DNA of 43,179 nucleotides from a virus (IMGVR_UViG_3300030333_002897:1-43179); one strand, 5' to 3'; shown: positions 1-43,179, counted from the first letter of the stretch. The notes: generated by a model not told the origin, from the sequence alone. A program made the numbers and translations.

Positions 1-98
1 TTCCTGTCGATAAAAGACCCGAGGTGGAAAGACTTTCATTTCAAGTGGGATGCATCGATAAAGGGTCGGATAAGGGATTGGCTCAGACAGAACAACCC
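1..98. repeat. Terminal direct repeat, left copy (circular join)
   Basis: Bases 1-98 are identical to bases 43081-43178. The following base differs (t at 99, a at 43179). The repeat lies inside the primase-helicase reading frame, which continues open across the join. The simplest reading is the overlap of a circular or circularly permuted assembly rather than a biological terminal repeat. Confidence 0.95.
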
Positions 99-1833
99 TG
101 AAGACCTAGACGTTTACTTTTGTCCGTTGCCCTTCCGGAAACCAGAGAGGTTGGCCAAGTATGTTAAACCGGTCAACCTGCTTTGGTCCGATGTGGATGA
201 TGGCGACCCCAAGAAGTTAAGACCGACTGTACTCTGGGAATCAAGCCCAGGTAGACATCATGCTCTGTGGTTCATTAAGGAAAAGATGAATGCGGAGGAT
301 GCCTCACAACTTAACCGTTCCCTGACGTATTACCTGGGAGCAGATAAGGGTGGTTGGGACCTGTCACAGGTTCTCCGTGTCCCTGGCACATATAACCACA
401 AGTACAAATCCAGGCCGATGGTTAAACTGAGTCACTGGGATAACAAGGTCTACAGTGAAGCCAGGATAGCCAACAAGGTAAAGCATCGGGCTAAGTCTAA
501 GGTCGAGGAAGTACCCGATGACATCAACGAAATCCTCCAGGGGTATTCCTTATCGCGTGGGGTACTGAACCTCCTGCTAGGGGAAGCTGAGGAAGGGAGG
601 CGATCTGACGTTATTTGGTACCTAGAGAATAAGCTCAGTGAAGCTGGGATGTCCCCCAACGAAATCATCCAGGTAATCAAGGGTACTGAGTGGAACAAGT
701 ACGCAGGGAGGGCTGACGAGGATCATCGGCTGAGAACTGAGCTGTCCAAGGTAATTGAGAAACAGGTTGAGAAACCCAAACCCGTAAAGAAGAAACTGCA
801 TGAGGGGTTGAAGCTAGAATCCTTCAGTGATGTGATGTCTTCCCTGCAGACTTCACCCGGTTGGCAAGTCCCTGGTTTCTGGATGCGGCGTTCTCATGGG
901 ATAGTGGCAGGGGAACCGAAGTCTTTTAAATCCACACTGGTGATGGACATGGCACTGAGCATTGCAAGTGGTGCCCCGTTCCTGGGTAAGTACCCCATCG
1001 AGGATACTGGCCCCGTTCTATATATCCAGAATGAGAACGCCCACTGGATTATGAAAGACCGGTTCGAGAAGATGCTGGTAAATAAGAACCTAGTGGGGAA
1101 GGTCAGCATCACTGATAGGAAAAACCTGTCCGTGGAGTTCCCACCGGAGATACCCTTCTATATGGTTAACCAGCAGAGCTTCATGCTGAGTAACACGGAG
1201 GACTGCGAATTCCTGGAAGAAACAATCGCCAGGATGAAACCGGAGTTAGTGGTACTCGATCCCTTATACCTGATGTTCGATGGTGACATCGGGTCAGCAC
1301 AAGACCTTTTCCCCATCCTGCAATTCCTGTTGTACCTCAAGAACACATATAACTGTGGCATCTGCGTAATCCACCACTATAACAAGAGTGGGGATTCGAA
1401 GCGAGGTGGTCAGAGGATGCTGGGGTCCACCACTTTGCATGGTTGGGTTGAATCTGCTTGGTACCTCCAGGCACTACCGAACGATGGTGAGGACGACGCT
1501 GAGATCACCATGGAGAGAGAATTCCGGGGAGCTGGGTTGCATCACAAGCTGGACATCCGAATCGAGATGGGAGAACTGGGTGTGGCAGAGTACCAGGCCC
1601 AGGTGGTTGACCACATACCTAGAGAGGATTCAGGACCCAGCAAGAAAGCTGCCCCTGACACAATGATCAACGATGTACTGGGGGTACTGGCTTCCAGGAC
1701 TTCTGTCACTGAGGCATACATTGGTTCTAACACGGGATATAATGTAAAGCAGGTAAGGGAAACCATTGACATGATGATTGAAAAAGGGCTCTGCTACCGA
1801 GAGTCCGGTAAAGTTCACAAGAGGAGCATGTAG
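1..1833 (+). CDS. Primase-polymerase/RepA-like helicase, main part (5' end lies at 43018)
   Basis: Bifunctional replication protein that should make primers and unwind DNA at the phage fork. The frame is already open at base 1, and joining it to the ATG at 43018 gives about 631 residues, so the internal TTG at 127 is not the start. The N-terminal half has archaeo-eukaryotic primase hallmarks: a DVD acidic motif in WSDVDDGDP, SSPGRHH with the catalytic-type His, and RVPGTYNHK. The C-terminal half is a RecA-like ATPase with Walker A GEPKSFKST near base 915, a Walker B-like VVLDPLYLMF near 1250, and a HHYNKSG motif. The last 60 residues look like a winged helix. The kinase gene follows one base after the stop. 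Family level is confident; whether it also has polymerase activity is not visible. Confidence 0.85.
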   Translation, partial: FLSIKDPRWKDFHFKWDASIKGRIRDWLRQNNPEDLDVYFCPLPFRKPERLAKYVKPVNLLWSDVDDGDPKKLRPTVLWESSPGRHHALWFIKEKMNAEDASQLNRSLTYYLGADKGGWDLSQVLRVPGTYNHKYKSRPMVKLSHWDNKVYSEARIANKVKHRAKSKVEEVPDDINEILQGYSLSRGVLNLLLGEAEEGRRSDVIWYLENKLSEAGMSPNEIIQVIKGTEWNKYAGRADEDHRLRTELSKVIEKQVEKPKPVKKKLHEGLKLESFSDVMSSLQTSPGWQVPGFWMRRSHGIVAGEPKSFKSTLVMDMALSIASGAPFLGKYPIEDTGPVLYIQNENAHWIMKDRFEKMLVNKNLVGKVSITDRKNLSVEFPPEIPFYMVNQQSFMLSNTEDCEFLEETIARMKPELVVLDPLYLMFDGDIGSAQDLFPILQFLLYLKNTYNCGICVIHHYNKSGDSKRGGQRMLGSTTLHGWVESAWYLQALPNDGEDDAEITMEREFRGAGLHHKLDIRIEMGELGVAEYQAQVVDHIPREDSGPSKKAAPDTMINDVLGVLASRTSVTEAYIGSNTGYNVKQVRETIDMMIEKGLCYRESGKVHKRSM

Positions 1834-1834
1834 T

Positions 1835-2407
1835 ATGACTATTATTTTGGAAGGACCAGATAACGCAGGGAAGACCACACTGGGCAAGAAGCTGGCCAAG
1901 AAGTTTAACCTGGTGTTGAAGCACTCTATTCGTCCAGACAAGTCCCTGGTCGCTCATGAGATATTGAAGCACAGCAGGGATCAACTGCTACCTAGCCGGG
2001 TTATCCAAGATCGAGTCTACGCTATCTCAGAATATGTGTATGGCACTATCATCAGGGGGAAGACTGCCCTGGGTCCTTTCCACGCTCAGGCACTCCGCGA
2101 CCTGTACTCCAGGGATCACCTGATCATCTACTGCCGACCCTCCATGAAAACCATCTTGAACAACCGGGGAAGGGATCAGATGGAGGGGGTTCTGGATCAT
2201 CACGAAGCTATTGTTAATGAATACGATGAGGTGATGGTAGATATCAACCGGTATTCCAACAACGGGGTTATCAGTTATGACTGGGAGGTCATGCCATTTG
2301 ATTACATCGCTGAGAGGGTAGCTGCTCACCTTTCAATGGTGGATTCTCGAGAGAGCAGCATCCAATACCTAATGGAGTTTAAGCATGCAGAACCACAAGA
2401 GAGTTGA
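1835..2407 (+). CDS. Deoxynucleoside monophosphate kinase, thymidylate-kinase-like
   Basis: P-loop kinase of 190 residues, predicted to phosphorylate a deoxynucleoside monophosphate. Walker A is GPDNAGKT with K13 and T14; a DR motif (DRVYAISEYVYG) matches the thymidylate kinase DRx region, and a basic lid-like stretch NNRGRDQ follows. An open frame extends upstream to 1778, but ATG 1835 is chosen because GAGGAG lies nine bases before it and the upstream gene stops at 1833. It overlaps the next gene by 23 bases. In T4 the dNMP kinase accepts hydroxymethyl-dCMP; a similar role for a modified base is possible here because of the neighbouring thymidylate-synthase-fold genes, but the sequence does not show the substrate. 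Confidence 0.75.
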   Translation: MTIILEGPDNAGKTTLGKKLAKKFNLVLKHSIRPDKSLVAHEILKHSRDQLLPSRVIQDRVYAISEYVYGTIIRGKTALGPFHAQALRDLYSRDHLIIYCRPSMKTILNNRGRDQMEGVLDHHEAIVNEYDEVMVDINRYSNNGVISYDWEVMPFDYIAERVAAHLSMVDSRESSIQYLMEFKHAEPQES

Positions 2408-2837
2408 AGATTTCAATAAACTGGTACTAGGTATCGAGCCCCGTGACCTGGGCATGATGAGCCCTGATGAGTTCCGGCTGTCGATGACACAACTCAGGGA
2501 GGAGATCAGGGAAATCGAGGAAGCCTATGAAAAGGGTAACCTGGTAGGTGTGGTAGATGGCCTGATTGATTTGGACTATTTCCACAAGGGGGTTATCTAC
2601 AAGCATGGGATCAACTACGCGATCTACAACATGCTGTTCGGACAGGTCCACGAGTGCAACATGACCAAGAAGAAAGGGGTTAAGGAATCCCGCCAGGGTT
2701 TCGGTAATGCAGCTGATGCTATTAAGCCACAGGGATGGGTACCGCCCGAAACCAAAATATATGAGACACTGAAGGCCGTAGCTTATGACCACCCTGACAT
2801 CTCTTCCATTGGCCTTATCCCTCCAGATAAGGATTGA
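2385..2837 (+). CDS. MazG/PRA-PH-like nucleotide pyrophosphohydrolase
   Basis: All-alpha NTP pyrophosphohydrolase-like protein of 150 residues that would hydrolyse a (d)NTP to the monophosphate. The expected metal-binding pattern is present: REEIREIEEAYEKG (acidic EExxE helix) followed by VDGLIDLDYF (DxxD-type helix), then the conserved FGQVHECNMTKK segment typical of phage phosphoribosyl-ATP pyrophosphohydrolase-like proteins. ATG 2385 has GGAG seven bases upstream. It sits in the nucleotide-metabolism run between the kinase and the TS-fold genes. T4 dCTPase (gp56) belongs to this broad superfamily, so a dCTPase or dUTPase role is plausible; the substrate cannot be read from sequence. A second, unrelated-looking MazG-type gene lies at 41061-41444. 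Confidence 0.7.
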   Translation: MQNHKRVEDFNKLVLGIEPRDLGMMSPDEFRLSMTQLREEIREIEEAYEKGNLVGVVDGLIDLDYFHKGVIYKHGINYAIYNMLFGQVHECNMTKKKGVKESRQGFGNAADAIKPQGWVPPETKIYETLKAVAYDHPDISSIGLIPPDKD

Positions 2838-3009
2838 GGTAATCGACGAGCAGATAATACTGTTCGAAGGGTACATCAAGAAGATGCCGGTTCATAGGGA
2901 GTATTATGAATCGGTCATCATCCACCTGGATGCTATGAAGGATGGGCTCCTCCATAAGCTGAAACAAATAGAAGCCCAACAGGAGTCACAATGCAACACA
3001 CTGAACTAG
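2785..3009 (+). CDS. Small helical protein of unknown function
   Basis: Not recognised. The longest frame gives 74 residues from ATG 2785, which would overlap the previous gene by 53 bases. The first 16 residues look like out-of-frame translation of that gene, so translation may start later, for example at the TTG at 2809. From about base 2830 the product is a single charged helix-rich chain (IDEQIILFEGYIKKMP, then YYESVIIHLDAMKDGLLHKLKQIEAQQ), compatible with a short coiled coil. It overlaps the next gene by 19 bases, consistent with translational coupling. No function is suggested. Confidence 0.5.
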   Translation: MTTLTSLPLALSLQIRIEVIDEQIILFEGYIKKMPVHREYYESVIIHLDAMKDGLLHKLKQIEAQQESQCNTLN

Positions 3010-3773
3010 AGCTAGAGTGGGCTGAGTTCGTAAAGAAGTTGGCCTGCACTAAGCCTGAGGCCTATGTCCAGATCAGGAAGGTATTTCGTGATGTGACCTG
3101 GGAAGTTCCATTCGATAAATTCGACGGGGTATCACTGAAGCCTGAGAGCCTGGGGTATGCTCCAGGGGACAGCAAAATGCGACAGCTGAAAAGAAACTAC
3201 CTGTCAGTAGAAGAACTGGAGAAAGCCAGGGATTCCCTAATTGAAAGGCAGTCTAAGCAGCAGTCATCTATAACGGCCCGGTTCGGTAATATGGCTAAGG
3301 ACTCCAGGTCACAGGGGTTCTGCATGCAAACCATCACACTGAGCCACATCAGTAAGCCAGAACCAGGACACCCCCAGTTTGTAGTGGAGCTTTACTATCG
3401 CAGCACTGAGGTTGGCCAGAAGTTCTTTGCTGATCTGGCCTTTCTGGATGAAGTGATCTTCCCCATCCTGCTGGAAGGATTACCCAAACCTGATGTGATC
3501 CGGTTTAAGTTTTCTACCCTGTATCTCAGCTCTATGTTTTTACCTATCTTCTTCCAAGTGGTTAATACCAGGGAGACGATGGAATCCATCCAGAAGTTCG
3601 ACAACAAATGGTACACCCGTTGTGTCAGGGTAGCAGTCGAGAAATGGATGGTGGAAGAATGTGGGTATAATTACAGGACCAGGGCTAAGATGCATGACCT
3701 CTTCAGGAAGTACGTCTTTCCCAACCTGAGTAAATCAGATATCAAACGCATTAAGGAGATCACAAAGAAATGA
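2991..3773 (+). CDS. Probable divergent thymidylate-synthase-fold protein
   Basis: 260 residues, not closely recognised, but the middle looks like a diverged relative of the next gene. The stretch YYRSTEVGQKFFAD (R137 to D148) can be laid without gaps on the RSCD...Asn/Asp motif of thymidylate synthases, with D148 at the residue that selects uracil or cytosine in that family. A Cys (C111, GFCMQTITLS) precedes it by 26 residues. FKFSTLYLSSMF resembles the family's terminal beta segment, but the usual HxY pair is missing, so it may be inactive or a partner subunit. ATG 2991 follows AGGAG. It overlaps the next gene by 4 bases (ATGA), implying coupled translation. Remote similarity only. Confidence 0.45.
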   Translation: MQHTELELEWAEFVKKLACTKPEAYVQIRKVFRDVTWEVPFDKFDGVSLKPESLGYAPGDSKMRQLKRNYLSVEELEKARDSLIERQSKQQSSITARFGNMAKDSRSQGFCMQTITLSHISKPEPGHPQFVVELYYRSTEVGQKFFADLAFLDEVIFPILLEGLPKPDVIRFKFSTLYLSSMFLPIFFQVVNTRETMESIQKFDNKWYTRCVRVAVEKWMVEECGYNYRTRAKMHDLFRKYVFPNLSKSDIKRIKEITKK

Positions 3774-4609
3774 GCCACTTCCAAGATGTTAGTCAGGCCG
3801 TCGGGGTTATCCAGGCCACAATGAGGGATGCTGGTCAACTGGTTCACACTGAGCGTTGGCAATCCTGGGATATTAAAGACCGGCCGGAGGCCCAGATGGT
3901 TGAGGTACTCCACCAGTCCTTCTCCTGTCCCATACCAGGACTTGAACCCAAAGAAATGGCCAGCCGGATCGGGGCCAATATGCCCTGGGCTGAGGATCAC
4001 TTCCAGGAGAGAGTCTGTGGATTCCCCCTGAACCCTGGGAAAGAGTGGAGGAACTGGCCCTGGGGTGGTCACGCAGATAAGCATCGTGATGGGGAACTGT
4101 TCAACCACAACTACATGGAACGGTACTGGCCCAAGTGTGCTGGGTACACGATGCAGCCTACTGAGGACCCTGAGGACTTTATCAATAAGAACCCGGCCAC
4201 TGTCCCTATCAGGAATGGCATCAGGGCCCGCTACGGTGACCTACAGGACGTGATCGATCTGCTAGCTGATGAACCCCTCACCCGTCAGGCTTACCTGCCT
4301 GTATGGTTCCCTGAGGACACTGGGGCTCAGAACACTGGCCGGAAACCCTGTACCCTGGGATACCACTTCATCATGAGGAACGGGAAGCTCGACATAGTCT
4401 ACTACATCCGGAGCTGTGATCTGTTCCGACACTTTCATGATGATGTGTTCCTGACCATGAGGTTGGCCCAATGGGTACTGGACCAATGCTTCATGAAGAA
4501 TCACGAGGTGTGGGGTAAGGTGAAGCTAGGAAATATGCACATGCATATAACCAGCCTCCACATGTTTATCAACGATTATGTGGTCATGTTTAAAAGGAGA
4601 CCCCGGTGA
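3770..4609 (+). CDS. Thymidylate-synthase-family enzyme, possible dCMP/dUMP C5-(hydroxy)methylase
   Basis: 279 residues with clear thymidylate synthase features: VIDLLADEPLTRQAYLPVW (phosphate-binding Arg region), nucleophile C194 in RKPCTLGYHF, R214-S215-C216-D217 in the RSxD motif, and a terminal SLHMF (H264-x-F266) where the family has HxY. D225 occupies the position of E. coli ThyA Asn177, eleven residues after the RS Arg. Asp here is known from T4 dCMP hydroxymethylase, and the Asn-to-Asp change shifts thymidylate synthase toward dCMP. The enzyme may therefore act on dCMP rather than dUMP. Its N-terminal 110 residues have no clear ThyA counterpart. It overlaps both neighbours by 4 bases in a nucleotide-enzyme operon. 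The family is confident; the substrate is inference. Confidence 0.75.
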   Translation: MSHFQDVSQAVGVIQATMRDAGQLVHTERWQSWDIKDRPEAQMVEVLHQSFSCPIPGLEPKEMASRIGANMPWAEDHFQERVCGFPLNPGKEWRNWPWGGHADKHRDGELFNHNYMERYWPKCAGYTMQPTEDPEDFINKNPATVPIRNGIRARYGDLQDVIDLLADEPLTRQAYLPVWFPEDTGAQNTGRKPCTLGYHFIMRNGKLDIVYYIRSCDLFRHFHDDVFLTMRLAQWVLDQCFMKNHEVWGKVKLGNMHMHITSLHMFINDYVVMFKRRPR

Positions 4610-5076
4610 GAATCTCACGAGATCAGATGCTACTACTCTGGGCTCACGTTGCAGCTGCCAGGGGAACTTGTAACAGGCTTAAGGTGGGAGCTGTTATCAG
4701 CTTTGAATCAAGGCCTGTTTCGGCAGGGTATAATGGGGCTCCTCCTGGGAAGCCTCATTGTGACAGCAGCTGCAATGAATCCAAGCCTTGCACTAATACT
4801 ATCCACGCAGAGGAGAATGCTATCAAGTGGGCCAGGACTTTTGGGATCGATCCAAAAGGATCTACCATCTACCTGACAGATAGTCCCTGCAATGCCTGCG
4901 CTGAACTAATCATCGATGCTGGTATATCCCGAGTTGTTTTTGATAGAATGTACCGGGATCAAAGACCTGTAGCTAAACTGCATAACCATGGTGTGGAGGT
5001 AGAGCAATGTCCAGTCAACCCTGTGATAAGTGTGATCTTGCACAATTTGCTAACCATACTTGCATCGGCGGAGTAG
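4606..5076 (+). CDS. dCMP deaminase
   Basis: Zinc-dependent deoxycytidylate deaminase of 156 residues converting dCMP to dUMP. The zinc and proton-shuttle motifs are H67-A68-E69 (HAEENA) and C95-x-x-C98 (SPCNAC), with the N-terminal RLKVGAVI segment and GYNGAPPG substrate-binding region. Extra H51, C52, C56 and C62 resemble the second zinc site of phage dCMP deaminases. It starts at GTG 4606, overlapping the preceding TGA, with AGGAG seven bases upstream. The last 70 bases overlap the polymerase gene. It would supply dUMP, or act on a modified dCMP, next to the TS-fold enzyme. Confidence 0.9.
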   Translation: MRISRDQMLLLWAHVAAARGTCNRLKVGAVISFESRPVSAGYNGAPPGKPHCDSSCNESKPCTNTIHAEENAIKWARTFGIDPKGSTIYLTDSPCNACAELIIDAGISRVVFDRMYRDQRPVAKLHNHGVEVEQCPVNPVISVILHNLLTILASAE

Positions 5077-7547
5077 GTAACAAAAAAGCAAAGATAATGA
5101 TAGTGGGGGATAACCCTAACTACTTCGAAGATAACAAGGGGGAGTATGGCCATGGGAATCCCCATAAGCTGCTCCTTGATTTGTTGCATGCCTCAGGGAT
5201 AGAATACGAAGACTGCTACTACACCCCCGCGGTTAAATGTCGTAAAGGGGAAAAGGGTAAGGTCTCTGCCACACAACTCAAGGAGTGTAAGACTTATCTC
5301 CAAGCTGAGCTGGAAAGGGTCCAACCCGAGTGGGTTATCACGATGGGTTCAACTGCCCTGAAGGCACTCACCAATAAAGCTAAGATCACGGAGATACACG
5401 GAAACCCTATCGATCACAAGATGGGGTTCACTGTCCTACCTACATTCCACCCATCCATGTCCCTCCGTGATCCCCGATTCTGGGATAGGATCAACACTGA
5501 CTTCCGACGGTTTGGTAAGATCATCAACGGGGAACCCCTGACACAACACAAACTAAACCTCACCCGAGTACTCACGACAGGGGCGCTACAGGAAGTTATA
5601 CGGGCCATTAAGAAATCCAAAGTAGTGGCATTCGACCTGGAAACTACCGGCCTGGAAATGCGACTCAGAACGTCAGGGATAGGTCAAACGGTCATAGCCA
5701 CATTTCGACAGGAATTTGTTATTGATCACGAGTGCTTCACTCAGTGGGAGATGGAGAAATTCCATCACCGGGTCTGCCGTCTACTGAAGGGTAAAACAGT
5801 CCTGGCTCAGAATGGCAAATTCGATAACCTGTGGCTCTATTATATGTATGGGGTCAGGTTCCCACTCACCTTCGATACCATGCTAGCCTCCCATCTCCTG
5901 GATGAGAATTCACCCAACGGGCTTAAAACCAATGCTAGAACCATCCTGGACATGGAGGACTGGGAAGTTAGCGTTGATATTAAGAAGGGGATAGTGGAAC
6001 CCAAGAAGGTTCAGATAGCCGATGCTAAAAGGGAGCTGAGGGCTCAGGGTTTAAAGGGGGCTATGTTGGATGATGCCCTGGAGCAGTGGATCAAGGAAAA
6101 AATCCAGGAGAACAAACAGAGACGAGCTGAGTACGCAGCATGGGATGGATACGCCACAGTTAGACTGTACAAGCATTTCAAAAGACAGCTGGCTGAGGAC
6201 CCCGACTTGGAGAACCTGTTCTATCGGATGGTAATGCCAGTAGCCAGGGCTTATGAGCAGGTAGAAATAAACGGGGTACATGTTGACCTGGAGAGAATGC
6301 GGGAAAACGAGAAGGTACTTATTCGACGTATCCGCCGTATCTCTAAATCACTTAACCGAATGGCCAAGCCCTATGTGGACACGGCCACTATGAATTGGAA
6401 TTCGGCTAAGGATGTAAACCACCTGCTGTTCGATAAGATGAACCTGGTTCCTGCTGGGCTGACGGATAAGGGAGCTCCATCCACAGCAGAGGACAACCTG
6501 GTCAAAATGAAAGATCAGCACAGGGTTGTTTCAAAGCTATTGGAATACCGAGGAGCATTTAAGCAGTGGTCAGGGTTTATCGAGGGTTGGAAGAAACGGA
6601 TGATCGACGGGAAGCTATACCCCTCGTATAAGATCGCCGGTACAGTGACAGGTAGACCCTCCTGCTCAAACCCTAATCTACAACAGGTTCCCCGAGACCC
6701 CTTCATCAGGAGCCTTATCGGTGCCCCTGAGGGCTATGTATTCTTCGAGGTAGATTACTCCCAGGTAGAGCTCCGTGTGGCTGCTGTAGTGGCTAACGAA
6801 CCCACCATGCTCCAGATATTCCGGACGGGGGGTGACATACACGAAGCCACATACCAGATGGTGATGGGAATAAGCACTGAGGAAGCAGTAGCTCACATCA
6901 CTGACCCAGCCGAAAAGAAAACCCAGCTCAAGGAGGAACGTAAGAAAGCTAAGGCGATTAACTTCGGGTTTATCTACGGGATGGGTTGGAAGAAGTTCAG
7001 GGAATACGCCGAAGCCAAATACGGTCTGGTAGTAAATGATCACGAGGCTAAGGCAATGCGGAAGCGATTCTTCGAGACTTATCCTGGTCTGGTCGAGTGG
7101 CACAAACGGCAGCGTAGGATCGTCAGGAATATGGGAGAGGTCAGGACATTCACCGGACGGGTCAGACACCTTCCACAAATTGATTCTCCTGACCAGGGTC
7201 TCGCGGCTGAAGCTGAACGGAACGCTATCAACTCCCCTGTTCAGGGATTCGGGGCTGAGATGATTCTGATGTCCCTGGTGGAGGTTAACGAGTACTTCCA
7301 AAATGATATAGTGAAGCTGGGGGGAACAATCCACGATGCTATGGTTGGGATAGTCAAGAAGGAATACGCACTCGAGGCTATGTCCAGGATTAAGACCATC
7401 ATGGAATCCCCGAGAATCATGAAAGAGTTCGGGATTGAATTACCCCTACCAATCATCGCAGATGTGACTCTAGGTAACTGGGGGGTAGGTAAGGAATACG
7501 ATCCTGAAGAACTCCCTGAACCACTGGAGCTAAAACATGCCGCGTAA
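5007..7547 (+). CDS. Uracil-DNA-glycosylase domain fused to DNA polymerase I (3'-5' exonuclease and polymerase)
   Basis: 846-residue replicative polymerase with an unusual N-terminus. Residues 1-190 resemble Fe-S family 4/5 uracil-DNA glycosylases: C6 and C9 plus two later cysteines (KCR, KEC) for the cluster, GDNPNYFED at the catalytic motif, and TFHPS near the end. Residues about 200-390 are a DnaQ-like exonuclease: D210/E212 in FDLETTG, N269 and D273, and Y376-x3-D380. The polymerase part has motif A EVDYSQVELR (D583), a motif B-like KAKAINFGFIYG, and motif C IHDAM (H776, D777), with Ala where most family A enzymes have Glu. No 5'-3' exonuclease domain is present. GGAGGT precedes ATG 5007. 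Whether the glycosylase domain is active or only recognises uracil is unknown. Confidence 0.92.
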   Translation: MSSQPCDKCDLAQFANHTCIGGVGNKKAKIMIVGDNPNYFEDNKGEYGHGNPHKLLLDLLHASGIEYEDCYYTPAVKCRKGEKGKVSATQLKECKTYLQAELERVQPEWVITMGSTALKALTNKAKITEIHGNPIDHKMGFTVLPTFHPSMSLRDPRFWDRINTDFRRFGKIINGEPLTQHKLNLTRVLTTGALQEVIRAIKKSKVVAFDLETTGLEMRLRTSGIGQTVIATFRQEFVIDHECFTQWEMEKFHHRVCRLLKGKTVLAQNGKFDNLWLYYMYGVRFPLTFDTMLASHLLDENSPNGLKTNARTILDMEDWEVSVDIKKGIVEPKKVQIADAKRELRAQGLKGAMLDDALEQWIKEKIQENKQRRAEYAAWDGYATVRLYKHFKRQLAEDPDLENLFYRMVMPVARAYEQVEINGVHVDLERMRENEKVLIRRIRRISKSLNRMAKPYVDTATMNWNSAKDVNHLLFDKMNLVPAGLTDKGAPSTAEDNLVKMKDQHRVVSKLLEYRGAFKQWSGFIEGWKKRMIDGKLYPSYKIAGTVTGRPSCSNPNLQQVPRDPFIRSLIGAPEGYVFFEVDYSQVELRVAAVVANEPTMLQIFRTGGDIHEATYQMVMGISTEEAVAHITDPAEKKTQLKEERKKAKAINFGFIYGMGWKKFREYAEAKYGLVVNDHEAKAMRKRFFETYPGLVEWHKRQRRIVRNMGEVRTFTGRVRHLPQIDSPDQGLAAEAERNAINSPVQGFGAEMILMSLVEVNEYFQNDIVKLGGTIHDAMVGIVKKEYALEAMSRIKTIMESPRIMKEFGIELPLPIIADVTLGNWGVGKEYDPEELPEPLELKHAA

Positions 7548-7755
7548 ACTGTCCAGGTTTTATCTGAAGCAACATGACCCTCTATGGATATTCAAGGTCA
7601 AAGGTAGGGGGGCTAGGAAAGTCTTTTTGGAGATGGGATGTGAAGAGATCAGCAAGAAAGAATACGACTCCTATGAAAAGAAAGGCAAGCAGGATGTGGT
7701 ATCTGCACCACGCAGAAAGCGAAAGCGTGTTAAAGACCACAAATCCAAAGCTTAG
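7537..7755 (+). CDS. Small basic protein of unknown function
   Basis: 72 residues, not recognised. The start overlaps the polymerase stop by 11 bases, with GGAG upstream of ATG 7537. The C-terminal third is strongly basic (APRRKRKRVKDHKSKA), as in small nucleic-acid-binding proteins. The N-terminal part, DPLWIFKVKGRGARKVFLEMGCEEIS, could form a compact alpha/beta unit. Placement between the polymerase and a Cas4-like nuclease suggests a role in replication or repair, by context only. Confidence 0.6.
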   Translation: MPRKLSRFYLKQHDPLWIFKVKGRGARKVFLEMGCEEISKKEYDSYEKKGKQDVVSAPRRKRKRVKDHKSKA

Positions 7756-7779
7756 GGACAGGTGTTTGGATGATGGATG

Positions 7780-7788
7780 TGATATGAT
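7780..7788 (+). promoter_or_regulatory. Candidate extended -10 promoter before the Cas4-like nuclease gene
   Basis: TGATATGAT matches an extended -10 (TGn followed by TATGAT). No good -35 hexamer lies at the right distance. It is in the 68-base gap between the small basic protein and the nuclease, 36 bases before ATG 7824. The same TGATATGAT string occurs before the DenV-like gene at 14794-14802. Confidence 0.35.
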
Positions 7789-7823
7789 AGACAGTGACAC
7801 TTACCACACACTCTTGGTGAAAT

Positions 7824-8831
7824 ATGGGCAAGCTGATATATAAAACATCTCACAGCAAGACCAAGCTAGCAAGACGGTGTCTCAAAGCTTACAAGTACAA
7901 ATACATCCTTAAGCTCAGGAAACGAGTTAAGAGTAGACCACTGCTGGTAGGAAGCTTGGTACATGAGTGCCTGGAGTCCTACTTCCGTCATGGGTATTAC
8001 ATGCCGGTGATCAAGGAGTGGAGGGCTAAGGAGTTTAAAAAGATGTTCAAGGAGGAGCAGGCACTCCATGGAGATATCATCCCGTTGGTGAAGACACTGG
8101 TCAGGGGATACATCAAGGACTGGAAAGATCGGAACTGGGAGATGATGTGGGTAGAGAAAGAATTCGAAGTCGAGGTAGCTCCTGGCATCGTCCTGGTGGG
8201 TAAGATAGATGGACGGGCTAAGGATAACCGGGGCAGGCAGTGGCTAGTGGAGCACAAGACCTGTAAGAAAATGCCGGGGGAGGAGATGCGACTTAACGAC
8301 ATCCAGATACTTGTCTACGCCGGGGTACTCCCGATGATCGATGAAGACCCGGTCTCCGGGGTTATCTGGGATTACGTCAGAACCAAGCTCCCAGCTAAAC
8401 CTGAGCTCCTGGCTAAAGGGGGATTGTCCAAGAGGAAGAATATCGATACCACAAAGGAAGTATACCTGAGGGAAATAAAGAAACACGGTTATGACCCCGA
8501 GGGATATGAAGACATCCTGGAGGAGTTGGATTCCAGGAAGGATTCATTCTACCGTGAGGTGAAGCTCCCAATCAAACAGCAGATGGTCAACACTGCCTTG
8601 CAGGAACTGATCATTACTGCAGAGATGGTGAAGGAGTTGGAAAGGGATTATTATGAAACCGGAGCAGACTGGTTCGTAAGGAATCTCACAAGGGACTGTT
8701 CATGGTGTGACTACCAACCATTATGTCATGCCGAATTCAGGGGAGACGATACTGAGTATCTTCTCAAGCATGATTATCTGAGGAAAGAAAATGCCGAGGA
8801 AAAAGTCGAGCTCGATCTTGAACCGGGCTAA
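7824..8831 (+). CDS. Cas4/RecB-like PD-(D/E)XK nuclease with Fe-S cluster cysteines
   Basis: 335-residue nuclease expected to resect or process DNA ends during replication and recombination. Core motifs are H47 (GSLVHECLE), D129 (GKIDGRAKD) and E143-H-K145 (EHKT). One N-terminal cysteine (C19) and three C-terminal ones (C292, C295, C301, in CSWCDYQPLC) form the 4Fe-4S arrangement of Cas4, AddB and similar phage exonucleases. It overlaps the Sak4-like ATPase gene by 41 bases, and the two plus the SSB-like gene form a recombination module. No cas1 or cas2 lies nearby, so this is a phage recombination enzyme rather than a CRISPR gene. Confidence 0.85.
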   Translation: MGKLIYKTSHSKTKLARRCLKAYKYKYILKLRKRVKSRPLLVGSLVHECLESYFRHGYYMPVIKEWRAKEFKKMFKEEQALHGDIIPLVKTLVRGYIKDWKDRNWEMMWVEKEFEVEVAPGIVLVGKIDGRAKDNRGRQWLVEHKTCKKMPGEEMRLNDIQILVYAGVLPMIDEDPVSGVIWDYVRTKLPAKPELLAKGGLSKRKNIDTTKEVYLREIKKHGYDPEGYEDILEELDSRKDSFYREVKLPIKQQMVNTALQELIITAEMVKELERDYYETGADWFVRNLTRDCSWCDYQPLCHAEFRGDDTEYLLKHDYLRKENAEEKVELDLEPG

Positions 8832-9621
8832 ACCCATCCAGGAGACCGATCGGGGAATGACCGCCCTGTTCTATGGTCGAAGTGGAACGGGTAAAACCAC
8901 ACTGCTAGGAACCTTCCCCAAACCGATGCTGATTCTGGACATCGGGGAGAAGGGTACTGACTCCATCATGGACGTAGATGGGATCAACGTCATCAAGCTG
9001 GATACCTGGGCTGATTTTGAGGAGGTGTACTGGGAACTGTCAGACACTGAGCACGGGTACAAATCAGTTGGTGTGGATGCAGTGCACTCACTCCAGACCC
9101 TGGCTCTTAAGGAAGCCAAGGCTCAGGCGAATAAGAAACCTGAGGATCAAACCAGCCAGAAAGACTTTGGCCAGGCTAGCGGCCTCCTGAACACCTGGAT
9201 CAACCACTATGGAGACCTGAGTGAATCCGGGCTCAATGTGGTGTTCCTGGCACATGACAAAGTGACTGAGGTGGATACGGAAGATGATGCTGATGTGATC
9301 ATGCCTGAGGTAGGACCCAGGATGATGCCTTCGGTATCCTCTACGCTATTGGGTGGGGTCAATGTGGTTGGCCACACTTTCATTCGAGAGGAAATCACTA
9401 AGCCCCGGAAGGCTGGTGATAAACCCACCAGGAAGGTGGAATACTGTTTGCGTATTGGACCCCATGGGTATTACGCAACAAAGATTCGCAGACCCAAATC
9501 ATTTTCCATTCCGGAGTATATCGTTGACCCGACTTATGGTAAATTGAGGGATGTGATCCAGGGGAAGGCAAACACGCCTTCTGTTTCACGCAAAACCAAA
9601 CGCGTAATTAAGAGGAAATAA
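8791..9621 (+). CDS. Sak4-like RecA-fold ATPase, phage recombination protein
   Basis: 276-residue ATPase of the AAA_24/Sak4 type, a RecA/Rad51-core protein that helps single-strand annealing together with SSB. Walker A is GRSGTGKT (K35, T36); LILDIGEKGTDSI and YKSVGVDAVHSL carry the acidic Walker B-like segments; LNVVFLAHDK follows as the sensor strand. The C-terminus is basic (SRKTKRVIKRK). It starts inside the 3' end of the nuclease gene and ends three bases before the SSB-like gene. The nuclease-Sak4-SSB order is a common phage recombination cassette. Confidence 0.85.
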   Translation: MPRKKSSSILNRAKPIQETDRGMTALFYGRSGTGKTTLLGTFPKPMLILDIGEKGTDSIMDVDGINVIKLDTWADFEEVYWELSDTEHGYKSVGVDAVHSLQTLALKEAKAQANKKPEDQTSQKDFGQASGLLNTWINHYGDLSESGLNVVFLAHDKVTEVDTEDDADVIMPEVGPRMMPSVSSTLLGGVNVVGHTFIREEITKPRKAGDKPTRKVEYCLRIGPHGYYATKIRRPKSFSIPEYIVDPTYGKLRDVIQGKANTPSVSRKTKRVIKRK

Positions 9622-9624
9622 AAC

Positions 9625-10461
9625 ATGGCACGTACAAGCCGAGCTAAATCCCGCAAGACCAATTCAGTAAAAGTCGATTTTACTGGTGTTGAATCGTCCG
9701 GCAAGTTGGAAGCTGGTCGCCAGCTCCTGACAGTGGATGGCGTACCTGAGCTGAAGACCTCAGAAAACAGTGGTAACGACTACATCAACTGGAAGCTGAA
9801 GGGCGAAGGTGGCACTGTCTACCACACAACCTCCCTGCAACCTCAAGCACTGTGGAATCTCCGTAACCTGCTCGAAGCTATGGGACAGGAAGTCCCCGAT
9901 GGGGCATTGGACCTGGACCTGGATGACTACGACGGTATGGAGCTTGGTGCTGAGATCGACCACGAAACTTACCAGGGCAAGAAGAAGCCGGTAGTGGTTG
10001 ATCTGTTCCCCCTGGATGAACTGGACGGCGAAGAAGCCGAAGGGGAAGAAGAGGAAGAACCTGAGGAGGAAGAAGAGTCCGAGCTGACCCTGGAGGACCT
10101 CGAGGAGATGAGTAAGGAGGAACTCCTGGAACTGGCTGAGGAAGAGGAAATCAAGGTTCCTGTGAAGGTGAAGCGCAGTGAAGCTAAACTGCGGGAACTC
10201 CTGGCTGACAAGCTGGGCCTCGAAGCTGAAGGGGAAGAAGAGCCCGAGGAGGAGGAAGAAGAGCCTGCCAAGCCGGCTCGGAAATCCCGTCGGAAAACCG
10301 GGACCAAGGAAATCAAAAAGGGTTCCCAGGTAACATTCGAAGATGACGGCGAAGAGCTGGACGGCAAGGTCAAATCTGTGAACAAGTCCGAAGGGTTCGC
10401 AGTGATCGATGTCGACGGCGAGGAGTGGGAAGTCGAACTCGAAGACATCCAAGTGAAGTAA
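9625..10461 (+). CDS. SSB-like single-stranded DNA-binding protein with acidic middle
   Basis: 278 residues. Residues about 12-130 look like the OB-fold of phage SSBs found next to Sak4: GRQLLTVDGVPELKTSENSG, INWKLK and YHTTSLQPQALWNLRNLLEAMG. Residues about 135-215 are very acidic with runs of Glu, broken by a short LEM/HeH-like helix pair (LTLEDLEEMSKEELLELAEEE and a second copy-like SEAKLRELLADKLGLE). The last 55 residues form a small KOW/Tudor-like beta domain (KKGSQVTFEDDGEELDGKVKS, FAVIDVDGEEWEVEL). Acidic tails on SSBs commonly recruit partners. A strong terminator follows, so this gene ends a transcription unit. Confidence 0.75.
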   Translation: MARTSRAKSRKTNSVKVDFTGVESSGKLEAGRQLLTVDGVPELKTSENSGNDYINWKLKGEGGTVYHTTSLQPQALWNLRNLLEAMGQEVPDGALDLDLDDYDGMELGAEIDHETYQGKKKPVVVDLFPLDELDGEEAEGEEEEEPEEEEESELTLEDLEEMSKEELLELAEEEEIKVPVKVKRSEAKLRELLADKLGLEAEGEEEPEEEEEEPAKPARKSRRKTGTKEIKKGSQVTFEDDGEELDGKVKSVNKSEGFAVIDVDGEEWEVELEDIQVK

Positions 10462-10494
10462 GCCTCCCCTGGGCTAGACCCGCAGTGGGTCGGT

Positions 10495-10522
10495 GGTCGG
10501 ACTTCGGTCCGGCCATTTTTTT
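10495..10522 (+). terminator. Rho-independent terminator after the SSB-like gene
   Basis: Eight-base-pair stem (10495-10502 with 10507-10514, one G-U pair), TTCG tetraloop, then A and seven T. It is one of the cleanest terminators in the window. Confidence 0.95.
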
Positions 10523-10544
10523 GAAGGAAATCTTCAAACTTTCA

Positions 10545-10573
10545 TTTACAGGTCCCTTGAGTCTTGGTAAGAT
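10545..10573 (+). promoter_or_regulatory. Sigma70-type promoter (TTTACA, 17 bp, TGG-TAAGAT)
   Basis: -35 TTTACA at 10545-10550, 17-base spacer, -10 TAAGAT at 10568-10573 preceded by TGG (extended -10). The -35 is preceded by TCTTCAAACTTTCA, almost the same as before the promoter at 10855. It drives the 69-residue gene at 10612. Confidence 0.8.
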
Positions 10574-10611
10574 AGCTACATACTCAACTGAAACACCGAA
10601 GGGGAAACGAC

Positions 10612-10821
10612 ATGAAAAAGGTATATCACGTACTGAACGACTACTCACTGGAGGAACTAAACCAAGAAGAGTATGCCAACTGGGAAAAAACAAAGCAGGG
10701 GCTCAAGGAAAGGATTGGTAAGGTAAACTATGGGAAGGCCAAGATGTACCGTAACCGCTACAACGAACTGGTATACGTTTCTCCTGACCACTTCGAAGAC
10801 CTGGAAGGATACCAGCTCTGA
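10612..10821 (+). CDS. Small protein of unknown function with its own promoter and terminator
   Basis: 69 residues, not recognised. It is mostly polar with many Tyr and Lys (KVYHVLNDYSLEELNQEEYA, then YGKAKMYRNRYNELVYV). It is a single-gene transcription unit: promoter 10545-10573, a purine-rich ribosome site (GAAGGGGAAA) before ATG 10612, and a hairpin terminator overlapping its stop codon. Isolation of so small a gene in its own unit suggests it is made at a level different from the replication genes. Confidence 0.7.
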   Translation: MKKVYHVLNDYSLEELNQEEYANWEKTKQGLKERIGKVNYGKAKMYRNRYNELVYVSPDHFEDLEGYQL

Positions 10822-10844
10822 GGGCTCCGGCCCTCACTTTCTTC
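10819..10844 (+). terminator. Terminator after the 69-residue gene
   Basis: Seven-base-pair stem TGAGGGC/GCCCTCA (10819-10825 with 10830-10836), TCCG loop, followed by CTTTCTT. The U-tract is interrupted, so termination may be partial. The stop codon TGA forms part of the stem. Confidence 0.7.
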
Positions 10845-10854
10845 AAAGTTTTCA

Positions 10855-10883
10855 TTTACAGCCTCAAGGCACTTTGGTAAACT
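10855..10883 (+). promoter_or_regulatory. Sigma70-type promoter (TTTACA, 17 bp, TGG-TAAACT)
   Basis: -35 TTTACA at 10855-10860, 17-base spacer, -10 TAAACT at 10878-10883 with TGG directly upstream. The bases before the -35 (TCTTCAAAGTTTTCA) repeat those of the promoter at 10545. It drives the gene at 10921. Confidence 0.8.
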
Positions 10884-10920
10884 AGAACTGTACCCAATAA
10901 CACTGATAAGGAATACTGAC

Positions 10921-11382
10921 ATGACAAACCTCAACGCTGCACAAGTTAAGCAAATCGCCAAAGAACTGAAAGTTAAAAACTGGTGGAACAAGAAGCGGGC
11001 CGATCTGGTCACTGAAATCGCCACCATCAAGGGCTGGGAAGGTGAAACCCCTGAGGTAATCGAATACCTGCTGGCCGGAGGTGAAATCAAGCAACTGCCT
11101 TACGGCCCTGAGAACAAGCCGGAGATTCGTCACCAGGAGTCAGCAGGTAAGCCGGCCCGGCGGAAGCCTACCAAGCGGAAGGCCCCGAAGAAGGAGAAGG
11201 CCCCGAAGGCCCCGAAGGAAGATGTGGTTTCCCTGAAGGATATTTGCACTGAGCTGGGCATCGAGGGACGGATCGCACGCCGGAAACTGCGGACCTCTGA
11301 CATCGAGAAACCTGGCAAGCAGTGGGAGTGGACTCCTGGTCACGAAGACATCCAAAAAATCAAGGACCTGCTGACCAAATAA
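10921..11382 (+). CDS. Two-domain putative DNA-binding protein (HeH/SAP-like plus helicase-tail-like domain)
   Basis: 153 residues. Residues 1-60 (AAQVKQIAKELKVKNWWNKKRADLVTEI) look like a small helix-extended-helix domain. Residues about 75-100 are a Lys/Pro/Ala-rich linker (ARRKPTKRKAPKKEKAPKAP). The last 50 residues, DICTELGIEGRIARRKLRTSD then IEKPGKQWEW, match the C-terminal domain of the SNF2 helicase at 12166 (DLAEELGIS...IEKPEAGWVW), which looks HTH-like. The shared module suggests both proteins bind the same DNA or partner. It has its own promoter, with a hairpin after the stop. Confidence 0.7.
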   Translation: MTNLNAAQVKQIAKELKVKNWWNKKRADLVTEIATIKGWEGETPEVIEYLLAGGEIKQLPYGPENKPEIRHQESAGKPARRKPTKRKAPKKEKAPKAPKEDVVSLKDICTELGIEGRIARRKLRTSDIEKPGKQWEWTPGHEDIQKIKDLLTK

Positions 11383-11384
11383 AC

Positions 11385-11407
11385 GAGGGGCTCTGCCCCT
11401 CCCTTTT
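11385..11407 (+). terminator. Terminator-like hairpin
   Basis: Perfect seven-base-pair stem GAGGGGC/GCCCCTC (11385-11391 with 11395-11401), TCT loop, followed by CCTTTTCC. With no obvious promoter between it and the gene at 11422, it probably attenuates rather than stops transcription. Confidence 0.65.
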
Positions 11408-11421
11408 CCGGGGAGACTGAC

Positions 11422-11889
11422 ATGGCTAGAATCACTAAAAAATCCGTAGGCAAATCCGAGCAGTACCTGAACCACAAAGAGAAGGCCCAATCACTGGGGG
11501 AGAAGGCGGACTGTGCAGTGAGGGCTATAGCTGTAGCCTGCAACGTTCCCTACGAGACTGCTCACTCCAAGCTTTGTGAACTGGGCCGGAGACACGGCAG
11601 TGCCACACACACCGCTGAGATCAGGTCTGCCATCTGTGAACTGGGAGGACGGGTTCAGGAATATAGCTTCAAGCAGTATCGGGAGATGGTGGCTCAGTAC
11701 CCTGGTAAGCACTGCATGAAGCAATATATCACCACCCACCATCCGGACAGGTTTCCTGGGGTGTGGAAGAACGGGAAGACCTACTTGTTCTTTACCAGGG
11801 GACACGTTCTCTGCATCAAGGATGGTGTCAACCACGACTGGACAAGAGGCCGGTCAATGAAGGTAACCCACATCTGGGAGATATCATGA
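11422..11889 (+). CDS. Papain-like cysteine-protease-fold protein
   Basis: 155 residues with the layout of small phage proteins of the papain-like fold: C31 at the head of a helix (DCAVRAIAVACNVPY), a GSATHTAEIRSAI segment, H128 in TRGHVLCIKDG and D139 in NHDW, giving a plausible Cys-His-Asp triad. The substrate is unknown; it could act on host proteins or be a peptidase-like domain without proteolysis. ATG 11422 has GGGGAG upstream and the stop overlaps the next ATG (ATGA). The position between a DNA-binding protein and a helicase does not explain the role. Confidence 0.65.
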   Translation: MARITKKSVGKSEQYLNHKEKAQSLGEKADCAVRAIAVACNVPYETAHSKLCELGRRHGSATHTAEIRSAICELGGRVQEYSFKQYREMVAQYPGKHCMKQYITTHHPDRFPGVWKNGKTYLFFTRGHVLCIKDGVNHDWTRGRSMKVTHIWEIS

Positions 11890-12227
11890 GGTTTTCCCCG
11901 AAGATCAAAAGAGGAAAGGGTGGGGGAGTCGAAATCCGGCTCTCCCTTTCTTTTACCCCGGAAGAAGTCAAGGTCCTGGACAGGCTACCCGATGACCCGG
12001 ACATCAATTTCAATAACCTCCGCTGTGAGGGAGACCAGGATGCCAAGGTGGACTTCTACCTGTGTCAGCTGAGGATAATCTGCCACTGGGTAGCCATGTG
12101 GTATAATGATGACCTAGTAAAAAATCACTGGCACCGTTGGAAAATGGCGAGAGAGGCAAAGCTTAATGATTCTGGACGTCGGAAAGAAAAAAGGGTTCGT
12201 GCTAAGAGGAAGTCCCGCCGAGCTTAG
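11886..12227 (+). CDS. Small protein of unknown function
   Basis: 113 residues, not recognised. An open frame extends upstream to 11763, but ATG 11886 overlaps the previous stop as ATGA and is the natural coupled start. The N-terminal part includes VEIRLSLSFTPEEVKVLDRLPDDPD; the middle helix has several aromatic residues (FYLCQLRIICHWVAMWYNDDLVKNHWHRW); the C-terminus is very basic (RRKEKRVRAKRKSRRA), suggesting nucleic-acid binding. It overlaps the helicase gene by 62 bases. Confidence 0.6.
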   Translation: MRFSPKIKRGKGGGVEIRLSLSFTPEEVKVLDRLPDDPDINFNNLRCEGDQDAKVDFYLCQLRIICHWVAMWYNDDLVKNHWHRWKMAREAKLNDSGRRKEKRVRAKRKSRRA

Positions 12228-14157
12228 GAAAGTATCCCACTTACCAGGGGCCAGTTACCGAACTAAGGAGGAAGTGGTCAGGATGCCTGAGTCCCTGGCC
12301 AGCTGGAAGACCCTCAGAGCCCTGGAATTCGAAAGGGTACTTACCCCTGCGGTTGATAAAATGGAGCAGCTTAAGGCTCTCTACAGGAGCCACAGGAGGG
12401 AGGTACGCAGGGCTACCAGGAGATTTAAGCATTCGGGTGAGACGGACATTCCAGTTCCACTCCGATCAGTTCCCTATTCACACCAGGTCAAAGCCTTCGG
12501 GTTTTCCTCTAGCCTGGATTCGTCTGCTCTGTTCATGGATCAGGGTACTGGAAAGACTATGGTCACGATAGCAGTAGCTGGCAAGAGATACCTGGATGAC
12601 CAGGTTGCTCGAGTACTGGTAATCTGCCCCAAGGCGGTTAAACCCGTATGGCCCAGGGAGCTGTCTAAGCATGCAGACTTCGAGTACTCCGTGTCTCAGG
12701 ATAAACCCCCGGGGGGAGATGGGGTTCAATTCTGGGTCACAAATTACGATCGGATCGGCAGGGAACTCAGGAGGCTCAGGAAATGGAAACCCGACTTGAT
12801 CGTCCTGGACGAATCACACAAGATAAAGAACCGGAAGGCTGCCAGGACCAAAGCAGTAATCGCGCTTGGGGCTAAAACACCATACAAGGTTTTGATGTCA
12901 GGAACCCCATTCGGTAAGTGCATCTCGGAGGTGTGGTCTCAGTTCAAGTTCCTCAACAAAGATATCTTCGGTTCCAACTACACTTTGTTCAAAGATAACT
13001 ACCTGGTCATGGGTGGGTACATGAACTACCAGGTTGTCGATTATCAGAATGAGGATGAGTTTGCTGATAAGCTCCACTCGGTATCATTTAGGGTTAAGAA
13101 AGAAGAATGCTTGGATTTACCACCGGTGAATTATCAAAAGCTTTATGTGGAGCCAGATGCTAAAACCAAGAAGATATATAAACAATTCGAAGATCACTTA
13201 TATGCCGAAATCGATGACTTCGAGATAAGTGTCCTGGGGGCAGCTCAGAAACAAATGAAATTGAGACAGATGTCAGGGGGTTCAGTTAAAACCGATACTC
13301 TTGACATGGCACACATCTCGGATCAGAAACTAACGGTTCTTAAAGATTTCATGGAGGATAGGGTTAATGAAAAAACCCTGATCTTCTTCTCGTTCACTCA
13401 CGAAATAAAGATGGCATCAAAGATGCTAGATTCCCTGGGGATAAAATACCTGACCCTCCAGGGTTCCACACCAGAAAGTGAGCGAGAAGTTTTTGAGGAC
13501 CGCTTCCAGGATGACCCCAGTGTGGGGGCTGCCCTTATCCAAGTGGCAACGGGGGCTGAGGGGATGACCCTGACTGCCGCTGACGTGTCAGTCTTTTATT
13601 CCCCATCCTTTTCCTACATAGGGTTTTCCCAAGCAAAAGATAGGTTTAACCGTATCGGGCAGCTAAGGCCCATGACTATTCTCTTCATAATTATGAGGGG
13701 AACCGTGGACGAACGAGTTGTTGATGTTCTAGAATGCAATGGTCAACTCACTGACAACTACCTCGAACAGAAACGAGATTACAACGTAGGAGATTTACAA
13801 ATGGCTAAAGTAGAAGGTTACAAAGCAGCTGATCTGGCAGAAGAACTGGGTATCTCCGCAGCTGATCTGCGCAAACACCTCCGTGCACTGAAAATCGAGA
13901 AGCCGGAAGCTGGCTGGGTATGGCCCAAGAAAACTGACGCCAGCCTCAAGGAAATCCGGACAGCGGTGAAGAACCGGATCAAGGAGCTGGCGGATAAGCC
14001 GGCGAAGGAAACCAAGGCCCCGGCCAAGAAGACCGCTGCCAAGAAGACCACAAAGAAAACTGCCAAACCGGCTGAGGAGGACTCCACGGAGGAAAGCCCA
14101 AAGCCGAAGGCAAAGACTCGCAGCCGGAAAGCGAAGAAGCCTGCCGAAGCCGAGTAA
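12166..14157 (+). CDS. SNF2-family (superfamily 2) DNA helicase/ATPase
   Basis: 663 residues. An N-terminal HARP-like segment (KGFVLRGSPAELRKVSHLPGASY) is followed by the SF2 core: Walker A DQGTGKT (K130), LIVLDESHKIKN with DESH at 215-218, LMSGTPF (motif III), and the C-terminal lobe with TLIFFSFTHEIKMASKML, TGAEGMTLTAADVSVFY and the motif VI-like FSQAKDRFNRIGQ. Residues about 555-605 are an HTH-like domain shared with the protein at 10921; the tail is Lys/Ala-rich. Such enzymes remodel DNA or displace bound proteins during replication and repair. ATG 12166 lies 62 bases inside the previous gene. The end may be extended by a frameshift (see 14076-14357). Confidence 0.9.
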   Translation: MILDVGKKKGFVLRGSPAELRKVSHLPGASYRTKEEVVRMPESLASWKTLRALEFERVLTPAVDKMEQLKALYRSHRREVRRATRRFKHSGETDIPVPLRSVPYSHQVKAFGFSSSLDSSALFMDQGTGKTMVTIAVAGKRYLDDQVARVLVICPKAVKPVWPRELSKHADFEYSVSQDKPPGGDGVQFWVTNYDRIGRELRRLRKWKPDLIVLDESHKIKNRKAARTKAVIALGAKTPYKVLMSGTPFGKCISEVWSQFKFLNKDIFGSNYTLFKDNYLVMGGYMNYQVVDYQNEDEFADKLHSVSFRVKKEECLDLPPVNYQKLYVEPDAKTKKIYKQFEDHLYAEIDDFEISVLGAAQKQMKLRQMSGGSVKTDTLDMAHISDQKLTVLKDFMEDRVNEKTLIFFSFTHEIKMASKMLDSLGIKYLTLQGSTPESEREVFEDRFQDDPSVGAALIQVATGAEGMTLTAADVSVFYSPSFSYIGFSQAKDRFNRIGQLRPMTILFIIMRGTVDERVVDVLECNGQLTDNYLEQKRDYNVGDLQMAKVEGYKAADLAEELGISAADLRKHLRALKIEKPEAGWVWPKKTDASLKEIRTAVKNRIKELADKPAKETKAPAKKTAAKKTTKKTAKPAEEDSTEESPKPKAKTRSRKAKKPAEAE

Positions 14158-14357
14158 AATATCGGGTTAGGAAACAGGCCCTCTTCTCAACAGTAGTTTT
14201 ATATGTCGACGGGAAACCCGTAGCAAGAACAACTGTAAACGACGTGGAGAGGGCCAAGCGGGAGTTATTCTACAACTACTTCCACTTACCTAACCCTGAT
14301 AAGCATAATCTGACCCAGAAGAAGAAATGGGGAAAGAAAAGGAAAAGGGGGCGATAA
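14076..14357 (+). other. Open frame without a start codon downstream of the SNF2 helicase; possible -1 frameshift extension
   Basis: From 14076 to TAA 14355-14357 the frame lacks stops, and from about 14154 it reads like real protein (VRKQALFSTVVLYVDGKPVA, VERAKRELFYNYFHL, basic end). It has no ATG, GTG or TTG before GTG 14244, which would cut off the best part. It is in the -1 frame relative to the helicase, and an in-frame X-XXY-YYZ heptamer, C-CCA-AAG, lies at 14097-14103. A slip there would add 84 residues to helicase residues 1-646, giving about 730 residues. A sequencing error or decayed gene would look the same. Confidence 0.4.
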
Positions 14358-14369
14358 GCTCCCTTTTTT
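14343..14369 (+). terminator. Rho-independent terminator
   Basis: Ten-base-pair stem (14343-14352 with 14358-14367, one G-U pair) with loop GATAA and six T at the 3' end. The TAA of the upstream start-less frame sits in the loop, which supports that frame being a real gene end. Confidence 0.85.
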
Positions 14370-14381
14370 ATTGAGGTGAAT

Positions 14382-14789
14382 ATGACTGAAGCTGATCTCT
14401 TTAAAAAACTCAAAAGAGCTACTCCTGGTTTCCACTGGCAACGACACGAGGACAAGCTAGTGAGTGGGATACCCGATTGTTCATTCGGAGCCGAGCAGAA
14501 AGGCGGATGGGTAGAACTAAAAGCATATAAGTGCTGGCCCCAGGATGAAGATAATCCCCTGAGCTTTCACAACCTGAAACCGGAGCAGCGTAACTGGGCT
14601 ATGGCCAGGGGTAAAGCACAGGGCTCAGTGTGGTTCCTTGTGGCAGTCGGTAAGGACTGGTTCCTGATTTCCTGGAAGTACGCACGCAGGTTGGGGCGGA
14701 TGACCCATAGCGAGCTTCTCAGGGCCTCTGACATCCATGGCTCCGGGGCTATCAGTAAGTCCATCAGTGGAGTATTGCTCAAGAGTTAA
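14382..14789 (+). CDS. VRR-NUC domain nuclease
   Basis: 135 residues forming a stand-alone VRR-NUC (PD-(D/E)XK superfamily) nuclease, likely cutting branched DNA during recombination or repair. Catalytic-type residues are E23, D32 (SGIPDCSFG) and E45-x-K47 (GGWVELKAYK), followed by LKPEQRNWAMA (the conserved Gln). ATG 14382 is preferred over GTG 14376 because GAGGTG would be the ribosome-binding site. It follows a strong terminator directly, so it depends on read-through or an unseen promoter. Confidence 0.85.
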   Translation: MTEADLFKKLKRATPGFHWQRHEDKLVSGIPDCSFGAEQKGGWVELKAYKCWPQDEDNPLSFHNLKPEQRNWAMARGKAQGSVWFLVAVGKDWFLISWKYARRLGRMTHSELLRASDIHGSGAISKSISGVLLKS

Positions 14790-14802
14790 ACTTTGATATG
14801 AT
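14775..14802 (+). promoter_or_regulatory. Candidate promoter before the DenV-like gene
   Basis: -35-like TTGCTC at 14775-14780, 16-base spacer, TATGAT at 14797-14802 preceded by TGA (extended -10). The stretch AAACTTTGATATGATTGG resembles the moron promoter (AAACTTTGATAGGATAGG). Confidence 0.6.
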
Positions 14803-14823
14803 TGGGGTCAGGAGGTAACCACA

Positions 14824-15216
14824 ATGACCCGAATAAACGTAGTACCTGAAGACACTCTTACCAACAAGCATCTCTCTGGCGAGTTCCATGAAATCAGCCG
14901 GGTCTTCAACCTGGTTCGTAAAGCCATCGCCAGGGATACCCCCGTAGTCATTCCTAAGTATTATCTCCTGGGCCGGGGTCACGTCACATTCTTCTACGAC
15001 AAGCTGGGGTATATCTCTGAGCGATACCTCCGTCTCGGCCTGGAGCTTTCCTATCGAGCTTATTCCTCTGGTAGGGTCAGCAGTGTTAACATCGCTCAGG
15101 TTCTGAATCTTATCGAGCAAGCACGTAACGATATACCTGATGTCTGGTGGGGGGAATACACGCCCACACAACATGCTATCGATATTAACCGGAAACGTCT
15201 GAGGGAAAGGTCATGA
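14824..15216 (+). CDS. denV: Pyrimidine dimer DNA glycosylase/AP lyase, T4 endonuclease V (DenV) homologue
   Basis: 130-residue UV-damage repair enzyme that cleaves the 5' glycosyl bond of cyclobutane pyrimidine dimers and nicks the abasic site. The key residues of T4 endonuclease V are present: T2 (amino-terminal nucleophile after Met removal), R3, H16, E23 and R26, with the hallmark LGRGHVTFFYDKLGYI. T4's protein is 138 residues. GGAGGT lies six bases upstream of ATG 14824. It has its own candidate promoter. The C-terminus lacks the aromatic WYKYYG end of T4 DenV and ends RLRERS. Confidence 0.93.
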   Translation: MTRINVVPEDTLTNKHLSGEFHEISRVFNLVRKAIARDTPVVIPKYYLLGRGHVTFFYDKLGYISERYLRLGLELSYRAYSSGRVSSVNIAQVLNLIEQARNDIPDVWWGEYTPTQHAIDINRKRLRERS

Positions 15217-15356
15217 TTAGGTTTATCCTGATAGTCTCACTATTAATTTTGTATTTTCATTTAGTCGAGGAGCAAGAACTTGAAACACATCACAATGGTC
15301 GAACTGAAGAAGCAAGCCAGACGGAAAGCCAGACGAACTCCAACAGTCGTCAATAA
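15213..15356 (+). CDS. Possible 47-residue single-pass membrane protein
   Basis: ATG 15213 overlaps the DenV stop (ATGA) and has AGGGAAAGG just upstream. The product begins MIRFILIVSLLILYFHL, a good transmembrane segment, followed by a polar Glu/Gln/Asn/Ser-rich tail. It overlaps the next gene by 77 bases in another frame. The hydrophobic start, ribosome site and coupling favour a real gene; the overlap and short length argue for caution. Function unknown. Confidence 0.4.
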   Translation: MIRFILIVSLLILYFHLVEEQELETHHNGRTEEASQTESQTNSNSRQ

Positions 15357-15564
15357 GAAAGCGTTGGGTATGGTTAGTAAGGCTTGTGAGAAATGGGGAG
15401 AACACGTGGCTATCTACCAGGACTCAGATACCCGGAGACACATAGCTGATGCTGTGGCCCATAGGCTTCATATATCTCATGGAGTGGTCAGGAACCAGAT
15501 GGATATTTTTCATAGGATGGCGGATTATGACCAAGGCCCAAACAATCTCGATGTGGAAGAGTAA
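15280..15564 (+). CDS. Small basic protein of unknown function, probable TTG start
   Basis: 94 residues, not recognised. TTG 15280 is preferred over ATG 15295 because GAGGAG lies about eight bases upstream of the TTG and nothing similar precedes the ATG. The N-terminus is basic (LKKQARRKARRTPTVVNKK); residues about 50-80 (DTRRHIADAVAHRLHISHGVVRNQMDIFHRM) could form an HTH-like helical bundle. It overlaps the next gene by 38 bases. Confidence 0.6.
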   Translation: MKHITMVELKKQARRKARRTPTVVNKKALGMVSKACEKWGEHVAIYQDSDTRRHIADAVAHRLHISHGVVRNQMDIFHRMADYDQGPNNLDVEE

Positions 15565-15823
15565 ACTATCCACTAATCTTGGCTGGTCAGTAAGAGGACT
15601 GCTGGCTGTATATAAAAACCAAACCGATGAGGAGAAATCTAGTAAGGCCACACTGAGTAGTAATGGTTTAGGGTTCACTGGGTACGATGCGGATGTTCTG
15701 ACAGAGATAGCTGAGTGCTACCAGAAGACCGGATGCCTGAACCATGTACAGAAGATGATCCTCTTCCGGAGGATGCCCAAATACGCGGGTCAACTTTATA
15801 AACAGTATGGAGAAAAGAAATGA
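15527..15823 (+). CDS. Conserved-type phage protein of unknown function
   Basis: 98 residues from ATG 15527; the open frame reaches 15449, but that part overlaps the previous gene and looks like shadow sequence, and ATG 15551 is an alternative start. The pattern WKSKLSTNLGWSVRGLLAVY, GLGFTGYDADVLTEIAECYQ and MILFRRMPKYAGQLYKQY recurs, as far as I recall, in many phage hypothetical proteins near replication and repair genes, but no biochemical role is known to me. The stop overlaps the next start as ATGA. Confidence 0.65.
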   Translation: MTKAQTISMWKSKLSTNLGWSVRGLLAVYKNQTDEEKSSKATLSSNGLGFTGYDADVLTEIAECYQKTGCLNHVQKMILFRRMPKYAGQLYKQYGEKK

Positions 15824-16356
15824 AGCATGCATTCTTGGACGTAGAAGCATTCCGGTTGAAGAAACCCTGGGTGGCACCACTCTGCAATGTGGCAGCAGTG
15901 ATCTTCGATGAGAAGGCTGAGGTGAGGGGATCGATAGATCTCTATGTCCACCCTGATCAGTTCCCAGAGTTCAGCAGTGCGGAACAGTCAACCGTTGATT
16001 GGTGGCAGAGCCAGCCGAAGTATAACGACCTGATGAATCGGATGAAGATGCTGGGGGACTTCCCTTCGGAAGTAATGAAGAACCTAAGCTTTTGCTTGGA
16101 GGGGGTAGAAGCATTCTGGTTTGCCGGTCCTCAGTATGACCAGATAATGCTTGAGGCTTACTTTGATGCTTTCGGGATGAGGTACCCCTGGAAGTATAAC
16201 CAGGCCCGGGACTTCCGGACTATTCGGAAACAGTACCCTGAGATAATGGATACCATTCCCCCTAACCCGAATGCCCACCTGGCTATTGAGGATTGCTTGT
16301 ACGACGTATCCCGGCTAAAAGCTATCTCGGATACTCTGGGAACGACCTGGAAGTAG
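15820..16356 (+). CDS. DEDDh 3'-5' exonuclease, Rv2179c-like
   Basis: 178 residues of the DnaQ-like fold, Rv2179c type (3'-5' exoribonuclease in characterised relatives). All five active-site residues are visible: D7 and E9 (FLDVEAF), D107 (PQYDQIML), H153 and D158 (AHLAIEDCLYD). It could trim RNA or DNA ends; the phage role is unknown. It is the last gene of the rightward block, with the strong terminator at 16384 after it, and is coupled to the preceding gene by a 4-base overlap. Confidence 0.85.
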   Translation: MKHAFLDVEAFRLKKPWVAPLCNVAAVIFDEKAEVRGSIDLYVHPDQFPEFSSAEQSTVDWWQSQPKYNDLMNRMKMLGDFPSEVMKNLSFCLEGVEAFWFAGPQYDQIMLEAYFDAFGMRYPWKYNQARDFRTIRKQYPEIMDTIPPNPNAHLAIEDCLYDVSRLKAISDTLGTTWK

Positions 16357-16383
16357 CTCCTGAGGTCAGCTGAGGCTGGGTTT

Positions 16384-16425
16384 AAGGGGTCGGGGGTATA
16401 TTACCCTACCGGCCCCTTATTTTTG
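16384..16425 (+). terminator. Strong terminator between converging gene blocks
   Basis: The stem AAGGGGTCGG pairs with CCGGCCCCTT (one G-U), with an inner GGGTA/TACCC pairing around a TAT loop, followed by ATTTTTG on the plus strand. On the minus strand the hairpin is followed only by TTAAACCC, so it mainly stops rightward transcription but may slow polymerase leaving the leftward late block. Confidence 0.9.
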
Positions 16426-16431
16426 ACCCCT

Positions 16432-16764
16432 TCAGGACGGCCAGGGGAACCCAGGAAGCTCAGATACCAGTTCCTCAGCAGTGGGTACTGACTGAGAACC
16501 CGACATCACAGCATCCAATCGCTGATAGCAGTACTCCCAAACCTGGTCACGCCACTCCACACCTGCCTGGCCCTCAGCCTGGAATCGGCTGTTCTGGGAT
16601 GTAGCATAAGTGCAGAGACTCATGATATTGTCGTAGTTCCTTTCTCGAGCAGTATCATCCAGGTGTTTCTGTACCGCTCCCACCAGATGACTCCTCAGTG
16701 CCTCCTGCTGTTCCTGCTGTTTCTGTTCCAGTGTTTTCACCGTTGCTTCCTGAATCCAGCTCAT
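16432..16764 (-). CDS. Late protein of unknown function, possible tail-fibre-associated or assembly protein
   Basis: 110 residues, the last gene of the leftward late block. The N-terminus is helical and Gln-rich (VKTLEQKQQEQQEALRSHLV); the core ERNYDNIMSLCTYATSQNSRFQAEGQAGVEWRD is split here for reading as ERNYDNIMSLCTYA, then FQAEGQAGVEWRD, and PTAEELVSELPGFPWP ends it. This pattern recurs in many phage proteins encoded just after tail fibres, often listed as DUF4376-like. Its first 110 bases overlap the upstream gene in another frame. A fibre chaperone or accessory role is suggested by position only. Confidence 0.65.
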   Translation of the reverse strand: MSWIQEATVKTLEQKQQEQQEALRSHLVGAVQKHLDDTARERNYDNIMSLCTYATSQNSRFQAEGQAGVEWRDQVWEYCYQRLDAVMSGSQSVPTAEELVSELPGFPWPS

Positions 16765-17056
16765 CTTCTACCTCGTCGTATGGGGGGAGTTCAATCGGGC
16801 CATCCACATTCACTTCGATGGGGACTGGGAACCGAGTTATTTCTGGAGCTCTAGGGCCGTGTGGAAGCCTCAGGGTTAATTCATAATCAGACCCCGTGCG
16901 TGACACTTGACCCAGTACCGGATGTTCTGCTGTGGCTCCATCAGGGAGTTCTGACAGGTCGTAGTCTATGCCGTCTACGGTCAGCACGGGTGCTGCGTAA
17001 GATACTTTCGGCTGCGGCTCGTCAGAGCGTACCGGCGATAGGTTAATTGTAAGCAT
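16655..17056 (-). CDS. Tail-fibre-region protein with low-complexity C-terminus
   Basis: 133 residues from ATG 17056; GGAGGTGG lies five bases upstream, so the GTG at 17065 is not the start. The start overlaps the upstream stop (TAATG). Residues 20-95 include DGIDYDLSELPDGA and RLPHGPRAPEITRFPVPIEV, a pattern familiar from proteins encoded beside tail fibres in many phages. The last 35 residues are Gly/Ser/Thr/Glu-rich (GTETAGTAGGTEESSGGSG) and probably disordered. Function not established. Confidence 0.65.
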   Translation of the reverse strand: MLTINLSPVRSDEPQPKVSYAAPVLTVDGIDYDLSELPDGATAEHPVLGQVSRTGSDYELTLRLPHGPRAPEITRFPVPIEVNVDGPIELPPYDEVEDELDSGSNGENTGTETAGTAGGTEESSGGSGTETPG

Positions 17057-17772
17057 TAGAACCACCTCCCGATTGTCACGATTTTAAAATCCACCGGGTT
17101 GGTAGTTGACGTAGCCCTATAGACCCTCAGGTACAAGGACGAAGAGGGGTGACTCAAACAACCAGCCCAATAGGTTTCATTACTGAAGGTTACGTAAGAT
17201 CCCACGGGGGTAGCGCTCACAAAGGTGGCTGGTTGAGGAAACGGGCCCAAAAGCGCGCTATTGAAAATAGAGCCGACAGCACTGTCTACCGGTCCGGACG
17301 ACCTTACGACGGTTACGCATATCAAAGTCCCATCAGCAAATTTTGTATACTCGCCGTTAGCGTTCGACCCCCGCTCGATAATAGCCCCGGTGGGTACGCC
17401 GCCGGACTGGGAGACGGTGCCGAGGATGTTCTTCTGAGAGTATTGCTGAAACCACTGGCCCCATGAACCGTCCTGGTACGTCCTCACGTAGGAACGGTTC
17501 TGTAATGAAAACGTGCCAGAAACCTCACTCCAGATTTGTAAAGCAGATCCGGCGTTTTCTCGAAAAACTTGTAAGACACCATAGTTGTTGACTGATGGTC
17601 TACTTCCGGTCGCTTGGTTGTTAATGAAGTAGGTTCCGGTAGCCAAGGAGTTATCATCAAATGACTCCCCAGACCCGATAACAAAATCGGCCATATCTGC
17701 TCCGAGGCCGTATTGTCTTATCAGTTCATTTAAAGACCTTTGACTCAACCCATCTGCTATTTGTCTACTCAT
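17056..17772 (-). CDS. Tail fibre protein, distal part, pyocin-knob-like
   Basis: 238 residues. The middle region TGTYFINNQATGSRPSV, then FRENAGSALQIW, RSYVRTYQDGSWGQW and FQQYSQKNILG, has the look of pyocin-knob/tail-fibre repeats that bind host surface sugars. The C-terminal 90 residues start at GAIIERGSNANGEYTKFADGTLICV, a common phage fibre C-terminal domain, and end in beta-rich sequence finishing IGRWF. Its start overlaps the upstream fibre stop by 4 bases (ATGA), so the two are translated together and probably assemble together as the receptor-binding structure. Confidence 0.8.
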   Translation of the reverse strand: MSRQIADGLSQRSLNELIRQYGLGADMADFVIGSGESFDDNSLATGTYFINNQATGSRPSVNNYGVLQVFRENAGSALQIWSEVSGTFSLQNRSYVRTYQDGSWGQWFQQYSQKNILGTVSQSGGVPTGAIIERGSNANGEYTKFADGTLICVTVVRSSGPVDSAVGSIFNSALLGPFPQPATFVSATPVGSYVTFSNETYWAGCLSHPSSSLYLRVYRATSTTNPVDFKIVTIGRWF

Positions 17773-19403
17773 GCTGTCAGTACCTCCAATTCAGAAGCGG
17801 AAAGGGCGCGGGGGATGAACACAACCCTCCTGTATATTTTGTTACTAACCGTATACCCGGCAAAATCGAGAATCGCATTAACCAAAAGGTTGCCATTGTG
17901 CGGCCCTGAGTTGGTAGACCCCGCTACTGCTAGTATCCGGCTGTCAGGAGTTAGCGAGATTGCCATCTTAACGCCAGAGGTATAGCTTTCCCCGGCGGGG
18001 AGTGGCAGCGACACGACGTTGTCGCCGTCGAAACTGAACAGGCTATTTGTCGACCCCGGCGCATAGAAATACCTTCGTATAGAGCCGTTGTCGAGAAACG
18101 AGAACGTATCCTCTTGTTCTGCTATAAGCGACCCCTCCACAAATAGAGTGCCTTCAGATTGACTCCACTCAGCACCAAGTGTTCGGGTGCAGGCGTCTGC
18201 AATTCGGCTGGTAATGGAACCCTGAGTTTTTATGTAGCTCGTCGGGAAAAGGCCCTGCTCAATCTGCGCGCCCCAGAAGTAGGACGAGTCCCCCGGAGTC
18301 GCCGAGGTATTGAACGCCGGCCCGTCTAAGGCCGGATAGAGTTGGATGCGACAACTACTAGAACCCGCTGCAGAACCATAAATCCCCAGTCGATACCAAC
18401 CGTTACCCCACTCCTCCAAAAGCGTTCCGCTGAGGACAAAACCACCGAAGTTGGTTTGCTCGACGATAGTGCCGGTGTCGAGGTCTAAAACTGCTCGGCC
18501 ACCATTGCCGCCAAAAACTATAACGATCATCGCATAACGCGACGTGTTCTTCTTTACGAAGGCGGAGACGCAGGTCGTAGCCCCCGTGGAGATCGTGACT
18601 GTTTGACCCAGAGCCCCAGCGCTGGTCTCCCCCGCCGCTTGGATGACTTCGTCGGCGCTATTAACCCCGTCTGGTGCTATCGTTTGATTGAAGCTCACGG
18701 GCTCTAGCCGTATGCTGCTCCACGGCGACAAGTTCAGCGCTTCGCTGTAAAGGGCCTTGTTTGTCCTTTGTTCCTCAATCAACAGACCCTCACGATTGCC
18801 GACTAGCCTTTGATCCCCCGCCGCGACTTCGGTAAGCCCCCCTGTTGCATTGCGAGCCGAGGCGACCCCGGACCGGGCGTAATCCAAAATGCCGTTAAAC
18901 GGGCGCTGCGTCAGGGAATCGACCGGCCCCTCGTAGACCTCGTATTTATTGTTAGCGAAATCGAAGTTAAGCGTTGCCTCGGCGAGAAGGGATTCCCTCA
19001 ATCTATCTTGCTCATACCTGGTATCCAAGAGATACTGCGGGTGGGGATCAGCAGCATTCTCATGTTCAACCACAGATGCAGCTTGTAACTGGTCAATAAG
19101 CCTCATGGCTCGTGTCCAGATTGTAGCTGTTTCTATGTCCCCCTGGGATAGCTCAGGCAGATTATACTGGCTGGTGAAATCCCTGAAGATTGCATAGGCT
19201 CCGGAGTCAGATGCCCCTGACCAGCTAGCAGACAGCTTGATCTGAGTATTGCTATCTACACTAGAGACCGTGTAGGGAACTGGAACCCCGGCCAGTATAA
19301 ACCCATCTCCGACTGAGACGTTAGCGAGCCAGGCAGTGCCTGACCCGGTAACGACGTTGCTGCCATTAGTAACAGCAGCCGTTCCTACTTTGTACTGAGA
19401 CAT
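17769..19403 (-). CDS. Tail fibre protein
   Basis: 544 residues. The N-terminus (KVGTAAVTNGSNVVTGSGTAWL, split as VTNGSNVVTGSGTAWL) is the beta-sandwich virion-attachment domain common in phage fibres; residues 90-135 are helical (RAMRLIDQLQ, HENAADPHPQYLL). From about residue 195 there are two jelly-roll or concanavalin-like segments (TNKALYSEALNLSPW, NGWYRLGIYGSA, then EGTLFVEGSLIAEQED, RRVVFIPRALSASELEVL) of the kind that bind carbohydrates. Codon use from about 18990 downward, with many CG dinucleotides, looks unlike the flanking genes and may mark a swapped host-range module. It directly follows the tail-tip gene. Confidence 0.85.
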   Translation of the reverse strand: MSQYKVGTAAVTNGSNVVTGSGTAWLANVSVGDGFILAGVPVPYTVSSVDSNTQIKLSASWSGASDSGAYAIFRDFTSQYNLPELSQGDIETATIWTRAMRLIDQLQAASVVEHENAADPHPQYLLDTRYEQDRLRESLLAEATLNFDFANNKYEVYEGPVDSLTQRPFNGILDYARSGVASARNATGGLTEVAAGDQRLVGNREGLLIEEQRTNKALYSEALNLSPWSSIRLEPVSFNQTIAPDGVNSADEVIQAAGETSAGALGQTVTISTGATTCVSAFVKKNTSRYAMIVIVFGGNGGRAVLDLDTGTIVEQTNFGGFVLSGTLLEEWGNGWYRLGIYGSAAGSSSCRIQLYPALDGPAFNTSATPGDSSYFWGAQIEQGLFPTSYIKTQGSITSRIADACTRTLGAEWSQSEGTLFVEGSLIAEQEDTFSFLDNGSIRRYFYAPGSTNSLFSFDGDNVVSLPLPAGESYTSGVKMAISLTPDSRILAVAGSTNSGPHNGNLLVNAILDFAGYTVSNKIYRRVVFIPRALSASELEVLTA

Positions 19404-19413
19404 ATAGTCCTCC

Positions 19414-22400
19414 TTAGTTTAGTTTAGCCCAGGTAGAACCATTCCACCACCACAGGTCTCCATTAGAATCACTCTTAAATCCGGTTTTGCTTGACCCCGG
19501 ACTACTAGTCGGAGCTGCCCCAAGCTTAGGCATCTCTATCTCGAATGACCCACCTAGAGTTCGAAGGGCCGGTCCAGTAGTAGAGGTAGCCTGTACCCCA
19601 GCTCCCTGTTGAGAAACCCCACTAACACCTGTGGCAGAATGTGATCTACCGGAGATAGCCGTCTTATTATTTCCAACTGAGGTATTACCTACAGCAACCA
19701 CGGTTAGATCATTGTAGGATAGCCCTCTCCTCCCTATCCGGATAACCTCCTCGTTCTGACCACTACCATCTAGGTCATCATAAAGATTAATAACATCCAG
19801 ATCAGAGTTTATAAGAACTCTCTTATTACTTCCCAGTGGACTAGTCTGGATGTCCCCCTGGACTATGATCCTTGACCCATCCCATTTTAGATAAGAATAC
19901 AAGTCCCCGATATTCAGCTTGGGATCACCAGCATCATCACCAAGCCACCATCCCAGAGTGACATCATCTGAATATCCAGTCTTACCTGACCTAATGCTAC
20001 CACCCGTTTGGATTTCCATGTAACCTGTGGTGATTAAACTTCCCCCAAGAGTACCACCATCAATGTTAACAGTTCCACCAAAGGTACCAGTGCCATCGAA
20101 GTAAACATTCCCTAGTTCGTCCACACCAAACTTCAGCTTATCCCCAACGGGCTGGGATGTATCCAAGGCCCAATGAAGATAAGTTGTTCCATCGATGGTG
20201 CGGGGTCCTAGTCCAGATTCGATGGTTCCACTGATGGAACGAATTAGGCCCTCAGCGGTAATTGTCTCAGTTGCGTTTAGGGTTCCAGTGGTTATCTTGG
20301 CAGCAGTTACGTTCACAATCTTTTGTGAGGGTACTGCATCATCCCCTAGATTAGCTTCTATAAAATTCCTATCAGCCTGATCTACAAGATAAGCCCAACT
20401 ACTCAGTCCGGACAAGTCCACGCCAGTAAGGGTCTTCACTGAATACTCAGTGCTATATGCAGCCCCTTGACGTCCGAATTCATCAAAAGGGAGGAGTATC
20501 ACGTAGTGCTGAGTCCCCTCAGAAAGCCCTGAGAGAGTGATTGTGGTGTCACTGGTAGTAACTACCGGGTCCATCGTATTAGGGTCAATAGACGGCACCT
20601 CAGACACCCATACGGATACCCCACTGTAGTCCAGGTCGTCCGGCTTGGTGTAAGAAATATCAATGGTCTTAAATCCTGGAGTAATCCTCAGTCCTTGCAG
20701 ATTGCCCGGGGGCGGATTATCCACGGAAAGGGAAGCCGGTTTCTCACTAACCTGGTTTAGCCTACCCCTACAGTAAACCCTGAGTTCAAAGCTCCTCCAT
20801 GCTCCAACCTGACCGGTCTTCCGTTTGTAGTCCTCCGCATTCTTCTCATAGGTATAAGTATAGTATGGATCAACTACCCACTCAGTTCTAACCAACCTCA
20901 GGGAAATACCGGTTCCGTTGTCATACTGAGCCCACACTTCAACCTGGTAATCCTTGAAGTATTGGTCCAGGTTTCCTCCTGAAGCCCCGATGTATCCCTC
21001 AGAACCTAACGGCAACCACTGATCGATTGAGGTCTTTCTCCACTCGAACTTAGCATCCTTACCAGTGAACACCGTGTCATTCCCCTGATCCAGTAGCTCC
21101 AAACCATTCACTCTAGGAGCAGGGAGGTACTTAGCTACTTCAGGATCAAAGATGTCCTGGGAATTGCTGACGGTTATCAGGGCTTGATCTGTAGTCCCTG
21201 ACCGGATTCCCTGGGTAGATACCGAGGAGACACGGACTTGATACTGAGAACCATCAGCTTTAACTACAAAGCTAGCCCTCCCATCAACATCCGTTGGACC
21301 AACCGTAATCCAGTCTGGGTCACTGACCTTTTTGTACTGAACAAACGAGTGGCCATAGTTAGCATCAGCCGGAGCTGTTGTATTAACCACAACCGTGGAG
21401 ACCACAGCATCGGGTGTTCTGGGTTCATAGGCTATCTCATTTAACAACAGAGATGTAGGAAGCTCAGCCGTGAACCCGTCAACCGTGTGGTTCTGGTAGT
21501 AGTAAGTAGACTTTCTACCAAGTCCAGTAATGCTTCTGATCCGGAATTGATATTCAGCATCAGTCACATTATCTAGGGAGACCTGGTTATCCTGCCAGTA
21601 GCTCGCTAGGTCAATGAAATCCCCACCACTTGAGGCCAAGCGATATTGAATCTCATAGGCATCAGCACTGGGTTGATCCAACCAAGAAATATTAAGCCTG
21701 ACACGTTTGCTTCTATCAACAGACTCGTATATCTCCTCCGAGAAGTTGAGGTTAGTTGGGGATGAAATAGAAATCCCCGAGGGGATAGAAAGTGCTGGAG
21801 GAGGTGTAAGTGCAAGAGCATCACCCTCCGACCAGCTATAAATCTCAGGAGCATCTTCTCTCAGCTCCAGTTTAACCCCAGTATTGAAGGATACCTCCAT
21901 CTTCTCTATCCGGAATACTTTTGGACTCCAACCAAGACGAGTATTATAAAGGTTGATCCGATCCCCTGGTGTTAACTGAAGAGCTTTGAATTTGAAGACC
22001 GCAGTACAAGACAAGCCAAATCGATTCCTTTCGATGTCGATCTTAGCTAGCCTACGTGCCAGTGTGGGGCTATTAGCAAAAGGAAAATCATAGTTCTTGC
22101 TAAGAACCTCCAGGTCCTGATTAACATAGCTGCTAATATAAAGCTCTTGAAACCCTACAGGCTTATATTCCTGATCTGGGTCAATATAAGTACCAGAAGC
22201 CACATTGTGCCGAGATGCTTTCCCTGGTCCTGGCTGGAAAGTCAGACCCCCAACGAAATCCGATTCATCCAAGTCCATAACGGGAGCTTGATAAGCACCC
22301 GGAACAATACTCCATAGTCCCTGACTATAAACCGGATAAGAAGCACCGGCTCGGCAAAGACTCTGAACAATCTCCATCGGGGATACTGCGATCTTGAAGG

Positions 22401-23289
22401 TACCATTAACCGTATATCTTTTCTCGGTTGTACCCACACCCGAAGCAACCAGTTCATCAGCAATGTTAGCAGCTGCAATAAAAGAAGCCTCGTCTATTTC
22501 GGAAGTGCTAGCACCAAACATCCTATCCCATACCAGAACATCTCTAACAATAAGAGCCTGGTTGTCAGTGTATCCAGTTGTTCCGGTCCTGGGATCATAG
22601 ATGTCATTTTTACCTCTAACCTTAAAAGTGAATTTAGGAAGACCCACATCACCGAAGGTCTCCTTGTCAAACGCCAAAGCTATCCAAACAAAAGCCTGAC
22701 CCTCCCCAATATGATCTAATGTCCAATTGGGTGGGGAGGAGTTATAGTCGTAGGAGTTATCAGTGTAGTTAGAGTTAAAGGTGGGAATCAGTGGAGCAGA
22801 ACCTCGATCACCAGTGGACCTCCAACAGAAGTGGTTATTACCGGTGATGGGATTTACAATCTGATTCATCTCAGAGTTGTAGGAAGGGCCAGCTGTGGCT
22901 ATAACCACACCATTAGCCCGAACCTCATCAATCTCTTCCACTTCATGTCCGGCGATGTGGTAGCACATCCAAAGAATGGTGTTATCCTTGCCATCATCCT
23001 CAATGTATATCAGCTGACCACCGACCAGGTTTTCTCCATAGATAACCAGTTGAGGTTCGGTAGATGACCGAATAGTCCTTTGTCGGTCCTGGTAGTCTTG
23101 TTCGGGAACTAGCCCCGCAGCCCACTCTTTTAATTGATCCTTGGCATATCCGTATGCCCCCAGGGTCATCACATTCAACCAAGCATTAGTCCAGTCCTCT
23201 AATGCCCCCAATGGATCGCTCAGGAAGTCCCCTGCTGAATCCACAAAGTCTTTAATAGGGTCTACTATGTAATCGTCGAACCAGCCCAT
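19414..23289 (-). CDS. Tail tip/central fibre protein, lambda J-like host specificity protein
   Basis: 1291 residues, the largest protein of the window. The N-terminal 500 residues (GWFDDYIVDPIKDFVDSAGD, SSTEPQLVIYGENLVGGQLI, VRGKNDIYDPRTG) look like the hub part of J-like tail-tip proteins. Residues about 520-990 contain fibronectin type III-like repeats (RLNISWLDQPSADAYEIQYR, QGLRITPGFKTIDISYTKP, TITLSGLSEGTQHYVI). From about 1000 it is beta-helical or fibre-like with Gly-rich repeats, ending SNGDLWWWNGSTWAKLN. It contacts the receptor or anchors fibres at the tail end. It shares the base pair at its start with the stop of the upstream tail gene. Confidence 0.88.
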   Translation of the reverse strand: MGWFDDYIVDPIKDFVDSAGDFLSDPLGALEDWTNAWLNVMTLGAYGYAKDQLKEWAAGLVPEQDYQDRQRTIRSSTEPQLVIYGENLVGGQLIYIEDDGKDNTILWMCYHIAGHEVEEIDEVRANGVVIATAGPSYNSEMNQIVNPITGNNHFCWRSTGDRGSAPLIPTFNSNYTDNSYDYNSSPPNWTLDHIGEGQAFVWIALAFDKETFGDVGLPKFTFKVRGKNDIYDPRTGTTGYTDNQALIVRDVLVWDRMFGASTSEIDEASFIAAANIADELVASGVGTTEKRYTVNGTFKIAVSPMEIVQSLCRAGASYPVYSQGLWSIVPGAYQAPVMDLDESDFVGGLTFQPGPGKASRHNVASGTYIDPDQEYKPVGFQELYISSYVNQDLEVLSKNYDFPFANSPTLARRLAKIDIERNRFGLSCTAVFKFKALQLTPGDRINLYNTRLGWSPKVFRIEKMEVSFNTGVKLELREDAPEIYSWSEGDALALTPPPALSIPSGISISSPTNLNFSEEIYESVDRSKRVRLNISWLDQPSADAYEIQYRLASSGGDFIDLASYWQDNQVSLDNVTDAEYQFRIRSITGLGRKSTYYYQNHTVDGFTAELPTSLLLNEIAYEPRTPDAVVSTVVVNTTAPADANYGHSFVQYKKVSDPDWITVGPTDVDGRASFVVKADGSQYQVRVSSVSTQGIRSGTTDQALITVSNSQDIFDPEVAKYLPAPRVNGLELLDQGNDTVFTGKDAKFEWRKTSIDQWLPLGSEGYIGASGGNLDQYFKDYQVEVWAQYDNGTGISLRLVRTEWVVDPYYTYTYEKNAEDYKRKTGQVGAWRSFELRVYCRGRLNQVSEKPASLSVDNPPPGNLQGLRITPGFKTIDISYTKPDDLDYSGVSVWVSEVPSIDPNTMDPVVTTSDTTITLSGLSEGTQHYVILLPFDEFGRQGAAYSTEYSVKTLTGVDLSGLSSWAYLVDQADRNFIEANLGDDAVPSQKIVNVTAAKITTGTLNATETITAEGLIRSISGTIESGLGPRTIDGTTYLHWALDTSQPVGDKLKFGVDELGNVYFDGTGTFGGTVNIDGGTLGGSLITTGYMEIQTGGSIRSGKTGYSDDVTLGWWLGDDAGDPKLNIGDLYSYLKWDGSRIIVQGDIQTSPLGSNKRVLINSDLDVINLYDDLDGSGQNEEVIRIGRRGLSYNDLTVVAVGNTSVGNNKTAISGRSHSATGVSGVSQQGAGVQATSTTGPALRTLGGSFEIEMPKLGAAPTSSPGSSKTGFKSDSNGDLWWWNGSTWAKLN

Positions 23290-23855
23290 TATTCGTAGAA
23301 CTCCCCTTTAGGCCAGATGATCTTTTTATCAGTCACCTGGTTGACGAATTCAAAGAACTTGTCCCCGGGATACTTTGCTTGATGATCCGAGTTCATGTTC
23401 CGCTCCAGTTTCTGTCGTGACCAATCAGCCAGCCTATCCCTAATGGTGATGATGATCTGGGAGGCATCACCATAGATAAATTTCAGGTCATCGGTTTTCC
23501 CCCTGAAATAAAGCATGGTGTCGTTCCCTAATAGCTCCCCCTGGTCACTGAGCATACCCACATGAATAGTGCAGGTTCGATTTATATAGTTGGTTGACCC
23601 GGCAGAGCCCAGGTTTTCATCACTGATACCTGAGATCATAGCCTCTATCTGCTGAGGGTCTAGATCAGTGTTTTCAGAATGGGAACTGATTGACCCCAGG
23701 TTCCCCCGGCCGATGTAAGTCTTGGTACCAATGGTGAAGTCATCGGTGAGACTACAAAACAGCATAGGCTCATCGAACCCTATCTCCACAAAGAAAACGG
23801 GGCGAAATACCCCGTCATCCAATGCATCTATAATCTCTTGAGGAATTGATCTCAT
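23289..23855 (-). CDS. Tail protein upstream of the tail tip, baseplate-hub type
   Basis: 188 residues from ATG 23855, which overlaps the previous stop (TAATG); a longer frame to 23918 is rejected for that reason. Recognisable stretches are RPVFFVEIGFDEPMLFCS, FRGKTDDLKFIYGDASQI and TIRDRLADWSRQKLERNM, typical of the minor tail protein encoded just before the tail-tip protein in many siphophages. It probably forms part of the tail-tip complex that closes the tail tube; no enzyme motif is seen. Confidence 0.7.
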   Translation of the reverse strand: MRSIPQEIIDALDDGVFRPVFFVEIGFDEPMLFCSLTDDFTIGTKTYIGRGNLGSISSHSENTDLDPQQIEAMISGISDENLGSAGSTNYINRTCTIHVGMLSDQGELLGNDTMLYFRGKTDDLKFIYGDASQIIITIRDRLADWSRQKLERNMNSDHQAKYPGDKFFEFVNQVTDKKIIWPKGEFYE

Positions 23856-24454
23856 TAGTCTAATGCCTCCACCATCTCCAGGTCCTGAGCATAGACAACG
23901 GGTGAACTGGTATTCCACTCATTGTCATCAGCTGTAACCTTCATCTTGCAACGGGGCTCAGTTAACCGAAGAGCAGTCCCTGCTCCCACACCAACTCGGA
24001 GTGCAGGGCCAAACTCCACCGTGGCGTTTCCACTACCATCGGTTGTCACAGGGGAAACCACCTTCTTGAGCTCCCCATTTATCTCAAACCAATCTCCCGT
24101 TGCCAGGGCTTTTACCTGATTAGCATCCCATCCGCTGGTGAGAAAAGTAGTGACCCCAGCACTAACAGCAGCAGAAGTAACCGGGGAGCCAGCTGCGGTG
24201 CCGTTAGGCTGCCAATCACTGGGTACTACCCAGAAACGGCCAGCTTTACCCCTAAGGCTCACCAGGAAGCCCTGAAGCTCCCTAGCGGCTTCCCCTTCCC
24301 TTTGGGTATAAGTCCTGGTGCACTTCCACTTGGCCCCGGGCAATTCTCTGGTCTGTTCAGCCCCATTCAGGTCAGAGGAGAAGGTCTGGGTGTTATACCT
24401 GATACCCCAGCTCTCGGAATCAGGCTTTAACTCAGCTGGAAAATCTTTGATCAT
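23855..24454 (-). CDS. Minor tail protein, distal-tail type
   Basis: 199 residues encoded between the tape measure and the tail-tip genes, the usual position of the distal tail protein. The chain reads as beta-rich with GRFWVVPSDWQPNG, then a Ser/Ala/Val linker and an inserted domain (WFEINGELKKVVSP, VEFGPALRVGVGAG), ending SSPVVYAQDLEMVEAL. The pattern resembles tail proteins of other siphophages annotated only by position. The start overlaps the tape-measure stop by 4 bases. Confidence 0.7.
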   Translation of the reverse strand: MIKDFPAELKPDSESWGIRYNTQTFSSDLNGAEQTRELPGAKWKCTRTYTQREGEAARELQGFLVSLRGKAGRFWVVPSDWQPNGTAAGSPVTSAAVSAGVTTFLTSGWDANQVKALATGDWFEINGELKKVVSPVTTDGSGNATVEFGPALRVGVGAGTALRLTEPRCKMKVTADDNEWNTSSPVVYAQDLEMVEALD

Positions 24455-26853
24455 CCTGTTCTCCTCCCTACTGCCTTACTCATTGCTCCCCCTTGGTTAA
24501 TAGCTCGGAGGACTGATTTCTCAGCGATCTTCTCGATCATCGGGGTCATCTGGAGTAACTGAGCCCTGATCTGCTTATCACTGGTTTCTTTTACCTGATA
24601 CACGTTGGTGCTGTTGACGTTATAGGTATCACCCCCTGACTTACCAGACATCAGCTTCTCGGTATCTTTCCTTCCGATAACCCGGGCAGGGCCAGTAACA
24701 ACCTCAGGACCAATCTCACCAGCTATACCCCACTTACCTGCGGGAATATCACCACCCTTGTCATACATCCCTGAAAAGGAGGTGGCTGCGATGGAAGCCA
24801 CATTAGCTGCTGTGGACGCTGTGGCAATACCAACCGCCGGTAAGTTAGCAGGGAAAGGAGCAGATGCCCATGCTGCTTGAATGGCCTGATACATTTTCAT
24901 GGTTGCATCAGCCAGGGCGAACCCTTGGGATACTGCGAAGAGTGCTTTGTAGGACTTGGACTGTTCTCCTTCAAATGTCTTGGCCAGTCCTGCCAGGGCT
25001 CCGAATGTATCTTCCCCCGATTGGAGGATAGCTGACGTCCGTTCCCGTTCCAATTCCTTGGTCTGTTCCACATAGTTCTTCTGGAGTCCGAGCAGGAGTT
25101 CCTGTCTCTGCTCTTCTGTCAGCTGTTCATTGCTGAGGATGATCTCCCGGCGTCTTTCATAAGACTCCAGCATGGCCTCCTCTTCACTGAGCAGTGACTC
25201 CCGGATTTTCTCAACTTCCTTCATCCGGTCTTCAGCGAGATCGGAATACTCCTTATCCCTCTGAGCCTTAATCCTCTCGAGCATCTTCTCTCGAGCTTCG
25301 GACTGGGCCTCAGTGTTCTCGATAACCAGCTTCTTGCGGGCCTCATAAGAATCGGCGATAGCCTGTTCCTCACTCCTCAGTGACTTGACCAGCTTGTCAT
25401 ATTCCTTGGCAGTGGCGGACTCAGTTTCTCCACCAGAGTCATCTCCACCAACCTTGAACTGAGCCAGCTTATCACCGCCCTCATTCTTCCTCTCCTCGTT
25501 GAGCCTTTCATAATCCTCACGGAGCTTGTCAGCAGCTCCAGACTGAGCTTCGAAAGATTGGAGAGCGGCATCCCTTTCTGACAGTACAGCGCCGATTGAA
25601 TCCCTACGAGTCTGAGCCACACGTTCCGCTGATTCCTGAGCACCTTTCCAGATGTCCCCAGTCTTCTCGGAATACTCCGCGATGACCTTGTCCAGCTCCC
25701 CCCTGAAGTCGTATTCGTCAGAGAAGGGGTTCATGGAGTTGGCTATGCTCTTTCCGTAGACCTTAGCCTCAGCAGCCAGCTGATCAAACTTGAGAACGAT
25801 CACGTCCAGCATGGCTTGTCCATAAGTGCTACCGTAATCAACCAGGGATGCTATCTCTACCCCGATCAACTGGATGGCAGCTCGGATGTTCTCCGGCATA
25901 TCAGCGAATGCACCGATGATGAAATCCACAGCTGAAGTGGAATTCTCACTCCATTCCTCAGGGGCCTGTTCGAAGAGATCACTGATGAACTGCATCGCGT
26001 TGGATACGTTCATTGCGAACCCTGAGAACTTACCCATGATGGCATCGATATTTGCTTGGAGCTGACCACTGGCCAACTGAGCGTTGAATTCCTCCAATGC
26101 ATCGATACCCAACCGGAAAGCATCTTCAATAATCTGACCAGCTCCGGCCTCGGAAATACCGAAGACCGCCTTCTCGAATTCATCCTGGAAATTACTGATG
26201 GCCCCACCCAGGGTCTCCATCTGCTTTTCCATCTGACCGGCGAACTGGGTTTCCCCAATACCCATCAGATACCCCTCTATCTCGGCGGCGTTATTCTTAA
26301 CCTCAGTTGTCACCCCCTGGAAGGTAAACTTAATGGTATCGCCTTCGTTCTTAGCCCGGATACCAAATTCTTTGAGCCTCTCGAATTCTCCCGTGGCAGC
26401 GTCAGCTACAGCACCGATCATCTGGTTGAGATCTTTACCCAAAGCAGAAGCCGTATTACCGTATGACTCCATGGCCCTTTCTGATGGGGTCAGGCCTAGG
26501 TTCACCAGCATCAGGAAACCTTCTGTTGCCTGAGCCAGATCGTAGGGGGTTTGTGTAGCGAAATCCTGGATAGCCTGGAAAGCCACATCAGCCCGGTCAG
26601 CACTACCAGTAGCTGCTTCCAGGGAAGCCCTCAGCTTCTGGAAAGTAACCGTAGTAGACGTCAGCTTAGCTACCGCTGCGGTTACACCTGCGATAGTGGC
26701 AGCAGCTCCAGCCAATTTACTGAAGGCACCAGATACCCCATCCGTTGCTCTTTCCGTTTTCTTGCCCTGGGTTTCCAACCGATCCAGCTCAGAGGTGGCC
26801 TTAACCACCCCCTTGCTATCGGCCCTGATTAAGAGGCTAGCTGTTTCATTCAT
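24451..26853 (-). CDS. Tail tape measure protein
   Basis: 800 residues that set tail length and fill the tail tube. The N-terminus is the TMP_2-like helical start (SLLIRADSKGVVKATSELDR, FAVTQ-type segment FATQTPYDLAQATEGFLML). The middle (about 440-640) is a long charged coiled coil (EQAIADSYEARKKLVIENTE, MKEVEKIRESLLSEEEAML) with repeated SLLSEEEAMLESYERRREI-like units. The C-terminal part is Ala-rich and hydrophobic (ADATMKMYQAIQAAWASAPF) with GGDIPAGKWGIAGEIGPEVV. It overlaps the frameshift chaperone stop by 8 bases. At about 0.15 nm per residue it predicts a tail near 120 nm. Confidence 0.92.
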   Translation of the reverse strand: MNETASLLIRADSKGVVKATSELDRLETQGKKTERATDGVSGAFSKLAGAAATIAGVTAAVAKLTSTTVTFQKLRASLEAATGSADRADVAFQAIQDFATQTPYDLAQATEGFLMLVNLGLTPSERAMESYGNTASALGKDLNQMIGAVADAATGEFERLKEFGIRAKNEGDTIKFTFQGVTTEVKNNAAEIEGYLMGIGETQFAGQMEKQMETLGGAISNFQDEFEKAVFGISEAGAGQIIEDAFRLGIDALEEFNAQLASGQLQANIDAIMGKFSGFAMNVSNAMQFISDLFEQAPEEWSENSTSAVDFIIGAFADMPENIRAAIQLIGVEIASLVDYGSTYGQAMLDVIVLKFDQLAAEAKVYGKSIANSMNPFSDEYDFRGELDKVIAEYSEKTGDIWKGAQESAERVAQTRRDSIGAVLSERDAALQSFEAQSGAADKLREDYERLNEERKNEGGDKLAQFKVGGDDSGGETESATAKEYDKLVKSLRSEEQAIADSYEARKKLVIENTEAQSEAREKMLERIKAQRDKEYSDLAEDRMKEVEKIRESLLSEEEAMLESYERRREIILSNEQLTEEQRQELLLGLQKNYVEQTKELERERTSAILQSGEDTFGALAGLAKTFEGEQSKSYKALFAVSQGFALADATMKMYQAIQAAWASAPFPANLPAVGIATASTAANVASIAATSFSGMYDKGGDIPAGKWGIAGEIGPEVVTGPARVIGRKDTEKLMSGKSGGDTYNVNSTNVYQVKETSDKQIRAQLLQMTPMIEKIAEKSVLRAINQGGAMSKAVGRRTG

Positions 26854-27106
26854 TGACTATCTCCCAATATACTTGGTCGAGGGAGTGGAGAACCTCAACC
26901 TCCCAGATATCTAGCTCGATTTTATTCAGGTCTGCCCAAGCCTTGAGTTCCAGGTTGGATATGGCCTGAGCATTTCCCATCTCGCAGTGCCACTTCCACA
27001 GATAGAAGAGCTCATCAGGAAACTCAGGTTTCTCCAACAAAAGACGGGGCATGACCCCCGTCGTTTTGTATACCTGCATCAAGCTGGACTTCAGGCTTTG
27101 CTTAGA
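26846..27106 (-). CDS. Tail assembly chaperone frameshift extension (GT-type C-terminal part)
   Basis: Frame -1 relative to the upstream chaperone gene, 86 residues from the slip point: SKQSLKSSLMQVYKTTG, PEFPDELFYLWKWHCEMG, AWADLNKIELDIWEVEVL. It has no ribosome site of its own (the only early candidate starts are TTG/ATG at 27082/27079 without a Shine-Dalgarno) and is open back through the slippery heptamer. Joined to residues 1-147 of the upstream gene it gives a 233-residue fusion. In lambda the analogous G-T protein, made by -1 frameshifting, is needed for tail assembly but not part of the virion. Confidence 0.85.
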   Translation of the reverse strand, partial: SKQSLKSSLMQVYKTTGVMPRLLLEKPEFPDELFYLWKWHCEMGNAQAISNLELKAWADLNKIELDIWEVEVLHSLDQVYWEIVNE

Positions 27107-27546
27107 CCCTTTCGGTGGCTTTTGGAGCCGGTACTCCCATCGGGCGTATTTTTTGAGGAGTCCGACTCTTTCCTGAAAAAAGTCTTTCTGTCAGCCGCCC
27201 TACGGTTTATCTCGTCGGTGATCTGGGGTGCTTCCCTGAGAAGCTTCAGGACATTCTCCTCAGTGAACTCCTCGGGGAGGTTCCATCGGATAATCAGGGA
27301 AGCTACCAGCTTGAGCTTTTCTTCGTGATAGGCTTCCTCCGCTTCCTCTTCAGTAAGCTCCTTGTTCTTCTTCTTTTCGGCTAGGGTCACTGCCCGTCGT
27401 ACCGACTCCCTTTCTGCTTTCTTGAAGTGGTCGGAATCAATCCCCCGGATGAATAGGCTGTACTCACTGACACTACCATCGGGAAAGAAGAGGGGTAACT
27501 CAGAACCCTCTTCAGCTTTCTCACGTGTGAAGAATTGCTCAAGCAT
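27091..27546 (-). CDS. Tail assembly chaperone (lambda G-type)
   Basis: 151 residues from ATG 27546, with AGGAG eight bases upstream; the longer frame to 27708 is shadow of the tail-tube gene. It is charged and helical (FTREKAEEGSELPLFFPDGS, KKAERESVRRAVTLAEKKKN, YHEEKLKLVASLIIRWNLPE) as in lambda gpG-like proteins that bind the tape measure. It lies between tail-tube and tape-measure genes, the conserved place. The last codons contain the slippery heptamer at 27106-27112, allowing a portion of ribosomes to make the longer fusion. Confidence 0.85.
   Translation of the reverse strand: MLEQFFTREKAEEGSELPLFFPDGSVSEYSLFIRGIDSDHFKKAERESVRRAVTLAEKKKNKELTEEEAEEAYHEEKLKLVASLIIRWNLPEEFTEENVLKLLREAPQITDEINRRAADRKTFFRKESDSSKNTPDGSTGSKSHRKGLSKA
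27106..27112 (-). promoter_or_regulatory. Programmed -1 frameshift slippery site (A AAG GGT)
   Basis: On the minus strand the codons CGA-AAG-GGT contain A-AAG-GGT, an X-XXY-YYZ heptamer in the right phase. After a -1 slip the reading enters the 86-codon frame, while the zero frame stops five codons later (TGA 27093-27091). Confidence 0.85.
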
Positions 27547-27550
27547 CTTC

Positions 27551-28483
27551 TTAGCTCCTTTCGATAAGGATGTTGGTTTCTGAAGTGGCGTCGTAGTTGG
27601 CCGTGAAAGGCATAGCCAATGTAATGGGTCCATCACCCTGAACATCAGGTTGACCCCCAGTGTATACCACCCGGGGAATGAAGAACCGGAGGTTGTTACC
27701 AGCCACATCAGTCAGGGTGAATTCAATGTCACTGTCGGTCTCGTTAATGAACTTCTCCAACAGCGCGGTTGATTCAAAGTAAGCAGTCACCTGACCAGTT
27801 ACCATGAAGCGGCTAATTGAGGGCCGGATCGTGGTCTTACTACCAACCACATACCGGGGCTCGATTCCGTTCTCAGCCGACAGCGTAATCTCAGTTACGA
27901 TTCCGATCTCAGTACCACCCTCTTTGATGGTTCCTGTGAAGGAGTCGATGACCTTGGTAGTGGTCTCAGGATTGTAGGTTGAACCAGTCGGCTCGACTGA
28001 GTCGATAGTCTGATCCTTACCCACTACCCCGAAGACTGCTGTCACATTTGAGTCAGCAGCTACCGTGAGTGCCAGGGTGTTGACCTCGAGTCCGGTATAC
28101 AGGAAGTAGGGTTTCTGACCTCCGGGCATGTCAGTGAAGTGACGCAGGCCGGAGAAACTTCTCCGAGTGGTTCCTGCCTTCAGCTGGTCAGTACCTACAG
28201 AGGGTGTGTCAGGTGTCCAGGTTCCACCGAAAACTGCCTCTAGGAGGCTATCCCAGGTATCGGCTGAGAGTTCACCCTGAATCTCACCAGCTACGTTGCG
28301 GGTTCCGTGACGAGTGTCACCAATTTGACGGTCGCTCCGAATCTCCTCAGACTGAAGAGTGTTCTTAGCCAAACCGAGGGTTGTACCCGTGATCCTCTGC
28401 TTATTCCAAGCAGGGGTTGTGGGCATTACCCCGTAGGAAGACTCGGGGACCAAATACAATGCGTGAAGTGCACCACCTGCCAT
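27551..28483 (-). CDS. Major tail tube protein
   Basis: 310 residues, a phage_tube-type protein whose hexamers stack into the tail tube. Features: ALYLVPESSYGVMPTTPAWN at the N-terminus, SDRQIGDTRHGTRNVAGEIQ, a central beta-sandwich (ELSADTWDSLLEAVFGGTW), FTGTIKEGGTEIGIVTEITL and GDGPITLAMPFTANYDAT at the end. It sits between the tail terminator and the tail chaperones as expected for a siphovirus with a long flexible tail. No sheath gene follows, arguing against a myovirus. Confidence 0.88.
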   Translation of the reverse strand: MAGGALHALYLVPESSYGVMPTTPAWNKQRITGTTLGLAKNTLQSEEIRSDRQIGDTRHGTRNVAGEIQGELSADTWDSLLEAVFGGTWTPDTPSVGTDQLKAGTTRRSFSGLRHFTDMPGGQKPYFLYTGLEVNTLALTVAADSNVTAVFGVVGKDQTIDSVEPTGSTYNPETTTKVIDSFTGTIKEGGTEIGIVTEITLSAENGIEPRYVVGSKTTIRPSISRFMVTGQVTAYFESTALLEKFINETDSDIEFTLTDVAGNNLRFFIPRVVYTGGQPDVQGDGPITLAMPFTANYDATSETNILIERS

Positions 28484-28486
28484 AAT

Positions 28487-28888
28487 CTATCTCCGTGTTC
28501 TGGCGTACCAGGTTATAGTGATAGGGCAAACGAACTTGGAGTTCCAGTTGTCGAATGTCCCCAAACCACAGTTGATGATGGTAACCGTCTGGCTACCGTA
28601 TGAGCACGACTGACCAGCCAGGAAGGCTTGCCGGATCGTGTCTGCCATGGCCATCAAGGCCCCATCTCCTTCACCCACCGGGTACTTGAGAAGAATCTGC
28701 ATAAACCCTCTATGTTCATCCTCACCACCTTGGCCAAGAGTAACCACTTCGGGTTCATTGAAATGAATGGTGACATCCCCCGCAGGAACCGACGTATCTT
28801 GCTCCATGTTGGGATAGTTCAAAGGTATCCCCAGACTCAAGCTTTCCAAGTAGGAGACCAGGGCTGATTTGATTTCTGATTGCATCAT
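28487..28888 (-). CDS. Tail terminator protein (DUF4128-like)
   Basis: 133 residues, likely the ring that caps the tail tube and joins it to the head (lambda gpU-type). Recognisable pieces: LVSYLESLSLGIPLNYPNM, IHFNEPEVVTLGQGGEDEHR, FMQILLKYPVGEGDGALMAM, ADTIRQAFLAGQ and a final WYARTRR. The location directly before the tail-tube gene and the four-base overlap with the preceding gene fit the role. Identification is by pattern and position. Confidence 0.75.
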   Translation of the reverse strand: MMQSEIKSALVSYLESLSLGIPLNYPNMEQDTSVPAGDVTIHFNEPEVVTLGQGGEDEHRGFMQILLKYPVGEGDGALMAMADTIRQAFLAGQSCSYGSQTVTIINCGLGTFDNWNSKFVCPITITWYARTRR

Positions 28889-29277
28889 CTACTCCTAGCT
28901 ATGGCTTGAGCTATTCGATTAACCCTCATGACGTTCTTCCTGACCATCCCCTGAGGGGCCTTGGTATGTGACCAGCCGTAGAACTCAATGGGGTAAGCGT
29001 AAGGTAGATTGTTGGTGAACCACACCGTGTCCCCGAATCGACTACCCTTGAGCACTGCATCGATCTCAGCCATTACCTCTTGTTGAGACCTGACGTCCAA
29101 TTCAGAAAGCCTGGGGTTGCTTGAAGATAATTGCCAGTTTCCCCTGAGTGTTCCCTCCAGAACGGGTGTATCAAGTACGATACTCCGGAAAACTTCAAAC
29201 AGGATTTGACGACGATTCCTTTCTAGCCTGGCCTTGACCTCTTTGTTAAATCCACTAAGCTGGAGGGAAAAGCTCAT
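28885..29277 (-). CDS. Head-tail joining/tail completion protein (HK97 gp10-like)
   Basis: 130 residues from the second ATG of an ATGATG pair (29277); GGAGG lies five bases before it. The first ATG (29280) would give one more residue. The N-terminal 26 codons of the open frame up to 29358 overlap the previous gene and are rejected. It includes EVKARLERNRRQILFEVFRS, VLDTPVLEGTLRGNWQLSS and a final GMVRKNVMRVNRIAQAI, the look of HK97 gp10 family completion proteins. The stop overlaps the next start (4 bases). Confidence 0.75.
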   Translation of the reverse strand: MSFSLQLSGFNKEVKARLERNRRQILFEVFRSIVLDTPVLEGTLRGNWQLSSSNPRLSELDVRSQQEVMAEIDAVLKGSRFGDTVWFTNNLPYAYPIEFYGWSHTKAPQGMVRKNVMRVNRIAQAIARSR

Positions 29278-29672
29278 CATGGCCTCCGAATAAATCCCTT
29301 GTAGATTACCGTGGTCTTTCCATCCGGTTTCAACGGGGAGACATACTCGATAATCCACCAGCTGTCTTCATAGTAAATCTCCTGACCCGGTTCTAGGGGA
29401 AAGTCTAAACCCGAGGCCGAGAAGATAATGTTGTTCATCTTGGATAAAACCCTGATTCCATTCTCCCCGAGAAATCCCTCGATGGGATTGTTCTTTACTT
29501 GACCGCCAAACAATAATATCACTGCATCCACTGCTTGTACCACTGGGGTACGGGACACCGTTCCTGTTACTGGGTCGGGGGTTCCAGGATTAGGCTTCCT
29601 CACCTGGAAGCTACCCCCGTTAGATTTGATCAACCTTGCAGCTGTTCCCTGAAGTCGGATGTATTTGCTCAT
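29277..29672 (-). CDS. Head-tail connector/stopper-like protein
   Basis: 131 residues, beta-rich (GSFQVRKPNPGTPDPVTGTV, DAVILLFGGQ, GLDFPLEPGQEIYYEDSWW, IIEYVSPLKPDGKTTVIYKG) as in small SPP1 gp16-type head-closure proteins, though no family is recognised with certainty. The gene order connector, this gene, HK97 gp10-like and tail terminator supports a role as stopper that keeps DNA in the head before tail attachment. It overlaps both neighbours by 1-4 bases. Confidence 0.65.
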   Translation of the reverse strand: MSKYIRLQGTAARLIKSNGGSFQVRKPNPGTPDPVTGTVSRTPVVQAVDAVILLFGGQVKNNPIEGFLGENGIRVLSKMNNIIFSASGLDFPLEPGQEIYYEDSWWIIEYVSPLKPDGKTTVIYKGFIRRP

Positions 29673-30160
29673 GCCCTCACCACACCTATCGAGAATGGGT
29701 TTCTGGAAGAGAACAGGGGACGGAGCAGCATCTCCACTTTGGGAAACCCTACAGCAGAGGTTGACGTGTCCTGGTACTCTACCTCGATGACATCCACCTT
29801 CTCCTTCTTCACAGACTGAGATGGGTTGGGGATGAGTTCTGAGGTGTAAGCTTCGATCGTTGCCTGAGCATGAGCCCTGGCCAAGTAGGAGGGAAGTGTA
29901 GTAGCAGGGTACTCGTAACCGTCGATCACCACACCTTCCCGAGGAAAAGCCAATGCTTGCAGTGGATCAACGATGTCTCCCTGGTACTGGAGCCTGAACT
30001 GCTCCATGTAATCGGTGGCCTGAATTGCGAGGGCCTCTACTTCTGCATCTGCTGTCGGAAGTGACTCGCCCCGAGCTACTGCGTATTCCCTCAGGGCTGT
30101 CACACTGTTGTAGGAGTTAGCTCCAGTAACCCCAGAGCCATCTTCAATTACCAGAGCCAT
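29669..30160 (-). CDS. Head-tail adaptor, DnaT-like-domain type
   Basis: 163 residues of the kind often annotated as 'DnaT-like ssDNA-binding domain' in phage head-tail regions, where they occupy the adaptor position: SGVTGANSYNSVTALREYAV, AIQATDYMEQFRLQYQG, ALAFPREGVVIDGYEYP and LARAHAQATIEAYTSEL. The helical bundle and the position directly after capsid genes fit a portal-binding connector ring (HK97 gp6-like). A DNA-binding role is unlikely here. Preceded by a strong hairpin at 30243-30263. Confidence 0.7.
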   Translation of the reverse strand: MALVIEDGSGVTGANSYNSVTALREYAVARGESLPTADAEVEALAIQATDYMEQFRLQYQGDIVDPLQALAFPREGVVIDGYEYPATTLPSYLARAHAQATIEAYTSELIPNPSQSVKKEKVDVIEVEYQDTSTSAVGFPKVEMLLRPLFSSRNPFSIGVVRA

Positions 30161-30242
30161 CTTATTATCCTCTTGGTTGAGCAGGGTAGCGGGATACTAA
30201 CCGCAGGCCCCTAGGACGGAGGGTGTAAGCCCTGCCTAATTA

Positions 30243-30263
30243 TATCCCCCCTTTAGGGGGATA
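30243..30263. other. Strong intergenic hairpin beside a TATAAT on the minus strand
   Basis: Perfect 8-base-pair stem TATCCCCC/GGGGGATA with CTTTA loop in the 121-base gap between capsid-region gene and adaptor gene. On the minus strand it is followed by ATATAATTAGG, containing a perfect TATAAT -10 but no clear -35 (TTATTA 17 bases upstream). It could be an inefficient terminator, an mRNA-stabilising end or part of a promoter. Confidence 0.6.
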
Positions 30264-30281
30264 ATAATAGGGCGTTCCTGG

Positions 30282-30761
30282 CTACTCCTGGATGTCGAAA
30301 TACCGGGCCAGTGCAGTCCGCATTTTCGGGGCTGATTTCTGAGCACTGGCTGAGAATTCGAAGTCCTCCAGCCGTTCACCCATATCCAGGAGCTCATCTT
30401 TTTCCATCTTTTCCAGTACTTCCAGGGAAATTTCAATCTCTTCCCCGTCGTCCTGGTCATTTTCATCGTCTGAGGAGCCGTCAGAGGAGCTCTGGCTGGG
30501 TTCTTCGGATGTACCCTCAGGGGTACCACCATTAACCAGGGCAGAGCTGCCAGCGATCATCTCAGCGGCTTCTTCCGGATAGACCGGGTAGTCCTCGTAA
30601 TTCTCGGGGATCAGACCGGCCACATAATCCGCTTGCTCGGGTTCTGACTGAGCAGCAATGTGGGATGCCCGGAACTGAGCGCCGATTGCTTTGCCAAACT
30701 CAAGTTCTTCCTGAGTGGTTTTACGACCCGTAAAATAAATGACCTTTTTCTTAGCAATCAT
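30282..30761 (-). CDS. Capsid-region protein with acidic linker and HeH/LEM-like C-terminus
   Basis: 159 residues from ATG 30761; GGAG lies seven bases upstream, so the TTG at 30773 is not the start. The N-terminal 70 residues are mixed alpha/beta (TQEELEFGKAIGAQFRASHI); the middle is disordered Ser/Glu/Asp-rich; the last 40 residues (LEVLEKMEKDELLDMGERLE) resemble a HeH or LEM-like helix-extended-helix domain found in capsid-neighbour proteins of many phages. It follows the major capsid gene and may decorate or connect the head. The terminator upstream suggests it is made in lower amount than capsid protein. Confidence 0.65.
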   Translation of the reverse strand: MIAKKKVIYFTGRKTTQEELEFGKAIGAQFRASHIAAQSEPEQADYVAGLIPENYEDYPVYPEEAAEMIAGSSALVNGGTPEGTSEEPSQSSSDGSSDDENDQDDGEEIEISLEVLEKMEKDELLDMGERLEDFEFSASAQKSAPKMRTALARYFDIQE

Positions 30762-30775
30762 GGTATTCTCCAAAT

Positions 30776-30803
30776 CAGAAAAAGCAGGGGGCCGAAACCC
30801 CCT
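30776..30803 (-). terminator. Terminator directly after the major capsid gene
   Basis: On the minus strand AGGGGG-TTTCGG-CCCCCT (six-base-pair stem) followed by GCTTTTTCTG. It lies between the capsid stop (30831) and the next start (30761); probably partial, giving high capsid mRNA relative to downstream genes. Confidence 0.75.
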
Positions 30804-30830
30804 ACTCTTGGTTTACCCTAATCCACAGGA

Positions 30831-31799
30831 TTAGAGGGAAGTGACGAGTACGCCAGCCAGGTCCTTGTTGGAGGTAGAAACCCGATCCCAGTTGGCCGCG
30901 GTACCCAGGGCAGCATCAGCCGGAGACTTACCGCCAGAGGCAGTATCCCAGGTGAAGCCTTTGAGGCCCATCTGGTAAGTCCACTCGGCCTGGTAAGTAC
31001 GCAGGATGTTTTCGTCACCGTTGGAGGTTTCGATGTTATCCGTGTACTCGTTACCCTGCTCAACGATAATACCGCCAGCAGCCAGACCCGCCTGGTAGTA
31101 GTGGTCAATACCTACACCACCACCATCTACCACGATCAGCTCCGGAGAGTCGGTCATGATGATCGGGCGGCCAAAGCCATCGTCTACCACCTGGACGTTA
31201 CCGAAGGTGAACAGACGGTTGCTGTTAGCCAGTGCCTGGCCGTAGATATCGAAGGCAGATTTGGAGTGAACCAACCAAGCCACAATGTCCTGAGAACGGT
31301 CACCGAACTTCGCGGCACCGGACATCAGGGATTCAAGCTTCGCAGTGCTGGCAGTGCCATCATAGTTCAGCTCAGTGACGTTACCCACGGCAGCGGTGTA
31401 GGCCATGATACCAGTGTTCAGCATGTCAGCCATGGAATCCTCAGCCATCTGACGGCCGATTACAACACCGGCTTCCTCAGGAGACTTCTGAATCCACTTC
31501 AGCATGCCCGGGTTGATCTCGATCGGCGGAGTACCAGCAGCCACCTTGACAGAAGTCTGAACCAACTGGCTCAGAACCTTCTGGGCGACAGCACCGGAAC
31601 CGTACGCGTTACGACGACGAACCAGACCACTGATCTTTGCCCAGATCGCTGTCTGAGAAAAATCACCCTCGTGAGCAGCAGACGTCAGAATGATGCCACC
31701 GCGGACGTTGCCATTGAATTTCTCAATAGCTTGGTCCTGGGTTTCAGTCATGGAAGTTTGAGCGTACTCTTGGAATACTGCAAGATCAGAAAGTGCCAT
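30831..31799 (-). CDS. Major capsid protein
   Basis: 322 residues forming the head shell. The chain has the features of HK97-fold capsid proteins lacking a long N-terminal scaffold: ALSDLAVFQEYAQTSMTETQ at the start, PGMLKWIQKSPEEAGVVIGR (spine helix), AWLVHSKSAFDIYGQALAN, PIIMTDSPELIV and a final GLKGFTWDTASGGKSP. Codons are more GC-rich and CG-containing than in neighbouring genes, fitting high expression. It follows the scaffold gene and is followed by a terminator, the normal arrangement for the most abundant virion protein. Confidence 0.9.
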   Translation of the reverse strand: MALSDLAVFQEYAQTSMTETQDQAIEKFNGNVRGGIILTSAAHEGDFSQTAIWAKISGLVRRRNAYGSGAVAQKVLSQLVQTSVKVAAGTPPIEINPGMLKWIQKSPEEAGVVIGRQMAEDSMADMLNTGIMAYTAAVGNVTELNYDGTASTAKLESLMSGAAKFGDRSQDIVAWLVHSKSAFDIYGQALANSNRLFTFGNVQVVDDGFGRPIIMTDSPELIVVDGGGVGIDHYYQAGLAAGGIIVEQGNEYTDNIETSNGDENILRTYQAEWTYQMGLKGFTWDTASGGKSPADAALGTAANWDRVSTSNKDLAGVLVTSL

Positions 31800-31837
31800 A
31801 TTTTAGCTCCAGTTTTTAAATTGCGGAGAGGGCCGGG

Positions 31838-32551
31838 TTAGGCGCCTGTCTCCTTTTGTGACTTGAGATAGTCAGCAACCTCTTTCGTTGAGGCCTTTGC
31901 GAAATCGGGTTTCTTGGGTGCTTGTCCACCCTGTCCACCCTGACCTCCGCCAGCACCGCTACCGGAGCCTTGACTTCCGCGAACCACGGAAGCAAAGTCG
32001 TTGTTGGACTGGAACTCAGACTTGAGCTCGTCCAAAGTCATTGGGGTCAGTTCGCCGTCAGCATCCTTGACCCGAGTAACCGCCTTACCATCCACACGTT
32101 CAACGGTAAGCCGGCTTTTCAAATGTGGCCGCAGTACGGAAGGGGAATCAGACAGCTCCGAAGCCAGACGATCAGCTACGTTATCAACCAGGAGTGTATT
32201 GAGCTCCTTGTCATAACCATCAAGCTGATCAGTCAGCTCCTTCTCACGGTCTTCAAGCTTCTTCTTCCACTTGGCCTCGAGCTTGGCTACGTCCTTATCA
32301 CCACTGCCGGCTGAGTCCTGCAGGGTTTCCAGTTCTTCCTGGATACCCTTCAATTCGTCCTCCTTCTCACGGAGTTTACCTTCGGCAGCTTTACGACGTT
32401 CCTTCTCGTGTTCCTTGGCCCGCTTGAGAGCGCCAGTATCTTCACCGCCCTCAACGTTAAGGATGTATTCACCCCCATCATTCTCGGCGTATTCCTTCTT
32501 GATATCATCCGAGAGTTCGTCGTATTGGGCCTTTGTCAATTTGTATTTCAT
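31838..32551 (-). CDS. Capsid scaffolding protein (gp20-like)
   Basis: 237 residues from ATG 32551; AGGAG lies eight bases upstream, so GTG 32557 is rejected. It is a long, charged coiled coil (KRAKEHEKERRKAAEGKLRE, LEAKWKKKLEDREKELTDQL) with a Gly/Ser/Gln hinge (GSGAGGGQGGQGGQ) and a short C-terminal basic/helical end (PDFAKASTKEVADYLKSQKE) that likely binds the capsid protein. It directs prohead assembly and is lost or cleaved afterwards. Position between the MuF-like and capsid genes is canonical. Confidence 0.88.
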   Translation of the reverse strand: MKYKLTKAQYDELSDDIKKEYAENDGGEYILNVEGGEDTGALKRAKEHEKERRKAAEGKLREKEDELKGIQEELETLQDSAGSGDKDVAKLEAKWKKKLEDREKELTDQLDGYDKELNTLLVDNVADRLASELSDSPSVLRPHLKSRLTVERVDGKAVTRVKDADGELTPMTLDELKSEFQSNNDFASVVRGSQGSGSGAGGGQGGQGGQAPKKPDFAKASTKEVADYLKSQKETGA

Positions 32552-32562
32552 GAGCACCGCTC

Positions 32563-33666
32563 CTAGATTCCAGCCTCTTCAAAGGCGTTGGGTTTTAATT
32601 CCTTCATCTCGGCGAGAGTCAGGGGTTCGAAGTTTCTATCAAGCTGAAGGTCCGAAAACTCCTCAGCGGTTAATCCACCTTTCCGGAGTAGCTTAGCCCT
32701 GACAGGACCAATGGCATCATTCTGGAAAGCCACAGGTTGACGCTTGAGCCACTCGTAGTACGAGGTGTTTGCTTTCACAGGACCAAACTCGGCAGACCGA
32801 GTAGCATCCTCAGAAAACAGTTCAACAGTATCCCTGAAGTAGGGAACATGTGTTGATCGGCAGTTCGGGTGTATGGGGGGTAGTGGCCCCTTCCCGATTT
32901 TGAAGACCATCGTGTCAAGTGACCGGCACTGCTTCGAGGTCACTCCATCAAGAGTAGATACCCACTGGTACTCCTCAATGATGTCATCGTTGGCCATCCA
33001 AGTAGCTGTTCGGGCCTGAGAGGAAATGTGCTGGGTAGCAGTGCGGACCACAGTCCTAGCATCCTCCCAGTTTTTCCGAATGATCCCATCCCGATACTTC
33101 TTGGCTTTGGTTCCCCGGATAGCTCGAACAGTCTGACTGATAGTCATGCCCTGAGCTCTTGCTATCCTGATCTGGTTTTCGACCCGTTTGATCTGGCGGT
33201 TATTCAGCCCCTTTACGAAGGGGTCCAATAATTCACCAGTGGCTTGGATTGGACTTTCGAGGGCGGCTTTCCAAACTCCGGCTGCAGCAATAACCGATGC
33301 TTCCGCTGTCGCTGTCGTAATTGCTTGGACCTCAAAATCCGCTTCCTCGCCACTGAACTCCTCCAGGTTTTCCAGGAGTGAATTGGTATGGTCAGAATAA
33401 ACGCCGATCTGGAGGGTCCTGAGGTCACGCAGAAGAGCGTTGTAATCCTTCCGGGTTATATCCCTCAGGGTATCCCCATCGAGCTTATTCAGGAGTCCTG
33501 AGATGTCCTTATCCAAACCCTCGATAACTTTCTCGTAGTTTCGGATCAGACCCTGCTTGTACCGCTCCAGGTAGACCTGATGTCGGGTAGCCACATCGAT
33601 GTAGTATCGACTGACCCCCCCACTCTTAGTCTTCGTCTTCTTCGGACTCCTCGGACTCTTCGCCAT
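32563..33666 (-). CDS. MuF/SPP1 gp7-like head morphogenesis protein
   Basis: 367 residues. The N-terminal two thirds are helical; the C-terminal part holds the classic MuF motif: EYQWVSTLDGVTSKQCRSLD, then PLPPIHPNCRSTHVPYF, with a Cys-...-His-Pro-x-Cys-Arg pattern. These proteins bind the portal, enter the head in few copies and may help DNA ejection. GGAGGAGACGAGG lies immediately upstream of ATG 33666, which lies inside the portal gene (41-base overlap). No toxin domain is fused at the C-terminus. Confidence 0.88.
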   Translation of the reverse strand: MAKSPRSPKKTKTKSGGVSRYYIDVATRHQVYLERYKQGLIRNYEKVIEGLDKDISGLLNKLDGDTLRDITRKDYNALLRDLRTLQIGVYSDHTNSLLENLEEFSGEEADFEVQAITTATAEASVIAAAGVWKAALESPIQATGELLDPFVKGLNNRQIKRVENQIRIARAQGMTISQTVRAIRGTKAKKYRDGIIRKNWEDARTVVRTATQHISSQARTATWMANDDIIEEYQWVSTLDGVTSKQCRSLDTMVFKIGKGPLPPIHPNCRSTHVPYFRDTVELFSEDATRSAEFGPVKANTSYYEWLKRQPVAFQNDAIGPVRAKLLRKGGLTAEEFSDLQLDRNFEPLTLAEMKELKPNAFEEAGI

Positions 33667-35095
33667 CCTCGTCTCCTCCCGGTGTTATGCCCATATTCAG
33701 TGAGGCTTCGTTTTCAATCTGGGTCCTGGCCTTCTTGTCATCCTCATAAGCCACACCAGATCGCTTCAGGTTCCAGCGGTATTCTTCCCACGTTACCCCA
33801 CCGGATGTCCATTCACTCAGCAGCTGTTGACGTTCCTGGGCACTCATACGGGCGATTTCGAAGTCGGTGTTAAGCTCGAACTCGAATTTATCCGAGGAGT
33901 TCATATATTCCAGGGCGTAACCGATCGCCTTCCGGTATGCTGAGGAGACGTTCTGGGCGACAGTGGACAGGACTGAGGATTCAACCACATTCTCCTGGCC
34001 CGCTTCAGTGGCTGTCCGTTGTACCTGGGTCTGTTCCACCAGCTTAGCACCCAGTGCAACCATCTGCCGCTCCTTAATTTCCATTGCCTCCTTGGGCATG
34101 GTATTAGGGGCCGCTTGTGCCAGGCCAAATGATCCGCCCTGGGGAAGTGGAACCACTGCGGTACTGCCAAGCCTCAGTTCTCCTTCCCATACCTCCTTAA
34201 CCCAGGACTCAGTGAGACCTGCTGCCCAGGGTGTAGGCTGACCTACCATGAAGCAGGATTCCTCGTAGTCTGCTGAGTTCCGGTAGTGGCCGATGTTGAT
34301 ATGGGACATGTCCTCGAATGGAGGCCGATCCGGAATAGGGTCATTGTTAACCGCCCCCATGAAGCTCACCGGAATGATGTCCCAAGGCTGGCCGTTCCCT
34401 TTCCGAGGATAGAAGTCCTGAACCTTAACAAGTCCCTGATCCCCTTCACGCCACACCATGCAGTGGAGGCGAGGAGCCATACCCTCTTCCTGCTCGATTC
34501 GGAACTCCCGCCACTGAGTACCCTTCTCAGCCTCGTACCCATCGTCTTCCTTGTCGTACTTTTCCTCGAGTACCAGGAGGGACAGGTATTTCTTAGCTCC
34601 CAGGGTAGACCAGCGCCAGTTGATGATCTGCTCCGGATAGTACAGGTTGATAGTGGCCCGTACCTTGCCATCCATCATCTCTTTCCGTGTGGCAGCCCGT
34701 GCTGTCTCAGGGTAATCCGTCAGCAAGCATCCATGCCCGAGTGACAGGGTAACACCTGAAGACTCTTTGGTCTGCTGGTACAGACTGAGTTCACCGCCAT
34801 CCACACTCTCGAGGAGTGGCTCCAGGATAGCAGGCAATTCCATCACTGGATCGCGGTAGAATATCTGGCCTACCAGGCCATCCAGGGTACGAGCGCAGGC
34901 GTTATAGAAAACGGCCCTTTGCTTGTATCCAACATAGCGTTCCTTGTTAGCCTTATCATCCTTCTCAGTGTTAGGCATCGGCAGGTATTTGATCCCTGCG
35001 TCCTTGACAGCTTTCGGCCCCTTTAGTACATCCCGAATCTGGTTGTATGTAGGAGCAAGAGCTACCAGCTCTGGCCTGCGGTATTTAATACTCAT
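33626..35095 (-). CDS. Portal protein (DUF4055-like)
   Basis: 489 residues, the dodecameric ring through which DNA is packaged and ejected. Typical features: YLPMPNTEKDDKANKERYVG, RTLDGLVGQIFYRDPVMELP, LSLGHGCLLTDYPE, NLYYPEQIINWRWST and GTTxxP-like SHINIGHYRNSADYEESCFM. The C-terminal 35 residues are acidic and Gly-rich (GGDEDGEESEESEEDED) and overlap the next gene in another frame. The start overlaps the terminase stop as ATGA. Assignment by motif pattern and by position between terminase and MuF-like genes. Confidence 0.88.
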   Translation of the reverse strand: MSIKYRRPELVALAPTYNQIRDVLKGPKAVKDAGIKYLPMPNTEKDDKANKERYVGYKQRAVFYNACARTLDGLVGQIFYRDPVMELPAILEPLLESVDGGELSLYQQTKESSGVTLSLGHGCLLTDYPETARAATRKEMMDGKVRATINLYYPEQIINWRWSTLGAKKYLSLLVLEEKYDKEDDGYEAEKGTQWREFRIEQEEGMAPRLHCMVWREGDQGLVKVQDFYPRKGNGQPWDIIPVSFMGAVNNDPIPDRPPFEDMSHINIGHYRNSADYEESCFMVGQPTPWAAGLTESWVKEVWEGELRLGSTAVVPLPQGGSFGLAQAAPNTMPKEAMEIKERQMVALGAKLVEQTQVQRTATEAGQENVVESSVLSTVAQNVSSAYRKAIGYALEYMNSSDKFEFELNTDFEIARMSAQERQQLLSEWTSGGVTWEEYRWNLKRSGVAYEDDKKARTQIENEASLNMGITPGGDEDGEESEESEEDED

Positions 35096-36579
35096 CTGGG
35101 CAACCTCATCTTGACGTTCTTCGCGGCTTTGATGTTACCTGCCAGAATCCTATAACGAACCTCGTCATATACGTGATCCTCAGCGTTAGTATCAACATCC
35201 TCTGGGTTCTTTTCATCTCGTGGCAGTACTGGTAGCAGTGCAATGGATGCCCGGCAGTGAGACATGAAGTAAACTCCAGGACCCTCTTCCTGTTTCATCC
35301 TTTCCCTGACCAGTTCCAGGCCGTTGATCCGAGACCCAGGGGACTTATCAGCCCTGACCCATCGAACCCCATGTTTTTCCATCTTCGTGGCGATAGTGTC
35401 CACATCCTGTTGGACTGTCTGGTATATCTGGCCATCAGCAGGACCACTGCGAACATCGCCGTTGATCCAACCCCTTTCCCTTAGGGTCTTTTCAATGTCC
35501 TTAATGCCTTTGGCTATTTCAGAAGCAGACATCTTAATGCCTTCGTTAGTACCCAGCTCCTTGGTGCCGTACCACTCGTGAATTCGGATCAGTGACCCTG
35601 CAGGGAATGACCATCTCTCCTTGTACTCCACGAGCTTTCCCTTCTCGTACACGTGGCGGATAATCTCCACTTCTTCCCCATTGGATTCTGCCCACCATCC
35701 CACACTGAATGGATGAGATGAACCCCAGTCGAATGACCGGTCCACCTTCCACTGCTTGGGGATTTTAAAGCGGGGCAGTATCAGACGATTAGACCAGACA
35801 TCGTCCAGGGCACCGCCTGCTACGATATTCCAGTCGCCCAGTCGCATTGCTTTGACCAGGGCAGGATCACCTAGACCCTCGAGCCTGTTCTCGTACTCGG
35901 GATCATTTTCCATCAGGGTTGGATTATCCTCCAACAGTGCTGGGATGTAAGTCCTTAGCATCCCACCATCGGCTTTCCTGGTCCTGACCACTTCTTGAGG
36001 TTCAGCGTAATCCACGAAAGTCCGCTTGACCCAGACATGTCCTTTCGATCCAGGGTTAGAACCGCACAGGATCATTGGGAGCTTCTGTCTGATCTTCAGG
36101 TTGGGTAGCAGCTCACGGTCTGGAACATCCAGGCCACCGAGTCGAACCCTGTTGCGAAGGAAACGATATTCCTTCTCAGTGAAGTGAGTAAGCTCGTCCA
36201 TCAGGAGGACGTGTATCTCAGCACCCTGGTACTTCATCAAATCCTTTTCGTACTGCAGGTGGCAGAGGTGTATCTTGGACCGGTTCCAAAACACGATCTC
36301 GTTCTTGGACAGGTTGATCTTGCACAGACCCGCCTGAATCCAAGGCCACAGCAGTGCGGGGAATGACCCCGAGCCTTCCATGTGGTTTTTGTACAGGTCG
36401 CCGAAGTGCTTCCGGAAGATATACACTTGACAACCAGGTACCATCGAGCAGACCAGAATGGCCAGTACTCGCATGAGATGGGATTTACCACCACCGGCGG
36501 CACCCCCATACAGCATTTCGTTGGCAGCAGAGTAGAGAGCGACCCCCTGCTTGTCATGAAGTTTTATGTCGATCTCCAT
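35092..36579 (-). CDS. terL: Terminase large subunit
   Basis: 495-residue DNA-packaging motor with N-terminal ATPase and C-terminal nuclease. Walker A GGAAGGGKS (K32, S33), Walker B VLLMDELTHF (D128, E129), coupling motif SNPG in LCGSNPGSKGH, and the nuclease-start Asp in RSFDWGSSHPF; later acidic residues lie in the GPADGQIY region. It acts with the portal and the small terminase. The small terminase gene is 2.7 kb away beyond the moron and lysis genes, an unusual separation. The start codon overlaps the -35 of the divergent moron promoter. Confidence 0.95.
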   Translation of the reverse strand: MEIDIKLHDKQGVALYSAANEMLYGGAAGGGKSHLMRVLAILVCSMVPGCQVYIFRKHFGDLYKNHMEGSGSFPALLWPWIQAGLCKINLSKNEIVFWNRSKIHLCHLQYEKDLMKYQGAEIHVLLMDELTHFTEKEYRFLRNRVRLGGLDVPDRELLPNLKIRQKLPMILCGSNPGSKGHVWVKRTFVDYAEPQEVVRTRKADGGMLRTYIPALLEDNPTLMENDPEYENRLEGLGDPALVKAMRLGDWNIVAGGALDDVWSNRLILPRFKIPKQWKVDRSFDWGSSHPFSVGWWAESNGEEVEIIRHVYEKGKLVEYKERWSFPAGSLIRIHEWYGTKELGTNEGIKMSASEIAKGIKDIEKTLRERGWINGDVRSGPADGQIYQTVQQDVDTIATKMEKHGVRWVRADKSPGSRINGLELVRERMKQEEGPGVYFMSHCRASIALLPVLPRDEKNPEDVDTNAEDHVYDEVRYRILAGNIKAAKNVKMRLPR

Positions 36580-36607
36580 TTACACCGCCTTCAAACTTTG
36601 ATAGGAT
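36579..36607 (+). promoter_or_regulatory. Sigma70-type promoter for the moron unit (TTTACA, 17 bp, TGA-TAGGAT)
   Basis: -35 TTTACA at 36579-36584, 17-base spacer, -10 TAGGAT at 36602-36607 preceded by TGA. Same design as promoters at 10545 and 10855. It points away from the terminase gene. Confidence 0.75.
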
Positions 36608-36637
36608 AGGTACATAGTCAATAACGAGGAACATCAC

Positions 36638-36781
36638 ATGAAAACTTCAATCCACACCTTATTCGACCGCCTGAACGAACTGGAACGTGCCAACGGCAAG
36701 AAGCCGACCTTCTGGACCACCGAATCCAAAGCTCAGGTTCAACACATGATCTCCAAGGAAATGAAGGAATACAAAAAATGA
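36638..36781 (+). CDS. 47-residue small protein, first gene of the moron
   Basis: Begins at ATG 36638, 31 bases after the promoter -10, with an ACGAGGAACATCAC leader (GAGGA about eight bases upstream). The product is polar and probably helical (IHTLFDRLNELERANGKKPT, SKAQVQHMISKEMKEYKK). Codons are ordinary and the stop overlaps the next start as ATGA, so it is likely co-translated with the membrane protein. Not recognised; it could be a leader or a small regulator. Confidence 0.6.
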   Translation: MKTSIHTLFDRLNELERANGKKPTFWTTESKAQVQHMISKEMKEYKK

Positions 36782-37191
36782 AATACCTAATCCTGATAAC
36801 CCTGCTTATGTCCCCCCTATCCCATGCAGATAAGCTTTACCTGGGGGCTAAGTCCTACCACTTCGACAGAAGCAAGGACTATAATGAAACCCACAAGCTC
36901 GTGATGTATGAGAGAGAAGGGTACGTAGCTGCGTATTTCAACAACAGTTACGATGAAGATACCTTCCTACTCGGGAAAAGACTCTACTATCCCCTGACGG
37001 ATAACCTAACCACATCAGTTATGGTCGGGGCTACCTATGGATACAGGAGCCTGAGAAAGCCGGGAGACCTTTCCCGATCCAGGAAAGTGCTACCTGCAGT
37101 TACACTATCCATTGAGTATCGATTCGGGGGTTTGTTGAACACCCTATTCCTGGGATCGGCAGTTGCTATCTCCCCAGGGGTCGAATGGTAA
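36778..37191 (+). CDS. Secreted outer-membrane beta-barrel-like protein (moron)
   Basis: 137 residues. A Sec signal peptide is clear: basic start, hydrophobic ILITLLMSPLSHA and a cut after HA (about residue 17). The mature part alternates hydrophobic and polar residues in beta-strand fashion (YVAAYFNNSYDEDTFLLGKR, TTSVMVGATYGYRSL, VLPAVTLSIEYRFGG) and ends in Trp, as outer-membrane barrels end in an aromatic residue. It is expressed against the late genes from its own promoter, like lambda lom and bor. Altering the lysogen or infected cell's surface, e.g. excluding other phages, is the usual role of such genes; that is inference. Confidence 0.65.
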   Translation: MKYLILITLLMSPLSHADKLYLGAKSYHFDRSKDYNETHKLVMYEREGYVAAYFNNSYDEDTFLLGKRLYYPLTDNLTTSVMVGATYGYRSLRKPGDLSRSRKVLPAVTLSIEYRFGGLLNTLFLGSAVAISPGVEW

Positions 37192-37198
37192 ACGAGAG

Positions 37199-37224
37199 GG
37201 CAGCTGAGGTCGTCTCAGGCTGCC
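37199..37224. terminator. Bidirectional hairpin between converging moron and lysis genes
   Basis: GGCAGC pairs with GCTGCC and TGAG with CTCA (one bulged G) around GTCGT. Neither side has a good U-tract (TTATAC on the plus strand), so termination may be weak or Rho-assisted, which would allow late leftward read-through. Confidence 0.5.
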
Positions 37225-37249
37225 TTATACCCAAGTACCCTGATATACC

Positions 37250-37465
37250 CTACCGCTTACCCCCGCAAAGGGCCTCATACGCTGCGTTATGGCCGATGAC
37301 CTGTCGGACCGTTTCGGGGGTATCCTTGCTCGAGTAAGTGATAACCTGGAAGGCCTGACACTCAGTCCCTTCGATTGGGGTCGTCGTCTGACATCCCATG
37401 CTCATCATAGCGACGAACAGCATCAGCCCTGGCTTGCTTAGCTTTCTCCACTTGGTCCTGAGCAT
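37250..37465 (-). CDS. Outer-membrane spanin lipoprotein (Rz1-like)
   Basis: 71 residues. Signal peptide with lipobox MSMGC, giving lipidated C25; the mature part contains Pro and Thr then a segment AFQVITYSSKDTPETVRQVI ending HNAAYEALCGG, a pattern common in phage small lipoproteins beside Rz-like genes. Its start lies inside the i-spanin gene in another frame (104-base overlap), the hallmark Rz/Rz1 arrangement. It would bridge to the inner spanin and fuse the membranes at lysis. Confidence 0.75.
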   Translation of the reverse strand: MLRTKWRKLSKPGLMLFVAMMSMGCQTTTPIEGTECQAFQVITYSSKDTPETVRQVIGHNAAYEALCGGKR

Positions 37466-37580
37466 GTTGAATACCCTCTTTGATAGCGATGGCTTCCCCG
37501 GCCTCCAAGAGCTGGCGTTTATCCAGGTAGGAAACCAGGGAAGCAGCTAACCCCAATAGCAGGTTAACCAGACGGATCAT
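37362..37580 (-). CDS. Inner-membrane spanin (Rz-like)
   Basis: 72 residues from ATG 37580, which overlaps the previous gene by 17 bases; the extra seven upstream residues are rejected. N-terminal membrane segment (MIRLVNLLLGLAASLVSYL) followed by a long charged helix (LEAGEAIAIKEGIQHAQDQV, EKAKQARADAVRRYDEHGM), the standard one-pass plus periplasmic coiled-coil layout. It is shorter than lambda Rz (153 residues). Pairs with the lipoprotein encoded inside it. Confidence 0.72.
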   Translation of the reverse strand: MIRLVNLLLGLAASLVSYLDKRQLLEAGEAIAIKEGIQHAQDQVEKAKQARADAVRRYDEHGMSDDDPNRRD

Positions 37581-37833
37581 CTTTGTTCCGGTTCTTGCCA
37601 AAGTTCCCTGCCAGGAAGTTAAGAACCTTCAAAACCTTCGAGATGATCTTGTCATCCGTTCGGGTTGGCGTCAGGGCCGTTATAGCAGTCGCTGCAGTGA
37701 CCAGAGTGGTCAACGCGGCTAACCATACCGGGAACCCATCAAAGAAGGCGTCCAGCGCCCCCATAATCCCTCCAGCATCTTGTGCCAGAGCCATGCCTGG
37801 CAGAAGCGCCAGGATCATCAGTACAAGCTTCAT
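37564..37833 (-). CDS. Small membrane protein of the lysis cassette, holin-like candidate
   Basis: 89 residues. Signal-peptide-like start (KLVLMILALLPGMALAQD), then GALDAFFDGFPVWLAALTTL and VTAATAITALTP as a second membrane segment, then a short polar helix (TDDKIISKVLKVLNFLAGNF) that recurs in small membrane proteins of many phage lysis cassettes. It may be a second holin, an antiholin or a secreted membrane protein. The gene at 38901 is the better holin candidate. Confidence 0.6.
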   Translation of the reverse strand: MKLVLMILALLPGMALAQDAGGIMGALDAFFDGFPVWLAALTTLVTAATAITALTPTRTDDKIISKVLKVLNFLAGNFGKNRNKDDPSG

Positions 37834-37843
37834 ATATTATCTC

Positions 37844-38248
37844 CTAAGTGAATGCTCCGAACATCCGGCCGAATAAATCCGACAGGAACTTTTTGATGAC
37901 CTCGAAAAGTGAGGGTGGTTCAGGAGGAACCCCCACTCGGAAAGTCACCGTGTCTGAGGGTTGGCTATACAGGCCATCCGTATCCACCGTTCGGATAGCA
38001 GCCTCGTATTCCCCAGGGGACAGGTCAGGGGTAAACGGGGATGACTGCACCTCGTAAACCTGGACCTCTCCACCCACAGGGGAGACGTACAGCTCGTAAC
38101 CCTGAATCTCGGTAGCTGGCAGTGGATCACCGTTCACCCGAGTGGTAGGAGCCTCCCAAGTGAAGGTGGCCGTATCAGTGTCAGGCCTGTCTGGAATCTC
38201 CAGTGCAAAAGCCGGTAGTGAAATCAGGAAAAGCAGGATGTATCTCAT
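37844..38248 (-). CDS. Secreted fibronectin type III-like protein
   Basis: 134 residues from ATG 38248 (the open frame extends to 38344, but the preceding small gene's stop lies just before this ATG). A Sec signal peptide (RYILLFLISLPAFA) is followed by one FN3-like domain: DTATFTWEAPTTRVNGDPLP, IQGYELYVSPVGGEVQVYEV, DLSPGEYEAAIRTVDTDGLY. The C-terminus (LFEVIKKFLSDLFGRMFGAF) is amphipathic and may touch membrane. Role unknown; it sits between endolysin and spanins. Confidence 0.65.
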   Translation of the reverse strand: MRYILLFLISLPAFALEIPDRPDTDTATFTWEAPTTRVNGDPLPATEIQGYELYVSPVGGEVQVYEVQSSPFTPDLSPGEYEAAIRTVDTDGLYSQPSDTVTFRVGVPPEPPSLFEVIKKFLSDLFGRMFGAFT

Positions 38249-38249
38249 A

Positions 38250-38399
38250 TCACTTATTCCTCTTGGTTGCGTAGATAAGTTCAATTCGGAGACGACGAAT
38301 CTTCTCCTCCAAGTCCTCGATAGTGGGATAGGTCCGGCAGACAACTACCATCATGCCTAGTATAAATCCCACAGCTATGCCTATCCCCAGGTTAACCAT
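38250..38399 (-). CDS. 49-residue single-pass membrane protein with coiled coil
   Basis: Starts at ATG 38399, sharing one base with the endolysin stop, with GGAGG seven bases upstream (strong). Product: membrane helix (MVNLGIGIAVGFILGMMVVV) then a charged helix (YPTIEDLEEKIRRLRIELIY). The layout is that of a small membrane-anchored coiled coil, so it could belong to the spanin/holin system. The next gene starts one base after its stop. Not recognised as a named family. Confidence 0.6.
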   Translation of the reverse strand: MVNLGIGIAVGFILGMMVVVCRTYPTIEDLEEKIRRLRIELIYATKRNK

Positions 38400-38911
38400 C
38401 AGTTATCCTCCGCTGCGAGAAGCAGGTTGTGGGCTATCCGTCTTGCCCACCCCTTGCCATAGTGTTCCCAGGTACTGATCTGGGTCATGAACTTCAGGCG
38501 TTGTGCCAGGAACCTCAGCAGAAGGTCGTTTATATCCAGTGACCGGACTGCCGCCCAGGTAAACGGGCCTATGATCCCATCATCCACAGTACCTGCTGCC
38601 CGTTGCAGCATCTTGGTCGCGTTATGCATCCCGTGGTTAATCGCAGCATCGAACATCTGATACTGCATGGCAGACCGGAATCGAGCCATGCCCAATTTCT
38701 GCCACCAGTCACGGTAGTAAATCTCCTTGGCCTCAGCCTTGGTCAGGTTCCTGATGTCCAGGTCTGGATAGGTCATTGCTGCCAGTCCGAATTTCGTCCC
38801 CTTAAGTTCCCCTTCCCCAACCCTGCCTGATGTCCAGTTCCCCCGATCATTCGGGTCATCCTGGAACCAGCCCTCGTTAGTGAATACTCGATCGAAGGAC
38901 TTATTGAACAT
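38399..38911 (-). CDS. Endolysin, GH108-type N-acetylmuramidase
   Basis: 170 residues from ATG 38911; GGGAGG lies six bases upstream, so earlier ATGs at 38959 and 38917 are rejected. The catalytic Glu is E13 in TNEGWFQDDPNDRGNWTSGR, the GH108 signature; the C-terminal part (MLQRAAGTVDDGIIGPFTWA) is a peptidoglycan-binding-3-like helical domain. It cleaves the glycan strand between MurNAc and GlcNAc. No signal peptide is seen, so release depends on the holin. The start lies inside the holin gene's end (11 bases). Confidence 0.88.
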   Translation of the reverse strand: MFNKSFDRVFTNEGWFQDDPNDRGNWTSGRVGEGELKGTKFGLAAMTYPDLDIRNLTKAEAKEIYYRDWWQKLGMARFRSAMQYQMFDAAINHGMHNATKMLQRAAGTVDDGIIGPFTWAAVRSLDINDLLLRFLAQRLKFMTQISTWEHYGKGWARRIAHNLLLAAEDN

Positions 38912-39284
38912 CGTCATCCTCCCGATCCGTGCTCCTGCTATGCGAATGGGTGGGAGCATGCAGACCAGGGACCTTTGTCAGTACCCAAGCCTCCAAGCAG
39001 AAGATAGCCCTGCCCCCCATGTGACCGGCGATAGCAACCAAGGCACCTGTCAGGTAAGTGGATAATTCGAGCTCCAGACATACGTAGATGGTAACCACCC
39101 CTACGAAACCACTGATGGACCACTCACCAACCAACTCGACAAGGGAGAACTTCTTAGGGTCTCCCTTCTTCACCCTACTAATGTAATTCACGGTTCCCCC
39201 CCATATTGCCAGCAGGACAAACCACAGGTAACCGATTCCTGTACCGACCAGCTTATCAATAAAGGCGCTAATGTTATCAAGCAT
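38901..39284 (-). CDS. Holin (LydA/phage_holin_3-like)
   Basis: 127 residues with three likely membrane segments: GIGYLWFVLLAIWGGTVNYI, SGFVGVVTIYVCLELEL and STYLTGALVAIAGHMGGRAI. The motif SRVKKGDPKKFSLVELVGEW between segments 1 and 2 and GHMGGRAIF are typical of the LydA-like holin family next to GH108 endolysins. A hydrophilic C-terminus (HSRSTDREDDDVQ) overlaps the endolysin start. It makes holes in the inner membrane that release the endolysin. Confidence 0.82.
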   Translation of the reverse strand: MLDNISAFIDKLVGTGIGYLWFVLLAIWGGTVNYISRVKKGDPKKFSLVELVGEWSISGFVGVVTIYVCLELELSTYLTGALVAIAGHMGGRAIFCLEAWVLTKVPGLHAPTHSHSRSTDREDDDVQ

Positions 39285-39615
39285 TCTGCCCCCCGATGGT
39301 GATGTTGATTTGTGGCGTCACCTCACCGAGGTCAACAGTCCGATCCTTCTTGTACCTGCGGGCATCCAGGAGATAGCGAATCAGCTTGTCATCGCCTGCC
39401 CTAGCTCGACTGTATGCAGTCTCTTCCAATCTGTCGGTTGAATCCTCCAGAGCGTCAGTGTATTTCTCCAGGAACTCCTCGTCCAGCTTCTTGGCACGAA
39501 GCCAAGTACGGGATAGCCCTGCCACAGCACAAGCCTTCCGGGTGGAGCCGTGACGAGATAGCTCACTCAGGAATACTTCTTCCTGGTCTCGTTGTACCCC
39601 ACGCTTCTTGGCCAT
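39277..39615 (-). CDS. Terminase small subunit-like protein
   Basis: 112 residues. ATG 39615 is favoured because GGGAG lies just upstream; ATG 39627 would use AGGAG, which is buried in the terminator stem. N-terminal HTH (FLSELSRHGSTRKACAVAGL, SRTWLRAKKLDEEFLEKYTD) then a helical dimer part (SRARAGDDKLIRYLLDARRY) and a beta-like C-terminus, the pattern of small terminases that recognise packaging sites. It is separated from terL by lysis genes and the moron. The stop overlaps the holin start by 8 bases. Confidence 0.7.
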   Translation of the reverse strand: MAKKRGVQRDQEEVFLSELSRHGSTRKACAVAGLSRTWLRAKKLDEEFLEKYTDALEDSTDRLEETAYSRARAGDDKLIRYLLDARRYKKDRTVDLGEVTPQINITIGGQNA

Positions 39616-39627
39616 ATAGACTCCCAT

Positions 39628-39656
39628 AAAAAAGCTCCTGGTCAGAAACCAAGAGC
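39628..39656 (-). terminator. Rho-independent terminator, probable Q-dependent tR'-like site
   Basis: On the minus strand GCTCTTGGT pairs with ACCAGGAGC (nine base pairs, one G-U), loop TTCTG, then six T. It lies about 85-110 bases downstream of the predicted late promoter and 12 bases before the small terminase start. Confidence 0.88.
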
Positions 39657-39746
39657 AAGACAACAACCTGAGCAGACCCCCGAATCCCCCGTCTCACGGC
39701 CAGAGTGGACCGCGATGAAACCGGTCATCCAAGACATCTTAATGCA

Positions 39747-39775
39747 AATATATACTCAAAACCGGGATTTGTCCA
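39747..39775 (-). promoter_or_regulatory. Predicted late promoter (pR'-like) inside the 3' end of the Q-like gene
   Basis: On the minus strand -35 TGGACA (39775-39770), 17-base spacer, -10 TATATT (39752-39747). A second -10-like TAAGAT begins six bases further on, where lambda pR' has its sigma-dependent pause element. No other promoter-like site was found before the terminator. Confidence 0.55.
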
Positions 39776-40136
39776 TGATTACACATAAAGCCCCCCGAAG
39801 CATATCCTCCCCTCGTTTTACCAACACCTTGCTCATGTGCTGAGAACATTGCATGTGATGACGCACCGCACGATAGCTCTTCTTCCTCAGGTAATAGATG
39901 TAGACAGCATCCATCTCCTTGGGGAAATCCTGAAACACATTCCGCCACGCTTGATCCATATCCAAGACCACCTGGCTATCCTGACCAGAGGAAGCATCCC
40001 TCTGAGCAGCAGCCCCTTCCAGCATGATCTTGTACTCAATGCCGTATGGTTTAAACCCACAGTCCCTCCGTATCTCTGCCTCGTCAAGTCGATCCTTCCA
40101 CCTGACCCAAGCCCTCATCATCAATTCAATGTCCAT
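39756..40136 (-). CDS. Antitermination protein Q-like (phage_antitermQ type)
   Basis: 126 residues from ATG 40136. The pattern ELMMRAWVRWKDRLDEAEIR, CGFKPYGIEYK, then DMDQAWRNVFQDFPKEMDAV, YIYYLRKKSYRAVRHHMQCS and VLVKRGEDMLRGAL matches the phage-82/P21-type Q family (W..W start, central acidic part, HTH-like end). Such proteins bind near the late promoter, load on paused polymerase and make it ignore terminators. The position fits: the last regulatory gene, followed by a promoter-like site, a terminator and the lysis/late genes. The ORF's extension to 40166 is unneeded. Confidence 0.7.
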   Translation of the reverse strand: MDIELMMRAWVRWKDRLDEAEIRRDCGFKPYGIEYKIMLEGAAAQRDASSGQDSQVVLDMDQAWRNVFQDFPKEMDAVYIYYLRKKSYRAVRHHMQCSQHMSKVLVKRGEDMLRGALCVIMDKSRF

Positions 40137-40335
40137 GAAAACCTCTTGATGAAAACACAGTAACAAACCGATTCAGTTGTTTCTTGAGTTTTATATTTCT
40201 GATCATATTAGCCACAGTAGTTAGTTCCTCATCACTTGAAGCAACTATCATGAATTCGATATTCCCCAATTTTATCAGAGTGGCCTTCCCCTTGTAGCAT
40301 TTACCATTAGCCTCCCCTTCACCTAATTCCAACAT
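40126..40335 (-). CDS. Small protein of unknown function preceding the Q-like gene
   Basis: 69 residues, not recognised. ATG 40335 has GGGAGGAA four bases upstream, an excellent ribosome site. The product is beta-alpha (GKATLIKLGNIEFMIVASSD, EELTTVANMIRNIKLKKQLN) with a basic end, compatible with a small regulatory or binding protein. It overlaps the Q-like gene by 11 bases, so the two are translated together. Confidence 0.65.
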   Translation of the reverse strand: MLELGEGEANGKCYKGKATLIKLGNIEFMIVASSDEELTTVANMIRNIKLKKQLNRFVTVFSSRGFHGH

Positions 40336-40352
40336 AATTCCTCCCGATTGAA

Positions 40353-40426
40353 GAAGCGAAGCCCGCCAGGGCGATAGCTTCTGTGTCGCACTAAATATAT
40401 ATACCCCCCTTAGGGGTTATATATTG
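40353..40426. other. Intergenic region with two hairpins
   Basis: In the 134-base gap 40336-40469: a hairpin GAAGC...GCTTC with inner GCCC/GGGC (40353-40381), and AATATATA(T)ACCCC-CCTTA-GGGGTTATATATT (about 40394-40426, one bulge). The second shares the CCCCC(T)TTAGGGG core with the hairpin at 30243. No gene is seen here. They may end or attenuate the upstream regulatory transcript. Confidence 0.5.
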
Positions 40427-40449
40427 AAGACCAATCCCGCGCACGATGT

Positions 40450-40464
40450 ATCTATAGACCTATA
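40450..40464. promoter_or_regulatory. Operator-like motif, copy at left end of regulatory cluster
   Basis: ATCTATAGACCTATA; the complement of 42598-42612 differs from it at one base (G for A in the middle). GGCTATAGGC follows 11 bases later. It lies between the gene ending at 40470 and the gene starting at 40335. Confidence 0.5.
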
Positions 40465-40469
40465 AAGCG

Positions 40470-40655
40470 TTATTGGCTATAGGCATTATTGAGCTTATGG
40501 GCGTAAGCATGAGCCTGAGACCACAAACGACAACGAATCCCCGTATAAGGCTTAGGCATTTCATTGACCCGCCAGAACCCTCGACCCAGACTCGGATAGA
40601 AAGTCTTGTAGGTGTGTGGCTTCACTTGTACAGGTACCTTTCCGACTTCGGACAT
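40470..40655 (-). CDS. Small protein of unknown function
   Basis: 61 residues, not recognised. ATG 40655 has GGAG eight bases upstream and overlaps the previous gene by 34 bases. The product is aromatic and basic (HTYKTFYPSLGRGFWRVNEM, then RCRLWSQAHAYAHKLNNAYS), a pattern seen in small phage early proteins of unknown role. The operator-like repeat lies just after its stop. Confidence 0.6.
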   Translation of the reverse strand: MSEVGKVPVQVKPHTYKTFYPSLGRGFWRVNEMPKPYTGIRCRLWSQAHAYAHKLNNAYSQ

Positions 40656-41071
40656 TCCTGTTCTCCAGTGTAGTGTGAGTAGACCCGCCGGGCGAACGTC
40701 TCAGATACAGAGCACTCCGCCGCAATCCTTTTAGGCTTTGCTTTCGGGTGTTCTTGCATGTACCCAATACAACGCTTGTGGGCGGTATGAGTGACCGTTT
40801 CAACCTGAGCAATAGAAAACCCCGTGAGCTCTGATAGTTTCTTGCAGGATGCTCCGGGGTACTTCTCCTGGTACTCCTTAACCAGTCGTTTGATGTTCTG
40901 CCATGTGGGTTTCCTGAGATCATAGGATTTCTTCACCTCCTCCCATTGCACGTTTTCATGTTGAGACAGCAGGGCCTCCAGAACAGCAGTCATCGGGATA
41001 CCAACGTCATTCGCGATAGACTGCAGATCGTCGTGTATCCCTGGGGACATCCCGACCATCTTACGAGCCAT
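40622..41071 (-). CDS. Putative DNA-binding regulator (RHH-like N-terminus, HTH-like C-terminus)
   Basis: 149 residues. Residues 1-38 (MARKMVGMSPGIHDDLQSIA, VGIPMTAVLEALLSQH) look like a ribbon-helix-helix; residues 55-100 hold an HTH-like unit (WQNIKRLVKEYQEKYPGASC, KKLSELTGFSIAQVETV), and residues 108-135 another (KPKRIAAECSVSETFARRVY). Its N-terminus is similar to that of the protein at 41895 (MVG...D.L...A...LL.AL), indicating paralogues. Probably binds DNA as a dimer. The first codons overlap the MazG-like gene by 11 bases. Confidence 0.65.
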   Translation of the reverse strand: MARKMVGMSPGIHDDLQSIANDVGIPMTAVLEALLSQHENVQWEEVKKSYDLRKPTWQNIKRLVKEYQEKYPGASCKKLSELTGFSIAQVETVTHTAHKRCIGYMQEHPKAKPKRIAAECSVSETFARRVYSHYTGEQECPKSERYLYK

Positions 41072-41444
41072 TGATAATCCTCGCTACTTTAGCCTGCACA
41101 TCGGGGAACATTCCCCCCTCAGTCATCGCCAGCTCTAGAGCATCCAGCAATTGTTGCTCCCTACCAGAGTGGACAGAGTCAGACATAGCCAAGTAATCGA
41201 AGATCTTCTGGGTTTTCTTTTGGACCAGGCCATAATCTAGGGTCAGGGGTAAGTCCTGGTTATCCCGATAGACAGAATACACGGCTAGGATGTCATGAAA
41301 CTCCAGTTTGATTTTCTCCTGGTTACTGATCCCATTGACTGGGTCACAGCTATCCACACCAAACCGAAGGGCCTTCATGCACTCCTTAGAAAGCTCAGAA
41401 CATTCCTCAGCCAATTGCGCTAGCAGTACTTCAGATTTATTCAT
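41061..41444 (-). CDS. MazG-like nucleotide pyrophosphohydrolase
   Basis: 127 residues of the all-alpha NTP-PPase type. Metal-binding acidic motifs: LAEECSELSKECMKALRFG (EExxE with following acidic residues) and KIKLEFHDILAVYSVYRDN (ExxD-type). It would lower specific nucleotide triphosphates or ppGpp-like signals; the substrate is unknown. It is placed among regulatory genes, far from the first pyrophosphohydrolase at 2385. Start ATG 41444, in the gap after the HTH gene. Confidence 0.78.
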   Translation of the reverse strand: MNKSEVLLAQLAEECSELSKECMKALRFGVDSCDPVNGISNQEKIKLEFHDILAVYSVYRDNQDLPLTLDYGLVQKKTQKIFDYLAMSDSVHSGREQQLLDALELAMTEGGMFPDVQAKVARIINGS

Positions 41445-41448
41445 GTTG

Positions 41449-41703
41449 TTATCCTCCGGGGATATAAGTAGGGTGGGGGTCTTCTATCCTTTGGATAGGA
41501 ATATCTTCTTTACCCAATACCTCCAGCCGGTATCCGTAGTAATCCAGGAATCTCTTGAAGGTCAGCAGATGAGGTTTCTTGACCCCATGATTCCGCCAGT
41601 TATAAACCGTCGACACTGAGTTACCTGATCCCTCCGAAACCTGTTGAGCACAATCCAGTTGTAACCGGCGAATGATTTCTTGCAGTGCTTCATCAGTTGT
41701 CAT
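41449..41703 (-). CDS. Small HTH regulator (Cro/phage-repressor-like)
   Basis: 84 residues from ATG 41703 (AAGGA eight bases upstream); the long frame to 41790 overlaps the preceding gene and is not credible. The sequence TDEALQEIIRRLQLDCAQQV, SGNSVSTVYNWRNHGVKKPH, LLTFKRFLDYYGYRLEVL is typical of a short HTH protein with an MTxxEA start, similar in layout to Cro-like proteins. The C-terminal tail is Pro-rich. Likely binds an operator such as the palindromes at 42585. Confidence 0.7.
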   Translation of the reverse strand: MTTDEALQEIIRRLQLDCAQQVSEGSGNSVSTVYNWRNHGVKKPHLLTFKRFLDYYGYRLEVLGKEDIPIQRIEDPHPTYIPGG

Positions 41704-41905
41704 TGTCTTCATCCTTCTCACAGAGTAGGGGTGTTCCATAGAGTTCCATGCAATCGGCCCTACCACCCGGCCAGTTAATCTCCCTGGCACAATCCTCGCA
41801 GTAATAAGACCTGGTAGACTTATTGAAATAATTCGCTCCGGGTTTTTGGCAAGCCGTTACGTTACAGCTACCACCCTTAAGTCCTTTATCCGGATTATTG
41901 GTCAT
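41693..41905 (-). CDS. Small zinc-ribbon-like phage protein
   Basis: 70 residues with four cysteines in a zinc-binding arrangement: CNVTACQKPGANYFNKSTRS (C-x4-C), then YYCEDCAREIN (C-x2-C). A near-identical pattern (CN.TACQ.PGA..YN.S) is common, from memory, in small proteins of phages of several hosts. It may act as a metal-binding adaptor. Its stop overlaps the HTH regulator by 11 bases; its start overlaps the preceding gene by 11. Confidence 0.72.
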   Translation of the reverse strand: MTNNPDKGLKGGSCNVTACQKPGANYFNKSTRSYYCEDCAREINWPGGRADCMELYGTPLLCEKDEDNDN

Positions 41906-42233
41906 CGTTAATTTCCTTCATTGCACGTTTAACCTGGGCCAGGGTGAATCGGGACCTCATCGCTATTTTCTCCGGATCAGCTTCCTCCTCCATCAGTACC
42001 CTGACGGATTTGACCAGGGCCTGCCATGAGTGCTTCTGTCGTAGCTTCTGGCTGGGGTATCGGGTTCTGATCATCTCCCAATCCAGGTCGATAATGCCGA
42101 GCTCTTCAGCTTCCCCTGAGGCCATCAGAACCAGGGCTGATAGTAGCCCCTGTTGAGAAACCCTTTTCATCCGCGCCACTCGGCGTAGTTTATCTAAGGC
42201 CTCCTTCCGGATGCCCACCATGTTTTGAGCCAT
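41895..42233 (-). CDS. Putative RHH/HTH regulator, paralogue of the protein at 40622
   Basis: 112 residues from ATG 42233 (TAATG junction with the previous gene). The first 37 residues (MAQNMVGIRKEALDKLRRVA, KRVSQQGLLSALVLMA) match the RHH-like start of the protein at 40622, and KIAMRSRFTLAQVKRAMKEI resembles its SELTGFSIAQVETV helix-turn-helix part. Probably a DNA-binding dimer. The open frame to 42257 starts inside the upstream gene and is not used. Confidence 0.65.
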   Translation of the reverse strand: MAQNMVGIRKEALDKLRRVARMKRVSQQGLLSALVLMASGEAEELGIIDLDWEMIRTRYPSQKLRQKHSWQALVKSVRVLMEEEADPEKIAMRSRFTLAQVKRAMKEINDDQ

Positions 42234-42532
42234 TAACGGTTCCTCCCATCTACCCAAGCCCAGATTGTTGATTCACTCGTTTTACCTAATCCGACCAGGA
42301 GGGTCTTCAGTTTGGAAGGAGGGATGCCCCCATGATCATAGAGGATCCGAGCTGCCCTGACTATTTCGTCGGGTATCTTAGCCCCCTGGTGGTATTGACC
42401 TAACCGGCGTAGACTGAGACCCATAGTCTGAGCTCGATGATAGACAGCTTTTTCAGTGATGCCCACCATCTCCCCTATTTCCTTTGCTGACAGGATACCA
42501 GCATGTTGCTCGATTACCTTGTTAATACTCAT
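42233..42532 (-). CDS. HTH regulator, first gene of the leftward regulatory block
   Basis: 99 residues. The N-terminus holds an HTH (SAKEIGEMVGITEKAVYHRA) followed by a second helical unit (QTMGLSLRRLGQYHQ) and a third (PPSKLKTLLVGLGKTSESTI). The layout resembles small phage regulators with repeated homeodomain-like helices. It is the gene nearest to the divergent intergenic region with overlapping palindromes at 42585-42616, so it is the best candidate for the protein that binds them, or for autoregulation. Confidence 0.65.
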   Translation of the reverse strand: MSINKVIEQHAGILSAKEIGEMVGITEKAVYHRAQTMGLSLRRLGQYHQGAKIPDEIVRAARILYDHGGIPPSKLKTLLVGLGKTSESTIWAWVDGRNR

Positions 42533-42584
42533 ATCGTTCCCACATCAGTGAATACGGGATCATTAAACCATATCGGGGGGTCTC

Positions 42585-42616
42585 TGTATACAGCCTATAT
42601 AGGCCTATAGATCTAT
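42585..42616. promoter_or_regulatory. Overlapping palindromes, probable operator between divergent blocks
   Basis: Four overlapping perfect palindromes: TGTATACA (42585-42592), GCCTATATAGGC (42593-42604), TATAGGCCTATA (42598-42609), ATAGATCTAT (42607-42616). They lie in the 154-base gap between the leftward and rightward early genes. The complement of 42598-42612 recurs with one mismatch at 40450-40464. Confidence 0.7.
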
Positions 42617-42631
42617 GCTGGAAGGTTTCCG

Positions 42632-42661
42632 TTTACACGAGACCCTGCAATGTTTTAAGGT
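42632..42661 (+). promoter_or_regulatory. Candidate rightward early promoter (TTTACA, TAAGGT)
   Basis: -35 TTTACA at 42632-42637; -10 TAAGGT at 42656-42661 with an 18-base spacer (or TTAAGG with 17). It shares the TTTACA of the other strong promoters. It drives the gene at 42687, and through it the primase operon across the join. Confidence 0.55.
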
Positions 42662-42686
42662 AGCCGTTCAATCTGGGAGAACCACA

Positions 42687-42860
42687 ATGAAGAAAGTCAC
42701 TAAGTTCGAAGAAATCAAAGAAGCCATCGATAATAACCAGCCCCTCTACCTGAAGGACGACGAGCTGTTCTGTTCCTTTACCACGGAGTTCTGGATGTTG
42801 TGCCCCCTCATCATGATTTTCAAAAGCCTGGCCAAAGGCGAAATTTACCGGGAGGAGTAA
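42687..42860 (+). CDS. 57-residue small protein, first gene of the rightward block
   Basis: Not recognised. ATG 42687 has GGGAG eight bases upstream; the open frame to 42615 precedes this ATG without a ribosome site. The product has a charged helix (MKKVTKFEEIKEAIDNNQPL) and a hydrophobic run (FWMLCPLIMIFKSLAKG) that might be a short membrane or interface helix. The next gene starts at the overlapping TAATG. Probably an early host-takeover or regulatory protein, by position only. Confidence 0.6.
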   Translation: MKKVTKFEEIKEAIDNNQPLYLKDDELFCSFTTEFWMLCPLIMIFKSLAKGEIYREE

Positions 42861-43030
42861 TGGAAAACATCGTAACCATCAGTCAGATTGCGAAAGAGCT
42901 CGGGGTAAGTTACCACGTAGCACGAAATAAACTACGCCGGAATGAGGAAGCCAAGAAGTACCGGAAGAAGCTAGGTCACACTGTTGTCTATGACGAAGCT
43001 GTCATGGGGATCATTAAATGCGACCAGTAG
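42860..43030 (+). CDS. Small HTH DNA-binding protein
   Basis: 56 residues from ATG 42860, with GGAGGAG seven bases upstream; the frame to 42800 is shadow. The product reads IVTISQIAKELGVSYHVARN then KLRRNEEAKKYRKKLGHTVV, a MerR/excisionase-type winged HTH. Excisionase-like proteins usually pair with an integrase, which is absent here, so a transcription role is more likely. Its end overlaps the primase start by 13 bases. Confidence 0.7.
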   Translation: MENIVTISQIAKELGVSYHVARNKLRRNEEAKKYRKKLGHTVVYDEAVMGIIKCDQ

Positions 43031-43179
43031 ACTTTCTCCATAAAGTATGGGGGAGAGTTTGCGAACCAGGGGACTATGTCTTCCTGTCGATAAAAGACCC
43101 GAGGTGGAAAGACTTTCATTTCAAGTGGGATGCATCGATAAAGGGTCGGATAAGGGATTGGCTCAGACAGAACAACCCA
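43018..43179 (+). CDS. Primase-helicase, true 5' end (continues at base 1)
   Basis: ATG 43018 is preceded by GGGGA at a normal distance and starts RPVDFLHKVWGRVCEPGDYV..., reading on in the same frame into the sequence repeated at bases 1-98. Joining 43018-43080 with 1-1833 gives a 1896-base gene. Bases 43081-43178 are the second copy of the terminal repeat. See the entry at 1 for function. Confidence 0.85.
   Translation, partial: MRPVDFLHKVWGRVCEPGDYVFLSIKDPRWKDFHFKWDASIKGRIRDWLRQNNP
43081..43178. repeat. Terminal direct repeat, right copy
   Basis: Exact copy of bases 1-98. Base 43179 (a) differs from base 99 (t). Confidence 0.95.

Follow-up and report, generated by a model that had tools for sequence, protein, structure and literature searches.

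Enzymes known to act on the cytosine of nucleotides

In bacteriophage T4 the dCMP hydroxymethylase gp42 is accompanied by the dCTPase gp56, the dNMP kinase gp1 and a dCMP deaminase. Asp179 of the hydroxymethylase is essential, and folate is contacted by Glu60, Trp82, Asp171, Arg177 and Tyr218 (PMC6400193). A second route is that of RB69, where a single enzyme goes with a sugar-modifying cluster: RB69 ORF048c is nearly identical to the protein of structures 9iqc and 9iqu (AfhB), a riboflavin/FAD-dependent dCMP hydroxylase, and RB69-like phages produce arabinosyl-hydroxy-C (PMC13390438). The CMP 5-hydroxymethylase MilA likewise hydroxymethylates a cytosine nucleotide, but it prefers ribo-CMP and serves antibiotic biosynthesis, not phage DNA.

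The residue that separates uracil from cytosine in these enzymes is position 177 (E. coli ThyA numbering, used below for aligned positions), where Asn selects dUMP; changing this Asn to Asp switches thymidylate synthase (TS) from dUMP to dCMP (PMC8670742). The MetaGPA study, in which environmental phage DNA was selected by its resistance to cytosine deamination, associates contigs of modified cytosine with a TS carrying Asp177 and a change at position 147, with a PRA-PH domain and with a dCMP deaminase, the tailoring enzyme characterised there being a carbamoyltransferase (PMC8670742). The locus considered here has the same domain combination and the same specificity residues, which the MetaGPA contigs display with or without carbamoyltransferase, and this is the strongest outside support for cytosine modification in the present case. 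It differs from them in that its relatives lack a carbamoyltransferase (none in 50 related records) and in that it has a second TS-fold protein, of which the passages of the study consulted make no mention.

A conserved set of five genes

The stretch of DNA analysed, hereafter the window, is a virus record of 43,179 bases. Its plus strand carries replication genes as far as about 16 kb, its minus strand the structural genes. Positions 1835-5076 hold five briefly overlapping genes, all on the plus strand, which encode a TMK-like kinase, a MazG/PRA-PH pyrophosphohydrolase, two proteins that we name B and A, and a dCMP deaminase. A sequence-only reading had proposed this very gene set, as a T4-like means of modifying pyrimidines at C5, and matches to phrog_761, PF01503, PF00303 and PF00383/phrog_174 bear out both its coordinates and its functions.

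The deoxynucleoside monophosphate kinase (1835..2407; phrog_761 thymidylate kinase, E 6e-23) has the P-loop GPDNAGKTT, its match to Pfam Thymidylate_kin staying below the cut-off; we propose that it would phosphorylate modified dCMP together with other dNMPs. The all-alpha nucleotide pyrophosphohydrolase (2385..2837; PF01503, 25.5 bits for a cut-off of 21.3) is a proposed dCTPase, and the gene in the same place in Gordonia phage GTE2 is annotated as a dCTP pyrophosphatase. Between it and B lies a small plus-strand ORF of doubtful status (2785..3009), without a family match and with homologues close to A in no more than 3 of the examined loci. Protein B (2991..3773) and protein A (3770..4609) are followed by the dCMP deaminase (4606..5076; PF00383, E 1e-19; phrog_174, E 8e-46), which carries the zinc motifs HAE and PCNAC. 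Downstream come a family A DNA polymerase (PolA) fused to an N-terminal UDG-superfamily domain (5007..7547, plus strand; PF00476, E 7e-76; PF03167, E 9e-24), a PD-(D/E)XK exonuclease and a Sak4-like protein. No glycosyltransferase or other sugar-transfer gene was recognised among the window ORFs scanned, in agreement with the absence of a glucosyltransferase already remarked upon from the sequence, a difference from T4; nor was a tailoring enzyme recognised in the window.

This arrangement is widely conserved. Of 90 loci with A, a count that takes in near-duplicates and the window, 82 also have B, hence 82 of the 85 informative ones, as five of the eight loci where B was not found end at a contig edge just upstream of A; B is missing in the other three (L003, L063 and L079), and stands elsewhere, not beside A, in L006 and L025. 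Conversely, A is present in each of the 18 phage records that contain B. Scans with single sequences of B gave 10 loci, one of them new (L199), where A adjoins B. When genomes were scanned with A, no more than six contigs came back, all from metagenome-assembled genomes and possibly phage. Among the 63 loci in which A is flanked on each side by 3.5 kb of sequence, the kinase lies within 7.5 kb of it in 59, the pyrophosphohydrolase in 43, the deaminase in 62 and PolA in 62: these genes co-occur more than expected by chance. The same order is found in named phages of Yersinia, Pseudomonas, Brevundimonas, Gordonia, Mycobacterium and Streptomyces, so that the cassette spans phages of Proteobacteria and of actinobacteria (Pseudomonas PMBT14, Gordonia GTE2 and Mycobacterium Muddy are examples). 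The papers searched yielded no restriction or nucleoside data for P744, Serbin, PMBT14, GTE2 or Muddy.

Two proteins of the thymidylate synthase superfamily

Protein A matches PF00303 (30.1 bits, cut-off 24.3) and is named thymidylate synthase in database annotations. Its AlphaFold2 (AF2) model, derived like that of B from alignments built with locus sequences alone, has a pLDDT of 91.1, and MilA is its nearest known fold (Z 19.3), followed by 9iqc (18.5). We compared A with ThyA, the dUMP hydroxymethylases of SPO1 and ViI, 21 T4-type enzymes and 16 RB69-type hydroxylases, throughout which Cys146, Arg166, Tyr94 and His207 are kept. The key residues of A are C194, T195, R214, D217, D225, H264 and F266. 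C194, R214 and D225 are invariant in 49 of 49 homologues, as are the equivalents of W80, Y94, D169 and H207; D225 aligns with Asn177 of ThyA, exactly where the sequence-only reading had placed it, and position 177 is Asp in all 49. Position 147 is Thr or Ser, as in T4 gp42 and RB69 ORF048c, where the SPO1 and ViI enzymes have Asn. Moreover A stops 15 residues past H264 and has no counterpart of ThyA 220-264, the C-terminal tail. Its fold, together with Cys146, Arg166 and Asp177, makes it a TS-superfamily protein of the cytosine type, without the Asn177 or the tail of ThyA.

The cofactor pocket is of mixed character. Position 169 is Asp, as in enzymes that use folate (Asn in the RB69 type), Trp80, missing in the RB69 type, is kept, and Arg is found in 34 of 49 homologues at the position of T4 Arg177, which contacts the folate glutamate. 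On the RB69 side, position 209 is Phe (48/49) instead of Tyr and position 212 is Asp or Glu, both common to the hydroxylase; of the RB69-type signature, Asn169 with Phe209, A has only the latter, its Asp169 being present in 49/49. Position 173 is His instead of Gly, and position 127 is Gln, as in SPO1 and ViI. In place of Glu58, which activates methylene-tetrahydrofolate (T4 Glu60), the N-terminal alignment, ambiguous in this region, puts N70 (42 N, 6 D and 1 E among the homologues); D/E75 or the invariant E80 may substitute for it. In view of the changes that the alignment shows at Glu58, Gly173 and Tyr209, with Phe209 common to the RB69 hydroxylase, a folate step in A is a tentative assignment, and the five folate contacts listed above for T4 lead us to consider that its cofactor is not fixed by sequence. 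Profiles score A equally against the RB69 type (39.7 bits) and the T4 type (39.1 bits). In the tree A makes its own clade (98/99), separate from that of the T4-type enzymes (99/98), and groups weakly with the RB69-type hydroxylases (86/40). From MilA it further differs at position 167, Ala in the latter, Ser in 45 of 49 homologues of A.

The epithet T4-like must therefore be divided. It is apt for the gene set and its logic, and A shares with gp42 the Cys, Arg and Asp (T4 C148 and D179), the equivalents of Thr147, Trp82, Tyr96 and Asp171, and the lack of a TS tail. It is not apt for the enzymes themselves: A belongs to a separate clade in which the equivalents of T4 Glu60, Gly173 and Tyr218 (Glu58, Gly173 and Tyr209) are changed as far as the alignment shows, and B has no T4 counterpart.

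Protein B found no match in a Pfam search, and phmmer against the PDB sequences returned only spurious matches to bL20. Its AF2 model, from an alignment of 50 homologues, has a mean pLDDT of 95.1, and its top structural matches are TS-superfamily enzymes throughout: 9iqu (Z 13.6), 9iqc (13.3), MilA (13.1) and TS (about 12), the hydroxylase, MilA and TS being tied within about one unit. That the locus encodes two TS-fold proteins, as previously suggested, is thus upheld, by PF00303 for A and by model and fold search for B. In an alignment of 49 B sequences, mostly 13-36% identical to that of the window, no residue is invariant except Y70, C111, R137 and D148. The last three pair with C194, R214 and D225 in a profile alignment of A and B (E 0.0017), and align with C146, R166 and N177 of ThyA, which makes B, by fold and by these residues, a member of the superfamily that is also of the cytosine type; Y70 probably corresponds to Tyr94, judging from the order of the residues and the helix that follows. 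Some relatives have extra full-length copies of B, and these too keep all four residues. Because the invariant set matches catalytic positions of ThyA and is kept in the extra copies, B looks catalytic and cytosine-specific. The profile of B falls on 9iqu/9iqc in the right register with an E of 1.2, which alone is not significant. At the Arg126-Arg127 position, alignment with AfhB gives Gly-Ser for B. We considered that Arg172/Gln173 of A might supply phosphate-binding arginines to B; as a conserved Arg86 lies nearby in B, no claim of complementation in trans is made.

A proposed pathway for cytosine modification and its alternatives

The sequence-only reading spoke of pyrimidines in general. 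Modification at C5 is well supported by these comparisons, and we narrow it to cytosine because Asp177 is found in all homologues of A and B, and Thr or Ser147 in those of A; that the cassette modifies phage cytosine at C5 is, in our judgement, a likely proposition. The explanation that we favour as a whole, with somewhat less assurance, is a pre-replicative pathway in which dCMP would be replaced by a C5-modified dCMP, A acting as a hydroxymethylase. The pyrophosphohydrolase would hydrolyse dCTP to dCMP, the catalytic Cys of A (and of B) would attack C6 of dCMP, and Asp225 in A, or Asp148 in B, would hold and protonate the cytosine ring. A would most likely perform the substitution at C5, using methylene-tetrahydrofolate and water and yielding 5-hydroxymethyl-dCMP. 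Two kinases, the TMK-like one and one of the host, would take this product to the triphosphate for PolA to put into DNA, and some of the dCMP would be diverted by the deaminase towards dUMP and dTMP. B would be a second catalytic enzyme of the cytosine type depending on A, either as partner subunit or as the catalyst of a further step on that nucleotide. Of all this, the gene set, the folds, the active-site residues and the synteny are observed; the substrates, the cofactor, the product, the succession of steps and the part played by B are inferred. Most likely, the gene set would mark the cytosines of the phage so that its DNA escapes bacterial restriction enzymes.

In weighing this explanation we counted in its favour that A lacks the ThyA tail, like gp42, keeps W80, Y94, D169 and H207, and has a MilA-like fold; we counted against it the changes that the alignment gives at Glu58, Gly173 and Tyr209, the equal profile scores and the lack of carbamoyltransferase in 50 records. 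Asp169 and Trp80, both retained in A, and the likeness of A to MilA tip the balance towards a 5-hydroxymethyl product, whose chances taken alone come just short of even.

As A and B both have the Cys, Arg and Asp, both carry the cytosine-selecting Asp, and we most likely see here two TS-fold cytosine enzymes side by side, against the single one known from T4. Such a pair is undescribed in the literature that could be searched. It is more doubtful that the pairing of A and B is obligatory, as a heteromer or as successive enzymes working through a cytosine C6 adduct, and yields a C5-substituted dCMP new to DNA; were this so, B would stand for a new catalytic family of the superfamily, across phages of Proteobacteria and actinobacteria. 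Should the general explanation be correct, the TS superfamily would gain in B an enzyme family hitherto unannotated, and modified cytosine would be widespread among phages usually taken to have ordinary DNA. These include phages used in the laboratory and in therapy, for instance Muddy and the Gordonia Emalynvirus group, and work on restriction, on CRISPR and with nanopores would be affected.

A product that the earlier proposal had left aside, 5-hydroxy-dCMP, must stand as a live alternative alongside the hydroxymethyl form, and RB69-like features in A and B make it the main rival, unlikely as we find it. A, B or both would then be flavin-dependent hydroxylases of the RB69 kind, their product incorporated with or without a sugar. 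The near identity of RB69 ORF048c to the flavin-dependent 9iqc/9iqu, and the arabinosyl-hydroxy-C of RB69-like phages, give the precedent; B finds its best matches, in fold as in profile, within this family, which is also the equal-best profile partner of A, and A has its Phe209 and Asp/Glu212, besides the weak grouping in the tree. Yet A keeps the Asp169 and Trp80 that the hydroxylases have lost, the Z-scores of B are nearly tied, and the scan for sugar-transfer genes in the window came back empty. Far less probable, indeed the least probable of the readings considered, is that A would be a dCMP methyltransferase and the DNA would contain 5-methylcytosine, as with XP12, which shows that dCMP methylation occurs in nature (PMC5175136, PMC8670742). 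A TS in which Asn177 is replaced by Asp does yield 5-methyl-dCMP in vitro (work cited in PMC8670742), but A, like the T4 hydroxymethylase, lacks the C-terminal tail which closes off the TS site so that hydride can be transferred.

Finally, the cassette might do nothing else than supply ordinary nucleotides, with A a phage thymidylate synthase, as its annotation has it, B an inactive paralogue and the DNA unmodified. A kinase and a dCMP deaminase are compatible with a plain supply of dTMP. Against this stand the invariant Asp177 of A, its missing tail and the loss of Tyr209, while the only residues invariant in B are the catalytic set, so that we hold this reading for quite improbable. ThyX also speaks against it: matches to this enzyme are present alongside A in 17 of 50 records (15 of them above the cut-off), and in the records concerned a second PF00303 protein was never found; because of this co-occurrence, A would be dispensable there for the making of dTMP.

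B-like genes and the interval between B and A in relatives

Some of the relatives carry, either upstream or downstream of A, a cytosine-type member of the thymidylate synthase superfamily, an additional paralogue resembling B, its divergent companion (coordinates within each locus holding an A homologue: L066:6385-7991, L084:7257-7805, L090:6768-7316, L004:7441-7986, L052:9784-10527 and L027:9413-9982). Those extra copies that were checked, short ones of approximately 182 amino acids among them, have retained all four of B's key positions (Tyr, Cys, Arg, Asp). At two loci, B and A are separated by about 2 kb (L024:3939-5849 and L028:5968-7696) containing an open reading frame, the product of which displays IYHGNCADGF close to its N-terminus and looks like a DHH phosphoesterase.

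ThyX-like proteins

The records of L020, L021, L034, L041, L051 and L080 encode proteins with low-scoring matches to PF02511, the family of the alternative thymidylate synthase ThyX, confined to the C-terminal two thirds of that family; these proteins possibly make up a divergent ThyX subgroup.

Other genes of the window

The family A DNA polymerase (window 5007-7547) has at its N-terminal end a uracil-DNA-glycosylase superfamily domain (PF03167, E 9e-24), ahead of those for exonuclease and polymerase. A RepB-type primase domain is fused with an AAA_25 ATPase domain at window 127-1833, in a gene whose true start may lie outside the window. A pyrimidine-dimer glycosylase similar to T4 endonuclease V (matching PF03013 and phrog_1183) is encoded at window 14824-15213.
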